Assembly: GCF_024753215.1 (NCBI RefSeq)
Contig: NZ_JANUGV010000001.1
Coordinates: 992,001-1,056,000, forward strand
Direction: 5' to 3'
Length of the DNA: 64,000 nt
Source of the DNA: Massilia solisilvae
Lineage (GTDB): Bacteria; Pseudomonadota; Gammaproteobacteria; Burkholderiales; Burkholderiaceae_D
Shown: positions 1 to 64,000 of the stretch, piece by piece
Layout: each line of letters begins with the position of its first letter
How positions within the stretch are numbered: the first letter of the stretch is position 1
Translations under genes and position numbers: made by a program
The notes under the pieces: model-generated
What the model was told of the DNA's origin: nothing
The model's database searches: none
The model's input: the letters and a program-made list of their open reading frames with translations, nothing else

Positions 1-434
1 TACGCCAGCGGCAGGATGGCAGCACCGGCGGCGACCATGGCGCCGGCCATGAACGGCTGGTGCAGCAAGGCCGTGACCACGAGGTAGGCGATGGCGGCGC
101 ATGCGGCGCAGCCGAGTACGAGGTTGGCCACGGTCCAGTTGAGGTTGGCCTGCAGCAGGACGCGGTCGAGCTGGTGCGCGCTGGGCAGCCGCAGCAGGAA
201 GCGCTGGAACGGCGGCAGCTCGCTCAGCATGCGATCGCGCACCAGCTGCTGCGTGGCGCGGCTGTCCGCTGCGTCGGCCAGGGTGGACAGGCGCTGCTGG
301 ATCTTTTTCGCGTGCGGCCCGCGGTAGGTCTTCCACATCAGATACAGCCCTTCGAGCAGCAGGATCACCGCAATGAAGACGAGCACCGACAGCAGCGGCG
401 GCACGTGGGCGATGGCGTTGGCGTTGCTGGGCAT
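1..434 (-). CDS. tadB: Tad pilus inner-membrane platform protein TadB (partial)
   Basis: This is the N-terminal ~144 residues of a type II secretion F-domain protein; the rest lies beyond the left edge. The start at 434 gives a hydrophobic helix (about residues 14-30, ending in a YLMWK boundary), a cytoplasmic stretch with QQRLSTLAD and a second membrane segment near residue 100. This fits the TadB N-terminus that precedes the GspF domain. It follows the TadA ATPase by 9 bases on the same strand, the usual tadA-tadB order. TadB anchors the ATPase at the inner membrane during Flp pilus assembly. Identity rests on context and topology, because the diagnostic T2SF domain is out of view. Confidence 0.8.
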   Translation of the reverse strand, partial: MPSNANAIAHVPPLLSVLVFIAVILLLEGLYLMWKTYRGPHAKKIQQRLSTLADAADSRATQQLVRDRMLSELPPFQRFLLRLPSAHQLDRVLLQANLNWTVANLVLGCAACAAIAYLVVTALLHQPFMAGAMVAAGAAILPLA

Positions 435-443
435 GGCCTTCTC

Positions 444-1790
444 CTACTGGTAGCGGCGCGCGCTGTCGAACATGGTGTCGGGCAGGGTGATCCCGAACGC
501 GCGCAGCCGCTCGCAGAATTTGGGGCGCACCCCGGTCGCCTGGAAGTAGCCTTCCACCGTGCCGTCCGCGGCAACGCCGACCTGGCGGAAGGCGAAGATC
601 TCCTGCATCGTGATGACGTCGCCCTCCATGCCGGTGATCTCCTGGATGCTGGTGATCTTGCGGCGGCCGTCGATCAGGCGCAGGCCCTGGATCACCACCG
701 TGATGGCCGAGGCGATCTGCTGGCGCGCGGCCTTGTGCGGCAGGTTCAGGTTGGCCATGCCGATCATGTTCTCCAGCCGAGACAGCGCATCGCGCGGGTT
801 GTTGGCGTGGATCGTGGTGAGCGAGCCGTCGTGGCCGGTGTTCATCGCCTGCAGCATGTCCACCGCCTCGGCGCCGCGCACCTCGCCGATGATGATGCGG
901 TCCGGGCGCATGCGCAGCGCGTTGCGCACCAGCGCGCGCTGCGTGATCTCGCCCTTGCCCTCGATGTTGGGAGGCCGCGTCTCCATGCGCACCACGTGCG
1001 GCTGCTGCAGCTGCAGCTCGGCCGCGTCCTCGATGGTGACGATGCGTTCGGCCGGCGGAATGAAGCCGGACAGGATGTTCAGCAGCGTGGTCTTGCCGGC
1101 CCCGGTGCCGCCCGCGATGATCATGTTGACCTTGGCCTTGCACAGGCCTTCGAGCACGGTGGCCATGTCCGGAGTGAGACTGTGCAGGTCGTTCACCAGG
1201 TTGGCCATCTTCAGCGGAATGTGGGCAAAGCGCCGGATCGACATCATCGGCCCGTCCAGCGCTACCGGCGCGATCACCGCGTTCACGCGCGAGCCGTCGG
1301 GCAGGCGCGCGTCCACCATCGGGCTGGACTCGTCGATACGGCGGCCCACCAGCGAGACGATCTTGTCGATGATGCGCAGCAGGTGCTTCTCGTCCGTGAA
1401 GCGCACCGGCGAGAGCTCCAGGCGCCCCTTGCGCTCCACGAAAATGCGGTTGTACCGGTTGACCAGGATGTCCGACACCGTGGGATCGGCCATCAACAGC
1501 TCCAGCGGGCCAAAGCCGAGCATCTCGTGCTGGATGTCGCGGATCAGCGCGCGCCGTTCCAGCTCGTTGATCGCGGCCGTATCCTCGTCGAGCATCCGCT
1601 CGGCCATCGCCGCAATCTCGGAGCGCAGCGTTGCCGCGGGCAGCGTTTCGAGTGCGGCCAGGTCGAATTTGTCGAGCAGCTTGAGGTGGATGCGCGCCTT
1701 GATCGCCTGGTAGTCGTCGCTGGTGCCGACCTCGGACGCGCGCGTGTCGTTCTTGCTGTCGACGGCATTGAGTTTCTCGCGGAAGGACAT
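444..1790 (-). CDS. tadA: Tad pilus assembly ATPase TadA/CpaF
   Basis: 448-residue secretion ATPase that powers Flp pilin polymerisation. Visible motifs are a Walker [10 protein letters not shown] at about residues 227-235, a Walker B-like RIIIGEVRG near 300, and the conserved EMLGFGPLE and [16 protein letters not shown] segments of the CpaF/TadA family. An upstream ATG at 1802 is in frame, but the ATG at 1790 has a GGAG 7-8 bases before it and the 1802 site has none, so 1790 is preferred. It lies between the TadZ/CpaE gene (21 bases away) and tadB, all minus strand, so it is part of one long pilus operon. Confidence 0.95.
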
Positions 1791-1811
1791 GGCTTGCTCC
1801 ATCGGGATTGG

Positions 1812-2975
1812 TCAGCCGGCCACCAGCTGGCGCCGCACCAGCCGTTCGAGCAGGCTGCGCGGCGCTTCCTGCCGCGGGCTGATCGTCTGGGCCAGTTGCG
1901 CCACGCTGCGCAGCACAGGGTCCGACGGTGCGTCCGTCATCAGGGCTTCGCCATGGTCCACCGCGGCCGTGACGTGGCGGTACGAGTTGGGCACGGTATG
2001 GATGGTGAACTTGCCCAGCGCCCGTTCGATCTCGGCCGCGCCGATCGCACCCTTGCGCTCGAAGCGGTTGATCACCAGTTCAACCTTGTCCGGCCCGTAG
2101 TCGAGCGACTTGAAGATCGCGAGCAGCTTCTTGGCGTTGCGGATCGACGGCAAGCCTGCCTGCATCACGGTATAGATCCGGTGCGCGCGGTCCAGTGCCT
2201 TGATGCTCAGGTTCGTGACTGGCCGGCCGATGTCGAGCACGATGAAATCGTAGTGCTGCACCGCCAGCGCGAGCACCGCGTCCACATGCTCGGGGCCGAT
2301 CTCCACTGCCTGGGCATGGTCCTCGGGCGCAGCCAGGATGGAAAGGCTGGGGGTAATGCGCACGGTGCACGCGGCCAGGAACGAGGCATCCAGCCTGTCG
2401 ATGGCGCGCGCCACGTCGGCCATGGTCGATGGCGGCCGCTGGTCGTGCACGAACGAGAGCGCGTCGCCGAATTGCAGGTTCAGGTCGATCAGCAGCACCG
2501 ACCTGGCTTGCGCCAGCTGGTAGCCCAGGCTGGTGGCAAGGAAGGTCGCGCCGCTGCCGCCCTTGCATGGCATGAAGGCGAGCACCTTGCCGTTGCCGCG
2601 GCCCGGCGCGCCGCGCAGCTTGCCGCAGATGCGCGTGACGGCTGTCTCCAGCTCGGCCTGCCCGGCGGGCGAGGGCAGCACTTCGCGCACACCCGCGCGC
2701 ATGGCGCTGAGCAGGAAGGCCGGCGAGGTCTCCGCGCACAACAGCACCACCGCGATCTGCGGATGGTGCGTGGTCAGGTCCTCGATCGGGGCCAGGCTAT
2801 CCTCGCAGCAGCCGATGCCGTCCACCAGCATCAGGTCGGGCTGGTCCTGCTCGGCCACCTGGCGCAGCTTGCCGGCGCCGCCCTCGGTCAGCACAGCGAC
2901 GTGCGAGGCGGCCTGCAGCAGCTTGCCGATTTCGTTCAGCCGCACCTTGTTGGGTGAAATGGCGGCGATCTTCAT
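1812..2975 (-). CDS. cpaE: Tad pilus localisation ATPase TadZ/CpaE
   Basis: 387-residue protein with an N-terminal receiver-like domain (about 1-110) and a C-terminal MinD/ParA-type ATPase domain. The deviant Walker A is KGGSGAT at 138-144, followed by LLIDLNLQFGD. TadZ/CpaE proteins place the pilus apparatus at a pole or patch. The receiver-like domain keeps a D-L-M-L-V-D strand but need not be phosphorylated, as is common in the family. An AAGGAG lies just before the start. It is the gene immediately before tadA in the operon. Confidence 0.92.
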   Translation of the reverse strand: MKIAAISPNKVRLNEIGKLLQAASHVAVLTEGGAGKLRQVAEQDQPDLMLVDGIGCCEDSLAPIEDLTTHHPQIAVVLLCAETSPAFLLSAMRAGVREVLPSPAGQAELETAVTRICGKLRGAPGRGNGKVLAFMPCKGGSGATFLATSLGYQLAQARSVLLIDLNLQFGDALSFVHDQRPPSTMADVARAIDRLDASFLAACTVRITPSLSILAAPEDHAQAVEIGPEHVDAVLALAVQHYDFIVLDIGRPVTNLSIKALDRAHRIYTVMQAGLPSIRNAKKLLAIFKSLDYGPDKVELVINRFERKGAIGAAEIERALGKFTIHTVPNSYRHVTAAVDHGEALMTDAPSDPVLRSVAQLAQTISPRQEAPRSLLERLVRRQLVAG

Positions 2976-2993
2976 GACGTTCTCCTTCCTGTT

Positions 2994-3422
2994 TTATTGG
3001 CAGATGAGCGCGTTGTTGGGGTCCTGGCGCATCATCTCGCGCGGCAGGTGGGTGCTGAATGGCGGCAGCGAGCGCACCGGGATCACCAGCCCGGTCACCG
3101 GCGAGATCCAGCGAAAGTTCAGGCCCGTGATGGTCACCGTCACCCCTTCGCAGCTGGTGGCGTCGCAGCCCGCCGGTTCCCACGCCAGGTTGACGCTGCC
3201 GATCTCCGGCACCAGCCGCTGCATCTTGTCCAGCAACAGCGGCTGGCTGGTGCTGTCGGCGCAGACCACGGCGTAGCGTGCCCCCACGCGCGCCGCCTCG
3301 GTGGCAGCGTTCCAGGTGAAAAGCATGCGGGCAAAATCGAGCACCCCGAGCAGGAACATGAAGAACACCACCAGCACGAAGGCCAGTTCGATGATCGTGG
3401 CGCCACGCTCGTTGCGGTTCAT
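2994..3422 (-). CDS. TadE-family pseudopilin
   Basis: 142-residue TadE-like protein. It has a short basic N-terminus, then G-A-T-I-I-E-L-A-F, the pseudopilin cleavage-type motif with Glu five residues after the Gly, then a membrane helix to about residue 30. The C-terminal domain is periplasmic and holds three Cys that could form a disulfide (CDATSC). TadE proteins are minor pseudopilins processed by the TadV peptidase. It overlaps the next upstream gene by 4 bases, suggesting translational coupling. Confidence 0.85.
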   Translation of the reverse strand: MNRNERGATIIELAFVLVVFFMFLLGVLDFARMLFTWNAATEAARVGARYAVVCADSTSQPLLLDKMQRLVPEIGSVNLAWEPAGCDATSCEGVTVTITGLNFRWISPVTGLVIPVRSLPPFSTHLPREMMRQDPNNALICQ

Positions 3423-3847
3423 AGCGGGCTCCGCATGGTGGCGGTGATGTCGCTGAAGGTGATGGTCGCGTACCTGGCGCCGAACATGTTGGCGATCATT
3501 GGCCTGAACTGGTAGCCGGACACGCGCACCGTGACCGTGTTGATCAGCGGGTCGCTGCCGGCCGTCTGCCAGGTGGGGGCGGGTACGTTGCCCGCGCCGA
3601 GCGCGGTGTCAAGCGGCATGCCGGTTCCGGCCAGGTTCCCGTACACGATCAGGTTGCGCGCTTCGGTGACGTGGGTGCCGGGCGTTTGCACGGACAGGTA
3701 GCGCGCCGCGTCGCGCACCGCCTTGGCGGTTGTGTTGTAGCGGTACACAGCGCGCCCCAGTTCGGCCGCCAGCAGCGACAGCACCAGCAGCAGCGGCAGG
3801 ATGAATGCGAACTCGACGAGCGCAACGCCGGATTGTCGCTTGCTCAT
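3419..3847 (-). CDS. TadE/TadF-like pseudopilin
   Basis: 142-residue small membrane-anchored protein with the same layout as its neighbour: MSKRQSGVALVEFAF with Glu after a G-V-A-L-V run, one transmembrane helix to about residue 30, then a secreted domain. This matches the TadE-like domain and the usual presence of two such pseudopilins (TadE and TadF) in Tad loci. The two here are too diverged to say by eye which corresponds to TadE and which to TadF. The gene ends 4 bases inside the following TadE-like gene. Confidence 0.82.
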   Translation of the reverse strand: MSKRQSGVALVEFAFILPLLLVLSLLAAELGRAVYRYNTTAKAVRDAARYLSVQTPGTHVTEARNLIVYGNLAGTGMPLDTALGAGNVPAPTWQTAGSDPLINTVTVRVSGYQFRPMIANMFGARYATITFSDITATMRSPL

Positions 3848-3851
3848 GGCG

Positions 3852-5159
3852 TCACCTCACGAGCACCGGCACCAGCGGGCCGGCTGTCCCGCCGGGCAGG
3901 CCGCTGGGCGCGCACGGCGAGTTCGGGATGCCGGCCAGTCCCCGGTATTCGAGCTGCGCCGGGTCATTCGGACCGGTCAGCGGGTGCAGCATGAACATGC
4001 ACACGAAATCGGTGACCTGGGCCGCGTCGTTGATCACCGGGACCACCACGAGGCGGCGGTCGTAGCCGTACTGCCGGTGCTGGCCGGAGGGGCCAGGCGT
4101 GGCCAGTTTCTGGAAACTGTTTAGTTTGTTCATATCGCCCCACACGATCTTGGCGCCGTCCTTCAGGTTGGTGCCGGTGTCGTCGAACGAGGCGTAGGCG
4201 GCGCGCTTGGTCACGTAGTTCGCGGCGGTCGCGTCCGACCCCGCGGCGGGCGTACCGTTGAAGGCGTTCTGCGGCACCGCGTTCTTCCAGTTGAAGCTGG
4301 TGTACGAGTAGCCGGTCTGGTCGGGGTGGTTCACGCTGGGCGAGTCGGTGTTCTTGTACACGCCGAAGCGGTAGTTCCACGGTCGGTCCACACTGGTCTG
4401 GGCGCCGGGCGTGCCGAGCGTGTCGCCGATGCGGGTGCCGCAGTGGCCGCCCTCGGACAGTTCGGCGGCGGTCTCGCTCGCGCTCTTGCTGCCGTCCAGG
4501 TTGTACCAGCCCATTTCGCCGGCCGAGGCGCCGCCCTTGTCGAAGACGGTGACCCACTCGCCGATCTGGAAGCCAAAATTGTTTGCGCGGCTGCCGCCGG
4601 GCCTGGCCTTGAGCGCCACCGGAATCGGGCAGGTGCTCTGCGCGCTGGCGCGGGTGGCTACCGCGCTGGCCAGCACGGCGCGGCTGGTCGGATTGGCGGC
4701 GGCGTTGCCGGTGAACGCCCCCATCGCGTGCAGCAGCCACATGCGCACGCCTTGCTGGGTGTGCTGGCACTGCGCGTAGCGCGCGCTGGCGGGCGCCGTG
4801 GTCGGCGCGTAGGCGCCGTCCTTGAACGTGATGTCGGTGCCGACCACCTGGCCCTTGCCGTCCCAGTTGGCCGATTGCAGGTTCACGCGGTTCAGGTTGG
4901 CGGCGGTGATGCCCGCGTTGCGCGCCCGCGTGAGCGCGGTGGATTGGCCGTCGAGCTCCTGCGCGGCGGCCAGTGCGCACGCGTCCATGGCCGTCTGCAG
5001 TTCGGTCTTGACGATGAACAGGCGTCCGAAGTCGAACGCGATGGCCACGAAGCCGAGCAGGAAGAACAGCATGAAGCACACCATCAGGATGACCGCGCCG
5101 GCCTGGCGCTTGCGGGCGCCGGCGCGGATTGCCTGGAGGGGGAGGAGATGCGCGAACAT
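3852..5159 (-). CDS. TadG-like Flp pilus assembly protein
   Basis: About 435 residues. A basic N-terminus containing KRQAGAVILMV leads into a hydrophobic helix (FFLLGFVAIAFDFGRLFIVKTELQTAMDA split across the TadE/G-like N-terminal domain), followed by a large periplasmic region. The A-C-A-L-A-A-A-Q-E-L run after the helix is typical of TadG-like proteins. No clear von Willebrand A metal site (DxSxS) is visible, so this may be a short TadG variant. Start choice is uncertain: a GTG at 5192 is also in frame and neither site has a convincing ribosome binding site; 5159 (ATG) is preferred because the N-terminal helix then begins close to the start, as in relatives. Confidence 0.78.
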   Translation of the reverse strand: MFAHLLPLQAIRAGARKRQAGAVILMVCFMLFFLLGFVAIAFDFGRLFIVKTELQTAMDACALAAAQELDGQSTALTRARNAGITAANLNRVNLQSANWDGKGQVVGTDITFKDGAYAPTTAPASARYAQCQHTQQGVRMWLLHAMGAFTGNAAANPTSRAVLASAVATRASAQSTCPIPVALKARPGGSRANNFGFQIGEWVTVFDKGGASAGEMGWYNLDGSKSASETAAELSEGGHCGTRIGDTLGTPGAQTSVDRPWNYRFGVYKNTDSPSVNHPDQTGYSYTSFNWKNAVPQNAFNGTPAAGSDATAANYVTKRAAYASFDDTGTNLKDGAKIVWGDMNKLNSFQKLATPGPSGQHRQYGYDRRLVVVPVINDAAQVTDFVCMFMLHPLTGPNDPAQLEYRGLAGIPNSPCAPSGLPGGTAGPLVPVLVR

Positions 5160-5214
5160 GGACGAGCAGGTCGGTTGGATGGCGGGCCACACAGGCGGCC
5201 CGCCGGCCGCCCGG

Positions 5215-5421
5215 TCAGGCGCACGAAGCCGAGGAGGTCAGGCAGGTGGCGACCCGGGTGATGAAGCCCGAGAAGCTGGTGCCGGTCAGGTCGCGCAGCG
5301 CCACCACCAGGATGATCGACACCACGGCGATGATCAGCGCGTATTCGATGACCTGGGCGCCTTCGTCGTCGCGCACGAACGATTTGATCGATTGGCCGGC
5401 TGCTTTCAGGAGGGTTTTCAT
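5215..5421 (-). CDS. flp: Flp-type (type IVb) major pilin
   Basis: 68-residue pilin precursor. After a charged leader ending in DDEG comes AQVIEYALIIAVVSII, the Flp hallmark: cleavage after Gly21 leaves Glu at +5 and Tyr at +6 of the mature chain. The mature pilin would be about 47 residues. Two Cys near the C-terminus (T-C-L-T-S-S-A-S-C-A) could close a small disulfide loop, and the tail has no aromatic residue. Here flp sits in the middle of the assembly operon, after the lipoprotein gene and before the TadG-like gene, rather than at its head. A GGAACC stretch precedes the ATG. Confidence 0.95.
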   Translation of the reverse strand: MKTLLKAAGQSIKSFVRDDEGAQVIEYALIIAVVSIILVVALRDLTGTSFSGFITRVATCLTSSASCA

Positions 5422-5542
5422 GATGGTTCCTTTCGGTTGGTTGAGTTACAAAGCTCCCGCCCTTGTGGGGAGGGTTACTGCTCCAGGCCTCGGCGGTTGC
5501 CGGGGTCTCCGGATTGCTGCGCGGCCGCCCGCTGGCTGCCGC

Positions 5543-5812
5543 TCATTTCGAACTGCTGCCCGCGCCGCTCACGTTGATCACGTTGACGACCGGCGGCGGG
5601 GTCTTGAAGCTGTCGTGGTAGCGCGTGACCGCTTCGCGCCCGGACTGGCCGTCGATGCCCGCCGCCGGGTCGCGGTTGCTTGATGCGTTCGGGTCGATCG
5701 TCATCGCCACGCGCGCCTTGCGCACCGCGTCGCCGAAGCGCGCGTCGTAGTGCGGCGTGGCGGCGCAGCCGGCCAGCAGGGCAAACAGGGTCAGGCAAGT
5801 GATCCGGTACAT
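5543..5812 (-). CDS. Small lipoprotein in Tad locus
   Basis: 89-residue predicted lipoprotein with signal peptide MYRITCLTLFALLAGC and a lipobox (L-L-A-G-C), so Cys16 would be lipidated. The mature part is short, has DARFGDAVRKARVAM near its start and ends in a Gly/Ser-rich tail. Its place directly after the secretin gene suggests a pilotin or CpaD/TadD-like outer-membrane role, but it is much shorter than CpaD and no family can be assigned with confidence. Confidence 0.75.
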   Translation of the reverse strand: MYRITCLTLFALLAGCAATPHYDARFGDAVRKARVAMTIDPNASSNRDPAAGIDGQSGREAVTRYHDSFKTPPPVVNVINVSGAGSSSK

Positions 5813-5822
5813 GGTGTTCTCC

Positions 5823-7340
5823 TTATTTGCCCGGTGCGGGGTCGGCGCCCAGGCCCTCGGCCTTGCCCCGCAGGACGACGTCGGAGCGGCTCGGCTCGAC
5901 GTGGTTGTCGGTCGGCGCCACCAACCCTTCGGCCGGCTTGACCAGGCGCGGCGTGATGATGAAGATGAGCTCCGTCTGGTCCTTCTGGAATTCGGTCGAG
6001 CGGAACAGCGCGCCCAGGATCGGCAGGTCGCCCAGGCCCGGGAAGCGGCTGATGGTTTCGGTGACGTTGTTGCGGATCAGCCCCGCCACCGCAAAGCTCT
6101 GGCCGTCGCTCAGCTGCACCGTCGTATCGATGCGGCGCGTGGTCACCGAGGGCAGCACCGAGGTCACGCCGCCGACCGTGGTAAAGGGCGAACCGGTCTG
6201 CGACAGTTCCGACACTTCGGACACCAGCTTGAGGTTGACCCGGCTGCGGTCGAGCACCGTGGGGGAGAACTTCAGGCCCACCCCGAACTCCTTCTCCTCG
6301 AGGGTGATGGTGGGCGCGGCGCCGTTCTGCGATTGCGAGACCGGGATGAAGATCTTCCCGCCCGACAGGAAGCTGGCCGACTGGCCGCTGATGGCCATGA
6401 TGTTCGGCTCGGCGAGCACGCGCACCAGGCCGTCCTTTTTCTGGGCATCGACGCCGAACAGGGTTGCGTTGGCGCCGCGGGTGGACAGGCTGGCCTTGGC
6501 GCCGGCGCGGCTGCCGCCGACGATCGCATCGGCCGCGCCTTCGATCACGCTGCCGCGGATGTTCTGGCCAAACTTGCCGAATACGGCGGGGCCGCCGCCG
6601 AAGATGCCGGTCAGGACCTGCGAGGTGAGCCCGTCGGCCGAGGTGACCATGCGCGCAAAATCGATGCCGAACTTGTCGAGCAGCGTCTTGCTGACTTCCG
6701 CGATCTTCACCTCCAGCATGACCTGCTGGGGCGCCGTCACGGTCAGCAGGTTGACCACGCGCTTGCCATCGCCGTAGGCCGTGGCCACGCGCACCGCTTC
6801 GTCCAGCCTGGCCAGGTCGGTGACCTTGCCGGTCAGGACGATTGCATTCTCGGCGCTGCGCACCGTGATGCCGGTTTCCTCGGGCATGAGCTCGGCCAGT
6901 TTGGCCTGCAGCGCGGCCGGGTCGATCGACACCACCACGTCGCGCAGGTAGCAGGCGCCGTTCGCGTCCTGCAGGATGATGTTGCTGGCGCCGGCTTTTT
7001 TCCCGCGCAGGAAAAGGTCGGAGGGGCTGAGCAGCAGCACGTCGATCTCGGCCACGCCGGACGGGTCGGATGCGGCGCCAGGCGCGGCGGCCGGCGCCGG
7101 CACGGCCGCCGCTGCGGATGCCGCCGGCCTGGCCGGTGCACCCGCCAGCAGGCCGCTGGCCACGATCCGCGACACCGGCGCGGCCAGCGGGACCACCGAA
7201 GCCTTGCCCAGCATGACCTGGGTGGGCGGCTCCACCAGCACCGACCTGCAGGTCCTGGTCCCGGTGTCGGCCGCGCCCCAGGCCGGCGCCGCCAGCGCGG
7301 TGGCGATGGCCAATGCGGTGATGCGCAGTTGCGTGTTCAT
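5823..7340 (-). CDS. cpaC: Tad pilus outer-membrane secretin CpaC/RcpA
   Basis: 505-residue secretin that forms the outer-membrane channel for the Flp pilus. It has a signal peptide (cleavage near A-W-G-A-A-D), an N-terminal pilus-formation domain with DVLLLSPSDLFLRGKK, a BON-like segment near residue 140, and a C-terminal secretin domain with VGLKFSPTV and LPILGALFRS. The LGDLPILGALFRS motif is diagnostic of secretins. It lies between cpaB and the small lipoprotein, with gaps of 22 and 10 bases. Confidence 0.94.
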   Translation of the reverse strand: MNTQLRITALAIATALAAPAWGAADTGTRTCRSVLVEPPTQVMLGKASVVPLAAPVSRIVASGLLAGAPARPAASAAAAVPAPAAAPGAASDPSGVAEIDVLLLSPSDLFLRGKKAGASNIILQDANGACYLRDVVVSIDPAALQAKLAELMPEETGITVRSAENAIVLTGKVTDLARLDEAVRVATAYGDGKRVVNLLTVTAPQQVMLEVKIAEVSKTLLDKFGIDFARMVTSADGLTSQVLTGIFGGGPAVFGKFGQNIRGSVIEGAADAIVGGSRAGAKASLSTRGANATLFGVDAQKKDGLVRVLAEPNIMAISGQSASFLSGGKIFIPVSQSQNGAAPTITLEEKEFGVGLKFSPTVLDRSRVNLKLVSEVSELSQTGSPFTTVGGVTSVLPSVTTRRIDTTVQLSDGQSFAVAGLIRNNVTETISRFPGLGDLPILGALFRSTEFQKDQTELIFIITPRLVKPAEGLVAPTDNHVEPSRSDVVLRGKAEGLGADPAPGK

Positions 7341-7362
7341 GGTTGGTTCCTCCGTCGCGCTT

Positions 7363-8196
7363 TCAGAAGCAGCTGAGGGTCGATGCGCCGTGCTGGGTCA
7401 CTTCCACGCACGCGCGCTTTGGCGCCGGCGCGGCTGCCGGGGCCGACACGCGGTGCGGGCGCGCTGCCGCCACCGGGGCGGCGGCTGCCTGCTTATCGCC
7501 GAACAGTTCGTTCTTGGTCACGCCGCTGGTGGTCACCGGCTGTTTGTCCACCTGGTTGCGCAGCACCAGCGACAGGGTGCCTACGCTGCGCGCCAGGTCG
7601 AGCTTCTCGGCGTCTTCCAGCGACACTTCCAGCGTGACCGCGCTCACCACCTTCGGCTTGGTGTCGTCGCGCGCCGCCTCCTGTGCCACGGCCAGCACCA
7701 GCACGCGCTCGAGCACCGTCTTGCTGATCGGCTTGGGCTGGGCGCCGCTGCCCTGGTCCTGCTGGGCGTTGACCATCACGTCCACGTAATTGCCAGGCAG
7801 GGCAAAGCCCGCCACCCCAACCACTTCGTTGACGCGCACCGTGATCGCGCGCTTGCCTTCCGCGATCACCGCCGACAGGCCGCCGAGCGTGCCCTGCGGC
7901 GCCAGCTTGCGTTCCAGGAGCGGCTCGCCGCGCACTACGCCGAACCGCGGCACGCGGTCCTGCAGCTCCTTGATGTCGGTGAATGCGCCGGGAGGCATGG
8001 CGCTCGCTGGCCAGTCGAGGGTGGACAGCATCTCTTGATTGATCTTGGTGCCGGGCTCGATGTCCACCGCCGCCACGACCACCTTGCTGGACGCCACGCC
8101 AGGCTGGCGCGAGACCCATCCGGTTGCGTAGGCCGCGGCGGCCAGCCCGAGGATGAGCGCGGCGACGATCAGCCCGAGTGCCTTCAGGTTTTTCAT
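7363..8196 (-). CDS. cpaB: Tad pilus assembly protein CpaB/RcpC
   Basis: 277 residues with an N-terminal membrane anchor (about 5-25) and an SAF-type beta-clip domain (about 36-100; VVVAAVDIEPGTKI), followed by a RcpC/CpaB region with ITVRVNEVVGVAGF and PGNYVDVMV. CpaB proteins sit in the periplasm and are thought to guide or stabilise the secretin. The Ala/Pro-rich C-terminus carries a possible disulfide pair. The gap to cpaC is 22 bases and to the prepilin peptidase 19 bases. Confidence 0.92.
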   Translation of the reverse strand: MKNLKALGLIVAALILGLAAAAYATGWVSRQPGVASSKVVVAAVDIEPGTKINQEMLSTLDWPASAMPPGAFTDIKELQDRVPRFGVVRGEPLLERKLAPQGTLGGLSAVIAEGKRAITVRVNEVVGVAGFALPGNYVDVMVNAQQDQGSGAQPKPISKTVLERVLVLAVAQEAARDDTKPKVVSAVTLEVSLEDAEKLDLARSVGTLSLVLRNQVDKQPVTTSGVTKNELFGDKQAAAAPVAAARPHRVSAPAAAPAPKRACVEVTQHGASTLSCF

Positions 8197-8215
8197 GGTG
8201 CTGCCTCGCTAAGGT

Positions 8216-8797
8216 TTAGACGAGCCCGAACTGACGGGCCACGAGATAGCTTGCCGTGCCCACCGCGATCGCGACGCCGTAGGGGAGTTTGCCGACCGAA
8301 GGCGCGGCGCCCGCCGAGACGCTTGGATTGCCGCGCGCAACCGCCGACCACACCATCCCGCGCACCACCGTGCCGGTGTTGGCCAGCAGTCGCCCCAGCG
8401 CGCCATGCAGCAGCGACACCGCGATGGCGCCAAGGCCACCGGCGACAACCGAGAACAAAACGGCGTATAGCGTGCCCTCCATGCCGAGGAAGGCGCCGGC
8501 CATCGCCATCAGCTTCACGTCGGCCGCGCCCATCACGCCGATCGCGTACATCGGCAGCATCGCGACCAGGCCAAGCAGCATGCCGGCCGGTCCCCAGGTC
8601 CACTGGGCGTGCCAGGCCGGCACCAGCAGGTTGTAGACCAGCGCAAACGCCATGCCGCCGAAGGTCAGGAAATTGGGGATGCGGTAGCTGCGGTAGTCGC
8701 TGACGGCGGCCGCCGTCAGCAGGGCCAGCAGCACGCCGGTGCGCGGGTCGGTGACCAGCATCGCCAGCAATTCGAAGAAGGCGCGGACTTCATCCAT
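8216..8797 (-). CDS. cpaA: Prepilin peptidase TadV/CpaA (A24 family)
   Basis: 193-residue aspartic prepilin peptidase with several membrane helices. The two catalytic Asp are visible: Asp34 in VSDYRSYRIPN and Asp93 in GAADVKLM, a variant of the GxGD site that is common in TadV. It cleaves the Flp and TadE-like prepilins encoded downstream. In-frame codons continue upstream to 8992, but that extension is Arg/Pro-rich and hydrophilic; the start at 8797 places the first helix at the N-terminus as in relatives. It is the first gene of the Tad operon in this window. Confidence 0.92.
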   Translation of the reverse strand: MDEVRAFFELLAMLVTDPRTGVLLALLTAAAVSDYRSYRIPNFLTFGGMAFALVYNLLVPAWHAQWTWGPAGMLLGLVAMLPMYAIGVMGAADVKLMAMAGAFLGMEGTLYAVLFSVVAGGLGAIAVSLLHGALGRLLANTGTVVRGMVWSAVARGNPSVSAGAAPSVGKLPYGVAIAVGTASYLVARQFGLV

Positions 8798-9270
8798 GAT
8801 CGTTCCCGGTGGGTGACGGCGGTTGATCGATGGCTTCAGTCTAGTGATGCGGCCGGTCCCGCGAATCGGAGCCATGTCCTGTTCAGGGGCGGCAGGGCCT
8901 CCTGTTTTTCGGGGCATGCGGTAGTGCGTGCGGACCAGGAGGCGGCGCCGGGGATAGTCGTTTTGTCCTGGTTGCTGCCGCGTCCAGGCCACGCCCGCGC
9001 AGCCTGAACGCGTGGGCAGGATGAATGGCCGACCGTCTGTAACATTTCGGCGGCTTGTCTGTCTGTAGGAACAGTCCTACGTACATTTGCAATTTGACAA
9101 TCAAAGTGTTTCTAAAAATACACATATGAAATGCTCAATTGTGTCGTGGCTTCATAGAAATGGGTGGTATAGTTGGCCGCTTTTACAAATTGCCAGCAGT
9201 GTTTTGCGACTCCGCGTCACACGCTGCTTGCGCCAACTTCCCATCCAAAACAAAGAGAAGGAACCGATTG
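8798..9270. other. Divergent intergenic region between Tad and stressosome operons
   Basis: 473 bases without a convincing gene. The half near the pilus genes is GC-rich and must carry the minus-strand pilus promoter, which I could not pick out. The half near rsbR turns AT-rich (about 9080-9200). It holds a TTGACA at 9094-9099 and a TATAGT at 9168-9173, but they are not at a promoter-like spacing to each other, so the start site is unresolved. A fragment of repeat family B lies at 9004-9021. Confidence 0.6.
9004..9021 (+). repeat. Fragment of repeat family B
   Basis: 18 bases, CTGAACGCGTGGGCAGGA, identical to one arm of the full repeat at 15242-15313. Only one arm is present here, so it looks like a remnant of the same dispersed element. 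Confidence 0.55.
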
Positions 9271-10137
9271 ATGACCACGCAGGACTACGCCGCCCGCATC
9301 AGCCAGTTGATCCAGGACCACCAGGCAGACATCGGTAGTGAATGGATCGGCCAGCTCGAGGCATTGACTGGCCGCGCCAATGCGGTCTCGCGCGAGCAGC
9401 TGCGCGCCCATTGCCAGCAATTCCTTGCCGCATTCACGAAAGCCACCCGCGGTGGCATGCTCGACAACATCGAGCACCGCTCGTGGGACGACGTGCGCGA
9501 CCTGCTGGCCGACATCTCGTCCAGCCGCGCCAAGGGCGGCTCGACGCCGAGCGACACGGCGACCTTCGTGTTCTCGCTCAAGCAGCCGCTGTTCTCGCGC
9601 CTGCGCGACGGCTTTACGGGCGACTCGGAGGGGCTGGCCACAGCATCGTGGACCATCAGCAGCCTGCTGGACAAGCTGGGCCTGTACACCATCGAGGTGT
9701 TCCAGAAGACGCGCGACCAGATCATCGTGCGCCAGCAGCAGGAGCTGCTCGAGCTGTCCACGCCGGTGGTCAAGCTGTGGCAGGGCATCCTGGCGCTGCC
9801 GCTGATCGGCACGCTCGACTCGGCCCGCACCCAGGTCGTGATGGAGAACATCCTGCAGAAGATCGTGGATACCGGCGCGGCCATTGCGATCATCGACATC
9901 ACCGGCGTGCCCACCGTCGATACGCTGGTGGCGCAGCACCTGATGAAGACCATCGCCGCCGCCCGCCTGATGGGCGCCGACTGCATCATCAGCGGCATCC
10001 GCCCGCAGATCGCGCAGACCATCGTGCACCTGGGCGTGAACCTGGAGGACGTGATCACCAAGGCCACGCTGGCCGACGCCTTCCTGGTCGCGCTCGAGCG
10101 CACCGGCACCGCCTTGGTGCCGGCCGCCAAGGGCTGA
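9271..10137 (+). CDS. rsbR: RsbR-like stressosome co-antagonist
   Basis: 288 residues: an N-terminal helical, globin-like sensor region (about 1-155) and a C-terminal STAS domain (about 165-280). The STAS domain keeps both threonines that RsbT phosphorylates in Bacillus RsbR, in GVPTVDT (Thr218) and QIAQT (Thr250). RsbR and RsbS form the stressosome core that holds RsbT. The ATG at 9271 is preferred over an in-frame site at 9139 because it has a GAGAAGGA 8 bases upstream and gives the normal family length. First gene of a six-gene operon. Confidence 0.93.
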   Translation: MTTQDYAARISQLIQDHQADIGSEWIGQLEALTGRANAVSREQLRAHCQQFLAAFTKATRGGMLDNIEHRSWDDVRDLLADISSSRAKGGSTPSDTATFVFSLKQPLFSRLRDGFTGDSEGLATASWTISSLLDKLGLYTIEVFQKTRDQIIVRQQQELLELSTPVVKLWQGILALPLIGTLDSARTQVVMENILQKIVDTGAAIAIIDITGVPTVDTLVAQHLMKTIAAARLMGADCIISGIRPQIAQTIVHLGVNLEDVITKATLADAFLVALERTGTALVPAAKG

Positions 10138-10147
10138 GAAGGGGCAT

Positions 10148-10504
10148 ATGGAACGCATTCCCATCCTGCGCATGGGCGACCTGCTGCTGGTGACGATCCA
10201 GGTCGACATGCATGACCGCCTGGCGATGACCCTGCAGGACGACCTGGCCGAGCGCATCGTGCGCGACAACGCCAAGGGCGTGCTGATCGACATTTCGGCC
10301 CTCGACCTGGTCGATTCGTTCATCGGCCGCATGATCAGCAATACCGCCGCCATGGCGCGCGTGCTCGACGCCCGGACGGTGGTGGTCGGCATGCAGCCGG
10401 CGGTGGCGATCACGCTGGTGGAGCTCGGGCTCACGCTGCAGGGCGTGAAGACCGCGCTGAACGTCGAGAAGGGCATGGCCCTGTTAGGAAAGAACGCCTT
10501 CTGA
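10148..10504 (+). CDS. rsbS: RsbS-like STAS-domain antagonist
   Basis: 118-residue single STAS domain. The phosphoserine site is conserved: Ser57 in SALDLVDSFIGR, matching Ser59 of Bacillus RsbS. RsbS is the stressosome scaffold partner that sequesters RsbT until phosphorylated. The stop overlaps the rsbT start by one base (TGATG), so translation is probably coupled. Confidence 0.94.
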   Translation: MERIPILRMGDLLLVTIQVDMHDRLAMTLQDDLAERIVRDNAKGVLIDISALDLVDSFIGRMISNTAAMARVLDARTVVVGMQPAVAITLVELGLTLQGVKTALNVEKGMALLGKNAF

Positions 10505-10968
10505 TGAGCGACCAACATAACGCGGCGTTGTTCGAGAGCGTCCTGCTCGATCGCAACCGTGCGCTGCGTACCGGCCGCACCACCTTGCCGCTCTGGACCG
10601 ACGAGGACGTGGTCGGCCTGCGCAAGCAGGTGCGCGAGCGTGCCGTCGCCATCGCGCTGTCGCTGGTGGACCAGACCAAGCTGGTCACCGCGGCAAGCGA
10701 GCTGGCGCGCAACACGCTCAAGTATGGCGGCGGTGGCGAGGTGCACCTGGACGGCCTGTCGGACGGCATGCGCCAGGGGATTGGCCTGATCTTCGTCGAT
10801 GGCGGCCCGGGCATCGCGGACACCGCGCAGGCGCTGCGCGACGGCTACACCACCGGCGGCGGCCTGGGCCTGGGCCTGGGCGGCTCGCGCCGCCTGGTTG
10901 ACGAGTTCGAGATCGACAGCAGACAGGGAGAAGGCACCGCGGTGTCGGTCGTGAAATGGAAGCGCTGA
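10504..10968 (+). CDS. rsbT: RsbT-like switch serine/threonine kinase
   Basis: 154-residue GHKL-fold kinase. The N box is SELARNTLKYG (65-75), the G1 box DGGPGIAD (99-106) and the glycine lid GGGLGLGLGGSRRL (117-130). RsbT phosphorylates RsbR and RsbS on stress, leaves the stressosome and binds a downstream partner. It overlaps the next gene by 13 bases. In Bacillus that partner is the RsbU phosphatase; no RsbU is present here, which points to a different output. Confidence 0.93.
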   Translation: MSDQHNAALFESVLLDRNRALRTGRTTLPLWTDEDVVGLRKQVRERAVAIALSLVDQTKLVTAASELARNTLKYGGGGEVHLDGLSDGMRQGIGLIFVDGGPGIADTAQALRDGYTTGGGLGLGLGGSRRLVDEFEIDSRQGEGTAVSVVKWKR

Positions 10969-11984
10969 TCAGCTCCTTGTCGCACCAGCAGGCCGTGGCC
11001 ATCAGCCACGCCAGCGACGCTTCGGCCGCGCGCCGCATCGGGCAGAAGCTGGCCGACGCGCTCGGCTTTGACGAAACGCGCGCCGGCCGGCTCGCCATCA
11101 TCATCAGCGAGGCGGCCACCAACATCCTCAAGCACGCCGGGCACGGCATCCTGTACATTGGCCCGGCGCAGTCGGGCGCGGGACCAGGATTGGACGTGGT
11201 GGCCGTGGACGAAGGACCGGGCATCGCCGATGTTGCGAGCAGCCTGGTCGATGGCGTGTCCACCGCCGGCACCGCCGGCACCGGCCTGGGCGCGCTGAAC
11301 CGACTGTCGGATGAGTTCGACGTGCATTCCACACCAGGCAAGGGCTCCGCGTTTTTCATGCGACTATGGCGCGACGCCACGGCGCCGGCGGCGCGGCCGG
11401 TGGTGGTGGGCGCGCTGGCGCTGCCGATGGCCGGCGAGGACGAGTGCGGCGACGGCTGGGCCGTCGGCTGCCACGAGCGCGGCGCGACCCTGCTGGCGGC
11501 CGACGGCCTGGGCCACGGGCCGGAAGCGGCGGCAGCCGCCAAGGCCGCAATCGGCGCGCTCGAGCGCAACCGCGACCTTGAGCCGGCCGAGCTGATGGCG
11601 CGCGCCAACGAGGCGTTGCGCATCACGCGCGGCGCGGCCCTGGCGCTGGCCCACATCGACTGCGCGCACGACCAACTGCGCTTTGCCGGCATCGGCAACA
11701 TCAGCGCCTGCGTCTATGACGGCAAGGGCCGCCGCGCGCTGGTCTCGCACAACGGCATCGTCGGCCACAACATGCGCAAGGTGCAGGAGTTTTCGGTGCC
11801 CTTCGGGCCGGGCGCGCTGTGCATCATGCATTCGGACGGCGTGCAGACCCAGTGGGACCTGGGCGCCTACCCGGGCCTTGTGGCGCGCCACCCGGCGCTG
11901 GTGGCGGCAGTGCTGATGCGCGACTTCATCCGGCGCCGCGACGACGCCATGGTGCTGGCGGTGCGCCGGCGGGAGAAGCCATGA
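10956..11984 (+). CDS. RsbT-like kinase domain fused to RsbX-like PP2C phosphatase
   Basis: 342 residues with two modules. Residues 1-145 form a GHKL ATPase (N box SEAATNILKHAGHG, G1 box DEGPGIAD near 85-92, lid GTGLGALNRL). Residues about 150-340 form a SpoIIE/RsbX-type PP2C phosphatase with metal-site motifs ADGLGHG (182-188), HSDGVQTQWD and RRDDAMVL near the end. RsbX resets stressosomes by removing phosphates from RsbR/RsbS; here the phosphatase carries its own ATPase domain. It ends 4 bases inside the following kinase gene (ATGA overlap). Confidence 0.88.
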   Translation: MEALISSLSHQQAVAISHASDASAARRIGQKLADALGFDETRAGRLAIIISEAATNILKHAGHGILYIGPAQSGAGPGLDVVAVDEGPGIADVASSLVDGVSTAGTAGTGLGALNRLSDEFDVHSTPGKGSAFFMRLWRDATAPAARPVVVGALALPMAGEDECGDGWAVGCHERGATLLAADGLGHGPEAAAAAKAAIGALERNRDLEPAELMARANEALRITRGAALALAHIDCAHDQLRFAGIGNISACVYDGKGRRALVSHNGIVGHNMRKVQEFSVPFGPGALCIMHSDGVQTQWDLGAYPGLVARHPALVAAVLMRDFIRRRDDAMVLAVRRREKP

Positions 11985-13345
11985 AACCGCAACGCATTCT
12001 TGTGGTGGGGCTGGAGAACGAGCAGGACGTGGTGCTGGTGCGCCAGCGCGCGCGCCAGGTCTCGAGCCTGCTCGGGTTCTCGCAGCAGGACCAGGTGCGC
12101 ATTGCCACCGCGGTGTCGGAGGTGGCGCGCGCCTGCCTGCAGCGTGCCAGCGGGCGCGCCAACTTCGCTCTGCGCACCGACGGGGTACGCCAGCACCTGG
12201 AGGTGGAGGTGTGTCCGAACGCCAGCGGCACGCGCGCGCCGGCGGCAAGCGGGGACGGCATGGCCGCGGCGCCGGAACTGGCCATCATCACCGCGCACCG
12301 CCTGATGGACGCCTGCGAAGTCGCGGAGCAGGAAGGCGGGGTGAAATGCGTCACCATGCGCAAGCAGTTGCCGGCGCAGCCGCCCATCGGCGCGCAGCAG
12401 CTGGCCGAGCTCACGCGCCAGCTGGCCGCCAGCCCGGTGGCCAACACCTACCTCGAAGTGCAGGTGCAGAACCAGGAACTGCTGGCCACGCTGGCCGAGC
12501 TGCGCGAACGCCAGGAAGACCTGCTGTCGCTCACGCGCGAGCTCGAGGACACCAACCGCGGCATCCTTGCGCTGTACGCCGAGATCGAGGACAAGGCCGA
12601 GCGGCTGCGCCGCGCCGACGAAATGAAGTCGCGCTTCCTGTCCAACACCAGCCACGAGCTCAGGACGCCGTTGTCGTCGATCCGCGCGCTGGCCAAGCTT
12701 CTGCTCGACCGCATGGATGGCGAGCTGACCGTGGAGCAGGAACGCCAGGTGCAGTTCATCTCGAATGCGGCGGAAGACCTGTCCGAGCTGGTCAACGACC
12801 TGCTCGACCTGGCCAAGATCGAGGCCGGCAAGGTCGAAGTGCAGTTGGCCCCGGTGGTGGTGGAAAACATGTTCCGCGCGCTCAAGGGCATGTTGCGCCC
12901 GCTGGTCGATGGCGCCAACGTGGAGCTGGTGTTCGACACCGGGGGTATCATGGAGCCGTTCGATTCGGACGAGAGCAAGATCTCGCAAATCCTGCGCAAT
13001 TTCATCTCCAACGCGCTCAAGTTCACCGAGCACGGCGCGGTCACCGTGCGCGCGCGCCTGCTCGCGGACACCGACGACATCGCTTTTGCCGTGGCCGACA
13101 CCGGCATCGGCATCAGCCAGGAAAACCTGCAGTTGATCTTCGAGGAGTTCAGCCAGATCGAGCACCCGCTGCAGCGCAAGAGCAAGGGCACCGGCCTGGG
13201 CCTGCCCTTGTGCCGCAAGCTCGCCGAACTGCTGGGCGGGCGTGTCGAGGTCGAAAGCACGCCGGGACAGGGATCGACCTTCACCCTCATCCTGCCGCGG
13301 CACTTTCCGCACGCCGCCACCAGCACCGATGGAATCGAATCATGA
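11981..13345 (+). CDS. Histidine kinase with RsbW/RsbT-like N-terminal domain
   Basis: 454 residues. Residues 1-130 resemble a degraded GHKL/anti-sigma-type domain (QVRIATAVSEVARACLQ matches an N box that has lost the Asn). A coiled coil follows (about 155-215), then a HisKA domain with His225 in NTSHELRTPLSS and a HATPase domain with N box QILRNFISNALKFTEHG, G1 box DTGIGIS and lid KGTGLGLPL. No membrane segment is present, so it is cytoplasmic. ATGA overlaps join it to the genes on both sides. It is a likely receiver of the stressosome signal. Confidence 0.9.
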   Translation: MKPQRILVVGLENEQDVVLVRQRARQVSSLLGFSQQDQVRIATAVSEVARACLQRASGRANFALRTDGVRQHLEVEVCPNASGTRAPAASGDGMAAAPELAIITAHRLMDACEVAEQEGGVKCVTMRKQLPAQPPIGAQQLAELTRQLAASPVANTYLEVQVQNQELLATLAELRERQEDLLSLTRELEDTNRGILALYAEIEDKAERLRRADEMKSRFLSNTSHELRTPLSSIRALAKLLLDRMDGELTVEQERQVQFISNAAEDLSELVNDLLDLAKIEAGKVEVQLAPVVVENMFRALKGMLRPLVDGANVELVFDTGGIMEPFDSDESKISQILRNFISNALKFTEHGAVTVRARLLADTDDIAFAVADTGIGISQENLQLIFEEFSQIEHPLQRKSKGTGLGLPLCRKLAELLGGRVEVESTPGQGSTFTLILPRHFPHAATSTDGIES

Positions 13346-15240
13346 CTGCCAAACCGACCCTGATCCTGAACGTTGACGACAACGACGGCGCGCGCTACGC
13401 CAAGACGCGCATCCTGCAGAGTGCCGGATTCCGGGTGGTGGAGGCCGCCAACGGGACCGATGCGCTGGCCATCGTGGCGCGCGACGAGCCGGCGCTGGTG
13501 CTGCTGGACGTGAAGCTCCCCGACATCAACGGCCTCGAGGTCTGCCGCCGCATCAAGGCCGACCCGGCCACCGCGTGCGTGCTGGTGCTGCAGACCTCGG
13601 CCGCGCTGACCGGCCGCGACGACAAGATCCGCGGCCTGGAAGGCGGCGCCGACAATTACCTGGCCGCGCCGATCGAGGCGGACGAGCTGATCGCCAACGT
13701 CAACGCGCTTCTGCGCATGCGCCAGACCCAGGACGAGCTGCGCGACAGCGAGGAGCGCTTTCGCCAGCTGACCGACACCATCGAGGACGTGTTCTGGATG
13801 TTCTCGGTGCCCGACGCCACGCCCGACTACGTGAGCCCGGCTTACGAGGCGCTGTGGGGACGCAGCCGCGCCCTGCTGGCGCAGCGCCACGACGATTGGC
13901 TCGAAGGCGTGCATCCGGACGACCGCGCGCAGCTGGCGGCGCGCTGGGCCGCATTGGCGACCGAGCCGTCGTACGACGAGGAGTACCGCCTGCTGCTGCC
14001 GGACGGCACGGTGCGCTGGGTCCGCGACCGCCTGCGCCCGGTGCGCAACGCCAAGGACGAGGTGTACCGCGTCGCGCGCATTACCAGCGACATCTCGCAC
14101 CGCAAGGAGATGGAGGCGCTGCTGCGCGCCGCCGACAGCAACAAGAACGAATTCCTGGCCACGCTGGCGCACGAGCTGCGCAACCCGCTCTCGCCGATCC
14201 GCAATGCCGCCGCGCTGCTGGGCACGACCGGGGACGGCGCCAGCGAGCGCCAGGCGCGCGCCAAGGAGGTGATCACGCGCCAGGTGGACCACCTGGCACA
14301 CCTGGTGGACGACCTGCTCGACGTGGCCCGGATCTCCGAAGGCAAAATCGCGCTGCGCCGCGAAGAGGTCAACCTTGGCGCGGTGATCGGGCAGGCGATC
14401 GAGACCGCCGGCCCCCTGATCACGGCGCGCGAACACCGGCTCGAGGTGCATTTGCCGCACGAGCAGATCTGGGTGAGCGGCGACCCGGTACGGCTGGCGC
14501 AATCGATGGGCAACCTGCTGCACAACGCGGCCAAGTTCACGCCCAAGGGCGGGCGGCTGGGCGTGGTCGCCAAGCTGACCGACAGCGGCACCGTGCGCAT
14601 CTCGGTGCAGGACAACGGCATCGGCATTGCCGAGGACAGCCTGCCGCGCATCTTCGGCATGTTCACGCAGGCGGCGGTGCCGCCCGACCGCGCGCCGGAA
14701 GGGCTGGGGATCGGGCTGTCGCTGGTGTCGCGCCTGCTCGAGATGCACGGCGGGCGGCTGACCGCGTCCAGTCCCGGCATCGGCCTGGGCAGCACCTTCA
14801 CCGTCGAACTGCCGGTGCTGCGCGTCGAAAGCGGGCCGGCCGAGGCGCGGTGCGAACAGGCCAAGGCGCCGGGCCGCGCGGGCGGGCTGCGCGTGCTGCT
14901 GGTGGACGACAATGCGGACGCGATGGAGATGATGGGCTTTTTGCTCGGCGAAATGGGGCACGAGGCGATCACGACCCAGGACGCGCACAACATCGTGGCG
15001 CTGGCGCGCGCCCACAAGCCGGATGTCATTGTGCTCGACATTGGCCTGCCGGGCGTGGATGGCTACGAGCTGGCGCGCATGATCAAGCGCGAGCCGGAGC
15101 TGGCAGCGATCCGGCTGGTGGCACATACCGGCTACGGCTCGCCGGAGGACCGCAAGAAGGCGCTCGACGCCGGCTTCGACGCGCACCTGGTCAAGCCGGC
15201 CGAGCTGGACGACCTGGAGGCGGCGCTGCGCGGGAAGTGA
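13342..15240 (+). CDS. Hybrid signalling kinase REC-PAS-HisKA-HATPase-REC
   Basis: 632 residues. Domains in order: receiver 1 (about 5-125, phospho-acceptor Asp56 in LLDVKLPDINGL), PAS/PAC (about 135-255), HisKA with His277 in LAHELRNPLSP, HATPase (about 385-500; DNGIGIAEDSLPRIFGMF, GIGLSL lid), and receiver 2 (about 515-632, Asp566 in VLDIGLPGVDG). With receivers at both ends and no DNA-binding domain, it probably passes phosphate on or acts by protein contact. The first receiver could be the target of the upstream kinase. ATGA overlap with that gene. Confidence 0.9.
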   Translation: MTAKPTLILNVDDNDGARYAKTRILQSAGFRVVEAANGTDALAIVARDEPALVLLDVKLPDINGLEVCRRIKADPATACVLVLQTSAALTGRDDKIRGLEGGADNYLAAPIEADELIANVNALLRMRQTQDELRDSEERFRQLTDTIEDVFWMFSVPDATPDYVSPAYEALWGRSRALLAQRHDDWLEGVHPDDRAQLAARWAALATEPSYDEEYRLLLPDGTVRWVRDRLRPVRNAKDEVYRVARITSDISHRKEMEALLRAADSNKNEFLATLAHELRNPLSPIRNAAALLGTTGDGASERQARAKEVITRQVDHLAHLVDDLLDVARISEGKIALRREEVNLGAVIGQAIETAGPLITAREHRLEVHLPHEQIWVSGDPVRLAQSMGNLLHNAAKFTPKGGRLGVVAKLTDSGTVRISVQDNGIGIAEDSLPRIFGMFTQAAVPPDRAPEGLGIGLSLVSRLLEMHGGRLTASSPGIGLGSTFTVELPVLRVESGPAEARCEQAKAPGRAGGLRVLLVDDNADAMEMMGFLLGEMGHEAITTQDAHNIVALARAHKPDVIVLDIGLPGVDGYELARMIKREPELAAIRLVAHTGYGSPEDRKKALDAGFDAHLVKPAELDDLEAALRGK

Positions 15241-15241
15241 C

Positions 15242-15313
15242 GTAGGGTGGGCAGATTCTGCCCACGCGTCCGACGGTAGCTGAACGCGTGGGCAGGAAAC
15301 CTGCCCACCCTAC
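15242..15313. repeat. Palindromic repeat, family B, copy 1
   Basis: 72 bases made of two mirrored arms. The left arm starts GTAGGGTGGGCAG and runs to CTGCCCACGCGT; the right arm runs ACGCGTGGGCAGG to CTGCCCACCCTAC. Each arm is itself a small hairpin. It lies between the end of the stressosome operon and the convergent M16 peptidase gene and may also terminate transcription, though there is no T-run. A second full copy is at 54576-54647. Confidence 0.8.
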
Positions 15314-15324
15314 TCGGAGCGCGA

Positions 15325-16737
15325 TTATTTGTCGCTGACGGTGAACTCCCCGAACGCCTTGAGCTGATCGGCCACCGCGCCCTTGTCGCCCACGACCACG
15401 ATCGACTGCTTCTCGGGCGCGAAGTACTTCCTCGACACGTCGCGCACCTGCTCCGGCGTGACCTTCTGGATCAGCGGCACGTACTGGCCCAGGAACTCGG
15501 CCGGCAGGCCCACCAGCCAGTTGGCGGCCAGCGTGCCCGCGACCGAGCGCTGCATCTGGTTGCTGATCAGGTAGCTGCCGGCCACGTAGCGCTTGTGCAT
15601 GTCCAGCTCCGCCGGCGGCACCAGTTCGGCGCCGATGCGCTTGAACTCGTTCATGTACTCGGTGATCGCCGCGCCCGTGACCGCGTTGCGCACGTCCGCC
15701 CCGCCCACGATGCTGCCGCCGTCGCGGTTCAGGCGCGCCCCGGCCGAGGCGCCGTAGGTGTAGCCCTTTTCCTCGCGCAGGTTGATGTTGACCCGGCTCG
15801 AGAAGCCGCCGCCGAGCACCGTGCTGGCCAGGCGCAGCGGCACCTGGTCTGCAGCCGTGGCCGCAATGCCGGGGCTGCCCAGGCGCAGCGTCGATTGCAC
15901 GCTGCCGGGGCGCTCGAGCAGGACGCGCGCCGGCTTGGCCGCGCTCGGCGCCGCTGGCGTATCCGGCAGTGCCTTGCCTTGCGCCTTCCAGTCGCCGAAC
16001 GCCTGCTGCGCCAGTTTCAGCGCATCGGTTTCCTTGATGCGGCCGGTGATCACGAGCAGCGCGCGGTCCGGACGGAAGCGCCTGGCGTGCTCGGCGCGCA
16101 GCATTTGCTCGGTGGTGGTGCTGATCGATTCCACGGTCGGCTCGGTGTGCCCGTACGGATGCTCGCCGTAGATCGCCACGCTGAGCGCGCGGTCAGCCCG
16201 GAAACGCGGCTGGGTCTCTGCCACCCGCAGCGCCTGAAGCGCGTTGGCCTTGGCCAGTTGTACCTCTTTGGCCGGGAACGCCGGCACGCGCGCCACCTCG
16301 GCCAGCAGCGCGGCCATCTCGCCGGCGTGAGAGGCCAGGGCATTGGCAGAGACCACGATGCCATCGGCCGCGGCGCTGGCGGCGACCGAGCCGCCCATGC
16401 CTTGCGCGGCCTCGGCGATCGCGCGCGAGTCGCGCTTGGCCGAGCCTTCGTTGAGCAGGCCCGCCATCAGGTTGGCGAAGCCCGGATGGTCCTTGTCGTC
16501 GGCGGCGTAACCGGCGCCGCGTACGGCCAGCACGAAGTCCACGCGTGGCAGTCCTTCACGCGGCACGACCCACACGGTCAGGCCGTTGGCCAGCTTCTTC
16601 TTGCCGATGTGCGGCACCGGCAGCGGCTTGTCCTTGGCGTAGGCCGGCATGTCGGTTGGCTTGGCGGCCGGGGCGTCGGCGTACGCGCCGGGCGCGAACA
16701 GCATCGAGACCGCCAGTGTCAGCATGAGTTTTTTCAT
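15325..16737 (-). CDS. M16-family peptidase homologue lacking the zinc site (non-catalytic subunit)
   Basis: 470 residues with a signal peptide ending near A-Y-A-D-A. Both M16 domains are present, including the R/Y region in EEKGYTYGASAGARL in the second half. At the place of the HxxEH zinc motif the sequence reads GFANLMAGLLNEGS, so the metal ligands are missing. This is the pattern of the inactive partner in heterodimeric M16 peptidases. The ATG at 16737 has GAGGAG 8-9 bases upstream; an in-frame ATG at 16752 overlaps the stop of the upstream gene but lacks a site. Cotranscribed with the active subunit. Confidence 0.9.
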   Translation of the reverse strand: MKKLMLTLAVSMLFAPGAYADAPAAKPTDMPAYAKDKPLPVPHIGKKKLANGLTVWVVPREGLPRVDFVLAVRGAGYAADDKDHPGFANLMAGLLNEGSAKRDSRAIAEAAQGMGGSVAASAAADGIVVSANALASHAGEMAALLAEVARVPAFPAKEVQLAKANALQALRVAETQPRFRADRALSVAIYGEHPYGHTEPTVESISTTTEQMLRAEHARRFRPDRALLVITGRIKETDALKLAQQAFGDWKAQGKALPDTPAAPSAAKPARVLLERPGSVQSTLRLGSPGIAATAADQVPLRLASTVLGGGFSSRVNINLREEKGYTYGASAGARLNRDGGSIVGGADVRNAVTGAAITEYMNEFKRIGAELVPPAELDMHKRYVAGSYLISNQMQRSVAGTLAANWLVGLPAEFLGQYVPLIQKVTPEQVRDVSRKYFAPEKQSIVVVGDKGAVADQLKAFGEFTVSDK

Positions 16738-16748
16738 CGATGTGCTCC

Positions 16749-18122
16749 TCATTTCTTGTCGCCTGCCGGCGCCGCTTTCGGCGCGGGCTTGCGGTCAATG
16801 ACGGTACGGTTGGCCGGCACGAGGTAGGTGGCGGCGGCGCGCTTGATGTCGTCCGACGTCACGCCTTCGATCCATCCGGGGATCTTGTTGGCCACGTTGG
16901 CGTCGCCCCACAGCGTCTGCAGCTTGGCCAGCGTGTCGGCGCGGTTGATGAAGCTTTCCATCTTGTTGTTCCAGTCCGCGAGCATGCTGGTCTTCACGCG
17001 CTTGAGCGTGGCGTCGTCCACGCCGTTGCTGGCGACCTTGGCGATTTCCTCGTCCATGGCGGTCAGCATCGCGTCGGCGCTGCTGCCGGGCTTGTAGAGC
17101 GCGAACACGGTCATCAGGGTGGGACCGTCATATTCCCACGGGCCGGTCAGGCCGAACAGGGTGTTGACGTTGAGCGCGATCTCGCGCCCCTTCACCAGCC
17201 CCTGGTAGAACAGCGAGGCGTCGCTGCCGGCCAGCAGCTCGGCCAGCACCGCCACGGCGGCCTGGTCGCGGCTGCCGCGCGCCGGCACCTTCCACGCCGC
17301 CGCGATGGCCGGCACCTGGGCCAGCGGATCGCTTTGCTCGACGCGCTTTTCCTTCGTCCCCAGCGGCTCGCTGAAGTCGCCGGCGGCCGGGGTAGGGCGC
17401 TTGGCGATCGCGCCGAAGTACTTCTGCGCCAGCGCGAAGCCCTGGGCCGGGGTCACGTCGCCCGCGATCGCCAGCACGGCATTGTTCGGGCCGTAGTAAT
17501 CGCGGTGAAAGCCGCGCACGTCGTCCAGCGTGGCGCCTTCCAGGTCTTCGAAGCTGCCGTAGCCGTCGTGGTTGTTCTCCCACTTCTGGAACGCCTGCTG
17601 CGAGATGTCGAGCCAGTAGAAGCCGCCGTACGGCTGGTTCTTGACGTTGACGCGAATCTCTTCCTTGACCACGTCCTGCTGGTTCTTCAGCGTCGCCGCG
17701 TTGAAGTCGAGCGTCTTCATGCGGTCGGCCTCCAGCCACAGCAGCGGCTCGATGGCCGAGACGGGCGCCGTCTCGATGTAGTTGGTGAAGTCGGGGCGGG
17801 TCGAGCCGTTGTTGCGGCCGCCGCCACCGGTGATGGTCTTGTCGAACACGCCCTTGGGTGCGTTCGGGGTGCCCTGGAACATCAGGTGCTCGAACAAGTG
17901 GGCAAAGCCGGTGCGGTTCCTCGGCTCGAGGCGCATGCCGACGTGGTACACCACCGAGATGCCGACCGTCGGCGAGCTGTGGTCTTCGGAGACCACGACC
18001 GTCAGGCCGTTGTCGAGTTTCTTGGTCTGGACCGGCAGGGTCCACTGGTCGGCCGACGCCGCGAACGCGAACATCGGAACAGTCAGGCCAGCCAGCAGGA
18101 CAGGGAGAAGGCGCTTGCGCAT
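16749..18122 (-). CDS. M16-family zinc metallopeptidase (catalytic subunit)
   Basis: 457 residues with a signal peptide (cleavage near F-A-A-S-A), so periplasmic. The inverted zinc motif is intact: His75-Leu-Phe-Glu78-His79, with Glu155 of VVKEEIRVN as the third ligand at the usual spacing. It pairs with the downstream gene, which lacks the motif; such pairs form an active/inactive heterodimer that degrades peptides. The start at 18122 has AAGGGAA upstream; a longer frame back to 18176 has no site and a non-signal-like N-terminus. The Lys/Pro-rich tail is low complexity. Confidence 0.93.
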   Translation of the reverse strand: MRKRLLPVLLAGLTVPMFAFAASADQWTLPVQTKKLDNGLTVVVSEDHSSPTVGISVVYHVGMRLEPRNRTGFAHLFEHLMFQGTPNAPKGVFDKTITGGGGRNNGSTRPDFTNYIETAPVSAIEPLLWLEADRMKTLDFNAATLKNQQDVVKEEIRVNVKNQPYGGFYWLDISQQAFQKWENNHDGYGSFEDLEGATLDDVRGFHRDYYGPNNAVLAIAGDVTPAQGFALAQKYFGAIAKRPTPAAGDFSEPLGTKEKRVEQSDPLAQVPAIAAAWKVPARGSRDQAAVAVLAELLAGSDASLFYQGLVKGREIALNVNTLFGLTGPWEYDGPTLMTVFALYKPGSSADAMLTAMDEEIAKVASNGVDDATLKRVKTSMLADWNNKMESFINRADTLAKLQTLWGDANVANKIPGWIEGVTSDDIKRAAATYLVPANRTVIDRKPAPKAAPAGDKK

Positions 18123-18437
18123 GGAATTCCCTTGCAAAGTGGACGTTGGTTGTGGTTCGGGCGGCGCTGCGTCCACCCGGCAGCGATCTTAACGCACAGG
18201 CATGTCAGGAAGTAATCTTTTTTCGCGGCCGGGCTGGTCCAGTCCCGCGATTCGGTCGCCCAGCCCCGCATTTTTGCAGCCTGTCGCATTCTGCCGATCC
18301 GGGACGGGGCCGCAATTTATAGTGCGATCATCGGCCCAGCATCGAAATTGCACCGAAGGAATGATCATCTGGTAAGCTTTTTCGGTAACTGGTAGTGAAG
18401 CCGGCGCCGGTCCTGGACCTGCCCGACGGACAATTGC
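18123..18437. other. Divergent intergenic region
   Basis: 315 bases between the M16 peptidase (minus) and the DUF2807 gene (plus). It has no gene that I can support. A TATAGT at 18318-18323 could be a -10 for the plus-strand gene, but no good -35 sits 16-18 bases upstream. Confidence 0.5.
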
Positions 18438-19241
18438 ATGACGGAGAATCGTGTGAACAAGTTTTTCAAGTTCGGCCTGGTGCTGGCCACCTTGTGTACC
18501 TTTGCCGGAGCCGTGTTCGCGGCGCCGCCGGACGTGGCCAGCGAGAACCGCCCGATCGACGCGCGCGTGGTGCGGGTCAAGACCGACGGGCTGGTTGACC
18601 TGCACATCCGCCAGGGCTCGCCGGCCACGCTCACCGTGCGCGGCGACCCGCGCTGGCTCGAGCGCACCAGCACCGTGCAAAACGGCGACACGCTCAGCAT
18701 CGACACCGAGGTGCGCAGCAACAAGCTGTCCGAGCGCTTCATCTCGCGCGAGATGGCCGGCCTGCGCGTCGAACTGACCCTGCCGCAGCTGCGCGAAGTC
18801 TGGTCCGAAAGCCTGGGCACGACCATCGTGAGCGGCTTTTCCGGCGACGAGCTGGACCTGACCCTGGACGGCGCCGGCTCGATGAACGTGAGCTGCAACG
18901 TCAAGCGGCTGACGGCCAACCTTGGCGGCCTGGGCAGCATGACGATCTCCGGCCTGAATGCCGACGGGGTCGAACTGAACCTGCGCGGCGCCGGCGGCAT
19001 CACCCTGCTCGGGCGCAGCAAGTGGCTCAAGGCCGACCTGGGCGGGCTGGGTGGCCTGAATGCCCAGCAGTTCGCCGCCGACAACGTGACCATCGACGTG
19101 TCTGGCCTGGGCAACGCATCGATCACCGCGCGCCAGAACGCCAACCTGTCGCTGTCGGGCATGGGGTCGGTCACGGTGTACGGCAAGCCGCTGAACCACA
19201 AGGTGTCGATCGACGGCCTCGGCAAGGTCAGCTGGAAGTAG
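18438..19241 (+). CDS. DUF2807 (GIN/auto-transporter head) exported protein
   Basis: 267 residues. A signal peptide (FGLVLATLCTFAGAVFAAP) is followed by a repetitive beta-rich domain in which G-L-G-S-M, G-A-G-S-M and G-L-G-N-A steps recur about every 20 residues (VELNLRGAGGI, IDVSGLGNASI, LSLSGMGSV), as in DUF2807 beta-solenoids. Such proteins are exported and their function is unknown. The ATG at 18438 lacks a clear binding site, while a GTG at 18453 has GGAG 6 bases upstream and would begin VNKFFKFG, so the true start may be 18453. Confidence 0.85.
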   Translation: MTENRVNKFFKFGLVLATLCTFAGAVFAAPPDVASENRPIDARVVRVKTDGLVDLHIRQGSPATLTVRGDPRWLERTSTVQNGDTLSIDTEVRSNKLSERFISREMAGLRVELTLPQLREVWSESLGTTIVSGFSGDELDLTLDGAGSMNVSCNVKRLTANLGGLGSMTISGLNADGVELNLRGAGGITLLGRSKWLKADLGGLGGLNAQQFAADNVTIDVSGLGNASITARQNANLSLSGMGSVTVYGKPLNHKVSIDGLGKVSWK

Positions 19242-19295
19242 GACGATCAAGGACGCCGCGAAGGCGAGGGCAGGAACCCGTATCCAGAACGAGAC

Positions 19296-19904
19296 ATGAA
19301 AAAACTATTCGTTGCGATCACATTCGCACTAGGCCTGCATGCCACGGCGCACGCGGGCTTCACGGAAGGGGCAAACGCGTACAACGCGAACAACTACGCG
19401 CTGGCGCTCAAGGAGATCACGCCACTGGCCAAGGCCGGCAACGCCGACGCCCAGCACCTGCTGGGCTTGATGTATTACATGGGGCGCGGTGTGCCGCAGG
19501 ACTACAAGCAGGCGTTCGCCTGGCACCAGAAGGCGGCAGTGCAGGGCAAGGCCGATGCGCAGTACGTGATCGGCGCCATGTACTACAAGGGCAACGCGGT
19601 GCCGCAGGACCAGAAGCAGGCGGTGTACTGGTTCCGCAAGGCAGCCGAGCAGGGCCACCCGGAAGCGCTGTACGCGCTGGCGCTGATGTACCGCTACCAC
19701 GTGGCCGGCATGCCGCAGGACGTGGTGATCGCCTACATGCTGTGGAACCTGGCCGCGGCCAATGGCCACGCCAATTCGGCCAACCAGCGCGCCTCGGTGG
19801 CAAGGGTGATGAGCCAGGAGCAGGTGGAGGAGGCGCAGGCCCTGTCGCGCAGCTGGAAGCCGGGCACGCCGCTGCCGACGCAGTCGCGCACCGGGGGCAA
19901 TTGA
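19296..19904 (+). CDS. Exported Sel1-repeat protein
   Basis: 202 residues with a signal peptide (cleavage at A-H-A-G) and four Sel1-like repeats, recognised by A-Q-H-L-L-G-L-M-Y-Y, A-Q-Y-V-I-G-A-M-Y-Y and A-L-Y-A-L-A-L-M-Y and the V-P-Q-D linkers. Sel1 proteins are solenoid scaffolds for protein contacts, here in the periplasm. It follows the DUF2807 gene by 54 bases on the same strand and is ended by a strong terminator, so the two may form a small unit. Confidence 0.88.
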   Translation: MKKLFVAITFALGLHATAHAGFTEGANAYNANNYALALKEITPLAKAGNADAQHLLGLMYYMGRGVPQDYKQAFAWHQKAAVQGKADAQYVIGAMYYKGNAVPQDQKQAVYWFRKAAEQGHPEALYALALMYRYHVAGMPQDVVIAYMLWNLAAANGHANSANQRASVARVMSQEQVEEAQALSRSWKPGTPLPTQSRTGGN

Positions 19905-19925
19905 GCGAACCGCCAACAAAACCAG

Positions 19926-19950
19926 CGCCAGCGATGCTGGCGTTTTTTTT
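19926..19950 (+). terminator. Rho-independent terminator after Sel1 gene
   Basis: Hairpin CGCCAGC / GCTGGCG (7 base pairs, 3-base loop GAT) directly followed by eight T. It starts 22 bases after the Sel1 stop codon. Confidence 0.88.
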
Positions 19951-20007
19951 GGGGCCGCGCTTGCATCAAGGGGGGGCACTTCCATCCCTGGTTCCTGCAC
20001 AGGCCAA

Positions 20008-20035
20008 CGTCATCCCGGCGTTCGCCGGGACGACG
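20008..20035. repeat. Short REP-like palindrome
   Basis: Two 13-base arms with one mismatch around a TT centre, starting CGTCATCCCGGCG and ending CGCCGGGACGACG. It resembles the outer part of repeat family A (22667-22746) but lacks the ACCCAT inner end. It lies between convergent genes. Confidence 0.55.
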
Positions 20036-20097
20036 ATCTCGACTTCAAAACTTGTGCCGCATCGATCCTTCGTCTGGAAGCTGCATTCACGGGTGTC

Positions 20098-21381
20098 TTA
20101 TTTTCCGGTTGTGCTGCCCGTACGTGCCTGGACACCAATCGACCGGAACAGTGTCAACGGCACCGCATTGGCCATTGCCTGGTTCCCCAGGTCGTTCGGG
20201 TTCAGGTGGTCGCCGCTGTCGTATGCAGGCAGCAGGCGGGCGCCATGCACCGGGTCGCGCATGGCCTGGTCGAAGTCGATCACACCGTCAAATTCGTCGC
20301 TCGCGCGGATCCACGTGTTGATCTGCTGGCGCACCTGTTCGCGCGCCGGCGAATACAGCGCCGAGCCCTCGAACGGCGTGAGCGTCGCCCCGTAGACCGC
20401 GATCCCCTTTGCGTGGGCGCGGGCGATCAGCTGCCGGTAGCCGGCGATCAGGTCGTATTGGCTGACCGGGGCGTTCTCCGGGCTGGCGCCGAGGTCCTGG
20501 ATGCCGATGAGCACCGTCATGTAGCGCACGCCGGCCGTGGCCAGCACGTCGCGGTCGAAACGTTCGAGCGCGCTGCGGCCGGCGAGGGACCCTTGCGGCG
20601 CGTTGGCCAGCAAGCGATTACCGCTGATGCCGCGGTTGACCACGGAAAGGCGCCCGTTGATCCCAAGGACAGGGTCGCGCACCGTTTGCAGGCGCCGGGC
20701 CAGCCAGTCGGGCCAGCGGCTGTTGGTGTCGAGCGTGGTGCGCGCGCCGTCCGTGACCGAGTCGCCCAGCGTGACGATGGCCGCGCCCGCGCTGTCCACG
20801 TCCACCGCGGTCAGGAACGGCCACGACGCGATCGTCAGCGCGACCGGCAGGGTGTAGGCGCCGACATAGTTCCCTTGCTGCGACACGTAGCTGCTTTGGC
20901 TGGTGTTGTGCGTCGTCGTGGCCTGGACCGACCCGGGCAGGTAGATGCTGACGGCCAGGTCCGACAGCGGCGCCACGTTCAGCTCCACCGGATCGGATAG
21001 TACAGCCGCACCCGGCGCGATGGTGATCGACGACGTGCCGCTGAAGGTGAGCGGACGGTCGGTGCCGGGCACGATGCTCGCGCCCAAGGCCCGCACCGCA
21101 ATGTCGGCCTGGCCGATGCGTAGTAGCGTGCCGCCCATTTCGTTCGACAGGCGGATGCGCACCCGGTTGCCGCCGATGCTGGTGTGCACGACCAGCCGCA
21201 GCGTCTGGTCGGTGAACGTGAGCGTGTTGGCCGGCTGGGGCGGACCGGCCGGGCTCGCGCCCCAGGTGGCGGTCCAGTGCTCCAGCTGCCAGGCCTGCGC
21301 GCGCGCCGCCGAAGGCACGGCGAGGGCGGCCAACATGGCGCCGGTCAGCAACAACGCGTGGAAAAGGGCGGGGTGCCGCAT
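20098..21381 (-). CDS. SGNH/GDSL-type hydrolase with altered catalytic blocks
   Basis: 427 residues, exported (signal peptide ending A-R-A-Q-A). An N-terminal beta domain (about 30-195) precedes an SGNH fold. Block I is intact (TLGDSVTDG, Ser208) and block II has GISGN. Block III reads IGIQDLG where GxND is expected (Gln295 for Asn), and block V reads DHLNPND where DxxH needs His (Asn394). Catalytic activity is therefore doubtful. The ATG at 21381 has AAGGAG 9 bases upstream; codons upstream to 21519 look like non-coding extension. Confidence 0.85.
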   Translation of the reverse strand: MRHPALFHALLLTGAMLAALAVPSAARAQAWQLEHWTATWGASPAGPPQPANTLTFTDQTLRLVVHTSIGGNRVRIRLSNEMGGTLLRIGQADIAVRALGASIVPGTDRPLTFSGTSSITIAPGAAVLSDPVELNVAPLSDLAVSIYLPGSVQATTTHNTSQSSYVSQQGNYVGAYTLPVALTIASWPFLTAVDVDSAGAAIVTLGDSVTDGARTTLDTNSRWPDWLARRLQTVRDPVLGINGRLSVVNRGISGNRLLANAPQGSLAGRSALERFDRDVLATAGVRYMTVLIGIQDLGASPENAPVSQYDLIAGYRQLIARAHAKGIAVYGATLTPFEGSALYSPAREQVRQQINTWIRASDEFDGVIDFDQAMRDPVHGARLLPAYDSGDHLNPNDLGNQAMANAVPLTLFRSIGVQARTGSTTGK

Positions 21382-21645
21382 GGTGTGTGGCTCCTTCGCG
21401 TGGGTTGGCGGGACGATCGCGTGCAAGCCGCATGGCTCGCGTGACCAATCTAGGCAGGCTCGACAGCGCGGGCAAGACGCGACCACGCGATTTCTTGCGC
21501 TTGGTCGAAAGTTCCCCAAGATTCCAGTTCGCCGAAGAATTTATTTGCGTGGGAGCACGAATTCAGCACGTTCTTTCGCTTGCAAGCAACCGGGAAGAAC
21601 GGCCGGCCTGGCGTATAATTGTGTTTTTCGTAACAAGGGGGACAC

Positions 21646-22626
21646 ATGCGCGCCATCGAAATCACGCAGCCGGGCAAGCCCGAGGTGCTGCAACTGTGCG
21701 AGCGTCCGCTGCCGGAGCTCAAGGCCGGCGAGGTGCTGATCAAGGTGCACGCGGCCGGCATCAACCGCCCCGACGTGCTGCAGCGCCTGGGCCACTACCC
21801 GGTGCCGCCGGGCGCATCCGACCTGCCGGGGCTGGAAGTGGCGGGCGAAATCGTCGATGGCGATCTGGCGGGCAGTTCCTTCCACAAGGGCGACATGGTG
21901 TGCGCGCTGGTGCAGGGCGGCGGCTACGCCGAATACTGCGCGGCTCCGCTGGCCCAGTGCCTGCCGGTGCCGGCGGGCCTGACGCCGGTGCAGGCGGCCT
22001 CGCTGCCGGAAACCTTCTTCACGGTCTGGAGCAACGTGTTCGACCGCTCCGCGCTGGCCGAAGGCGAAACGCTGCTGGTGCAGGGCGGTACCTCCGGCAT
22101 TGGCGTGACCGCGATCCAGGTCGCCACCGCGCTGGGCCACCGCGTGTTCGCCACCGCCGGCACCGATGAAAAGTGCCGCGCCTGCGAGGCGCTTGGGGCC
22201 GAACGCGGCATCAACTACAAGACCGAGGATTTCGTGGCCGTGGCCAAGGAGCTCACGGGAGGGCGCGGCGTGGACGTGGTGCTGGACATGGTGGCCGGGC
22301 CCTACGTGGCGCGCGAGATCGACTGCCTGGCCGACGACGGCCGCATTGCGCTGATCGCCTTGCTGGGCGGGGCCAAGGCGCAGGTGGACCTGGGGCAGGT
22401 GCTGCGCCGCCGCTTGTCGATCAGCGGCTCGACCCTGCGCCCGCGTCCTGTCGCATTCAAGGCACAGATCGCCCGGCGCCTGCGCGAGCGGGTCTGGCCC
22501 CTGATCGAGGCAGGGAAAATCAAGCCGGTGATCTACAAGACCTTCCCGCTGGCCGAGGCGGCGCAGGCGCATGCGCTGATGGAGTCCAGCACGCACGTGG
22601 GCAAGATCGTGCTGCAGGTGATCTGA
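21646..22626 (+). CDS. NAD(P)H quinone oxidoreductase, PIG3/QOR type
   Basis: 326-residue medium-chain dehydrogenase without the zinc-binding Cys/His set, so a quinone oxidoreductase-type enzyme. An N-terminal GroES-like domain (about 1-125; HAAGINRPDVLQRLGHYPVPPG) precedes a Rossmann domain with VQGGTSGIGVTAIQ at about 145-158. These enzymes reduce quinones with NADPH in the cytosol. It precedes tpiA, as in other Oxalobacteraceae. A TATAAT at 21614-21619 lies 27 bases before the start, without a matching -35. Confidence 0.9.
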   Translation: MRAIEITQPGKPEVLQLCERPLPELKAGEVLIKVHAAGINRPDVLQRLGHYPVPPGASDLPGLEVAGEIVDGDLAGSSFHKGDMVCALVQGGGYAEYCAAPLAQCLPVPAGLTPVQAASLPETFFTVWSNVFDRSALAEGETLLVQGGTSGIGVTAIQVATALGHRVFATAGTDEKCRACEALGAERGINYKTEDFVAVAKELTGGRGVDVVLDMVAGPYVAREIDCLADDGRIALIALLGGAKAQVDLGQVLRRRLSISGSTLRPRPVAFKAQIARRLRERVWPLIEAGKIKPVIYKTFPLAEAAQAHALMESSTHVGKIVLQVI

Positions 22627-22666
22627 AGAGGAACGGCACGGTCTCCGGCAGGTGTTGACCCCGGCA

Positions 22667-22746
22667 CGTCGTCCCCGCGCAGGCGGGGACCCATAGACCG
22701 CGTGAAGACACGCTCAGCATGGGTCCCCGCCTGCGCGGGGACGACG
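22667..22746. repeat. Palindromic repeat, family A, copy 1
   Basis: 80 bases with perfect 27-base arms (22667-22693 and 22720-22746), starting CGTCGTCCCCGCGCAGG and reading back to the same sequence on the other strand, around a 26-base centre. Related copies are at 39341-39442 and 41513-41620. It resembles bacterial REP elements. Confidence 0.85.
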
Positions 22747-22818
22747 GGTTGATGCCAACAGTGGGTGCTGGCGGTGTGCGAAAAGTGGCCTGCAGGCCCT
22801 CGCCGCGCCAGCCCTTGT

Positions 22819-22847
22819 TTGACCGTAACTTCAACCACCGCTAGAAT
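22819..22847 (+). promoter_or_regulatory. Sigma-70 promoter of tpiA
   Basis: TTGACC at 22819-22824 and TAGAAT at 22842-22847, separated by 17 bases. Predicted transcription starts about 20 bases before the tpiA ATG. Confidence 0.62.
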
Positions 22848-22873
22848 AGCGGGTTATTTGACTGCGGGGTTCT

Positions 22874-23623
22874 ATGCGTTCCAAACTGGTCGTCGGCAAC
22901 TGGAAAATGAACGGCAGCCGGGCTGCAAACGCAACGCTACTGTCCGGCATTGTCGCAGGACTCGGCGGCGCCAAAGCCGCGTGCGCAGTGTGCGCACCCG
23001 CGCCTTATCTGGCACAGTGCCAGGAACTGCTGGCCGGTACCCCGGTCGCCTGGGGCGCCCAGGATGTGTCCGTGCACGCGAGCGGTGCCTACACGGGCGA
23101 GGTGGCAGCGGCCATGCTGGCCGACTTTGCATGCCGCTACGTCATCGTTGGCCACTCCGAGCGCCGCGCCTACCATGGCGAGGGCAACGAGCTGGTGGCG
23201 CGCAAGGCCAAGGCCGCGCTCGACGCCGGCCTGACCCCGATCGTCTGCGTCGGCGAAACCCTGGCCCAGCGCGAGGCCAACCAGACCGCCGCCGTGGTCG
23301 GCGAGCAGCTGGGCACCGTGCTCGAGACCCTGAGCCCGGAAGAGGTAACGAAGATCGTGGTCGCCTACGAACCGGTGTGGGCGATCGGCACCGGCAAGAC
23401 CGCCACCCCGGCCATGGCCCAGGAAGTGCACGCGCAGCTGCGTGCCCAGCTGAAGGTACGCGTCGGCAAGGAAGCGGCGCAGCAGCTGCACATCCTGTAC
23501 GGCGGCAGCATGAAGCCGGACAATGCGGCCGAACTGATGGCCCAGCCGGACATCGATGGCGGCCTGATCGGCGGCGCCTCGCTCAAGGCGGCCGAATTCC
23601 TTGCCATCATCAACGCGGCCTGA
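22874..23623 (+). CDS. tpiA: Triose-phosphate isomerase
   Basis: 249 residues, the usual length. It interconverts dihydroxyacetone phosphate and glyceraldehyde 3-phosphate in glycolysis and gluconeogenesis. Active-site signatures are present: Lys in VGNWKMNG near the N-terminus, His in VIGHSERR (about 95) and the catalytic Glu in [16 protein letters not shown] (about 165), followed by the loop-6 region. A good promoter lies just upstream, and secG follows by 58 bases. Confidence 0.97.
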
Positions 23624-23681
23624 ACCCGCAAGGCCTCCTGAAAATAATCTGAAACCCCGTTAAACTTGGAATGGAATTGTA

Positions 23682-24089
23682 ATGAGCACCTTGTTCAATC
23701 TGATCATTGTCCTGCAGGTCCTGTCGGCCCTGGCCATCGTCGGCCTGGTGCTGATGCAGCACGGTAAGGGCGCGGACATGGGCGCAGCCTTCGGTTCGGG
23801 CGCCTCGGGCAGCCTGTTTGGCGCCAGCGGCTCGTCGAACTTCCTGTCGAAGTCCACCGCCATTGCCGCCGTCATCTTCTTCGCCTGCACCCTGGGCCTG
23901 GCCTACGTGGGCAACAAGCGCCCGGCTGCCGGCACCGACGTGGGCGTGATGGGCCGCGTGACCGTGCCCTCGACCAATGCTCCGGCAACGACCGCTCCGG
24001 CCAACAACGCGGGCAACGCTGCACCGGTGCAAGCACCGGCCGCTCCGGCCACTTCCGCCCCGGCGCCGGCCAACCAGATTCCGAAGTAA
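23682..24089 (+). CDS. secG: Preprotein translocase subunit SecG
   Basis: 135 residues. Two transmembrane helices (about 2-22 and 55-75) flank the conserved loop VLMQHGKGADMGAAFGSGASGSLFGASGSSNFL, split here as LMQHGKGADMG and GASGSLFG. The C-terminal ~45 residues are Ala/Pro/Thr-rich and variable. SecG assists the SecYEG protein-export channel in the inner membrane. The tpiA-secG-tRNA-Leu-nuo order is typical of betaproteobacteria. Confidence 0.96.
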   Translation: MSTLFNLIIVLQVLSALAIVGLVLMQHGKGADMGAAFGSGASGSLFGASGSSNFLSKSTAIAAVIFFACTLGLAYVGNKRPAAGTDVGVMGRVTVPSTNAPATTAPANNAGNAAPVQAPAAPATSAPAPANQIPK

Positions 24090-24159
24090 TCAGGCTTCTG
24101 TAAAGATAAGAAATATTGAGAAACTGTGCATTTTTCCTTGTGTCAACGCAATTTGTGCA

Positions 24160-24189
24160 TTGAAAAAAGGTGCTAAGGCAGGGTAAAAT
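24160..24189 (+). promoter_or_regulatory. Promoter of tRNA-Leu
   Basis: TTGAAA at 24160-24165 and TAAAAT at 24184-24189 with an 18-base spacer, ending 12 bases before the tRNA. Confidence 0.55.
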
Positions 24190-24201
24190 AGCAGTCTCTT
24201 A

Positions 24202-24286
24202 GCCGACGTGGTGAAATTGGTAGACACGCTATCTTGAGGGGGTAGTGGCGAAAGCTGTGCGAGTTCGAGTCTCGCCGTCGGCACCA
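24202..24286 (+). tRNA. tRNA-Leu (anticodon GAG)
   Basis: 85 bases including an encoded CCA. The acceptor stem pairs GCCGACG with CGTCGGC. The anticodon stem CTATC/GGTAG closes the loop TTGAGGG with anticodon GAG at 24236-24238. A long variable arm (class II tRNA) and the GTTCGAGTC T-loop are present. Confidence 0.97.
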
Positions 24287-24296
24287 GGAATATCAG

Positions 24297-24345
24297 AAGC
24301 CAGCAAAGGCGCATGAGCTTCAGCTCTGCCTAAGCTGGCTTTTTT
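24297..24345 (+). terminator. Terminator after tRNA-Leu
   Basis: Outer stem AAGCCAGC / GCTGGCTT (8 pairs) enclosing a smaller GAGC-TTCA-GCTC hairpin, followed by a T-run to 24345. It separates the tRNA from the nuo operon. Confidence 0.75.
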
Positions 24346-24456
24346 ACGAGGATCAGTCGTACGATCCTGGTGTAGGGCACTTAGCCAGGGTTGCGCGATA
24401 CGGCGCTGCAGTCAATGCGGCAGTTTCATTAACCGATCGTTCAAACAGGCTTCACA

Positions 24457-24816
24457 GTGAACCTCGAAAATTACTTCCCCGTTCTTCTCTTCATCCTTGT
24501 CGGTGCCGGTGTCGGCATCGCCCCGCAGGTGCTCGGCCGCCTGCTCGGGCCGTTCCGTCCGGACTCGGCCAAGCTCTCCCCGTACGAATGCGGCTTCGAG
24601 GCTTTCGAGGACGCCCGCATGAAGTTCGACGTGCGCTACTACCTGGTGGCGATCCTGTTTATTTTGTTTGATCTGGAAACGGCATTCTTCTTCCCGTGGG
24701 GCGTTGCGATGCGTGACCTGGGGTGGCCGGCCTTCGTGACGATGATGGTCTTCATCGCCGAGTTCGTGGTCGGTTTCTGGTACATCTGGAAGAAAGGTGC
24801 CCTTGATTGGGAATAA
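24457..24816 (+). CDS. nuoA: NADH-quinone oxidoreductase subunit A
   Basis: 119-residue membrane subunit of complex I with three transmembrane helices and the conserved [14 protein letters not shown] loop (about 46-58), which lies near the quinone channel. It starts with GTG at 24457; no other start fits the family N-terminus ([11 protein letters not shown]). First gene of a 14-gene nuo operon that couples NADH oxidation to proton pumping. nuoB starts 3 bases after its stop. Confidence 0.97.
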
Positions 24817-24819
24817 GCC

Positions 24820-25296
24820 ATGGCAATTGAAGGCGTTTTAAACGAAGGTTTTATTACCACCACAGCTGACAAGCTGATCAACTGGGCGCGTACGGGATCG
24901 ATGTTCCCGATGACTTTCGGCCTGGCTTGCTGCGCGGTCGAAATGATGCACGTGGGCGCCGCCCGCTACGACATGGACCGTTTCGGGGTCGTGTTCCGCC
25001 CGTCGCCGCGCCAGTCGGACGTGATGATCGTGGCCGGTACCCTGTGCAACAAGATGGCGCCGGCACTGCGCAAGGTGTACGACCAGATGGCCGAGCCGCG
25101 CTGGGTCATCTCGATGGGCTCCTGCGCCAACGGCGGCGGCTACTACCACTACTCCTACTCGGTGGTGCGCGGCTGCGACCGCATCGTGCCGGTCGATATC
25201 TATGTCCCGGGCTGCCCGCCGACCGCTGAAGCGCTGCTGTACGGCATCATCCAGCTGCAGAACAAGATCAAGCGCACCAACACCATCGCGCGCTAA
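24820..25296 (+). CDS. nuoB: NADH-quinone oxidoreductase subunit B
   Basis: 158 residues. It binds the last iron-sulfur cluster (N2), which passes electrons to quinone. The adjacent Cys pair is in [10 protein letters not shown] and the other ligands are in GSCANGGG and [11 protein letters not shown]. It is a peripheral-arm subunit at the membrane junction. Confidence 0.98.
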
Positions 25297-25314
25297 AACA
25301 TTCCGGTTTTCACC

Positions 25315-25908
25315 ATGACGACAAAACTCGAGACCCTTGAACTCGCCCTGAAAAATGCGCTGGGCGAGAGCGCTTCCATCACGGTGGCGCTGGGCGAAGT
25401 GACGGTGGTAGTCAAGGCCGCCGATTACCTGGCCGCGATGCAGACCCTGCGCGACGACCCGGCCCTGCGATTCGAAGAGCTGATCGACCTGTGCGGCGTG
25501 GACTACTCGCAGTACGGCGACGGCACCTGGGATGGCCTGCGCTTTGCCGCCGTGTCGCACCTGCTGTCGATCGAGCACAACTGGCGCGTGCGCGTGCGCG
25601 TGTTCGCGCCCGACGACGACATGCCCGTGATCCCGACCGTCACCGGCATCTGGCGTGCCGCCAACTGGTACGAGCGCGAAGCGTTCGACCTGTACGGCAT
25701 CATGTTCGAGGGCCACGGCGACCTGCGCCGCATCCTCACCGACTACGGCTTCATCGGCCACCCGTTCCGCAAGGACTTCCCGATTTCGGGCTACGTCGAA
25801 ATGCGCTACGACCCCGAGCAGAAGCGCGTGATCTACCAACCCGTGACGATCGAGCCGCGTGAAAACATTCCGCGCGTGATCCGCGAAGAAAACTACGGGA
25901 TCAAATAA
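25315..25908 (+). CDS. nuoC: NADH-quinone oxidoreductase subunit C
   Basis: 197-residue 30-kDa-type subunit. The family signature [31 protein letters not shown] is present around 118-148 (seen as [12 protein letters not shown] and HPFRKDFP). It is a separate protein, not fused to NuoD as in E. coli. The stop overlaps the nuoD start by one base (TAATG). Confidence 0.97.
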
Positions 25909-27161
25909 TGGCTGAGCTTAAGAATTACACCCTGAACTTTGGTCCGCAGCACCCGGCAGCGCACGGCGTGCTGCGTCTGGTGCTGGAACTGGACGGCGAG
26001 GTGATCCAGCGAGCCGACCCGCACATCGGCCTGCTCCACCGCGGTACCGAGAAGCTGGCGGAAACGCGTACTTACCTGCAGTCGGTCCCGTACATGGATC
26101 GCCTGGACTACGTGTCGATGATGTGCAACGAGCACGGCTACGTGCTGGCGATCGAAAAGCTGCTCGGCATCCAGGTGCCGGAGCGCGCGCAGTACATCCG
26201 CGTGATGTTCGACGAGATCACCCGCATCCTGAACCACCTGATGTGGCTGGGCGCGCACGCGCTCGACATCGGTGCGATGGGTCCGTTCCTGTACTGCTTC
26301 CGTGACCGCGAAGACCTGTTCGACGTGTACGAGGCGGTGTCGGGCGCGCGCATGCACGCGGCCTACTACCGCCCGGGCGGCGTGTACCGCGACCTGCCGG
26401 ATGCGATGCCCAAGCACAAGCCGTCGATCATCCGCAGCCAGAAGGCCATCGACGAACTGAACGAAACCCGCCAGGGCTCGGTGCTCGACTTCATCGACCT
26501 GTTCACCCAGCGCTTCGACGGCTACGTGGACGAATACGAGACCCTGCTGACCGACAACCGCATCTGGAAACAGCGTACCGTCGGCATCGGCGTGGTGTCG
26601 CCGGAAGACGCGAAAGCGATGGGCTTTACCGGCGCCATGCTGCGCGGCTCGGGCGTGGCCTGGGACCTGCGCAAGACCCAGCCGTACGCCGTGTACGACA
26701 GGATGGAGTTCGATATTCCGGTCGGCACCAACGGCGACTCGTACGACCGCTACCTGGTGCGCGTGGAAGAGCTGCGCCAGTCGAACCGCATCATCAAGCA
26801 GTGCGTGGCCTGGCTGCGTGCGAACCCGGGTCCGGTGATGACCGACAACCACAAGATCGCTCCGCCGAGCCGCGTGGACATGAAGACCAACATGGAGTCG
26901 CTCATCCACCACTTCAAGCTGTTCTCGGAAGGCTTCCACGTGCCGGCAGGCGAAGCCTACGCGGCGGTGGAACACCCGAAGGGCGAATTCGGCATCTACA
27001 TCGTGTCCGACGGCGCCAACAAGCCGTACCGCCTGAAGATCCGTACCCCGGACTACGCCCACCTGCAGAGCCTTGACGAAATGGCGCGCGGCCACATGAT
27101 CGCCGACGCCGTGACCATCATCGGCACCCAGGACATCGTGTTCGGCAGTATCGACAGGTAA
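25908..27161 (+). CDS. nuoD: NADH-quinone oxidoreductase subunit D
   Basis: 417-residue 49-kDa subunit that forms the quinone site with NuoB. The N-terminal [21 protein letters not shown] carries the conserved quinone-site His (PQHPAAHG), and [14 protein letters not shown] follows. The C-terminus ends DIVFGSIDR, as expected for a full-length protein. Confidence 0.98.
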
Positions 27162-27193
27162 CGCCCACGTTCGCTAAGAAGGTAGACCAGATT

Positions 27194-27670
27194 ATGTTAT
27201 CCGAGCAGTGCTATAAAAAGATTGACCGCGAACTGGCCAAGTACCCGGCCGACCAGCGCCAGTCCGCCGTGATGGCCGCGCTGGCCCACGCGCAAGTCGA
27301 ACTGGGCTGGCTGTCGCCCGAAACCATGCAGGAAGTCGCCGACTACATCGGCATGCCGGCCATCGCCGTGCAGGAAGTGGCGACCTTCTACAACATGTAC
27401 AACCTCAAGCCGGTCGGCAAGCACAAGATCACCGTGTGCACCAACCTGCCGTGCGCCCTGTCCGGTGGCGAGCGCGCCGGCGACTACCTGAAAGAAAAGC
27501 TGGGCATCGATTACCGCGAAACCACCGCCGACGGCATGTTCACCCTGCTGGAAGGCGAGTGCATGGGCGCCTGCGGCGACGCGCCGGTCATGCTGGTGAA
27601 CAACCACCGCATGTGCTCGCACATGAGCCGCGAAAAAATCGACGCCATGCTCGAGGAGTTGAAGAAATGA
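27194..27670 (+). CDS. nuoE: NADH-quinone oxidoreductase subunit E
   Basis: 158-residue 24-kDa subunit with a thioredoxin-like fold and a [2Fe-2S] cluster (N1a). Ligand Cys are in [12 protein letters not shown] and [11 protein letters not shown]. It works with NuoF in the NADH-oxidising tip. Its stop overlaps the nuoF start (ATGA). Confidence 0.97.
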
Positions 27671-28962
27671 CCTGCCTGCACGACCGTCACATCAACCCGC
27701 TGATCCTGAAGGACCTGAACGGCGACAACTGGCACCTGGCCGACTACGTCAAGCGCGGCGGCTACAGCGCGCTGCGCCGCATTCTGGAAGAGAAGATCGC
27801 GCCGGAGCAGATCATTGCCGACCTGAAGGCCTCGGGCCTGCGCGGCCGCGGCGGCGCCGGTTTCCCGACCGGCCTGAAGTGGAGCTTCATGCCGCGCCAG
27901 TTCCCGGGCCAGAAATACCTCGTCTGCAACACCGACGAAGGCGAGCCGGGCACGTTCAAGGACCGCGACATCATTCGCTACAACCCGCACGCGCTGATCG
28001 AAGGCATGGCCATCGGCGCCTACGCGATGGGCATCACCGTGGGCTACAACTACATCCACGGCGAGATCTTCCAGGATTACCTGCGCTTTGAAGAAGCGCT
28101 GGAAGAGGCGCGCGCCGCCGGCTTTTTGGGCGACAAGATCATGGGCAGCGAGTTCAGCTTCCAGCTGCACGCGCACCACGGCTACGGCGCCTACATCTGC
28201 GGCGAAGAGACCGCGCTGCTCGAATCGCTGGAAGGCAAGAAGGGCCAGCCGCGCTTCAAGCCGCCGTTCCCGGCCTCGTTCGGCCTGTACGGCAAGCCGA
28301 CCACGATCAACAACACCGAGACCTTCTCGGCCGTGCCCTTCATCCTGAACATGGGCGCCGAGAACTACATGGCGCTGGGCAAGCCGAACAACGGCGGCAC
28401 CAAGATCTTCTCGATCTCGGGCGACATCGAGCGTCCGGGCAACTACGAAGTCCCGCTGGGCACCCCGTTCGCCAAGCTGCTCGAACTGGCCGGTGGCATG
28501 CGCGGCGGCAAGAAGATCAAGGCGGTCATCCCGGGCGGTTCGTCGGCCCCGGTGATCCGTGGCGACGTCATGATGGACACCGACCTGGACTACGACTCGA
28601 TCGCCAAGGCCGGCTCGATGCTCGGTTCGGGCGCCGTGATCGTCATGGACGAGACCCGCTGCATGGTCCGCTCGTTGCTGCGCCTGTCGTACTTCTACTA
28701 CGAGGAATCGTGCGGCCAGTGCACCCCGTGCCGTGAGGGCACCGGCTGGCTGTACCGCATGGTCCACCGCATCGAGCACGGCCAGGGCCGCGCGGAAGAC
28801 ATGGAGATGCTGGCCTCGATCGCCGGCAACATCCAGGGCCGTACCATCTGCGCGCTGGGCGATGCTGCCGCGATGCCGGTGCAAGGCATGATCAAGAATT
28901 TCCGCGACGAATTCGAATACCACATCGAGCACAAGCGCTGCTTGGTGCCCGCATACATCTAA
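27667..28962 (+). CDS. nuoF: NADH-quinone oxidoreductase subunit F
   Basis: 431-residue 51-kDa subunit that binds NADH, FMN and a [4Fe-4S] cluster. The glycine-rich [14 protein letters not shown] lies near residue 60 (nucleotide site), [13 protein letters not shown] follows, and the cluster motif is [12 protein letters not shown] near 355. The ATG at 27667 overlaps the nuoE stop and gives the family-length N-terminus. Confidence 0.98.
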
Positions 28963-28983
28963 ACCAGGTCAGGTAACGATCAA

Positions 28984-31320
28984 ATGGTTGAAATTGAAAT
29001 AGACGGCAAAAAAGTCGAGGTCCCGCCAGGTTCCATGGTGATGGACGCGGCCAATAAACTCGGCACCTACATTCCGCACTTCTGCTATCACAAGAAACTG
29101 TCGATCGCAGCGAACTGCCGCATGTGCCTGGTGGAAGTGGAGAAGGCGCCCAAGCCGCTGCCCGCTTGCGCCACCCCGGTGACCCCGAACATGATCGTGC
29201 GTACCCACAGCGACAAGGCCGTGCAGGCCCAGAAGTCGGTGATGGAGTTCCTGCTGATTAACCACCCGCTCGACTGCCCGATCTGCGATCAGGGCGGCGA
29301 GTGCCAGCTGCAAGACCTGGCCGTGGGCTACGGCAAGAGCGAATCGCGCTACAAGGAAGAAAAGCGCGTGGTGGCGCCGAAGGAAGCCGGCCCGCTGATC
29401 TCGATGGAAGAGATGAGCCGCTGCATCCAGTGCACCCGCTGCGTGCGCTTTGGCCAGGAAGTGGCAGGCCAGATGGAATTTGGCATGCTGGGCCGCGGCG
29501 AGCATTCCGAAATCTCGACCTTCGTCGGCAAGACCGTCGATTCGGAAGTGTCGGGCAACATGATCGACCTGTGCCCGGTCGGCGCGCTGACCAGCAAGCC
29601 GTTCCGCTACTCGGCACGCCCGTGGGAACTGTCGCGCCGCAAGTCGGTGTCGCCGCACGATTCGCTCGGCTCGAACCTGATCGTCCAGGTCAAGGGCGGC
29701 AAGGTGATGCGCGTGCTCCCGCTGGAGAACGAGGCGATCAACGAATGCTGGCTGTCGGACCGCGACCGCTTCTCGTACGAGGCGCTGGACAACGCCGACC
29801 GCCTGACCAACCCGATGATCAAGCAGGACGGCAACTGGATCGAGACCGACTGGCAGACCGCGCTGGAATACGTCGCGCACGGCCTGCGTAACATCCGCCA
29901 CGAGCACGGCGCCGAGAACATCGCCGCGGTTGCCGCCGGCGGCTCGACGCTGGAAGAGCTGCACCTGCTGGCCAAGGTTGCGCGCGGCCTGGGTTCGGCC
30001 AACATCGACTTCCGCCTGCGCCAGAGCGACTTCGCGCTGGACGAGGAAGTGGTGCCCTGGCTGGGCATGCCGGTGGCCGACATTTCGCTGCTCAAACGCG
30101 TGCTGGTGATCGGTTCGTTCCTGCGCAAGGACCACCCGCTGGTCGCCACCCGCCTGCGCGCTGCCGCCAAGGCCGGCGCCAAGCTGACGATCATCAACGG
30201 CACCGCCGAAGAGAACCTGATCCCGACCGCGAAGAACATCACTGTGCTGCCGTCCGAATGGCTGGCTGCGCTGTCCGAGATCGTCGTGGCCGTGGCCGCC
30301 GCCAAGGGCGTTGCCGCCCCGGCTGGCTTCGAGGCCATCCAGGCCGGCGACGTGGCAAAAGCAATTGCCGCCACCCTGGTCGAGATTGGCGCGGAACTGC
30401 CGGGCGCGATCCTGCTGGGTAACGCTGCCGCGCAGCACCCGCAGGCTTCCAAGCTGCACGTGGCCGCGCAATGGATCGCCGAGCAAACCGGCGCCAGGTT
30501 CGGTTACCTGCTGGACGCCGCCAACAGCGTGGGCGGCTACCTGGCCGGCGCCGTGGCCAAGCCGGAATCGGCTTTCGCATCGCCGAAGAAGGCCTTCGTC
30601 GTGCTGCACGCCGAGCCGGAGCTGGACTGCGCCAACCCGCAGCAAGCGCGCGCCGCCCTCGACGCCGCCGAGATGGTCGTCGTGATGTCGCCGTTCAAGC
30701 ACGGCCTGGACTACGCCGACGTGCTTCTGCCGGTATCGCCGTTCAGCGAGACCTCGGGCACTTTTGTGAACGCCGAAGGCCGCGCACAGAGCTTCAACGG
30801 TACCGTGCGTCCGCTGGGCGAAACCCGTCCGGCCTGGAAGGTGCTGCGCGTGCTGGGCAACCTGCTGCAGCTCCCGGGCTTCGACTTCGAGACCTCGGAA
30901 CAGGTGCGCGATGACGTGCTGGGCAAGGGCGTGTTCGACGTGTCCGCCAAGCTGAACAACATTGCCCGCGTGCCGGCCGTGGCCGCCACCTACGGCAACG
31001 CCGGTTCGCTCGAGCGCGTTACCAACGTGCCGATCTACTACACCGACGCCATCGTGCGCCGTTCCGAGCCGCTGCAGCGCACCGCCGACGCCAACGCGCC
31101 GCTGGTCAGCCTGCCGCAGGCCCTGGCCGACAAGCTGGGCGTCAAGTCCGGCGACAGCGTCAAGGTTACCCAGGGCAATGGCTCCGCCGTCCTGGTGGCA
31201 AACGTGGACCCGACGCTGCCGGCCAACGCCGTGCGCGTGGCCGCCGGCCACCCGGCAGTGGCAAGCCTGGGCGCGATGTTCGGCGCCATCAATGTTGAAA
31301 AAGCAGGGGAGGGCAAGTAA
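28984..31320 (+). CDS. nuoG: NADH-quinone oxidoreductase subunit G
   Basis: 778-residue 75-kDa subunit. The N-terminal [2Fe-2S] ferredoxin domain has C in FCYHKK, CRMC and further ligands. A His/Cys cluster motif ([17 protein letters not shown], about 98-114) and a [4Fe-4S] motif ([10 protein letters not shown]) follow, with a molybdopterin-oxidoreductase-like C-terminal region. Electrons pass through it from NuoF to NuoI. Its stop overlaps the nuoH start by one base. Confidence 0.98.
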
Positions 31321-32402
31321 TGGCAACGCCCGGTTTTATTGATACTCTGAACGCTACCGGCGCCGCAACCCTCGGCGGTGTGTGGCCGCTGGTCTGGACC
31401 CTGATCAAGATCGTGGTCGTGCTGCTGCCGCTGATGGGCCTGGTCGCTTACCTGACCCTGTGGGAACGCAAGCTGATCGGCTGGATTCAGATCCGCGTCG
31501 GCCCGAACCGCGTGGGCCCGGCCGGCCTGCTGCAGCCGATCGCCGACGCGGTCAAGCTGCTGTTCAAGGAAATCGTGATCCCGACCAAGGCCAGCAGCGC
31601 GCTGTTCGTGATCGGCCCGATCATGACCATCATGCCGGCGCTGGCCGCCTGGGTGGTGGTGCCGTTCGGCCCGCAAGCGGCGCTGGCGGACGTGAACGCC
31701 GGCCTGCTGCTGCTGCTGGCGATCACCTCAATGGAGGTGTACGGCATCATCATCGCCGGCTGGTCGTCGAATTCGAAGTACTCGTTCATGGGCGCGATGC
31801 GCGCCTCGGCCCAGATGATCTCGTACGAGATCCCGATGGGCTTCGTGATGGTCGTGATCCTGATGGTTTCGGGCTCGCTGAACTTCTCGGACATCGTCGC
31901 CGGCCAGACCCGCGGCATGATGGCCGACCACGGCCTGAACCTCCTGTCCTGGAACTGGCTGCCGCTGTTGCCGCTGTTCGTGATCTACATTACCTCCGGC
32001 CTTGCCGAGTGCAACCGCCACCCGTTCGACGTGGTGGAAGGCGAATCGGAAATCGTGGCTGGCCACATGGTCGAGTACTCGGGCATGTCCTACGCCATGT
32101 TCATGCTGGCCGAGTACGGCAACATGATCCTGGTCGGCGCGCTCGCTTCGATCATGTTCCTGGGCGGCTGGTCGGCTCCGTTCTCGTTCCTCGAGTTCGG
32201 CGGCGGCTTCGGCGGCTTCTTCTGGCTGTTCGCCAAGACCTTCATGTTCGTATCCCTGTTCATCTGGGTGCGCGGCACCTTCCCGCGTTATCGCTATGAC
32301 CAGATCATGCGCCTGGGCTGGAAAGTGTTCATTCCGCTGACGCTGGTGTGGCTGGTCCTGGTCGCTGCCGTGATGCAGACCCCGTGGAACATTTGGAAGT
32401 AA
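31320..32402 (+). CDS. nuoH: NADH-quinone oxidoreductase subunit H
   Basis: 360-residue membrane subunit with eight predicted helices. Conserved loops [20 protein letters not shown] (about 50-68) and [15 protein letters not shown] (about 225-240) are present; these form the quinone cavity and the start of the proton path. It joins the peripheral and membrane arms. Confidence 0.98.
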
Positions 32403-32418
32403 GGAAGCGCATTACATC

Positions 32419-32907
32419 ATGGATCGTTTAAAAGACTTCTTCGGCAGCTTCATGCTGACCGAACTCTTCAAGGGGCTGGCCCTGACCGGACGCTACGCGT
32501 TCTCGCGCAAGATCACGGTGCAGTACCCGGAAGAGAAGACCCCGATGTCGCCGCGCTTCCGCGGCCTGCATGCGCTGCGCCGTTACCCCAACGGTGAAGA
32601 GCGCTGCATCGCCTGCAAACTGTGCGAGGCGGTGTGCCCGGCCATGGCCATCACGATCGAATCGGCGCAGCGCGAGGACGGCACCCGCCGCACCACGCGC
32701 TACGACATCGACCTGACCAAGTGCATCTTCTGCGGCTTTTGCGAAGAGTCCTGCCCGGTGGACTCGATCGTCGAGACCCACGTGCTCGAATACCACGGCG
32801 AAAAGCGCGGCGATCTCTACTACACCAAAGAGATGCTGCTGGCCGTCGGTGACCGCTACGAGGCCGACATCGCCGCCAACCGCGAAGCCGACGCGCCGTA
32901 TCGCTAA
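32419..32907 (+). CDS. nuoI: NADH-quinone oxidoreductase subunit I
   Basis: 162-residue ferredoxin-type subunit with two [4Fe-4S] motifs, [12 protein letters not shown] and [12 protein letters not shown], the second Cys of each set donating to the other cluster as in 8Fe ferredoxins. It relays electrons to NuoB. An amphipathic N-terminus contacts the membrane. Confidence 0.98.
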
Positions 32908-32928
32908 TAACAAGGTCCTGGGTTAGAC

Positions 32929-33567
32929 ATGGAATTCAAAACTTTTCTGTTCTACGCGTTCGCGGTCATCATGACCTTGGCCGCACTGCGCGTCATTACC
33001 GCCCGGAACCCGGTGCACGCTGCGCTGTTCCTGGTGCTCGCGTTCTTCAACGCGGCCGGTATCTGGATGCTGCTCAAGGCCGAGTTCCTGGCGATCGTGC
33101 TGGTGCTCGTGTACGTCGGCGCCGTGATGGTGCTGTTCCTGTTCGTCGTGATGATGCTCGACATTAACATCGACCGGATGCGCGAAGGCTTCTGGGGCTA
33201 CTTGCCGCTGGCCAGCGGCATCGGCGCCCTGATCGTGCTGGAGATGGGCGCGGTGCTGTGGCGCGGCTTCCTGGGCGTGAACGAGAACGCGGCGGCCAAC
33301 GCCGGCAACATCGGCGGCACCAAGGAACTGGGCATGCTGATCTACACCCAGTACATTTACGGCTTCGAGATCGCGGCCGCGATCCTGCTGGTGGCGATCA
33401 TCGCCGCGGTGGCCCTCACGCTGCGCAAGCGCAAGGACACCAAGGCCATCGACCCGGGCCTGGCCGTTCGCGTCAAGCGCAACGACCGCCTGAAGATCGT
33501 GAAGATGCAAGCGGTGAAAGAGGCGCCGGCCGCTCCTGCAGAAGCAAACAAGGAGGCAGCAAAATGA
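32929..33567 (+). CDS. nuoJ: NADH-quinone oxidoreductase subunit J
   Basis: 212-residue membrane subunit with five helices in the first 165 residues, including the conserved [18 protein letters not shown] segment (seen as [12 protein letters not shown]). The C-terminal ~45 residues are charged and Ala-rich and extend beyond the E. coli protein. nuoK starts 4 bases inside its end. Confidence 0.96.
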
Positions 33568-33872
33568 CGCTCTCGCTCGCACACTACCTGGTCCTGGGCG
33601 CGATCCTGTTCGCGATCTCGATCGTCGGCATTTTCCTGAACCGGAAGAACGTCATCATCCTGCTGATGGCCATCGAGCTGATGCTGCTGGCCGTGAACCT
33701 GAACTTCGTCGCCTTCTCGCATTACCTCGGCGACGCGGCAGGGCAGATCTTCGTGTTCTTCATCCTCACCGTGGCGGCGGCCGAATCGGCCATTGGCCTG
33801 GCGATCCTGGTGGTCCTGTTCCGCAACCTGGACACGATCAACGTGGAAGACCTCGACAGCCTGAAGGGCTAA
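33564..33872 (+). CDS. nuoK: NADH-quinone oxidoreductase subunit K
   Basis: 102-residue, three-helix antiporter-like subunit. The conserved membrane Glu residues needed for proton transfer are visible in [15 protein letters not shown] and [13 protein letters not shown]. The ATG at 33564 overlaps the nuoJ end (ATGA) and has AAGGAGG upstream. Confidence 0.97.
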
Positions 33873-33916
33873 GCGGTTATTGATAACTCATCCTCGATTA
33901 AATAAAAGGTTCAACA

Positions 33917-35980
33917 ATGGTGGGTAATTCTCTCGACGCTAACCTGCTCCTGGCTGTCCCGCTGGCGCCGCTCGCAGGCTCCGCGATCGCTGGCCTGCTC
34001 GGTACCAAGTTCCTTGGTAACGTAGTCGGACGCAAGGTTTCGCACAGCGCGACCATCCTGGGCGTGCTGATCGCGCTGATCATCTCGGTGCAGACCCTGA
34101 TGGCGGTGATGGATGGCGCCTCGTTCAACGGCGACATCTACACCTGGATGACGGTAGCCGGCCTGAAGATGACGGTCGGCTTCCAGATCGACGCGCTGTC
34201 CGCGATGATGATGTGCGTGGTAACCTTCGTGTCGCTGTGCGTGCACGTGTACACGATCGGCTACATGGCCGAGGACGAAGGCTACAACCGCTTCTTCTCG
34301 TACATCTCGCTGTTCACGTTCTCGATGCTGATGCTGGTCATGTCCAACAACTTCCTGCAGCTGTTCTTCGGCTGGGAAGCGGTGGGCCTGGTCTCGTACC
34401 TGCTGATCGGCTTCTGGTACACCCGCCCGACCGCGATCTTCGCGAACATGAAGGCGTTCCTGGTGAACCGCGTGGGCGACTTCGGCTTCATCCTCGGCAT
34501 TGGCCTGTTGCTGGCGTTTGCCGGCTCGATGAATTACCAGGACGTGTTCGCCCAGCGCGAGCACCTGGCCACCCTGACCGTGCCCGGCATTGGCTGGCCG
34601 CTGCTGACCGCTGCCTGCATCTGCCTGTTCATCGGCGCGATGGGTAAATCGGCCCAGTTCCCGCTGCACGTGTGGCTGCCGGACTCGATGGAAGGCCCGA
34701 CCCCGATCTCGGCGCTGATCCACGCCGCGACCATGGTGACCGCCGGTATCTTCATGGTGTCGCGCATGTCGCCGCTGTTCGAGCTGTCCGATACCGCGCT
34801 GTCGTTCGTGATTGTCATCGGCGCCATCACCGCGCTGTTCATGGGCTTCCTGGGCATCATCCAGAACGACATCAAGCGCGTGGTTGCTTACTCGACACTG
34901 TCGCAGCTGGGCTACATGACCGTGGCGCTGGGCGCCTCGGCCTACAACGTGGCCGTGTTCCACCTGATGACCCACGCATTCTTCAAGGCGCTGCTGTTCC
35001 TTGGCGCGGGTTCCGTCATCATCGGCATGCACCACGACCAGGACATGCGCAACATGGGCGGCCTGCGCAAGTACATGCCGATCACCTGGATCACTTCGCT
35101 GATCGGTTCGCTGGCCCTGATCGCAACCCCGTTCTTCTCGGGCTTCTACTCCAAGGACTCGATCATCGAGGCGGTTGCCGCGTCGGAGATCCCGGGTTCG
35201 GGCTTCGCGTACTTCGCCGTCATGGCTGGCGTGTTCGTCACCGCCTTCTACTCGTTCCGCATGTACTTCCTGGTCTTCCACGGCAAGGAGCAGTGGAACG
35301 AGAAGCACCACCATGTGAGCCACGGCCACGATTCGGATGCGCATAACGAGGAAGAGGACCACGAGGGCGAACACCACCACGGCCTGCACCCGGGCGACAA
35401 GCCGCACGAGTCGCCGTGGGTCGTGACCCTGCCGCTGGTGCTGCTGGCGATCCCGTCGGTGATCATCGGCTACCTGACCGTGCAGCCGATGCTGTTCGGC
35501 GACTTCTTCAAGGGCGTGATCTTCGTGGGCGAGAACCACAAGGCCATGGAAGAGCTGGCGCACGAGTTCCACGGTGCCGCCGCGATGGGCATGCACGCGA
35601 TCCAGACCGTGCCGTTCTGGCTCGCGGTGGCTGGCGTGGCTGCGGCTTACTACTGCTACATGGTCAACCGCAAGGTGCCGGAACTGTTCTACAACGCGCT
35701 GCGTCCGATCCACACGTTGCTCGACAACAAGTACTACATGGACAAGTTCAACGAAGTGGTCTTCGCCGGCGGCGCGCGCGTCCTCGGTGGCGGCCTGTGG
35801 AAGGTGGGCGACCGTGGCCTGATCGACGGCCTGCTCGTCAACGGCAGCGCCAAGCTGGTGGGCTGGTTCGCCGCCATCGTGCGCACGTTCCAGACCGGTT
35901 ACATCTATCACTACGCGTTCGTGATGATCGTCGGCGTGCTGGCAACGCTGCTGTACTTCTTCCCGTTCTGGCACGCATAA
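33917..35980 (+). CDS. nuoL: NADH-quinone oxidoreductase subunit L
   Basis: 687-residue antiporter-like proton pump subunit with about 16 helices. Conserved pump residues lie in FFGWEAVGLVSYLLIGF and GAMGKSAQFPLHVWLPDSMEGPTP (seen as KSAQFPLHVWLPD). Residues about 464-498 form a hydrophilic insert rich in His, Asp and Glu (HHHVSHGHD, HEGEHHHGLHPGD) between helices. The insert is absent from E. coli NuoL and could bind metal. Confidence 0.97.
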   Translation: MVGNSLDANLLLAVPLAPLAGSAIAGLLGTKFLGNVVGRKVSHSATILGVLIALIISVQTLMAVMDGASFNGDIYTWMTVAGLKMTVGFQIDALSAMMMCVVTFVSLCVHVYTIGYMAEDEGYNRFFSYISLFTFSMLMLVMSNNFLQLFFGWEAVGLVSYLLIGFWYTRPTAIFANMKAFLVNRVGDFGFILGIGLLLAFAGSMNYQDVFAQREHLATLTVPGIGWPLLTAACICLFIGAMGKSAQFPLHVWLPDSMEGPTPISALIHAATMVTAGIFMVSRMSPLFELSDTALSFVIVIGAITALFMGFLGIIQNDIKRVVAYSTLSQLGYMTVALGASAYNVAVFHLMTHAFFKALLFLGAGSVIIGMHHDQDMRNMGGLRKYMPITWITSLIGSLALIATPFFSGFYSKDSIIEAVAASEIPGSGFAYFAVMAGVFVTAFYSFRMYFLVFHGKEQWNEKHHHVSHGHDSDAHNEEEDHEGEHHHGLHPGDKPHESPWVVTLPLVLLAIPSVIIGYLTVQPMLFGDFFKGVIFVGENHKAMEELAHEFHGAAAMGMHAIQTVPFWLAVAGVAAAYYCYMVNRKVPELFYNALRPIHTLLDNKYYMDKFNEVVFAGGARVLGGGLWKVGDRGLIDGLLVNGSAKLVGWFAAIVRTFQTGYIYHYAFVMIVGVLATLLYFFPFWHA

Positions 35981-36000
35981 ATCAGGCATAGACAAAGACA

Positions 36001-37491
36001 ATGAATCAGACACTTCCTTACCTGAGCCTGTCGATCTGGCTTCCGATCCTGTTCGGCGTGCTGGTCCTGGCTGTTGGCCGCGACAACAACAAGGGCTTTA
36101 CCCGCGTGCTGTCGCTGATCGGCGCGATCGTCAGCTTTTTGCCGACGATCCCGCTCATCACGAGCTTCAACAACTTTGCGCATGGTCCGCAGTTCGTCGA
36201 AAAGTCGGCCTGGATCGAGCGTTTCAACATCCAGTACTTCCTGGGCATTGACGGCCTGTCGCTGTGGTTCGTGCCGCTGACGGCCTTCATCACCATCATC
36301 GTCGTGATCTCGGCATGGGAAGTGATCCAGGAGCGCGTGGCGCAGTACATGGGGTCGTTCCTGCTGCTGTCGGGCCTGATGGTCGGCGTGTTCGAAGCGC
36401 TGGATGGCCTCTTGTTCTACTTCTTCTTCGAAGCGACCCTGATCCCGATGTTCATCATCATCGGCGTGTTCGGCGGCCCGAACCGTGTGTACGCGGCATT
36501 CAAGTTCTTCCTGTACACCTTCTTCGGCTCGCTGCTGACCCTGATCGCGATCATCTACCTGTACAACCGCGCAGGCGGCAGCTTCGACATCCTGGCATGG
36601 CACGCACTGCCGCTGACCATGAACGAGCAGATCCTGATCTTCCTGGCCTTCTTCATGGCGTTCGCCGTGAAGGTGCCGATGTGGCCGGTGCACACCTGGC
36701 TGCCGGACGCCCACGTGGAAGCGCCGACCGGCGGTTCCGTGGTGCTGGCCGCGATCATGCTGAAACTGGGCGCGTACGGCTTCCTGCGTTTCTCGCTGCC
36801 GATCGCCCCGGACGCCTCGCACTACCTGGCGCCGTTCATCATTACCATCTCGCTGGTGGCCGTGATCTACATCGGCCTGGTGGCGCTGGTGCAGGCCGAC
36901 ATGAAGAAACTGGTTGCGTACTCGTCGATTGCGCACATGGGCTTTGTCACCCTGGGCTTCTTCATCTTCAACGACCTGGGCGTGCAGGGCGGTATCGTGC
37001 AGATGATCTCGCACGGCTTCGTGTCGGGCGCCATGTTCCTGTGCATCGGTGTGCTGTACGACCGCATGCACTCGCGCCAGATCGCCGACTACGGTGGGGT
37101 GGTGAACGTGATGCCGAAGTTCGCCGCGTTCTCGGTGTTCTTTGCGATGGCCAACTGCGGCCTGCCGGCTACCTCGGGCTTCGTCGGTGAGTTCATGGTG
37201 ATCCTGGCCTCGGTCAAGTACCAGTTCTGGATCGGCACGCTGGCTGCGACCGCCCTGATCCTGGGCGCGGCCTACTCGCTGTGGATGGTCAAGCGCGTCG
37301 TGTTCGGCGCACCTGGCAACAAGCATGTGCTGGAGCTGACCGACCTGAACAGCCGCGAATTCTTCATGTTCGTGGTGCTCGCACTGCTCACGCTGTACAT
37401 GGGCCTGTACCCGGCGCCGTTCACCGACACGATGCAGACTTCGGTCTCCGACCTGCTCGCGCATGTCGCCCAGTCCAAGCTGCCTCACTAA
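36001..37491 (+). CDS. nuoM: NADH-quinone oxidoreductase subunit M
   Basis: 496-residue antiporter-like subunit. Conserved FFEATLIPMFIIIGVFGG (about 143-160), KVPMWPVHTWLPDAHVEAP and LVAYSSIAHMGFV mark the proton-channel Glu and Lys residues. Ends directly before nuoN. Confidence 0.98.
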   Translation: MNQTLPYLSLSIWLPILFGVLVLAVGRDNNKGFTRVLSLIGAIVSFLPTIPLITSFNNFAHGPQFVEKSAWIERFNIQYFLGIDGLSLWFVPLTAFITIIVVISAWEVIQERVAQYMGSFLLLSGLMVGVFEALDGLLFYFFFEATLIPMFIIIGVFGGPNRVYAAFKFFLYTFFGSLLTLIAIIYLYNRAGGSFDILAWHALPLTMNEQILIFLAFFMAFAVKVPMWPVHTWLPDAHVEAPTGGSVVLAAIMLKLGAYGFLRFSLPIAPDASHYLAPFIITISLVAVIYIGLVALVQADMKKLVAYSSIAHMGFVTLGFFIFNDLGVQGGIVQMISHGFVSGAMFLCIGVLYDRMHSRQIADYGGVVNVMPKFAAFSVFFAMANCGLPATSGFVGEFMVILASVKYQFWIGTLAATALILGAAYSLWMVKRVVFGAPGNKHVLELTDLNSREFFMFVVLALLTLYMGLYPAPFTDTMQTSVSDLLAHVAQSKLPH

Positions 37492-39000
37492 ATGGTATTG
37501 ACTCAAATGACTAACAACCTGATCCCGGTTTACGCCGAAATCTTTATGCTGGTCGCGGCCTCCGCGATCCTGCTGATCGACATGTTCCTGTCGGAGTCGA
37601 AGCGGTCGATCACCTATGTGCTGACGCTGCTTGCGCTGGCCGGTGCGGCAATCTTCTCGTTCGCCGACTATAGCAGCGGCGCGACGACCTACACGTTCAA
37701 CAACATGTTCGTGTCGGACCCGATGGCGAACCTGCTCAAGCTGTTCACCTACCTGGCCACCGGCATCACCCTGGTCTATTCGCGCCAGTACGCGACCGAC
37801 CGCGGCATGCTGTCGGGTAACCTGGGCGGCGAGTTCTATGTGTTGACCCTGTTCTCGACCCTGGGCCAAATGGTCATGATCTCGGGTAACAGCGTGCTGT
37901 CGCTGTACCTGGGCCTGGAACTGATGTCGCTGTCGCTGTACGCGATGGTGGCGATGCGCCGCGACCATGCAGTCTCGACCGAAGCGGCGATGAAGTACTT
38001 CGTGCTCGGTTCGCTGGCTTCGGGCTTCCTGCTGTATGGCATCTCGATGGTGTACGGCGCGACCGGTTCGCTGATGCTGACCGACATCACCCGCATCATC
38101 GCGACGCAAGGCGCCAACCACACCATCCTGGTGTTCGGCCTGGTGTTCATCGTGGCCGGCATGGCGTTCAAGCTGGGCGTGGTGCCGTTCCACATGTGGG
38201 TGCCGGACGTCTATCAGGGCGCACCGACCGCCGTCACGCTGCTCCTGGGCGGCGCACCGAAGCTGGCCGCGTTCGCCATGGCGCTGCGCATCCTGGTCGA
38301 AGGCCTGCCGCAGATGGCCTTCGACTGGCAGCAGATGCTGATGGCGCTGGCCGTGCTGTCGCTGGCCGTGGGCAACCTGACCGCGATCGTGCAGACCAAC
38401 ATCAAGCGCCTGCTGGCGTACTCGACCATCGCGCAGATGGGCTTCGTGCTGCTGGGCCTGCTGGCCGGCGTGGTCGGCCGCGGCGCGGACGCGAACGCCG
38501 CCAACATGGCGCCGGCTTACAGCGCAGCGATGTACTACTCGATCACCTATGTGCTGACCACCGTCGGCACCTTCGGCCTGATCATGATGCTGGCACGTTC
38601 GGGCTTCGAAGCAGAGGAACTGGCCGACTTCAAGGGCCTGTCCAAGCGCAGCCCGTGGTTTGCCGTGGTGATGACCGTGCTGATGTTCTCGCTGGCCGGC
38701 GTGCCGCCGATGATGGGCTTCATGGCCAAGTGGGCCGTGCTGCAGGCCGTGACCGCCACCGGCCAGATCTGGCTGGCTATCGTGGCCGTGCTGTTCTCGC
38801 TGATCGGCGCCTTCTACTACCTGCGCGTGGTGAAGGTGATGTGGTTCGACGAGCCGGCCGACACGGCCGCGATCGCGACCCCGTTCGACATGCGCGTGGT
38901 GCTGTCGCTCAACGGCGTGGCCGTGGTGCTGCTGGGCGTGATGCCGGGCGCGCTGCTGGGCACCTGCCTGACCGCGATCAAAGCCACCCTGGCGTCGTAA
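37492..39000 (+). CDS. nuoN: NADH-quinone oxidoreductase subunit N
   Basis: 502-residue antiporter-like subunit. [17 protein letters not shown] and [20 protein letters not shown] carry the conserved Glu and Lys. The first ATG (37492) abuts the nuoM stop; a second ATG at 37507 is equally possible since neither has a binding site. Last of the fourteen nuo genes. Confidence 0.96.
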
Positions 39001-39003
39001 GCG

Positions 39004-39318
39004 TTGGACGTTTCCCTCGCAAGCTGGTTGGTCATCGCCGTCGCCCTGGCGGCGGCCAACCTGCCATTCTTCAACGAGCGCGTGTTCGGCTTGCTGCCTT
39101 GGAAAGCCGGGCAGGGGCGCACGAAACCCTTCATCGTGCGCCTTCTCGAGTTGATTGTTTTATACTTCGTCGTCGGCCTGCTTGCGCGCGGGCTGGAATC
39201 CCGGATCGGCAACGTGTTCGTGCAGACCTGGGAGTTCTATGCGATTACCGCGTGCATGTTCGTCGTTCTGGCGTTTCCCGGGTTTGTACTGCGTTACCTG
39301 CGCAAGCGCCGCGGCTGA
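39004..39318 (+). CDS. DUF2818 membrane protein downstream of nuoN
   Basis: 104-residue protein with three predicted helices (about 5-22, 45-65 and 78-97) and the family motif NLPFFNERVFG near 20-30. DUF2818 proteins are found right after nuoN in betaproteobacteria and may be an accessory of complex I, but no function has been shown. It starts with TTG, 3 bases after the nuoN stop; no ATG or GTG gives a complete first helix. Confidence 0.85.
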   Translation: MDVSLASWLVIAVALAAANLPFFNERVFGLLPWKAGQGRTKPFIVRLLELIVLYFVVGLLARGLESRIGNVFVQTWEFYAITACMFVVLAFPGFVLRYLRKRRG

Positions 39319-39340
39319 TTTTTCCTCGTAAAGCCACCAA

Positions 39341-39442
39341 CGTCGTCCCCGCGGAGGCGGGGACCCATGCTGAGTTTGCAGTGACGCGGCGTTTGCTGCA
39401 CTCGCACACGGTCTATGGGTCCCCGCCTCCGCGGGGACGACG
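39341..39442. repeat. Palindromic repeat, family A, copy 2
   Basis: 102 bases with perfect 27-base arms (39341-39367 and 39416-39442) around a 48-base centre. Compared with copy 1, the arm reads GCGGAGGC instead of GCGCAGGC, and the change is mirrored in the other arm. It begins 22 bases after the DUF2818 stop and may help to end or stabilise the long nuo transcript. Confidence 0.85.
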
Positions 39443-39475
39443 TGTTACAGCTAGCGGGGGAGGGAAGCTGTACAG

Positions 39476-40072
39476 GTGTTCAAACGCAGCCAGCAAACCA
39501 CTCCCAGCATGGACCACCTCAAAGAAACCCGCCTCGACGGCGAAACCGCGTTTGACGGCAAATTCCTCAAGGTCGAGCGCGACCGTATCCGGCTGCCTGA
39601 CGGCGCCATCACCCACCGCGAGTTCATCCGCCATCCCGGCGCGGTGGTGATCCTGCCGCTGCTGCCGGACGGGCGCATCCTGCTCGAGCGCCAGTTCCGC
39701 TACCCCAACGACCGCGTGTTCGTCGAATTCCCGGCCGGGAAGATCGACCCCGGCGAAGACCACCTGGCTTGCGCCAAGCGCGAGCTGGAAGAAGAAACGG
39801 GCTACACGGCCAAAGACTGGCAGTTCGTCTGCACCATCCACAACGCCATCGCCTATTCGGACGAGCACCTGGAACTGTTCCTCGCGCGCGACCTGACCGC
39901 AGGCCAGGCCAAACTCGACGAGGGTGAGTTCCTCGAAACTTTCACCGTCACCTTGTCCGAAATGCTCGACATGGTGCGCCGCGGCGAGATCACCGATGTG
40001 AAGACCATCATCGGCACCTTCTGGCTGGAGAAGATCCTGTCTGGCAGCTGGACGCCTGCACAGGCCGGCTGA
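39476..40072 (+). CDS. NUDIX hydrolase, ADP-ribose pyrophosphatase type
   Basis: Up to 198 residues. The Nudix box GKIDPGEDHLACAKRELEEETGY (GX5EX7REUXEEXGU; about 86-108) is intact, with EFPAGKIDPGE typical of ADP-ribose pyrophosphatases that break ADP-ribose to AMP and ribose 5-phosphate. Start choice: GTG at 39476 has GGAGG 12 bases upstream; ATG at 39509 begins MDHLKETRLDGE, where most relatives begin, but has no binding site. It follows the nuo/DUF2818 genes, as in other Oxalobacteraceae. Confidence 0.9.
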   Translation: MFKRSQQTTPSMDHLKETRLDGETAFDGKFLKVERDRIRLPDGAITHREFIRHPGAVVILPLLPDGRILLERQFRYPNDRVFVEFPAGKIDPGEDHLACAKRELEEETGYTAKDWQFVCTIHNAIAYSDEHLELFLARDLTAGQAKLDEGEFLETFTVTLSEMLDMVRRGEITDVKTIIGTFWLEKILSGSWTPAQAG

Positions 40073-40111
40073 GGCGTTGCGCACAGCGCGCATAGCAGTC
40101 CTTTCTTGCGC

Positions 40112-40147
40112 ACGGGATGCGCCACCTCAAGCCGCATCCCGATCTTT
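40112..40147 (+). terminator. Possible terminator after the NUDIX gene
   Basis: Stem CGGGATGCG (40112-40120) pairs perfectly with CGCATCCCG (40132-40140) around an 11-base loop and is followed by ATCTTTT. The T-run is short. Confidence 0.5.
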
Positions 40148-40272
40148 TGCCGAAAGTGGAATCAGGTGGTCCCGCGCGCGGCCGCCGGCGACGGGCTGCG
40201 CGCCCTGAGCAAAGATGGCCAAGGTGAGGTACAGTCTCTTATTGATTCGGCAAAAAGCACCAGACCGCCAGC

Positions 40273-40965
40273 ATGAACCAGCCAGCTCCCCGTTACTTCG
40301 CCCTTGTGCCTGCCGCCGGTGTCGGCGCGCGCATGGGCGCCGCTTCTCCCAAGCAGTACCTGCCCATCGGCGGCAAGCCGATGCTGCGCCATACGCTCGA
40401 CGCTTTCCGCTCGAGCCCGCTCATCGCGCACACCTTCGTGGTGGTCAGCGTGGACGATCCGGTCATCGACACCGTCGTGCCGCCGGATGGGGTAACCGTG
40501 CTGCGCTGCGGCGGCGCCTCGCGCCTGGAATCGGTGCGCAACGGGATGTGGGCGCTGGAAAACCAGCTGCACGCGGGCGACTGGGTGCTGGTGCACGATG
40601 CCGCGCGCCCCGGCCTGAATGCCGAACTGATCGAAAAGCTGATCCGGGAAACCGGCGAGCATCCGGTCGGTGGCCTGCTTGCGCTGCCGGTGGTGGACAC
40701 CGTCAAGCGCGCCATCAACGACGAGGTCGCGACGCTGTCGCGCGACGGCCTGTGGCTGGCCCAGACCCCGCAGATGTTCCGTTTCCGCCTGCTGGCCGAC
40801 GCGCTCGAAGCCGCGACCGACCCAAGCACCATTACCGATGATGCCAGTGCGGTTGAAGCCCTTGGCCTCGCCCCCAAACTGGTGGAAGGACATCCCAGGA
40901 ATTTGAAAGTGACGCTGCCCTCGGACATCAAGATTGCCGAGATGTACCTGGCGGCGGCGCCTTAA
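40273..40965 (+). CDS. ispD: 2-C-methyl-D-erythritol 4-phosphate cytidylyltransferase
   Basis: 230 residues. It makes CDP-methylerythritol in the MEP isoprenoid pathway. The nucleotide-binding N-terminus is [27 protein letters not shown] (GxGxRMG, with PKQY), then [11 protein letters not shown] and [11 protein letters not shown] near the end. ispF follows by 19 bases, the common ispD-ispF pair. Confidence 0.97.
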
Positions 40966-40984
40966 CCCAAGACAGACACGAATC

Positions 40985-41494
40985 ATGGCACTTGCATCCT
41001 ACAACCCAACCCCGCCGTTTCGCATCGGCACCGGCTACGACTGCCACGCCCTGGTCGAGGGCCGCAAACTGATCGTCGGCGGTGTGACCATTCCGCACCG
41101 GCTCGGCCTGATGGGCCACTCCGACGCCGACGTGCTGCTGCATGCGATCATCGATGCGCTGCTGGGCGCGGCCGCGCTGGGCGACATCGGCAAGCATTTT
41201 CCCGACACCGACCCGATGTTCGCCGGCGCCGATTCGCGCACCTTGCTGCGCGAGGTGGCCAGCCGCGTGCTCAATACCGGCTACACGATCGGCAACATCG
41301 ACGCCACCATCATTGCCCAGGCTCCCAAGATGGCGCCGCACATCCCGCACATGGTCTCGCGCATCGCCGAGGACGTGGGCGTGTCGCCGCAGCAGGTCAA
41401 CATCAAGGCCAAGACCAACGAAAAGTTGGGCTACCTGGGACGCGAGGAGGGCATGGCGGCCGAGGCGGTGGCCATGCTGATCCGCGCGGCTTGA
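40985..41494 (+). CDS. ispF: 2-C-methyl-D-erythritol 2,4-cyclodiphosphate synthase
   Basis: 169 residues, catalysing the cyclisation step after IspD and IspE. The zinc ligands are Asp19-Cys-His21 in GTGYDCHAL and the His in [12 protein letters not shown] region; [11 protein letters not shown] is present. The ATG at 40985 is preferred over upstream in-frame codons because it gives the standard N-terminus. Confidence 0.97.
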
Positions 41495-41512
41495 TCTGCA
41501 CTATCCGCACCA

Positions 41513-41620
41513 CGTCGTTCCCGCGCAGGCGGGAACCCATGCTGAATATGCGCTAACGTAGCACGGCAGAGTGCCTTGGCAGCTTGCTCAGCATGGGTCC
41601 CGGCCTGCGCGGGGACGACG
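41513..41620. repeat. Palindromic repeat, family A, copy 3
   Basis: 108 bases; arms 41513-41539 and 41594-41620 match those of copies 1 and 2 but are imperfect, with GTTCCCGC in one arm and GTCCCGGC in the other. It contains a GCTGAATATG / CAGCATGGG extension shared with the other copies. Confidence 0.8.
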
Positions 41621-41647
41621 TGCGTGTATTGGCACAGGAAACCCTTG

Positions 41648-42880
41648 ATGAGTGACCACAACGAGATGAGTTCGCGCGCCGCGTGGCTCCTGATCCTTTC
41701 CGCCAGCGCGATCCTGATGATCACCATGGCCGCGCGCCTGACGACCGGCCTGTTCCTCTCGCCGATCAACACTGCCACCGGCCTTGGCATCGGCGCGATC
41801 AGCTTTGCGATGGCGATCGGCCAGTTCATGTGGGGCGCATCGCAGCCGGTGTTTGGCGCGGTGGCCGACAAGTACGGCTCGGCGCGCGTGATCGTGGTCG
41901 GCGCGGTGCTGCTGGCCGCGGGTCTGGCGGCCACGCCTTTCGTCAGCTCGCAGTGGGGGCTGATGGTCACGCTCGGCATCCTGTCCGCCTCCGGCGCCGG
42001 CGCCGGCAGCTTTTCGATCCTGATCGGCGCCACCGCCCAGCGCCTGCCGGCTGCGCGCCGGCCGTTCGCGTCGGGCTTCATCAACGCCGGCGGCTCGTTC
42101 GGCCAGTTCGTGTTCTCGCCTCTGCTGCAGGCGATCATCAACGCCGCCGGCTGGGTGCAGGCGATGCTGTTCATGGCCGTGTCCACGCTGCTCACCATTC
42201 CGCTGGCCTGGCCGATGCGCGGCAAACCGCCGGCGCACGCCACCACCGGCTCCGGCGGCATCACGCTCACCGAACAGCTGCGCCAGGCGCTGCGCGACCC
42301 CAGCTACCTGTGCCTGCACGCGGGTTTCTTCACCTGCGGCTTTCATATCGCCTTCCTGGTCACGCACCTGCCGGGCGAGGTGTCGCTGTGCGGCCTTCCC
42401 GCCGGCGTGGCCGGCACCACGCTGGGACTGATTGGCCTGTTCAACATCGCCGGCAGCCTGGGTGCCGGTGCGCTGGCCGCGCGCTACCGCATGAAGTGGC
42501 TGCTGGTGGCCATGTACGGCAGCCGCGCCGCGATCATCGCGCTGTACCTGCTGGCGCCCAAGACGGCGCTCACCTTCTACCTGTTCGCCGCCGCGCTGGG
42601 CACCACCTGGCTTGCCACCGTGCCGCCCACCGCGGGCCTGGTGGCCAAGCTGTTCGGCATGCGCTACCTGTCCACGCTGTTCGGGCTCACGCTGCTGTCG
42701 CACCAGATCGGCGGCTTCTTCGGCGCCTGGCTGGGCGGACTGTCGATTGTGCACTTCGGCGACTACCGCTGGATGTGGTACGCGGACATCGTACTGGCGC
42801 TCGGCGCGGCGCTGGTCAACCTGCCGATCCGCGAGGCGCCGGTGGCGCGGGCGCAGGCACTGCCAGCGGCAAAGGCCTGA
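41648..42880 (+). CDS. MFS transporter
   Basis: 410 residues with twelve predicted transmembrane helices and a central loop near residue 200. The loop after helix 2 reads VADKYGSARVIVVG, the MFS A-motif region (G-x-x-x-D-x). The N-terminal half (GAGSFSILIGATAQRLPAARR) resembles the monocarboxylate/oxalate-formate branch. The substrate cannot be told from sequence. The start at 41648 is preferred because it puts a short polar tail before helix 1. Confidence 0.85.
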   Translation: MSDHNEMSSRAAWLLILSASAILMITMAARLTTGLFLSPINTATGLGIGAISFAMAIGQFMWGASQPVFGAVADKYGSARVIVVGAVLLAAGLAATPFVSSQWGLMVTLGILSASGAGAGSFSILIGATAQRLPAARRPFASGFINAGGSFGQFVFSPLLQAIINAAGWVQAMLFMAVSTLLTIPLAWPMRGKPPAHATTGSGGITLTEQLRQALRDPSYLCLHAGFFTCGFHIAFLVTHLPGEVSLCGLPAGVAGTTLGLIGLFNIAGSLGAGALAARYRMKWLLVAMYGSRAAIIALYLLAPKTALTFYLFAAALGTTWLATVPPTAGLVAKLFGMRYLSTLFGLTLLSHQIGGFFGAWLGGLSIVHFGDYRWMWYADIVLALGAALVNLPIREAPVARAQALPAAKA

Positions 42881-42881
42881 C

Positions 42882-43190
42882 ATGGCGCGCGATACCTGGG
42901 CCTACCGCGAGGTGGCGGTGGAATCGGTGTCCAACCCGGTGACCGGCGTCCTCGAGATCCATCCGATGGCAGGGCAGGCCTTTGCGCCGACGCTGAGCGT
43001 GCACTGCGCGCGCAAACTCACCGACCCGACGCTGTACCCGCCCGGCACCTGCTTCCTGCTGTCGGCCAAGCTCACCGACCGGCTTGGCGGCGAGCCCTAC
43101 CTGTACGCCTGGCACGGCGACCCGGTGGTGGTGCTGAGTCGAGCGCAGGCAAAGAAATTCCTGGCCGAGTATCGTCGCATTCGCATCTGA
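42882..43190 (+). CDS. Conserved hypothetical protein, 102 residues
   Basis: Starts 2 bases after the MFS gene stop on the same strand and is probably cotranscribed. It is soluble and mostly beta in character (VEVSN-, VLEIHPMAG, LYPPGTCFLLSAKLTD, YLYAWHGDPVVVLS) and ends in a basic AKKFLAEYRRIRI helix. No signal peptide or known motif is visible and I do not recognise its family. Codon use matches neighbouring genes, which supports it being real. Confidence 0.7.
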   Translation: MARDTWAYREVAVESVSNPVTGVLEIHPMAGQAFAPTLSVHCARKLTDPTLYPPGTCFLLSAKLTDRLGGEPYLYAWHGDPVVVLSRAQAKKFLAEYRRIRI

Positions 43191-43213
43191 GCTTGCGCGG
43201 CCGTGTTGCTGAG

Positions 43214-43239
43214 TATATGATTCGTATATGTTTCATATA
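43214..43239. promoter_or_regulatory. Candidate operator before the ParD-like gene
   Basis: TATATGA (43214-43220) and TCATATA (43233-43239) form an inverted repeat, and a further TATATG sits at 43225-43230, 11 bases from the first. The region is much more AT-rich than its surroundings. Ribbon-helix-helix regulators bind such one-turn-spaced repeats. Confidence 0.42.
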
Positions 43240-43251
43240 TTAGAGGGCAGC

Positions 43252-43464
43252 ATGGGCATTGTGAACATCGACGACGATTTGCACGACCAAATACGCAAGG
43301 CGAGCGCGGTGTCGTGCCGCTCGATCAACGCGCAGGCTGCGTTCTGGATCAAGATCGGCATGCTGTGCGAAATGCACCCCACACTGAGTTTCAACGAGAT
43401 CGTGGCGCGCGAGCTGCGTGCCGCAGGCGTTGCGCCGCAAGCGTTGAAGGTGGCTGCGGCATGA
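43252..43464 (+). CDS. ParD-like antitoxin-type protein
   Basis: 70 residues. NIDDDLHDQIRKASAVSCRSINAQAAFWIKIG matches the ParD-like ribbon-helix-helix family (a beta strand then two helices; RSINAQ at the turn). It is not followed by a ParE-type toxin; it overlaps the methionine aminopeptidase gene by 4 bases (ATGA). An AGAGGG precedes the ATG at 43252; an in-frame codon at 43228 lies inside the repeat region. A role as a transcription regulator of the pair is inference. Confidence 0.82.
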   Translation: MGIVNIDDDLHDQIRKASAVSCRSINAQAAFWIKIGMLCEMHPTLSFNEIVARELRAAGVAPQALKVAAA

Positions 43465-44228
43465 CCAAGCGCCCGGAAGAAATCGCCCTGATGGCCGAGT
43501 CCGGCAAGCTGCTGGCCCAGGTGTTTGCCTATCTGGACGGGCTGGACCTGGTCGGCATGACGACCATGCAGGTGAACGACCTGGTGGACGCCTACATCGT
43601 CAACACGCTCCAGTCGCGGCCGGCAAGCAAGGGCCAGTATGGTTTTGCGTATGCGCTGAACTCGTCCCGCAACAACGTGGTGTGCCACGGCGTGCCCTCG
43701 GCGACCGAGTTCCTGCAAAGCGGGGACATCGTCAATTTCGATATCACGCTGGAAAAAAACGGCTATATCGCCGATTCCAGCAAAACCTATCTCGTCGGCG
43801 AGGTGTCGGCACAGGCCAAGCGGCTGGTGCAGGTGACCTACGAAGCCATGTGGAAGGGCATCAGGGCGGTCCGCCCCGGCGCCAGGCTGGGCGACGTCGG
43901 CTACGCGATCGAGCAGCACGCGCGCAAGAACGGCTACACGGTGGTCAGGGAATACTGTGGTCACGGCATTGGCCGCGAAATGCACGAGCCGCCCGAGGTG
44001 CTGCACTGGGGCAGGCCGAAGACCGGCGTGGTGCTGCGTGAGGGCATGGTGTTCACCATCGAGCCGATGATCAACCAGGGGCGGGCCGATGTTGAAACCC
44101 AGGACGATGGCTGGGCCGTCGTCACCTGCGACGGGCGGCTGTCCGCGCAGTTCGAGCACACCGTGGCCGTGACCAACAACGGCGTGCGGGTGCTGACCTT
44201 GCGCGCCGGCGAGAAGATGCCCAACTGA
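43461..44228 (+). CDS. map: Type I methionine aminopeptidase
   Basis: 255 residues, removing the N-terminal Met from new proteins. All metal and substrate residues are present: His76, Asp94, Asp105, His168, Glu201 and Glu232, in VVCHG, VNFDIT, GYIADSS, YCGHGIGR, FTIEPM and QFEHT. Length and spacing match E. coli MetAP. It lies next to a ParD-like gene rather than near rpsB, so it is probably a second, non-housekeeping copy; that cannot be checked from this window. Confidence 0.95.
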   Translation: MTKRPEEIALMAESGKLLAQVFAYLDGLDLVGMTTMQVNDLVDAYIVNTLQSRPASKGQYGFAYALNSSRNNVVCHGVPSATEFLQSGDIVNFDITLEKNGYIADSSKTYLVGEVSAQAKRLVQVTYEAMWKGIRAVRPGARLGDVGYAIEQHARKNGYTVVREYCGHGIGREMHEPPEVLHWGRPKTGVVLREGMVFTIEPMINQGRADVETQDDGWAVVTCDGRLSAQFEHTVAVTNNGVRVLTLRAGEKMPN

Positions 44229-44280
44229 GCTGGTGCTTGCGGCGCCGTGCACCGCATCGGATGCGGGCGCGGTGATGCAA

Positions 44281-44295
44281 AAATGGTTACCATTT
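44281..44295. promoter_or_regulatory. 15-base palindrome before the FMN reductase gene
   Basis: AAATGGT-T-ACCATTT is a perfect inverted repeat with one central base, ending 34 bases before the ATG. This looks like an operator for a dimeric regulator. No regulator gene lies in the neighbourhood. Confidence 0.45.
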
Positions 44296-44329
44296 GGTCT
44301 TCCAAGGCTTGACCTGCAGGAGGAAGCAA

Positions 44330-44884
44330 ATGGCAACGAGAAAAATCGCCGTACTGGTCGGCAGCCTGCGCAAGGAGTCGTACACGCGCAAGGTGGCCAA
44401 GACCCTGATGCTGCTGGCGCCGCCGGCGCTGGAGATGGAGATCGTCGAGATCGGCCAGCTCCAGCTGTACAACCAGGACCTCGACACCGATGCGCCGCCG
44501 GCAGCATGGACCGAATTTCGCACCCGCATTCGCGAGGCCGACGGGATCCTGTTCTGCACGCCCGAGTACAACCGCTCGATTCCAGCGGCGCTCAAGAACG
44601 CGGTGGACGTCGCGTCGCGGCCGTACGGGCAGTCGGCCTGGAACGGCAAGCCGTGTGGCGTCGTGAGTGTGTCGCCGGGCGCGATCGGCGGCTTCGGCGC
44701 CAACCACCACCTGCGCCAGTGCCTGCCTTTCCTGAACATGCCGTGCATGCCCGCGCCGGAAGCCTACGTGGGCGGCATCGCCGGCAAGGTCGACGCCGAG
44801 CACGTGAGCGACGAGTCCACGCGCAAGTTCCTGCAGTCTTTCGTGGACGCCTTCGCACCATGGGTGGAGCGCCATGCGGACTGA
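44330..44884 (+). CDS. NAD(P)H-dependent FMN reductase (ChrR/KefF-like)
   Basis: 184-residue flavodoxin-fold enzyme. FMN-binding signatures are GSLRKESYTR at 11-20 and [20 protein letters not shown] starting at 77. Relatives reduce quinones, chromate or azo dyes using NAD(P)H. A strong site, AGGAGGA, precedes the ATG at 44330. The gene overlaps the glyoxalase-fold gene by 11 bases. Confidence 0.92.
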   Translation: MATRKIAVLVGSLRKESYTRKVAKTLMLLAPPALEMEIVEIGQLQLYNQDLDTDAPPAAWTEFRTRIREADGILFCTPEYNRSIPAALKNAVDVASRPYGQSAWNGKPCGVVSVSPGAIGGFGANHHLRQCLPFLNMPCMPAPEAYVGGIAGKVDAEHVSDESTRKFLQSFVDAFAPWVERHAD

Positions 44885-45305
44885 CGCCAACGCCACCCAC
44901 GCCATCGGCATTCGCCACATCGACCACATCGTGCTGCGCGTGCGCGACCTGGACGCCATGATCGGCTTTTATGGCAAGGTGCTCGGCTGCGCGGTCGAGC
45001 GGCGCCAGGACGAGATCGGCTTGGTGCAGCTGCGCGCCGGCAGCTCATTGATTGACCTGGTGCCGGTGGACGGCAAGCTGGGCAAGGCGGGCGGCGCCGC
45101 GCCCGGCGCCGAGGGCCGCAACCTCGATCATTTCTGCTTGCGGGTCGAGCCGTTCGACGAGGCGGCGATCCGCGCGCACCTGGCGGCATGCGGGGTGCAA
45201 GCCGGCCCCACCGAGAGCCGCTACGGCGCCGAGGGCGAGGGACCGTCGATTTACCTGCAGGACCCGGAGGGCAATACCATCGAGCTCAAGGGCCCGAGGG
45301 CATGA
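44874..45305 (+). CDS. VOC-family (glyoxalase-fold) protein
   Basis: 143 residues with two beta-alpha-beta-beta-beta modules. Likely metal ligands are the His in HIDHIVLRV, an acidic residue in SLIDLV, His in NLDHFCLRV and Glu in GNTIELKG. This pattern fits glyoxalase I-like or dioxygenase-like VOC enzymes; the substrate is unknown. It overlaps both neighbours (11 bases and 4 bases), so the three genes are translationally coupled. Confidence 0.88.
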   Translation: MRTDANATHAIGIRHIDHIVLRVRDLDAMIGFYGKVLGCAVERRQDEIGLVQLRAGSSLIDLVPVDGKLGKAGGAAPGAEGRNLDHFCLRVEPFDEAAIRAHLAACGVQAGPTESRYGAEGEGPSIYLQDPEGNTIELKGPRA

Positions 45306-46201
45306 ACGACCAGCGATCTCCTGACTACGTGCCCCAGGCGCCGGCTTCGTACGGGCGCCCGCGCGGCGAGCTGCGCGGGCGGCTCTACGACATCATCTTC
45401 GAGTCGGACACGCCGGCCGGCCGCCGCTTCGACATCGTGCTCGTGTGCGCGATCCTGCTCAGCATCCTGGTGGTGGTGCTCGACAGCGTTCCCGAACTGG
45501 ACAAAGACTATGACGGCGTGCTGTTCGCGGCCGAGTGCGTGTTCACCGCCCTGTTCACCGCAGAATACCTGGCGCGGCTCTGGTGCGTGCGCCGGCCGTG
45601 GCGCTACGCGACAGGCTTCTACGGCATCGTCGACCTGCTGTCGGTGCTGCCCACGTATTTTTCGCTGCTGGTGCCGGGCAGCGCGCTGCTGCTGGACATT
45701 CGCATCCTGCGCCTGCTGCGCGTCTTCCGGATCTTCAAGCTCACGCTGTACGTGCAGGAGTACACCCGCCTGGGCGAGGCCCTGCTGGCAAGCCGCCGCA
45801 AGATCCTGGTGTTCCTGTCCGCCGTGGTGATGGCAGTGCTGGTGCTGGGCACCGTGATGTACGTGGTCGAGGGGCCGAAGAACGGTTACACCAGCATCCC
45901 GGTCTCGATGTACTGGGCCATTGTGACCATGACCACCGTGGGCTACGGCGACATCACGCCGCACACCAGCCTGGGCAAGCTGATCGCCTCGTTCATGATG
46001 CTGCTGGGGTGGGGCATCCTGGCCGTGCCCACGGGAATCGTGACGGCGGAGATGACGCGCCAGGAATGGGGCCGGCGCGCGGGACGGGAGAGCGCGGCGC
46101 CGGCGTGTGCTGCGTGCGGGTCGCGCGGTCACGCGAGCGCGGCCCGCTTCTGCAAGGACTGCGGGGCAGCGCTGCCGTCCCGCAGTCCCGCCGGCACTTA
46201 G
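45302..46201 (+). CDS. Voltage-gated potassium channel with C-terminal zinc ribbon
   Basis: 299 residues with six transmembrane helices. Helix S4 has a basic residue every third place (Arg134, 137, 140, 143, Lys146). The selectivity filter is TVGYGD (212-217) between S5 and S6. No RCK/TrkA domain follows; instead there is a short linker and a Cys269-x2-Cys272-x11-Cys284-x2-Cys287 zinc ribbon. A zinc-binding tail could sense redox or zinc state, but this is inference. The gene ends 4 bases inside the convergent TonB-receptor gene. Confidence 0.9.
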   Translation: MNDQRSPDYVPQAPASYGRPRGELRGRLYDIIFESDTPAGRRFDIVLVCAILLSILVVVLDSVPELDKDYDGVLFAAECVFTALFTAEYLARLWCVRRPWRYATGFYGIVDLLSVLPTYFSLLVPGSALLLDIRILRLLRVFRIFKLTLYVQEYTRLGEALLASRRKILVFLSAVVMAVLVLGTVMYVVEGPKNGYTSIPVSMYWAIVTMTTVGYGDITPHTSLGKLIASFMMLLGWGILAVPTGIVTAEMTRQEWGRRAGRESAAPACAACGSRGHASAARFCKDCGAALPSRSPAGT

Positions 46202-48651
46202 AACTTCATGCTGGCACGCGCATAGTAGTAGCCGCCGTTGATCCCGAACGGCGAGAACGACGGGTAGAGCGTGACCGCGCCGTTATCCAGGTTGGCGCGG
46301 CGCTCGGCCAGCAGCTTCGCGTTGACCTGGTTCGGGTAGGTGTTGAACAGGTTGTTCGCACCCACCGCGAAGGTCCAGGCCTTGGTCGGGCTGTAGGCAA
46401 GCTCCAGGTCGGTGATCCAGGTCGGTTTGACCTCGTTCTTGTACCACACGGCGCCGTCGGACGAGTCGAGCGATTCGGACCTTCCGTAGAAGGCCTCGCG
46501 CAGGTTCATCGTCCACTTCCCAAGCTTCCACAACGCACCCAGGTTCAGGCGCGTGCGCGGCGAGGCGGTTTCGATGTCGGCGATCGCCGACGGATCGAGC
46601 AGCGTCTGCGGCTGCAGCTGGGCCGGGGCCTGGTTGATCTTGGTGACCTCGACCTTGTTGTAGTTGGCCGCTGCCGACCAGTCCACCTTCCCCCACTCGC
46701 CATAACTGCTGTTCAGTGTGGCGACGAACTCCAGGCCGCGGCTACGGGTGTTGACCGCGTTCGAGAAGATGTTGATGCCGGTCTGTACCACGGTCGGGTC
46801 GAGCACGTTGCCGTTGGCGATGATGGCCTTGATGACCGCCGGCGAGTTGATCGCGCCGCCCGAGCCGTACAGCGCGCCGCTGCCGACGATGCGGTCGCGG
46901 ATGCTGATCTGGTAGGCGTCCAGCGTGATCGCCAGGTTCGCGCTCGGGTGCAGCACGATGCCCGCACTGATGTTGGTCGAGGCTTCGGGCTTCAGGCCAT
47001 TCACGCCGACCAGCTTGGCACCGGCGGAGTTCGGCGGCAGCTGGACGAAGGCGCTGCGCGGCGACACGTTGGTGGCCGAGTAGTATTCCTCGGCCAGCGT
47101 CGGCGCACGGAAGCCGTTGCTGTAGGTGGCACGCACGCCAACCGCCGGCGAGAAGTCGTAGCGCGTGGTCAGCTTGCCCACCTTGGCGTTGCCGAAGTCG
47201 CTGAAGTGCTCGTAGCGCGCGGCCAGGTCCACCGTCAGGTCGGTGACAGGCTTGCCCGAGACGTTCACGTAGCCGGCCTTGCCGGTGCGGCTGTGCGAGC
47301 CGGCGTCGGTCAGCGAAAAGCCCGGGAACGACTGCGAGCCTTCCTTGTAGCGCGAAGCGGCGTCGCCGGCCACGATCTCGTAGGTGTCGCGGCGCTGCTC
47401 CAGGCCCGCGGCCACGTTCAGCGGCGACGCCATGCCGACGTCGAATTCACGCGACAGGTCCAGGTTGTTGGTCAGCTGGCCTGCGTGAAATTCGCCGGCC
47501 CTGAACTCCGTGGGCGTGAAGCCGGTATCGTTGAACAGCGAAACGTTGGCCGAGCTGGCCACGCCGATCTTGCTCACGTCCTTGCCGTAGGTGCTGGACA
47601 GGTCGAAGTGCCAGCCCAGCGCCTTGAACTTGGCGCCGAGCGTGAGCGCGTAATCCTGCTCGTTGAAGGTCTCCAGCGGCGAGAAGCCGTTCGGGTAGAC
47701 CTTCGGGATGCGGCTGGGCATGCGGTAATTCTCGAACGCGCGCGCCTTCTTTTCGCCGTAGGTGGCAAAGCTGTACACGCTGGCGTCGTTGCTGATGTCG
47801 GCGCCGAAGTTCGCGGCGAACACGTGCTGGCGGTACTGGGCGTCGCCCGAGATCCGGTTCAGGTACGGGTACAGGCTGTTGTTCTTCAGTGTCGGCTGTG
47901 CGGCCAGCGTGCCCGGGTCGGTCACGCGCGGGTCGATCCCGCCGCGGTTGGAAAAGCCGTGGAACTTCGATTCGGCGGTCAGGCTCAGGAAGGCGCCCTC
48001 GAACGGCGTGAGCCCCATGTTGGCCGAGGCGTCGCCGGTGTGGCCGCCTTCGTCCATGTAGCCGCCGCCGTTCATGCTGGCGGTGCCGCCCTGGTAGTTC
48101 GATTTGAGGATGATGTTGATCACGCCGGCGATGGCGTCGGTGCCGTACTGCGCAGCGGCGCCGTCCTGCAGCACCTCGACGTGGTCGATCGCGGCGATCG
48201 GGATGTAGTTCAGGTCGGCCGCGGCGCCGCCCTGGTACGGGCCACCGAGCACCGACAGGTTCGAGGTGCCGTGGCGGCGCTTGCCGTTCACGAGCACCAG
48301 CGTGTTGTTGGGCGACAGGCCGCGCAGGCGCGCGGACAGCGTCATCGCGGCCATGTCGCTGCCGAACGCCTGAGCGTTCAGCGAGGGCAGGTTTTGCGAC
48401 AGCGCCTGCATCAGGTCAGGCTGGCCGGCGCGCGACAGCGAAGTGGCGTCGAGCACCTGCACCGGCGAGGCGCTGTCCTCGACTTTGAGGCCGGTGGCAC
48501 GGGTGCCGGTCACGATCACGACGCCCGCATTGGCCACCTGCGCGGCAGGATCTGGGGTCTCGGGCGGCTTGTCTTCGGCGGCGTGGGCCAGGCCCAGACC
48601 CGAGTGCAGGACGATGGCGGCGACGCCGCCCTTGAGGATTGCCTTTTGCAT
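46198..48651 (-). CDS. TonB-dependent outer-membrane receptor
   Basis: 817 residues. A signal peptide (cleavage near A-H-A-A-E) is followed by a plug domain with the VVIVTGTRATG TonB-box-like start and the ALSQNLPSLN and LNYIPIAAIDHVEVLQDGAAAQYGTDAIAGVINI plug signatures (seen as IDHVEVLQDG), and a 22-strand barrel ending in aromatic YYYARASMKF. It imports a large or scarce substrate using TonB energy. It is the last gene of the oxidase/cytochrome/Rid operon, 65 bases after the Rid gene, with AAGGGAAA before its start. Confidence 0.93.
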   Translation of the reverse strand: MQKAILKGGVAAIVLHSGLGLAHAAEDKPPETPDPAAQVANAGVVIVTGTRATGLKVEDSASPVQVLDATSLSRAGQPDLMQALSQNLPSLNAQAFGSDMAAMTLSARLRGLSPNNTLVLVNGKRRHGTSNLSVLGGPYQGGAAADLNYIPIAAIDHVEVLQDGAAAQYGTDAIAGVINIILKSNYQGGTASMNGGGYMDEGGHTGDASANMGLTPFEGAFLSLTAESKFHGFSNRGGIDPRVTDPGTLAAQPTLKNNSLYPYLNRISGDAQYRQHVFAANFGADISNDASVYSFATYGEKKARAFENYRMPSRIPKVYPNGFSPLETFNEQDYALTLGAKFKALGWHFDLSSTYGKDVSKIGVASSANVSLFNDTGFTPTEFRAGEFHAGQLTNNLDLSREFDVGMASPLNVAAGLEQRRDTYEIVAGDAASRYKEGSQSFPGFSLTDAGSHSRTGKAGYVNVSGKPVTDLTVDLAARYEHFSDFGNAKVGKLTTRYDFSPAVGVRATYSNGFRAPTLAEEYYSATNVSPRSAFVQLPPNSAGAKLVGVNGLKPEASTNISAGIVLHPSANLAITLDAYQISIRDRIVGSGALYGSGGAINSPAVIKAIIANGNVLDPTVVQTGINIFSNAVNTRSRGLEFVATLNSSYGEWGKVDWSAAANYNKVEVTKINQAPAQLQPQTLLDPSAIADIETASPRTRLNLGALWKLGKWTMNLREAFYGRSESLDSSDGAVWYKNEVKPTWITDLELAYSPTKAWTFAVGANNLFNTYPNQVNAKLLAERRANLDNGAVTLYPSFSPFGINGGYYYARASMKF

Positions 48652-48716
48652 GGATTTCCCTTTTTTGGTCGAACAGTTTTGTGTACAACTTCTGGAAAAC
48701 AGGGAGCGGCGGTCGG

Positions 48717-49211
48717 TTACTTTTTGGCGGCCACCACCTCGATCTCGACGAGCCAGCCCGGATTGGAGAGCGCAGCCACCTGGATCACCGCGCGCGCCGG
48801 CAGGTTGGGCTGGGCGCCGCCGAAGAACTGCGTGTAGCCCTGCATGAAGCCGGCCACGTCGGCCTTGCCGTTCTTGGCCGGGTCGCCGACCAGGAAGACC
48901 TGCATCTTGACCACGTCGCCCATCGACAGGCCCATGCCCTTGAGGATCTCGGCGATCTTCTTGAGCACGCCCTCGGTCTGGGTCTTGGTGTCGCCGAACG
49001 CGGCGAGCGAGTTGGGGTCGGCCGACTTGTCCACCAGCGGCGGCACCTGGCCGCTGACGAAGCTGATGGCGGTACCGGCCGGCAGCGTGACGGCCTGCGC
49101 GATCGGGAAATCGGAGCCCGGGATCTTGTGGCGGACGATCGCCGGCCCGGCCGCGCTGGCGGCCAGCGGCATCAGGCAGAAGAGGGCGGCGAGCAGTTTT
49201 TGCTTGTTCAT
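48717..49211 (-). CDS. Exported RidA-family imine/enamine deaminase
   Basis: 164 residues. Residues 1-21 form a signal peptide (LLAALFCLMPLAASAAG), so the protein acts in the periplasm, unlike the cytosolic RidA of E. coli. The Rid domain has ISFVSGQVPP, MGDVVKMQVFLV, and the C-terminal LPARAVIQVAALSNPGWLVEIE with the key Arg140 matching Arg105 of RidA. Rid enzymes hydrolyse reactive imines and enamines to ketones and ammonia. It lies between the cytochrome c and receptor genes. Confidence 0.9.
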   Translation of the reverse strand: MNKQKLLAALFCLMPLAASAAGPAIVRHKIPGSDFPIAQAVTLPAGTAISFVSGQVPPLVDKSADPNSLAAFGDTKTQTEGVLKKIAEILKGMGLSMGDVVKMQVFLVGDPAKNGKADVAGFMQGYTQFFGGAQPNLPARAVIQVAALSNPGWLVEIEVVAAKK

Positions 49212-49243
49212 GCGGTGTTTCTCCTGGGGTTTTGAAAGAGGGT

Positions 49244-49654
49244 TCAGTGCTTGTTGCCGAAGCGGCTGTGGCTGGCGGGCGGCACCTGCAGTTCGGTGCG
49301 CAGCGCGCTCACTTCGTCCTGCGACAGCGGCGCGGCGCTGTTGCCCCAGCTGCTGCGCACGTAGCTGAGCACTTGCGCGATCTCGGCGTCGTCCAGGCTG
49401 CCGCTGAAGTTGGGCATGCCGCCGCGGCCCTTGAGCAGCACGCTGGCCGGGTCGCGCGATGGTCCTTGCACGAAGGTGTTGCCGGCCAGCGCAGGGAAGG
49501 CGCCGGGGATGCCTTTGCCGGTCGGCTGGTGGCAGGCGGCGCAGTTCTTGACGAACAGCGCCTGGCCGGCGGGCGTGTCGGCCCGCACGTTCGTGTGCCA
49601 GGCCACGGCGGCGGCCATCAGCGCCGACCCGATCGCGAGTTCGTGGAATTTCAT
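49244..49654 (-). CDS. Periplasmic class I cytochrome c
   Basis: 136 residues with a signal peptide (A-V-A-W-H-T-N-V-R-A-D) and one haem site, Cys38-Ala-Ala-Cys41-His42, followed by a probable Met ligand in GGMPNFSG. The fold is that of small monohaem cytochromes c. The gene begins 4 bases inside the end of the flavin oxidase gene (ATGA), a sign that it is its electron acceptor. Confidence 0.93.
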   Translation of the reverse strand: MKFHELAIGSALMAAAVAWHTNVRADTPAGQALFVKNCAACHQPTGKGIPGAFPALAGNTFVQGPSRDPASVLLKGRGGMPNFSGSLDDAEIAQVLSYVRSSWGNSAAPLSQDEVSALRTELQVPPASHSRFGNKH

Positions 49655-51231
49655 GCCATGGCCCTCCGGTGGATTTTTTCGATCTGCTGCCAGGCCGATT
49701 CGATGGCGCCGGCTTGCCAGCCGGTCAGGTAGCTCAGGTGTTCGCCGGCCAGCATCACGCGGCCTTCGCCTTCCTGCAGCGTGGGGTAGGCGTCCTTGCG
49801 CCCGTCGTCGGTCCATTCGGCCCAGCCGCCCAGGTTGTACTGGACGCGGTGCCAGGCCACGGAGAAGGCGTTCTCGAAAGAAGAGCGGTAGGCGCCCGGG
49901 AAGATCTTTTCGCCGGCGTCCAGCGCAAACTGCGCGCGCTCGGCAGGCGACAGCGCGCTCACCTCGATCGCGTCGAGCGCGTAGTGGTAGTAGCCCAGCA
50001 CCACGCCTTTCCTGGACTGCCAGCCGGTCGACGGCAGGGAAATCGTGTTGATGGCCTTCAGGTCGGTCAGCACGTGGCCGCCGTAGATGCGCTCGTCCTC
50101 TTCCCAGAAGCGGCGGTTCATCTGCAGGCCGATCTTGCCGACCGGGGCATAGGCCACGCCGCGGATCGCGGTCTTGAATTTGTCGGTGAAGTCGGTGTCG
50201 ATCATGCGCAGCACCGACAGCGGGATCGTGCACAGGCAGTAGTCCGCGCCGATGGTGCTGACCTTGCCGCCGGCGTCCTTGTAGGTGACCAGCACCTGCT
50301 CGGCGTTCTGGCGGATCGACTGCACTTCGGCCCCGTAGCGGATGTGGCGGCGCACGCGCTTCTCGAACGCTTTTGCGATCTGGTCCATGCCGCCGACCGG
50401 CTGGAACATCGTCCCGTGCATCGGGAAGTCCTGCACCGCGCTGTACACCTTGCCCACCTTGGCGGCGAGCAGGTCGCGAAAGCCGAGCGGGTCCGACGGC
50501 GTGCCCGCCACCAGGCCGGCGCCGGGGTTGACCGCATAGCCGCGGCCGCTGCGGCCCTTGTACTGCAGTTCGGGGCCTTCGAGCGCGCCCTCGTGCTTGA
50601 GATAGTCGAGCAGTAGCATCTGGTCGTCCTGCGTGACCTGCTGGTCGAGCAGGCCGCCCTTGACCGACTTGGCGAGCAGCTCGGACACGTGGCCGCGCAT
50701 GTCGGCCTTGAGCTGTTCGCCGCGCAGGCGCTGCTTCGACAGCGGACCGGCGTCTTCCATGTACACGAAGGCGTGGTCGTTCTCGTTGACCATGACTTCG
50801 AGCGGCACGTCGAACTGGCGCGTGTAGTACAGCGTCGACTGGTGGTCGAGCGGGATGCGCCAAGGGCCGTGGTTGATGTACTGGCCCTGGTCGAACTTGC
50901 AGTGCTGGGTTTCGCCGCCCAGTTCCTGCAGCGCGAAACCCTTGCGTGCACTCTGGCAGCGGCCGCCGGCGAAGTGGCGCGCCTCGAGCACCTGGCAGTC
51001 GTAGCCGAGCTTGGCGAGCTCGTACGCGGCCGTCATGCCGGCCAGGCCGGCACCGAGGATCACGATCTTCTTGCCTTTGCCGCTGCCGCTCAGTTGCGGG
51101 GGCGCGACGGCCTGCGAGGCGATCCCCATTCCCCATGCGTTCATCGTGTTGAGCAGCAGCGCCGAACCGCCGACCATGGCGGCACGATATAAAAATTCAC
51201 GTCTTGTTACTGACCGGGCCTTGCTGTCCAT
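49651..51231 (-). CDS. Tat-exported flavin amine/amino-acid oxidase
   Basis: 526 residues. The N-terminus has a twin-arginine signal (Arg10-Arg11 in VTRREFLYRAA), so the folded flavoprotein would be exported. The FAD Rossmann motif is ILGAGLAGMTAAYEL at 58-72 followed by LEARHFAGGRCQS. The family includes monoamine oxidases and L-amino-acid oxidases. The ATG at 51231 has GAGGTG upstream; a longer frame reaches 51303 but would run through the sigma-54 promoter. It overlaps a cytochrome c gene, suggesting dehydrogenase activity rather than use of oxygen (inference). Confidence 0.92.
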   Translation of the reverse strand: MDSKARSVTRREFLYRAAMVGGSALLLNTMNAWGMGIASQAVAPPQLSGSGKGKKIVILGAGLAGMTAAYELAKLGYDCQVLEARHFAGGRCQSARKGFALQELGGETQHCKFDQGQYINHGPWRIPLDHQSTLYYTRQFDVPLEVMVNENDHAFVYMEDAGPLSKQRLRGEQLKADMRGHVSELLAKSVKGGLLDQQVTQDDQMLLLDYLKHEGALEGPELQYKGRSGRGYAVNPGAGLVAGTPSDPLGFRDLLAAKVGKVYSAVQDFPMHGTMFQPVGGMDQIAKAFEKRVRRHIRYGAEVQSIRQNAEQVLVTYKDAGGKVSTIGADYCLCTIPLSVLRMIDTDFTDKFKTAIRGVAYAPVGKIGLQMNRRFWEEDERIYGGHVLTDLKAINTISLPSTGWQSRKGVVLGYYHYALDAIEVSALSPAERAQFALDAGEKIFPGAYRSSFENAFSVAWHRVQYNLGGWAEWTDDGRKDAYPTLQEGEGRVMLAGEHLSYLTGWQAGAIESAWQQIEKIHRRAMA

Positions 51232-51285
51232 CCGCACCTCGATAAGTGATTGCTGAAAACGAAACTGGTGAAACACAAGAGCAAA

Positions 51286-51303
51286 TAGCAATAGCTGTGC
51301 CAA
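51286..51303 (-). promoter_or_regulatory. Sigma-54 promoter of the oxidase operon
   Basis: On the minus strand the sequence is TTGGCACAGCTATTGCTA, with the -24 GG (51301-51300) and -12 GC (51289-51288) ten bases apart. It matches the TGGCAC-N5-TTGC consensus in every key position. Predicted start of transcription is about 12 bases further on, leaving a leader of ~45 bases before the oxidase ATG. Confidence 0.72.
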
Positions 51304-51616
51304 TCACGGTGAGGTCGGGAGAATTTTTTTCTTTGAAAAATAATGTTGTGCCCGCAGCGCGCCGTGTGGCGGACGGGCCGGGACGCGCGGGCGGAAAATA
51401 AAGTTGGCGCGTGGCGACTGCGGCTTGCGTGCACTGGATGGCGCTCGCGCCCACGCGCCCGGTCAGGCGTTGCGTCACATGCGTTGGCGCGCAAGGTTCG
51501 CGATGCGACGGCTGACTGCCTGACGTATGCACAGACTGTATTTTTCAAGCGCCAGACTTTATTTGCGGGAGCGTCCGTTCACGCGCGGCCAGGCGTGTGC
51601 GGCGACGGCACGCAAG

Positions 51617-51647
51617 CCCGGTGCGCGCCGCACCAGCGCGCACCGGG
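51617..51647. terminator. Strong hairpin after transposase remnant
   Basis: CCCGGTGCGCGC (51617-51628) pairs perfectly with GCGCGCACCGGG (51636-51647) around a 7-base loop. No T-run follows on either strand, so it may be a Rho-dependent terminator or an RNA element. Confidence 0.4.
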
Positions 51648-51678
51648 TTGTTGCACTACGGTTGGGAGAAGGTGTGCG

Positions 51679-52404
51679 TCAGCGCAGCGCGCAGGCGGCG
51701 TCGCGCTCGATCCAGTACTTGAACTGGCCGAAGGTGGGAATGGAGGAGTCGTCGCGCTCGCGGAAGAAGTCTTCGAGCATTTGGCGGTAGGCGCCGCGCC
51801 GCGAGAACTCGGCATGCGTGGCAGCGTAGCGCGCCACGGCGGTGCGGAAGGTGGCGCGGATCTGGGCGTCCGCATTCAGGCCCGGTTGCGAGGCATCCTT
51901 GCGCGGGCGCCCGCGCTTGACGTGCGCGTTGGGCACGCGGATCTTTCCCGGCGCGCCGGAGTTGGCATAGTCCGGAAGCAGCGCGGCCAATGTCTGCCCG
52001 CGCTCCCAATAGCGCCGCAGGTAGCGCAGAATGGTGGCACGCGACACGCCCGTTTCGGCCACGCGGTGCGCGATCATTTCGGCCCGGCGGCGCGGGAGGA
52101 AGATCGCGGGCGCGCTTGCCACCAGCGGGGCGATCACCTCCCATGCCCTGGCCTGCAGTTCGCGATGCTTCTCGGGCACCGCCGCCGCGGGGCAGGCTGG
52201 TGCGCCCGGATCGACCAGCAGCAGCGACAGGCGCCGGGATCGCACGTCCGCTTCCAGCATCGCCACCCGCGCCGGTTGCGGCAGCGCGCACGGCGTCTCC
52301 AACTGATAGGTGAATGCGACCTCCTGTTTTGCATCGATCCACAGGACACGCATCGTTTTCCCGTCCGGCCCGCAGGCGCGGAGCACATCGTTCGCAAGCA
52401 ACAT
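51679..52404 (-). pseudogene. Truncated TnsB/Mu-type transposase remnant
   Basis: 241 residues that match only the N-terminal part of TnsB-like DDE transposases. MLLANDVLRACG at the start, a helix-turn-helix near RAEMIAHRVAETGVSRATILRYLRRYWERG (seen as VSRATILRYLRR), ALLPDYANSG and KRGRPRK follow the family, and PTFGQFKYWIERD near the end is where the catalytic domain would begin. The gene stops there, so no DDE site is present (full-length TnsB is ~650-700 residues). No terminal repeats or tnsA/C genes are visible. It could instead be a retained DNA-binding protein. Confidence 0.6.
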
Positions 52405-52640
52405 TCGAAACACTGGCAACAGTTAAGGCACAGTGCTTTATGCAAATATCGCGCCAGCAAGCGGGCTGCACCTTTATGGCAGATCAAGAGCCACCTGGCC
52501 GTATCCCCTAGCCTTGCTCCTTGTGCTGGCATGAACCATTCGCGCACCGGGATAGGGCAAACCCAGCATCCCGTTCGTGCGCGGGCAGCCTCGCGCCGCC
52601 GTGCCGGTTCCTTCCACTACCATTTACCTGGAGGCGACCC

Positions 52641-53219
52641 ATGTATCCATTCCCGCAAGCCGTCAGTCCCGCCATCAAGAGCCACCTCGACGCCCAGGCC
52701 ACGTACCTGAACGACGTGGCCAGGTCCATGTTCCATTCGTTCCAGCAGGTGTGCGACCTGAACATCCAGCTGATGCAGGCCATGCTCGAGGAGTCCGCGC
52801 AGGCCGGCAGGCAACTGCTGGCGGCGGACGGCCAGACAGAGGTGCTGGGCGCCGCGGCATCGCGCGCGCAGCCGGCCACCGACAAGCTGCGCGCCTGGCA
52901 GCAGCACTTGTCGCGCCTGGCGGCCGACACCCAGGTGGAGCTGGCGCGGGTCACCGAGCAACATGCGCAGAACACCGCGCGCACCGCGCGCGCACTGGCC
53001 GACGAGGTGGCGCGCACCACCAGCGAACAGGCCGAGCGCGGCGTGCGCACCCAGCAGGAAACGATGCGCCGGGTGGCCGAGCCGTTTGCGCACGCGGCAG
53101 AGGCAAGCGCGGCCCAGGCCGCGCACATCCGGACCGGCGGGCCGCAGCCGATGCAAAGCGCGGCGCCGCAGGGCGCAAGCCAGGGCGGGGCGCAACCGGC
53201 CAACGCGCAACACGGCTGA
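52641..53219 (+). CDS. Phasin-family protein
   Basis: 192 residues, largely helical. An AQATYLNDVARSMFHSFQQVCDLNIQLMQAMLEES region (seen as SMFHSFQQVCDLNIQLMQ) and a long amphipathic Ala/Glu/Gln helix fit phasin-type proteins that coat polyhydroxyalkanoate granules. The C-terminus (QPMQSAAPQG) is low complexity. A GGAGG precedes the ATG at 52641. No pha genes are nearby, so a link to granules is by family only. Confidence 0.78.
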   Translation: MYPFPQAVSPAIKSHLDAQATYLNDVARSMFHSFQQVCDLNIQLMQAMLEESAQAGRQLLAADGQTEVLGAAASRAQPATDKLRAWQQHLSRLAADTQVELARVTEQHAQNTARTARALADEVARTTSEQAERGVRTQQETMRRVAEPFAHAAEASAAQAAHIRTGGPQPMQSAAPQGASQGGAQPANAQHG

Positions 53220-53231
53220 GCGCCGCACGCC

Positions 53232-54449
53232 TCACGCCGCGCGGGCGGGCGCCAGGCGGGGGCTCGCGCCGGCGGCCTGCTTGCGCGGCGCCGCCAGGCC
53301 AAACAAGGGGCGCAGCAGCGCGCTGCGCCGCACGGCTTCAAAGATGCCGAAGCTGGCAACGAGCGTGGCCACCACCAGCATCATGGCTTCCAGCCCCGGC
53401 GCCAGGCGCAGCGGCTTGAGCGCGTGCGCCATCACCACGATGAGGGTCTGGTGCGCGATGTACACGGGAAACACCGCCTCGGTCAGGTAGCGGCGTGCCG
53501 CGCCGTCGCGCTGCAAGTGGCGCTGGGCAAAGCCGCAGGCCGCCGCAATGGCGCACCACGCAAGGAAGGCATACACGGTGCGAATCACTACCCGCAAGGC
53601 TTCCACCTGGCCTGCCGGTACCGCGTCGTCGGGCACTGCCCAGAAGATGACGGCAGCGACCCAGCACCCAGCGGCGACCCCGAGCGACACCCAGCGCACG
53701 TCGCCCAGCCGCGGCCAGAAGCGCGGCACGCGGGCCAGCAGGGCGCCCAGCACGAACAGCGAGAAGTAGGTCGCGTGGCTGTACCAGTCGCCGATCACGG
53801 CGTGGTTTTGCGGAAAGCGGCCGGCCAGCAGCACGCGCACGATCGCCAGCACCAGGGCGGGCAGCACGATGATCCTCCATCCCGCCAGCGACCGCGCCAC
53901 GCGGCTGGCCAGCGTGTCGAAGCGGTCCCCGAGCGCGGCCACCAGCGCCGCCAGGAACAGCGTGTAGATCCACAGGTAGGCCACGAACCAAAGGTGGTTC
54001 CAGGTTGGCAGGATCAGGCAGTCGTGGCCGCGGCAAAAGCCGCCGTAGCCGGTCAGGTACAGGCGCATGAAGTCGAGGTAGCTGCCGTCGTAGGCGACCT
54101 TCTCGACCACTTCCAGGTAGGACTGCGGCGGGACCACGACCAGCATCCCGAACAGCAGCGGCACCAGCAGCCGGATGCTGCGCTGGCGCAGGAACCCCGC
54201 CACCTTGCCCTTGGCGAGCATGAAGCTGGACGCCACGCCCGACACCAGGAACAGCAGGTCGAGCCGCCAGGGTGACGACAGCAGCATGAACGGCTCGGGG
54301 CCGGGGCCTGCCGCCGGACTCTTCACGTGCCAGTCCCAGCTGACGTAGTACATCCCCACGTGGAACACGATGAGGATGAAGAAGGCGATGATGCGCAGCC
54401 AGTCGAGGAAGAACAGGCGCGTTGGCGCCGTGGTATCTGTGGTGTGCAT
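53232..54449 (-). CDS. Acyltransferase family 3 / OpgC-like membrane protein
   Basis: 405 residues with about ten transmembrane helices. The N-terminal FLDWLRIIAFFILIVFHVGMY with the conserved Arg and His is the hallmark of acyltransferase-3 proteins (OpgC, NodX), which transfer acyl or succinyl groups to sugars at the inner membrane. The closing KQAAGASPR tail is short. It is convergent with the phasin gene (12-base gap). The substrate is unknown. Confidence 0.85.
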   Translation of the reverse strand: MHTTDTTAPTRLFFLDWLRIIAFFILIVFHVGMYYVSWDWHVKSPAAGPGPEPFMLLSSPWRLDLLFLVSGVASSFMLAKGKVAGFLRQRSIRLLVPLLFGMLVVVPPQSYLEVVEKVAYDGSYLDFMRLYLTGYGGFCRGHDCLILPTWNHLWFVAYLWIYTLFLAALVAALGDRFDTLASRVARSLAGWRIIVLPALVLAIVRVLLAGRFPQNHAVIGDWYSHATYFSLFVLGALLARVPRFWPRLGDVRWVSLGVAAGCWVAAVIFWAVPDDAVPAGQVEALRVVIRTVYAFLAWCAIAAACGFAQRHLQRDGAARRYLTEAVFPVYIAHQTLIVVMAHALKPLRLAPGLEAMMLVVATLVASFGIFEAVRRSALLRPLFGLAAPRKQAAGASPRLAPARAA

Positions 54450-54575
54450 TGGAATGGATCCGTTGGTTGGTGACGGATGCCAGAATAGGGCGCGGCGCCG
54501 CCTGCGCGCGAGCGCAATGTGGCGAGCCGGGCTTGGGTTGGGGTGAGCCGGATTTGTGATGCTGGCGTGCGTTGA

Positions 54576-54647
54576 ACGCGTGGGCAGGAGACCTGCCCAC
54601 CCTACGACAAGCAGCAGGTAGGGCGGGCAGGCTCCCTGCCCACGCGT
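54576..54647. repeat. Palindromic repeat, family B, copy 2
   Basis: 72 bases: ACGCGTGGGCAGG ... CTGCCCACCCTAC (54576-54605), a 12-base spacer and GTAGGGCGGGCAGG ... CTGCCCACGCGT (54618-54647). The order of the two arms is reversed with respect to copy 1 at 15242-15313, and one base differs (GGGCGGG). Confidence 0.8.
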
Positions 54648-54686
54648 CCAGCCGGCGGCAGCGTAGCCGCCAGGCCAGCGTGGAAG

Positions 54687-55415
54687 TCAGCGAATGGACA
54701 GCCGGGCCAGCACCTCGGCGCGGTACTGGCGGCTGCACGGCACCCGCGCACCGCCGCGCAGCACCAGCTCGCAGTCGCCCTTGTCGAGCGGGACCACGCG
54801 CTCGATCCAGTCCAGCTGTACCGCCGCCCGGCGGTGGCAGCGCATAAAGCGCGCGCCAAGCTGGGCGACCAGGTTGGACAGCGTCTGGCGCAGCAGCGGC
54901 TGGCCTTCGGCCGTGTGCAGGACCACATAGTTGTCGGCCGTCTCGATCCACTGCACGTCCGCTACGCGCACCACGCGCGTGCCGGTGTGGCCCGGCACCA
55001 GCAGCTGGCGCACCGGGTGACTGGCGCCGAACTCGGGCAGGGCGGGCGCGGCCGTCTGCAGCCGCAGGCGCTCGTTCAGCCGCTCCAGCGCGCGCTGCAG
55101 GCGCTGGGCATCGAACGGTTTGAGCAGGTAGTCGATCGCGTTGGCGTCGAAGGCGCGCACCGCGTACTCGTCGAAGGCGGTCACGAACACCACCAGCGGC
55201 GCGGGCACCGGCAGCGAGGCTGCCAGTTCCAGTCCCGACAGCTCGGGCATCTGGATGTCGAGGAACAGCGCATCCGGCTTGACGGCATCGATCTTCTCCA
55301 GCGCCTCGATGCCGTCGCGTGCTTCGTCGATGGCGTCAACGCCCGGCATCGATGCCAGCATGCGGCGCAGCCGTTCACGCGCGGGGCGCTCGTCGTCAAC
55401 GATCAAGAGGCGCAT
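54687..55415 (-). CDS. LytTR-family response regulator
   Basis: 242 residues: a receiver domain (1-120, phospho-Asp53 in LFLDIQMPELSG, acidic pair DDE at 7-9, Lys in YLLKPFDA) and a C-terminal LytTR DNA-binding domain (about 140-242; DVQWIETADNYVVLHT). It is transcribed with the adjacent sensor kinase and overlaps it by 13 bases. Such pairs control cell-envelope, virulence or transport genes; targets are not evident here. Confidence 0.93.
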   Translation of the reverse strand: MRLLIVDDERPARERLRRMLASMPGVDAIDEARDGIEALEKIDAVKPDALFLDIQMPELSGLELAASLPVPAPLVVFVTAFDEYAVRAFDANAIDYLLKPFDAQRLQRALERLNERLRLQTAAPALPEFGASHPVRQLLVPGHTGTRVVRVADVQWIETADNYVVLHTAEGQPLLRQTLSNLVAQLGARFMRCHRRAAVQLDWIERVVPLDKGDCELVLRGGARVPCSRQYRAEVLARLSIR

Positions 55416-56461
55416 GGCAGGCGCATTTCGGCACGTACGCCGAGCGGGGACAGGGGCTCGAGCGAGAGGCTGGCGCGTTCCCCATGTAGGGCCGCGAGCC
55501 GTTCGCGCAGGTTGGACAGGCCGATGCCCGGCGCCGCCCCGTCCGCGAGCGTGCCGCCATCGTCTTCGACCGCCAGCACCAGCTGGCCGCCGTCACGCCG
55601 GGCCGACACCACGATCGCCACCGGCTGGCGGCGGCGCTCGACCGTGTGCTTGAACACGTTTTCCAGCAGCGGCTGCAGGCTCATGACCGGAACAGGGCAG
55701 GGCAGCAGCGCCTCGTCCACCTCCCAGGCAATGGTGACGCGGTCGGCGAAGCGCTCGGCCATCACGCCCGCGTAGCCGCGCACCAGGCGCAGCTCGGTGT
55801 CGAGCGAGGTTTCGTGGCCCGCGCCCAGGTCGAGCGTGGTGCGCAGCACGCTGGCCAGCTGCGCCAGGGTGGCGTCGGCCTTGTCGACGTCGGTGTGCAT
55901 CAGCGACGAGATCGTGTTGAGCGCGTTGAACAGGAAGTGCGGTTGCATCTGCTGCGCCAGCCGCTGCAGCTGCGCCTGCTGTAACAGGCTGTTGGCGCGT
56001 TCGGCGCGCAGCTTTGCCCCCAGCATTTCGCGGTACGACAGCAGGCCAAAGCGGATGACCGTGAACAGGCCAATGAAGATCGAGATCTTCACCGACTCGT
56101 AGAGGAAGACGTGCGGCCAGGGGCCGTGCTCGTAGGTCTCGCCCGCCGCGTTGTACACGGCGATGCGGATGCCGAAGGCGATCGGCACAAACGCAATCCA
56201 ATACACGGGGAACCACATCGCGTGCAGCGCGAACCAGCGCGCCGGCGCGGCCACCAGCGGCTGGAAGCGCCGCATCAGCCGGTCCTGCAGCAGCAGGAGA
56301 AAGGTGGCAGCGACCATCGACGAGCCTTCCCACAGCACCGGCTTCCACAGCTCGCCGTCGTTGTCGTTGGCCAGGTAGTCCTGCACCGCGACGGCTACCA
56401 TCAGGCTCCAGAACAGGAGCCACGCAAGGCCGATGACGATCTTGTTGCGGTTCGAATCCAT
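55403..56461 (-). CDS. LytS/YehU-type sensor histidine kinase
   Basis: 352 residues with four predicted membrane helices (about 8-28, 46-62, 78-98, 118-140) and no large periplasmic sensor. The His_kinase domain has His175 in QMQPHFLFNALNTISSLMH (short form QPHFLFNALNT) and a HATPase-like region with LQPLLENVFKHTVE and GIGLSNLRERL. It would phosphorylate the LytTR regulator encoded directly after it. The ATG at 56461 gives the family-length N-terminus; upstream in-frame codons run on much further. Confidence 0.92.
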   Translation of the reverse strand: MDSNRNKIVIGLAWLLFWSLMVAVAVQDYLANDNDGELWKPVLWEGSSMVAATFLLLLQDRLMRRFQPLVAAPARWFALHAMWFPVYWIAFVPIAFGIRIAVYNAAGETYEHGPWPHVFLYESVKISIFIGLFTVIRFGLLSYREMLGAKLRAERANSLLQQAQLQRLAQQMQPHFLFNALNTISSLMHTDVDKADATLAQLASVLRTTLDLGAGHETSLDTELRLVRGYAGVMAERFADRVTIAWEVDEALLPCPVPVMSLQPLLENVFKHTVERRRQPVAIVVSARRDGGQLVLAVEDDGGTLADGAAPGIGLSNLRERLAALHGERASLSLEPLSPLGVRAEMRLPCAS

Positions 56462-56510
56462 GACGGGCAAAGTGGGGGCGACGCGGGGATGATCCTGCAT
56501 TCCCCGGCCG

Positions 56511-56537
56511 TTGTCAAAATGGCAGAGCCGATATACT
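56511..56537 (+). promoter_or_regulatory. Possible promoter of YdeI-like gene
   Basis: TTGTCA at 56511-56516 and TATACT at 56532-56537; the spacer is 15 bases, shorter than ideal. Confidence 0.35.
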
Positions 56538-56566
56538 CTCTGCAGGTCCCAGCCGGAGGTCGAGCC

Positions 56567-57154
56567 ATGCCAGATGACGACGAGGTGCTTGAGTGTTCCC
56601 ACCAGGGCGAGTGGGCGCAGTGGCTTGCAGCCAACCACGCCAGTTCCGCCGGCGTGTGGCTGCGCCACGCCAGGAAGGGCAACCCGCAGCCCACGGTGAC
56701 CTACGCCGAGGCGCTGGAGGTGGCGCTGTGCTTTGGCTGGATCGACAGCCGCAAGAAGTCGGCCGGCGAACTGCACTTCCTGCAGCGCTGGACCCCGCGC
56801 TCGGCCAGGAGCATCTGGTCCAAGGTCAACCGGGAGGCGGCGCTGCGCTACATCGAGCAAGGACGCATGCAGCCAGCCGGCCTGGCCGAGGTCGAGCGCG
56901 CCCGGCGCGACGGCAGGTGGGACGCCGCCTACGATTCCGTTCGCGCGGCAAGCGTTCCGCCGGACCTGCAGGCCGCCCTCGACGCCAGCCCGGCGGCAGC
57001 AAAATTTTTCGCCACCCTCAGTTCCCAGAACCGCTACGCGATCCTGTTTCGCGTCCAGACAGCGAAAAAGCCGGCCACCCGCGCGGCCCGCATCCAGACG
57101 TTCATCCAGATGCTGACGCGCGGCGAAACCATCCATCCGCAACGGAGCAGCTAG
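56567..57154 (+). CDS. YdeI/OmpD-associated family protein
   Basis: 195 residues. The motifs GVWLRHARKG, YAEALEVALCFGWIDSRKK and LQRWTPRSARSIWSKVN are typical of the YdeI/OmpD-associated family (sometimes called bacteriocin-protection proteins). No catalytic role is established for the family. A GGAGG precedes the ATG at 56567. It ends 8 bases before the convergent FHA gene. Confidence 0.85.
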   Translation: MPDDDEVLECSHQGEWAQWLAANHASSAGVWLRHARKGNPQPTVTYAEALEVALCFGWIDSRKKSAGELHFLQRWTPRSARSIWSKVNREAALRYIEQGRMQPAGLAEVERARRDGRWDAAYDSVRAASVPPDLQAALDASPAAAKFFATLSSQNRYAILFRVQTAKKPATRAARIQTFIQMLTRGETIHPQRSS

Positions 57155-57162
57155 GCCGGCAT

Positions 57163-58128
57163 TCAGCCGTCGCCTTCGTCCTTGTCCTTGCTCGCGCGCT
57201 CCACGTCCAGTCGTGCCTTCATTGCGCCCACCTGGCCCATGAACTCGTCCACGCTGTGGTCGCGGCTTGCACGCAGCTCGGGCGGCATCAGTACCGACAT
57301 GTACAACTCGTCGCCCAGGCGCCCGCTGCGCTGCTCGTTGGCGATGAAGGCCAGGCCCGAGCCGAGCAGGGCGAGCGCCACGCAGATGAAGCCATACCTT
57401 CGCGTGCGCTGCGGCCGCACGGTGGCAAGGTGGAACCACACCATGCCCGCGACCAGCGCGATCGCCACGTGCGAGCCGTAGCGCGTGAGCGGTTCGAGCG
57501 ACCACGCATAGCCCAGCGCCGAGGTGGCGAGGCGGTAGAGCGTGAGCGCCGCGGCACCGCAGCCGAAGATGAACAGGTGCCGCCCGAGCCGCGCATGGCG
57601 CCCGAACAGCCGGTTGGCAAAGGCCCAGATGCCGCTCCACAGCAGCGCCGCGCCAAGGCCATAGGCGACCGCCTGCAGGTAGCGGACCAGCTCGAACGAC
57701 TGGGTGTCGGCCAGCCACATCAGGAACAACGAGACCGCGCCGACCAGCAGCGCGCCGGCGAACCCCGGCAGCGCGCCTTCCCAGCGGTGCATGGTCCGGT
57801 CCAGCAGTTCCGGGGCGACCGGGTGGTCTGCCGGCCGCACGCGCAGCGAGGTGTGCCCAAGGCGCACCACGGTGTCGCCGTCCAGCAGCACGCTCTGGCT
57901 GCGCCGCCCCTTGTGCACCATGCCATTGCGCGAGCCCAGGTCGCGCAGCACCGGTGCGCCGGCGGCGCTCAGTTCCACCACGGCGTGCCGTGGCGCGACG
58001 TGGGCGTCATCCAGGATCACATCGTTGTCGTAGCCACGCCCGAGCCGGATCGGCAGTTGCGCCAGCTGGTGCCGGTGCAGCACGTCGCCGTTGGCGGCCA
58101 GCGTCTCGACGAACCATGGGCCTTTCAT
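57163..58128 (-). CDS. FHA-domain membrane protein
   Basis: 321 residues. An N-terminal FHA domain (about 22-105) has IRLGRGYDNDVILDD, the phosphothreonine-binding RH (APRHAVVEL) and DLGSRNGM. Six or so membrane helices follow (about 125-260), with a short charged cytoplasmic tail rich in Lys and Asp. It overlaps the serine protease gene by 4 bases (ATGA), so the two are coupled. FHA domains bind phosphothreonine; no Ser/Thr kinase gene is in the window. Confidence 0.88.
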   Translation of the reverse strand: MKGPWFVETLAANGDVLHRHQLAQLPIRLGRGYDNDVILDDAHVAPRHAVVELSAAGAPVLRDLGSRNGMVHKGRRSQSVLLDGDTVVRLGHTSLRVRPADHPVAPELLDRTMHRWEGALPGFAGALLVGAVSLFLMWLADTQSFELVRYLQAVAYGLGAALLWSGIWAFANRLFGRHARLGRHLFIFGCGAAALTLYRLATSALGYAWSLEPLTRYGSHVAIALVAGMVWFHLATVRPQRTRRYGFICVALALLGSGLAFIANEQRSGRLGDELYMSVLMPPELRASRDHSVDEFMGQVGAMKARLDVERASKDKDEGDG

Positions 58129-59513
58129 CGCCGCGTCCTTCCCAGTGCGGTCAGGAAGGCGCGCGTGACGCGCATGCCGTTCTCGTACGAGACCCCGGCC
58201 ACGTCGAGCCGGCTTTGCAGGCTGGCCTGGTCGTCGTCGGTACTGGCCGTGAGCAGGGTGAAGTTGTACAGGCCGGGGAATTTTCGGTACGCGCGCACGC
58301 AGGTCACGGCGCGCAGCGGCAGCGACTGCGTGGCCACGAACTGCTCGGTGCACGAGGGGCCGGTCAGGCGCGTGTCCTTGCGGCTGCCGATGCGGTCCAC
58401 GCGGAACTGGTTGGTCGCCAAAAACGCGAAGCGCAGCGGATTGAGGCTGGACGAGCGCAGATACTGGTGCGTCATCGACACGTAGCCTGTCTGCTGCGAG
58501 TCCGATACGTAGATCGCCGCTTCCATCGCGCAGCTGATCGCATCCATCGTGTACGGCGCTTCGGCCTTGAAGTTGGAGCGCCCCCAGCAGCGCACCTGGC
58601 CCGACTCGCGCACCGGCACCAGGTAGGGCCCCATCGACTTGACCGACAGCGGCTTTTCGAGGAGCCGGTCGATCATGCCGCGCTGGTGCGCCAGCAGCTG
58701 CTGGCCGATCACCGGATTGAAGTCGCGCGGCGGCGCGCGCTGGGTAGCGACCTTGTGCAGCAGCTCCTGCGCGTACTTGACCGGCACCAAAAAGCTCACC
58801 AGTTCGCCGTCGCGCCGCTTGGACACGTTGACCCCAGCCACCGTGCCCGCCTCGGTCACGCTCGGCCCGCCGCTCATGCCCGAATTGATCGGCCCGGTAA
58901 ACATCAGCTGGTCATAGAAGCTGCGCGTGATGACCCCGTTGTACGCGCCTTCGGAGATCGCAAAGCCCAGATCGAGCGGGTTGCCGAGCGAGTACAGGTA
59001 TTGCCCCTGGGTGAGCTTGACCGTGCGCTCCGGCACCTTGAAAAAGCCGCTGCCGCTGCGGTTGATGCGCACCACCGCCAGGTCGTGCAGCACGTCCACT
59101 GCCAGCAGTTCGACCGGGCCGCTGTTGCCGTCGGTGTCCATGTACTCGCCCAAGTACACGTCGGGGTCGAGCGCCATCTGCGACACCACGTGGTAGTTGG
59201 TCAGCACCAGGTTGGAGGTGCCGACCATGAAGCCGGAACCCACCTGCGACTGGCTGCGGCCGTTGCGCAGCAGCATGCGAATCTGCAGCAGGTCGGCGCG
59301 CGCGGACGAATACAGTTGCTGCGCGGCGGTGGAAGGCGGCGGCAGGGCCCCGGCGTCCGATTCGGCAGGGCCGGGCGCGGGTGGGACGAGGGTAGGCGGC
59401 GCCACCAGCGGCGTTGGCTCCCTGGGCTTGCCGGCCGCGTTCTTTTGCGCGGCAGACGCGCCCAGCGCGCCGGCAAGGCACGACAGCACGACAGCAGTGG
59501 CAAGGCGGTTCAT
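58125..59513 (-). CDS. Secreted trypsin-like serine protease
   Basis: 462 residues with a signal peptide (GALGASAAQ) and a Pro/Ala-rich linker to ~60. The catalytic triad is His108 (TNYHVV), Asp144 (HDLAVVRI) and Ser214 (SGMSGGPS), in an S1C/HtrA-like fold. No PDZ domain follows; the C-terminal ~200 residues are of unknown fold with several Cys. The start at 59513 is 18 bases inside a longer frame and has AAGGG upstream. It is coupled to a FHA membrane protein. Confidence 0.88.
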   Translation of the reverse strand: MNRLATAVVLSCLAGALGASAAQKNAAGKPREPTPLVAPPTLVPPAPGPAESDAGALPPPSTAAQQLYSSARADLLQIRMLLRNGRSQSQVGSGFMVGTSNLVLTNYHVVSQMALDPDVYLGEYMDTDGNSGPVELLAVDVLHDLAVVRINRSGSGFFKVPERTVKLTQGQYLYSLGNPLDLGFAISEGAYNGVITRSFYDQLMFTGPINSGMSGGPSVTEAGTVAGVNVSKRRDGELVSFLVPVKYAQELLHKVATQRAPPRDFNPVIGQQLLAHQRGMIDRLLEKPLSVKSMGPYLVPVRESGQVRCWGRSNFKAEAPYTMDAISCAMEAAIYVSDSQQTGYVSMTHQYLRSSSLNPLRFAFLATNQFRVDRIGSRKDTRLTGPSCTEQFVATQSLPLRAVTCVRAYRKFPGLYNFTLLTASTDDDQASLQSRLDVAGVSYENGMRVTRAFLTALGRTRR

Positions 59514-59578
59514 GCAACCCTTCGATGGCAAGTCGACAGCGCCTACTTTGCCACCAAACGGCGCAACCGCCGCACACG

Positions 59579-60223
59579 CTACAGCTGGCCGTCCTCCACT
59601 GCCTCGGTCAGCGGATTCATCATGTGGCCGAGCTTGGCAGCCTTGGTGTTCAGGTAATTGTTATTGAAGGCGTTGCGGTTGACCAGCAGCGGCACGCGCT
59701 CGACCACATCGATGCCCAGGCGGGTCAGGGCGTCGATCTTGCGCGGGTTGTTGGTCATCAGGCGCACCTTGCGCACGCCAAACTGCTCCAGCATCGGCTT
59801 GCACAGCTCGTAGTTGCGGGCGTCCGCATGAAAGCCCAGCTGCAGGTTGGCCTCGACCGTGTCGGCGCCGGCTTCCTGCAGGCGGTAGGCGCGGATCTTG
59901 TTGACCAGGCCAATGCCGCGGCCTTCCTGGCGCAGGTACAGCAGGATGCCGCGACCCTCGGCGGCGATCTTCTTGAGCGCGCCCTCGAGCTGGGCGCCGC
60001 AGTCGCAGCGCTGCGAGAACAGCACGTCGCCGGTCAGGCATTCGGAGTGCACGCGCGCCAGCACCGGCTCGCCGTTGCCGATGTCGCCCAGCACCATGGC
60101 CAGGTGTTCCTTGCCGGTCGCGTGTTCGACGAAGGCGTGCAGGGTAAATTGCGCCCATGGCGTGGGCAGCGCGCACGACGTGACGTAGTCAAGCAGCGGT
60201 TCATTGGCGGGTGTGGCGGACAT
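59579..60223 (-). CDS. ribA: GTP cyclohydrolase II
   Basis: 214 residues. It opens GTP for riboflavin synthesis. The zinc site is C-x10-C-x-C in [16 protein letters not shown], and the catalytic region [12 protein letters not shown] follows. Length and motifs are those of a stand-alone RibA rather than the RibBA fusion. The ATG at 60223 is chosen because upstream codons to 60307 look non-coding and run over a palindrome. Confidence 0.96.
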
Positions 60224-60254
60224 CTTGGCGTTCTCTGGTTTCGTATTGCTGTAA

Positions 60255-60270
60255 CCGCTAAGTTTAGCGG
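60255..60270. promoter_or_regulatory. Palindrome upstream of ribA
   Basis: CCGCTAA-GT-TTAGCGG, perfect 7-base arms, 32 bases before the ribA start. It may be an operator or a terminator stem for the pirin gene (no T-run). It does not resemble the large FMN riboswitch. Confidence 0.35.
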
Positions 60271-60316
60271 AAATTCGGGTTTTCCGTGCGGATTGGGCCG
60301 GCCGCACCGGCCCGGC

Positions 60317-61018
60317 TCATGCCGGCAGGTCGAACACGAGCAGCTCGGCATCGACCGCGTCGATCAGCCGGATCGACGGCTCGCCCGTGAGCTTGAGCGC
60401 GTCGCCCGCGCGCAGGTGGGCGCCGTTGGCCCACACTTCGCCGCGGATCAGGTGCACGTAGCCGCGCCGCCCCTTGGCCAGCATGTGCTCGACGTCGTCG
60501 TTGCCGTCCATGAGCGAGGCGTACACGGCGGCATCCTGGTGGATGGTGATCGAGCCGTCGCGCCCGTCGCTGGAGGCGATCAGGCGCAGCCGGCCGCGCT
60601 TGGATTCGGGCGCGAAGTGCTTTTCCTCGTAACCTGGCGCAATGCCGGTTTTGTTCGGCTGGATCCAGATTTGCAGGAAATGCACCGGCTCCGTGGCCGA
60701 GCCGTTGAACTCGCTGTGCTGCACGCCGGTGCCAGCGCTCATGCGCTGCACGTCGCCGGGGTGCAGCACCGAGCCGGTGCCCATGCTGTCCTTGTGTTCC
60801 AGCGCGCCTTCGAGCACATAGGAGATGATCTCCATGTCGCGGTGCCCGTGGGTGCCGAAGCCCATGCCGGGCGCGACCCGGTCCTCGTTAATCACCAGCA
60901 GCGGGCCAAAGCCGGTGTGGCGCGGGTCGTAGTAGGAAGCGAACGAAAAACTATGTTTTGACAGCAGCCAGCCATGGTCGGCGTGGCCGCGCTCTTCGCT
61001 CTTACGCATTTCGAGCAT
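60317..61018 (-). CDS. Pirin-family cupin protein
   Basis: 233 residues with two cupin domains. The metal motif is FGTHGHRDMEIISYVLEGALEH (short form HGHRDMEI) and the start MLEMRKSEERGHADHGWL matches YhaK/pirin proteins, some of which are quercetin dioxygenases. The GGAGG before 61018 supports this start. It follows the DUF3820 gene by one base. Confidence 0.92.
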   Translation of the reverse strand: MLEMRKSEERGHADHGWLLSKHSFSFASYYDPRHTGFGPLLVINEDRVAPGMGFGTHGHRDMEIISYVLEGALEHKDSMGTGSVLHPGDVQRMSAGTGVQHSEFNGSATEPVHFLQIWIQPNKTGIAPGYEEKHFAPESKRGRLRLIASSDGRDGSITIHQDAAVYASLMDGNDDVEHMLAKGRRGYVHLIRGEVWANGAHLRAGDALKLTGEPSIRLIDAVDAELLVFDLPA

Positions 61019-61019
61019 C

Positions 61020-61247
61020 TTATCCTCCGTTTCTTGGGCCGCTGCGCAGCGGGTCGAGCAGGCTGCGCAAGGCGTTGTGGTCGATTTCGTACATCAGTTC
61101 GAGCAGTTGCCCCAGTTCGCCCTTGGGAAAGCCCTCGCGCGCGAACCAGCCGAGATAGTGGCCGGGCAGGTCGGCGATCTTGCGGCCCTTGTATTTACCG
61201 AAGGGCATGTCGCGGGTCAGCAGCAATTGCAGGTGTTCTGGTTTCAT
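61020..61247 (-). CDS. DUF3820 family protein
   Basis: 75 residues. MPFGKYKGRKIADLPGHYLGWFAREGFPKGELG (short form FGKYKGRKIADLPGHYL) and LMYEIDHNALRSLLDPLR are the family signature. DUF3820 proteins are small putative nucleic-acid-associated or quorum-regulated proteins; function is unproven. The ATG at 61247 is the natural start, as codons further upstream overlap the divergent gene. Confidence 0.85.
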   Translation of the reverse strand: MKPEHLQLLLTRDMPFGKYKGRKIADLPGHYLGWFAREGFPKGELGQLLELMYEIDHNALRSLLDPLRSGPRNGG

Positions 61248-61307
61248 TGCTGCCACTTTAGCAAAGTTGGCGGGCGGTGTAGCATGGACCCCGATGGGGA
61301 GGATGCC

Positions 61308-61739
61308 ATGGATACCGATTACGACCTCGAACGCTTCGTCACCGCACAGGACGAGGTGTACGCGACCGTGCTGGCGGAGTTGCGCGCGGGACGCAAGCAC
61401 AGCCACTGGATGTGGTTCATTTTTCCGCAAGTGGCGGGGCTGGGGCACAGCGCGATGGCGCAGAAATACGCGATCGGCTCGTCCGACGAGGCTGCGGCCT
61501 ATCTGGCGCACCCGGTGCTGGGGCCGCGCCTGCGCGAGTGCGCCACGCTGGTTGCCATGCATGACGATACGCCCATCGAGCAGATTTTCGACAGCCCCGA
61601 CGACCGCAAATTCCAGTCGTCGATGACGCTGTTCGCCGACGTGGCGCCGGACGAGGCCGTGTTCCAGAGCTGCCTTGACCTCTTTTTCGATGGCAGGGCG
61701 GACCCGGCCACGCTTGATTTCCTTAGCAAGGAGCATTGA
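61308..61739 (+). CDS. DUF1810 family protein
   Basis: 143 residues with the family motifs LERFVTAQDEVYATVLAELRAG, HWMWFIFPQ, SAMAQKYAI and FDSPDDRKFQSSMTLF. DUF1810 members are calpastatin-like in fold name only and of unknown function. GGGAGGA precedes the ATG at 61308. Its stop overlaps the next start by one base (TGATG). Confidence 0.85.
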   Translation: MDTDYDLERFVTAQDEVYATVLAELRAGRKHSHWMWFIFPQVAGLGHSAMAQKYAIGSSDEAAAYLAHPVLGPRLRECATLVAMHDDTPIEQIFDSPDDRKFQSSMTLFADVAPDEAVFQSCLDLFFDGRADPATLDFLSKEH

Positions 61740-62320
61740 TGACCAATCTTGTCCGCCTGCGCGATTTCGTGCGCGAATTCACCCGGCTGGTTGACAGCGG
61801 CGCCGACGAGGCGCGGATCTTCAGCGACGGTCGCGAGCTGCTCGGCGCGCTGGTCGCCGTGGACGACTGGCTGCCCGACGAATTCGCCCGGCCGCACCGC
61901 GACCGCTACCGCCAGTTCCTGCTGCACTGCGATCCGCTCGAACGGTTTTCGGTCGTGAGTTTCGTGTGGGGGCCGGGCCAGGCCACACCCGTGCATGACC
62001 ACACGGTGTGGGGCATGGTCGGGGTGCTGCGCGGGACCGAACGCTGCCAGGAGTTCGCCCTGCCGGCCACGCCCGGGCCAATGGTCTCGACCGGCTCGCA
62101 CGCGCTGCCCGCCGGCGCCATCGACCTGGTCTCGCCCATCGTGGGCGACATCCACCGCGTTTCGAACGCGCTGGCGGACGGCGTGTCGGTCAGTATCCAC
62201 GTGTATGGCGCCAATATCGGCGCGGTGGCCCGCCATACCTTCGACCTGGCCAGCGGCGAGCGCAAGCGCTTCGTGTCCGGTTACGAGAACGAGACCGTGC
62301 CCAACCTGTGGAGGGTGTGA
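61739..62320 (+). CDS. Cysteine-dioxygenase-like cupin protein
   Basis: 193 residues. The iron-binding cupin motif HDHTVWGMVGVL carries two His, and the third is in GDIHRVSN. This matches the cysteine/3-mercaptopropionate dioxygenase (PF05995) family, which oxidises thiols to sulfinates with iron and O2. The ATG at 61739 is preferred to a TTG one codon earlier. AAGGAG lies 5-10 bases before it. Which thiol it uses cannot be told by eye. Confidence 0.85.
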   Translation: MTNLVRLRDFVREFTRLVDSGADEARIFSDGRELLGALVAVDDWLPDEFARPHRDRYRQFLLHCDPLERFSVVSFVWGPGQATPVHDHTVWGMVGVLRGTERCQEFALPATPGPMVSTGSHALPAGAIDLVSPIVGDIHRVSNALADGVSVSIHVYGANIGAVARHTFDLASGERKRFVSGYENETVPNLWRV

Positions 62321-62347
62321 CGCCGATGTAATGTTGTTGCGTATAAT
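62317..62347 (+). promoter_or_regulatory. Possible promoter of NYN/LOTUS gene
   Basis: TATAAT at 62342-62347 is a perfect -10. The best -35, GTGACG at 62317-62322, is weak with a 19-base spacer. Confidence 0.35.
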
Positions 62348-62388
62348 CGTCGGGTGGCATTTCGCCCAATATTAGAAAACAACAATTT

Positions 62389-63798
62389 ATGGCTTCATCC
62401 TCAGACAACATCAGCATGGCGGTGTTCTGCGACTTCGAGAACGTCGCGCTCGGCGTTCGCGACGCCAACTACGAGAAATTCGACATCAAGCCCGTGCTGG
62501 AACGGCTGCTGCTCAAGGGCAGCATCGTCGTCAAGAAGTCGTACTGCGACTGGGAGCGCTACAAGGGCTTCAAGGCCGGCATGCACGAGGCGAACTTCGA
62601 GCTGATCGAGATCCCGCACGTGCGCCAGAGCGGCAAGAACTCGGCCGACATCCGCCTGGTGGTCGATGCGCTCGACCTGTGCTACACCAAGTCGCACGTG
62701 AATACCTTCGTCATCATCAGCGGCGACTCGGATTTTTCGCCGCTGGTGTCCAAGCTGCGCGAGAACGCCAAGCAGGTGATCGGCGTGGGCGTCAAGCAAT
62801 CCACCTCGGACCTGCTGGTGGCCAACTGCGACGAATTCATTTTCTACGACGACCTGGTGCGCGAAAAGCAGCGCGCCGCCGCCAAGCGCGACGAGCGCAA
62901 GTCGCAGCCGCAGGCCAAGCGCCCGAGCGACGACCGCCGCAAGGAAGAACTGGATGCGCGCCGCACCCAGGCGCTGGAAATGGTCGTCGAGACCTTCGAC
63001 GCGCTGGTTTCCGAGCGCGGCGACAGCGGCAAGATCTGGGCCTCGCTGCTCAAGGACACGCTCAAGCGCCGCCGTCCGGATTTTTCCGAGACCTACTATG
63101 GTTTCCGTACCTTCGGCAACCTGCTCGAAGAAGCGCAGACGCGCGGGCTGTTCGAATTCGGGCGCGATGAAAAATCCGGCACCTATGTGTACCGCAGCAG
63201 CGCCGCGCCCGCCGCACCGGCCGTCGAGCCGGTCCAGCCGGCGCCGGAACTGGCGGTGGCCGAGAATCCCGACACCAGCGCGTTGCCGGAATCGCAGCCG
63301 GAACCCAAGCCCGAATCGCGCCGCCGCGGCCGTGGCGCTCGCAAGCAGGCCGGGCGCGAAGAGCAGGAAATGATCGCGCGCGCCGACGAAGCGGTGCAGC
63401 ACCAGGTGGCGCTGGCCCAACCGGTCGCAGCACCGGCGCAGGAGCAGGCCCCGTCGGACGCGGCCGAGGCGCTGGGCGAAGCGGAAGGGCTGTCCGAACG
63501 GATCGAGGCGCCGGTCGAGGAAGCCACGCCGGCCCCGGCCAAGGAGCGCCGCCGCGCGACCCGCAAGCCGAAGGCCGCCCCTGCGGCGCAAGCGGAGCCG
63601 GCACCGATCGTGGAGAGCGCGCCTGCAGCGGAGGTCACGGCCGAAGCTGCCGGCCAGGACGAGACGGCGGGCGAGAGCGCCGAGGCAAAGGCCGCGCGCA
63701 AGAAGACTGCGCGCCCGGCCCACAAGGCCCCGGCACGCAAGAGCGCCCCGCGCAGCCGTCGTCCGGCCAAGCCGAAGACGCCGCCGGAAAGCGCGTAA
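62389..63798 (+). CDS. NYN-domain ribonuclease-like protein with LOTUS/OST-HTH domain
   Basis: 469 residues. The N-terminal NYN (PIN-like) nuclease domain (about 8-155) has the acidic residues of VFCDFENV, KNSADIRLVVDALDL and ISGDSDFSPLV. A LOTUS/OST-HTH domain follows (about 187-268; ETFDALVSERG, YGFRTFGNLLEEA). The last 200 residues are low-complexity Ala/Pro/Glu, ending very basic (KKTARPAHKAPARKS). LOTUS domains bind RNA or RNA-binding partners; it is likely an RNA-processing protein. Confidence 0.9.
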   Translation: MASSSDNISMAVFCDFENVALGVRDANYEKFDIKPVLERLLLKGSIVVKKSYCDWERYKGFKAGMHEANFELIEIPHVRQSGKNSADIRLVVDALDLCYTKSHVNTFVIISGDSDFSPLVSKLRENAKQVIGVGVKQSTSDLLVANCDEFIFYDDLVREKQRAAAKRDERKSQPQAKRPSDDRRKEELDARRTQALEMVVETFDALVSERGDSGKIWASLLKDTLKRRRPDFSETYYGFRTFGNLLEEAQTRGLFEFGRDEKSGTYVYRSSAAPAAPAVEPVQPAPELAVAENPDTSALPESQPEPKPESRRRGRGARKQAGREEQEMIARADEAVQHQVALAQPVAAPAQEQAPSDAAEALGEAEGLSERIEAPVEEATPAPAKERRRATRKPKAAPAAQAEPAPIVESAPAAEVTAEAAGQDETAGESAEAKAARKKTARPAHKAPARKSAPRSRRPAKPKTPPESA

Positions 63799-63842
63799 GC
63801 CGAACGGCGCGACGCGAGGGCGTCGCTCTGCTATATTGGCCA

Positions 63843-63864
63843 AACCGCGCGTTTGCGCGCGGTT
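63843..63864. terminator. Hairpin after NYN gene
   Basis: AACCGCGCG / CGCGCGGTT (9 pairs, 4-base loop), 45 bases after the stop. No T-run; could be a weak or Rho-dependent terminator. Confidence 0.4.
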
Positions 63865-63906
63865 CCTGGTCGTTGCCGCAGAACCGTTAGTGCCGAGGAA
63901 GCCGCC

Positions 63907-64000
63907 ATGCGCAAGCTCATCGTTTCGCTGATCCTGCTCGCCGCCGCCATCCACGGCGCCCGCGCCGCGCCGCCCGCGCCGGCGCGCAACCACCCGCTGC
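63907..64000 (+). CDS. N-terminus of an exported protein (partial)
   Basis: Only the first 31 codons are inside the window. They encode a signal peptide (MRKLIVSLILLAAAIHG, cleavage near A-R-A-A-P) followed by a Pro/Ala-rich stretch. A GAGGAA lies before the ATG. No function can be given from this part. Confidence 0.6.
   Translation, partial: MRKLIVSLILLAAAIHGARAAPPAPARNHPL

What the first reader, a model, noticed from the sequence alone, without database searches (positions are those of the whole stretch)
46198..51303. Periplasmic oxidase-cytochrome-Rid-TonB operon for amine or amino-acid catabolism
Four genes on the minus strand form one unit: a Tat-exported flavin amine/amino-acid oxidase, an overlapping cytochrome c, a RidA protein with its own signal peptide, and a TonB receptor. 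Oxidation of an amine gives a reactive imine; RidA hydrolyses imines; and a cytochrome could take the electrons instead of oxygen. Together they suggest a periplasmic pathway that imports, oxidises and safely deaminates one substrate without producing hydrogen peroxide. Family roles are established; the pathway is inference. I know of no described system of this make-up.
Basis: partly seen in the sequence, partly recalled or inferred. Interest (0 to 1): 0.8.

Follow-up and report, generated by a model that had tools for sequence, protein, structure and literature searches.

The report
Exported amino-acid dehydrogenase operon
This bacterium carries neighbouring genes that most likely strip nitrogen from amino acids outside its inner membrane, pass the electrons to its respiratory chain and hydrolyse the reactive product; the three-gene core has been described before, while the attached outer-membrane receptor and the swapping of electron carriers among relatives seem to be new.

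Summary
The four genes are real, with one correction: the oxidase most likely starts at ATG 51231, not 51303. [quoted passage not shown]

The claim that no such system is described is not: lao-cccA-ridA was reported in Gluconacetobacter diazotrophicus in 2016 with the same hypothesis (PMC5053998), and Tat-exported flavin amine dehydrogenases using an operon cytochrome c are established for NicA2 relatives (PMC12224317).

Evidence added here: the residue aligned with roLAAO's carboxylate-binding Arg is invariant in 60 of 60 relatives; oxidase and Rid3 occur in the same 14 of 41 related genomes, always 422-512 bp apart; cytochrome linkage changes 3 times on the enzyme tree; one plasmid joins LAAO and cytochrome c to cytochrome oxidase genes, another joins LAAO and Rid to tatAC; in Proteus a Rid3 gene follows the unrelated Tat-type L-amino acid deaminase.

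No biochemistry was possible. Electron route, substrate and receptor role are inference. A new variant of a known kind.

The parts
49651..51231 (-). LAAO-fold flavoenzyme (526 aa) with Tat signal RREFL at residues 10-14
49244..49654 (-). monohaem cytochrome c (136 aa) with Sec-type signal peptide by eye, overlapping the oxidase by 4 nt
48717..49211 (-). exported Rid3-type imine deaminase (164 aa); Arg140, Glu158, Ile37
46198..48651 (-). TonB-dependent outer-membrane receptor (817 aa), plug and barrel

Best explanation
The operon encodes a periplasmic, respiration-linked L-amino acid deamination module. The LAAO-fold enzyme is exported folded with FAD by Tat and oxidises an L-amino acid to the imino acid. 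Its reduced flavin passes electrons one at a time to the cytochrome c encoded next to it, which feeds a haem-copper cytochrome c oxidase, so little or no H2O2 forms. The exported Rid3 protein hydrolyses the imino acid to 2-oxo acid and ammonia in the same compartment. The TonB receptor probably brings the substrate, or a peptide or conjugate of it, across the outer membrane. Shown here: gene content, order, conservation, export signals by sequence, LAAO fold, conserved carboxylate-site and Rid residues, co-occurrence of oxidase and Rid. Inferred: electron route, absence of H2O2, Rid activity on this product, substrate identity, receptor role.
Against: The closest solved relative, roLAAO, is known as an O2-using oxidase (recalled). 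8 of 31 phylum-sample oxidases have no cytochrome next door although they carry RR motifs, and Woeseiaceae-type ones have none either. Rid is not always near: 6 of 30 rows lack it within 4 kb, and L027 keeps the other three genes. A Bosea plasmid has a related Rid with no oxidase or cytochrome within 5 kb. The TonB receptor is near only 13 of 30 phylum-sample oxidases, 1 of 11 opened plasmid loci. The related Proteus enzyme can use O2 when the chain is blocked (PMC5651824, passages).
Confidence: 0.72

Rival explanations
1. A periplasmic LAAO that uses O2 and makes H2O2; the cytochrome c serves peroxide removal or another reaction, and H2O2 may act on competitors or decarboxylate the oxo acid.
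For: The nearest solved enzyme, roLAAO, is an O2-using oxidase (recalled); cytochrome-less Tat-type relatives exist in the same family; PMC12224317 found most tested Tat enzymes without adjacent cytochrome react fast with O2.
Against: That same paper found Tat plus operon cytochrome to be a good predictor of dehydrogenase function; D. shibae couples the pair to cytochrome oxidase genes; ccm mutants of G. diazotrophicus made 5% of the IAA (cited in PMC5053998).
Confidence: 0.17
2. An auxin or indole-pyruvate pathway: the enzyme is specific for tryptophan and the operon makes IAA precursors outside the cell, as proposed for G. diazotrophicus.
For: lao insertion mutants of G. diazotrophicus lost IAA and plant-root effects (PMC5053998, abstract and Discussion part 1); several plasmid carriers come from root nodules or rhizosphere.
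Against: The residue aligned with roLAAO Gln228 varies among relatives (M, H, F, Q and others at 271), so one shared substrate is unlikely; carriers also come from seawater, feces and cell culture; orthology with GDI2456 was not tested; IAA can be a by-product of a broad deaminase.
Confidence: 0.12
3. The TonB receptor is a separate gene (for example for iron or haem, supplying the cytochrome) and only the first three genes form the module.
For: Its solved matches are siderophore, B12 and colicin receptors; the three-gene core occurs without it in many loci; 65-nt gap; 37 receptor genes in this genome.
Against: 30 of 31 close loci keep it downstream; linked receptors up to 77% identical, and 49-64% in loci with other gene orders; Sphingomonas has LAAO-receptor-Rid.
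Confidence: 0.4

Closest known systems
lao-cccA-ridA operon of Gluconacetobacter diazotrophicus PAL5 (PMC5053998)
   Same: LAAO with Tat signal, cytochrome c and RidA in one cluster; same hypothesis of cytochrome and Rid assisting the LAAO; also noted there in Caulobacter crescentus and Xanthomonas
   Different: TonB is not mentioned in that paper (0 occurrences); no kinetics; orthology of the enzymes not tested here; framed as auxin synthesis
NicA2-CycN-Pnao and other cytochrome-c-using flavoprotein amine dehydrogenases (PMC9396064, PMC12224317)
   Same: Tat-exported flavoenzyme of the same superfamily with an adjacent Sec-exported cytochrome c
   Different: Survey was built from NicA2 relatives and does not mention LAAO (0 occurrences); NicA2 (PDB 6c71 sequence group) aligns with the query only over residues 9-109 at about 34 bits; Rid was not searched for in that text
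Rhodococcus opacus L-amino acid oxidase (2jae)
   Different: 36% identity; no comparison of its gene neighbourhood made here; O2 use is recalled
Proteus L-amino acid deaminase (5fjm; PMC5651824)
   Same: Tat-type signal, L-amino acid deamination outside the cytoplasm, electrons thought to go to the membrane chain; Rid3 gene 40 nt downstream in P. mirabilis H63
   Different: Different flavoprotein family (Pfam DAO), membrane-bound, no cytochrome gene seen beside it
LAO1/LAO2(RidA) of Chlamydomonas (PMC10805672)
   Same: Periplasmic LAAO with a RidA partner scavenging nitrogen from amino acids
   Different: Makes H2O2, no cytochrome c in the described pair, eukaryote
Rid3 proteins PSPTO_3006 and PFL_1385 (PMC5619798; PDB 9bka, 9bkc)
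   Same: Closest solved relatives; imine deaminase activity on LAAO products in vitro
   Different: 'signal' and 'periplasm' do not occur in that paper; partner enzymes unknown there

Membership tests
L-amino acid oxidase, R. opacus type | Fold and full-length similarity | tested here: met
L-amino acid oxidase, R. opacus type | Arg and Tyr binding the substrate carboxylate (labels recalled) | tested here: met
   R125 in 60 of 60, Y415 Y56/F4
L-amino acid oxidase, R. opacus type | O2 as electron acceptor, H2O2 product | not testable with these tools
   needs kinetics
Cytochrome-c-using flavoprotein amine dehydrogenases (PMC12224317) | Tat signal on the flavoenzyme | tested here: met
   RREFL plus hydrophobic stretch; judged by sequence, no predictor run
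Cytochrome-c-using flavoprotein amine dehydrogenases (PMC12224317) | Adjacent cytochrome c gene with Sec signal | tested here: met
   49654-49244, 4-nt overlap; signal judged by eye
Cytochrome-c-using flavoprotein amine dehydrogenases (PMC12224317) | Place in clades 1-3 of the published tree | tested here: inconclusive
   No tree with NicA2 was built; the query is far closer to roLAAO (294 bits) than to the NicA2 chain (34 bits)
Cytochrome-c-using flavoprotein amine dehydrogenases (PMC12224317) | Slow with O2, fast with own cytochrome | not testable with these tools
   needs stopped flow
lao-cccA-ridA cluster (PMC5053998) | LAAO, cytochrome c and Rid genes clustered on one strand | tested here: met
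lao-cccA-ridA cluster (PMC5053998) | Orthology of the LAAO with GDI2456 | not tested
   that sequence was not fetched
lao-cccA-ridA cluster (PMC5053998) | Cotranscription and IAA phenotype | not testable with these tools
   bench work
Rid3 subfamily | Catalytic Arg and Glu kept, Tyr replaced by Ile (PMC4433059) | tested here: met
   Arg140, Glu158, Ile37 in P0003; 76, 74 and 76 of 76 aligned rows
Rid3 subfamily | Nearest characterised members are Rid3 | tested here: met
   9bka 1.6e-34 and 9bkc 2.6e-32, next match 3.5e-9; Rid3 per PMC5619798
Rid3 subfamily | Imine hydrolysis | not testable with these tools
   needs the semicarbazone assay

The most novel reading that the evidence does not exclude
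This is one form of a widespread envelope module in which an exported LAAO-fold dehydrogenase keeps an exported Rid3 imine deaminase while its electron acceptor is swapped between lineages: a small cytochrome c, a larger different cytochrome, a dedicated cytochrome oxidase, or, in Woeseiaceae-type loci without Rid3, a YceI-domain protein (perhaps a quinone carrier). Rid3 would then be the envelope branch of the Rid family, serving respiratory amino-acid deamination outside the cytoplasm, also with the unrelated Proteus deaminase; in Oxalobacteraceae the module includes its own outer-membrane importer.
Probability: 0.42. Interest if true: 0.68.

Novelty: new variant of a known kind. Interest (0 to 1): 0.52.

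Why it matters
LAAOs are generally described as H2O2-producing oxidases. If this clade donates to cytochrome c, many proteins now annotated 'flavin monoamine oxidase' are respiratory dehydrogenases, and the oxidase/dehydrogenase switch could be studied by comparing sister clades. It would also give Rid3, whose in vivo substrates are unknown (PMC4433059), a definite place and job: hydrolysing imino acids outside the cytoplasm. Both can be tested with purified proteins.

Tried and rejected
Considered and set aside: (1) A general amine oxidase: the LAAO fold and conserved carboxylate-site residues argue against it. (2) Chance proximity: gene order and co-occurrence argue against it. (3) Oxidase-cytochrome or oxidase-Rid fusions as direct proof: none among 111 oxidase ORFs of the loci held. 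(4) CcmH-type cytochrome maturation: no match in the genome; ResB of the other system is present. (5) The receptor's substrate from solved relatives: partial matches, mostly around the plug, to siderophore, B12 and colicin receptors; no inference drawn. (6) Residues separating cytochrome-linked from distant cytochrome-less oxidases were listed (W124, R230, R432 and G440 among them); they follow the tree and I did not interpret them. (7) A strict signal-peptide rule was met by 18 of 23, 7 of 17 and 15 of 34 linked Rids; most failures looked like signal peptides by eye, so a looser rule was made after seeing them (21 of 23, 16 of 17, 34 of 34). It is a rule of my own, no trained predictor. It passes L122, whose aligned start (MSDSIQ) shows none, and fails L116 and L131, which look exported; L122 and L123 are the two exceptions by eye. 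(8) Literature: ten searches. The one for roLAAO Arg84/Tyr371 listed nothing; the one aimed at receptor plus LAAO plus Rid plus cytochrome listed 6 papers, none of which, by title and term counts, is about this four-gene set. The library holds open-licence papers only.

Counting notes. One search counts only a same-strand downstream cytochrome within 500 bp and gives 17 of 30; the second oxidase of L105 and L108 also have one upstream on the same strand, making 19 of 30, and the window's own 20 of 31; L121, L124 and L125 have a different cytochrome, making 23 of 31. One of the 24 of 30 Rid counts (first oxidase of L105) is the Rid of the neighbouring operon. In the named set L064 was dropped (30 residues of oxidase) and L011 is split in two, so the 58 rows are 57 loci. 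L099 and L128 were left out of the tree, and of the named loci only 20 entered it; L129 was not scored and L130 (1.3 kb of contig downstream) was scored as without cytochrome. Of 36 plasmid records with an oxidase match 11 were opened: 9 have a cytochrome c next to the oxidase, 7 a Rid nearby, 1 a TonB receptor; PLSDB gene tables are incomplete. Of 23 records with a Rid match 5 were opened by it: Proteus (deaminase-Rid), Komagataeibacter and Azospirillum (Rid with a cytochrome gene amid insertion sequences, no oxidase annotated), Sulfitobacter W074 (truncated oxidase, cytochrome, Rid), Bosea (Rid with neither). The protein search listed the best 120 of 4376.
Full report
WHAT IS THERE. The window lies in a 5.2-Mb genome; by this enzyme the nearest named relative found is Massilia agilis (97% identity). 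On the minus strand stand four ORFs: oxidase 51231-49651, cytochrome c 49654-49244, Rid 49211-48717 and TonB receptor 48651-46198. The first two overlap by ATGA; the next gaps are 32 and 65 nt. The pattern scan found no promoter-like site in 46000-51700 and no terminator-like site between the genes; cotranscription is likely, not shown.

THE RID IS RID3-LIKE AND EXPORTED. Its nearest solved relatives are PSPTO3006 and PFL1385, assigned to Rid3 and shown to act in vitro on imines made by an LAAO (PMC5619798, passages). The marks given in PMC4433059 (passages) hold: Arg in 76 of 76 aligned Rids, Glu in 74, Ile in place of Tyr in 76. A signal-peptide rule of my own is met by 71 of 74 linked Rids; by eye the true exceptions are L122 and L123, two relatives without cytochrome. 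Of the 6 Rid genes in this genome, 5 were matched by the profile: this one, one lipoprotein-like, three without an evident signal.

CONSERVATION. Of 31 named loci with an oxidase 74-97% identical to the query, 30 keep all four genes in order; L027 lacks Rid. Among 41 genomes chosen as relatives, 25 of them of the same genus, oxidase (E 1e-60 or better) and Rid3 (1e-25 or better) are each found in 14, and these are the same 14, all of the genus; in each the two lie on one contig 422-512 bp apart, which is room for the cytochrome gene. With 6 Rid genes in 5.2 Mb, an 8-kb stretch should hold one about 1% of the time, and with 37 receptor barrels a receptor about 6% (my arithmetic). In an even sample of 398 genomes of the phylum, 27 have 31 such oxidases: 20 with a cytochrome of the window's type next door, 3 with a larger different one, 8 with none. 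Of the 30 outside the window, 24 have a Rid and 13 a TonB receptor within 4 kb. In the family sample (24 rows) the figures are 20 cytochrome, 18 Rid, 20 receptor. The enzyme is accessory: 22 of 145 genomes of the family.

TREE. On a quick tree of 61 rows (60 oxidases and roLAAO) presence of an adjacent cytochrome of either type changes three times. Two clades carry the window's cytochrome type, with one exception (L130, near a contig end); a 10-row clade with RR motifs has Rid in 8 of 10 and no cytochrome; three rows carry the other cytochrome; the Woeseiaceae-type clade has neither cytochrome nor Rid3, and a KR motif in place of RR in all 12 printed. In 14 of the 21 cytochrome-less loci of the named set a YceI-domain gene stands directly upstream (three of these made the profile), and no other locus searched has one. 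YceI proteins bind isoprenoid compounds (recalled), so a quinone route is conceivable, untested. Support is SH-aLRT only, long branches are flagged, and no shuffled-label control was run.

NATURAL EXPERIMENTS. 36 plasmid records hold a relative; I opened 11. Microvirga, Comamonas, Paracoccus, Ketogulonicigenium and Sulfitobacter read LAAO-cytochrome-Rid; Mesorhizobium and Rhizobium tropici LAAO-cytochrome; Deinococcus cytochrome-LAAO. Dinoroseobacter shibae pDSHI02 reads coxB-ctaD-hypothetical-CtaG-like-LAAO-cytochrome c (COX1 3.1e-148 and Caa3_CtaG 3.1e-20), which points to where the electrons go; it has no Rid beside it. Metabacillus reads LAAO-Rid-tatA-tatC without cytochrome, which points to export. 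Sphingomonas reads LAAO-receptor-Rid. In Proteus mirabilis H63 a Rid3-like gene with signal peptide lies 40 nt after a Tat-type L-amino acid deaminase of another flavoprotein family (5fjm, 1.6e-288), an enzyme thought to pass electrons to the membrane chain (PMC5651824, passages; that paper also found O2 use when the chain is blocked). Against: a Bosea plasmid has a related Rid with neither oxidase nor cytochrome within 5 kb.

HOST CAPACITY. The genome has TatC, 8 COX1-family matches over cut-off, ResB, no CcmH match, and one oxidase of this family.

WHAT IS KNOWN. PMC5053998 (abstract, passages, Discussion part 1) describes lao-cccA-ridA in G. diazotrophicus, lower transcripts of all three genes in a lao insertion mutant, loss of IAA, ccm mutants with 5% of IAA (cited from Lee et al. 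2004), and the hypothesis that cytochrome c and RidA assist the LAAO; it names Caulobacter crescentus and Xanthomonas as sharing the arrangement. PMC12224317 (passages) shows by kinetics that many Tat-exported members of the superfamily with an operon cytochrome are dehydrogenases; its survey starts from NicA2 and does not mention LAAO. PMC9396064 (abstract and passages) gives the Pnao case. PMC10805672 (passages) gives LAO1 with RidA in Chlamydomonas. A nicotine cluster in PMC7688666 lists rid, TonB receptor and cytochrome c in a figure legend (passages), with other enzymes.

VERDICT. This work adds the LAAO assignment, Rid3 as an exported partner, strict co-occurrence in the genus, the receptor in one lineage, and acceptor swapping along the tree. 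None of it was tested at the bench.

Noticed in passing
L042-L044, L046-L055, L063 (upstream of the oxidase): A YceI-domain gene stands directly upstream of cytochrome-less, Woeseiaceae-type LAAO genes in 14 of 21 cytochrome-less named loci and in no cytochrome-linked locus searched.
   Followed up: partly
L170:3539-5498: Proteus mirabilis H63: Rid3-like gene with signal peptide 40 nt downstream of a Tat-type L-amino acid deaminase.
   Followed up: partly
L161:315-7048: Dinoroseobacter shibae pDSHI02: cytochrome oxidase genes, LAAO and cytochrome c in one run of genes.
   Followed up: partly
L167:4992-8255: Metabacillus plasmid: LAAO-Rid-tatA-tatC, a dedicated Tat translocase beside the enzyme.
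   Followed up: no
L001 (G000:C12:291263-291601): A second Rid gene in the window's genome has a lipoprotein-like start (MRLKVAYSILLAAACLTGC), so another exported Rid may exist.
   Followed up: no
L121, L124, L125: A larger, different cytochrome (CxxCH near the N-terminus, about 200-aa ORF) lies beside the oxidase, suggesting separate recruitment of a cytochrome.
   Followed up: partly
G541:C18:34714-36288: A relative's oxidase copy carries one in-frame TAG.
   Followed up: no
window 51682-52419: A 246-aa minus-strand ORF upstream of the operon has no Pfam match.
   Followed up: no
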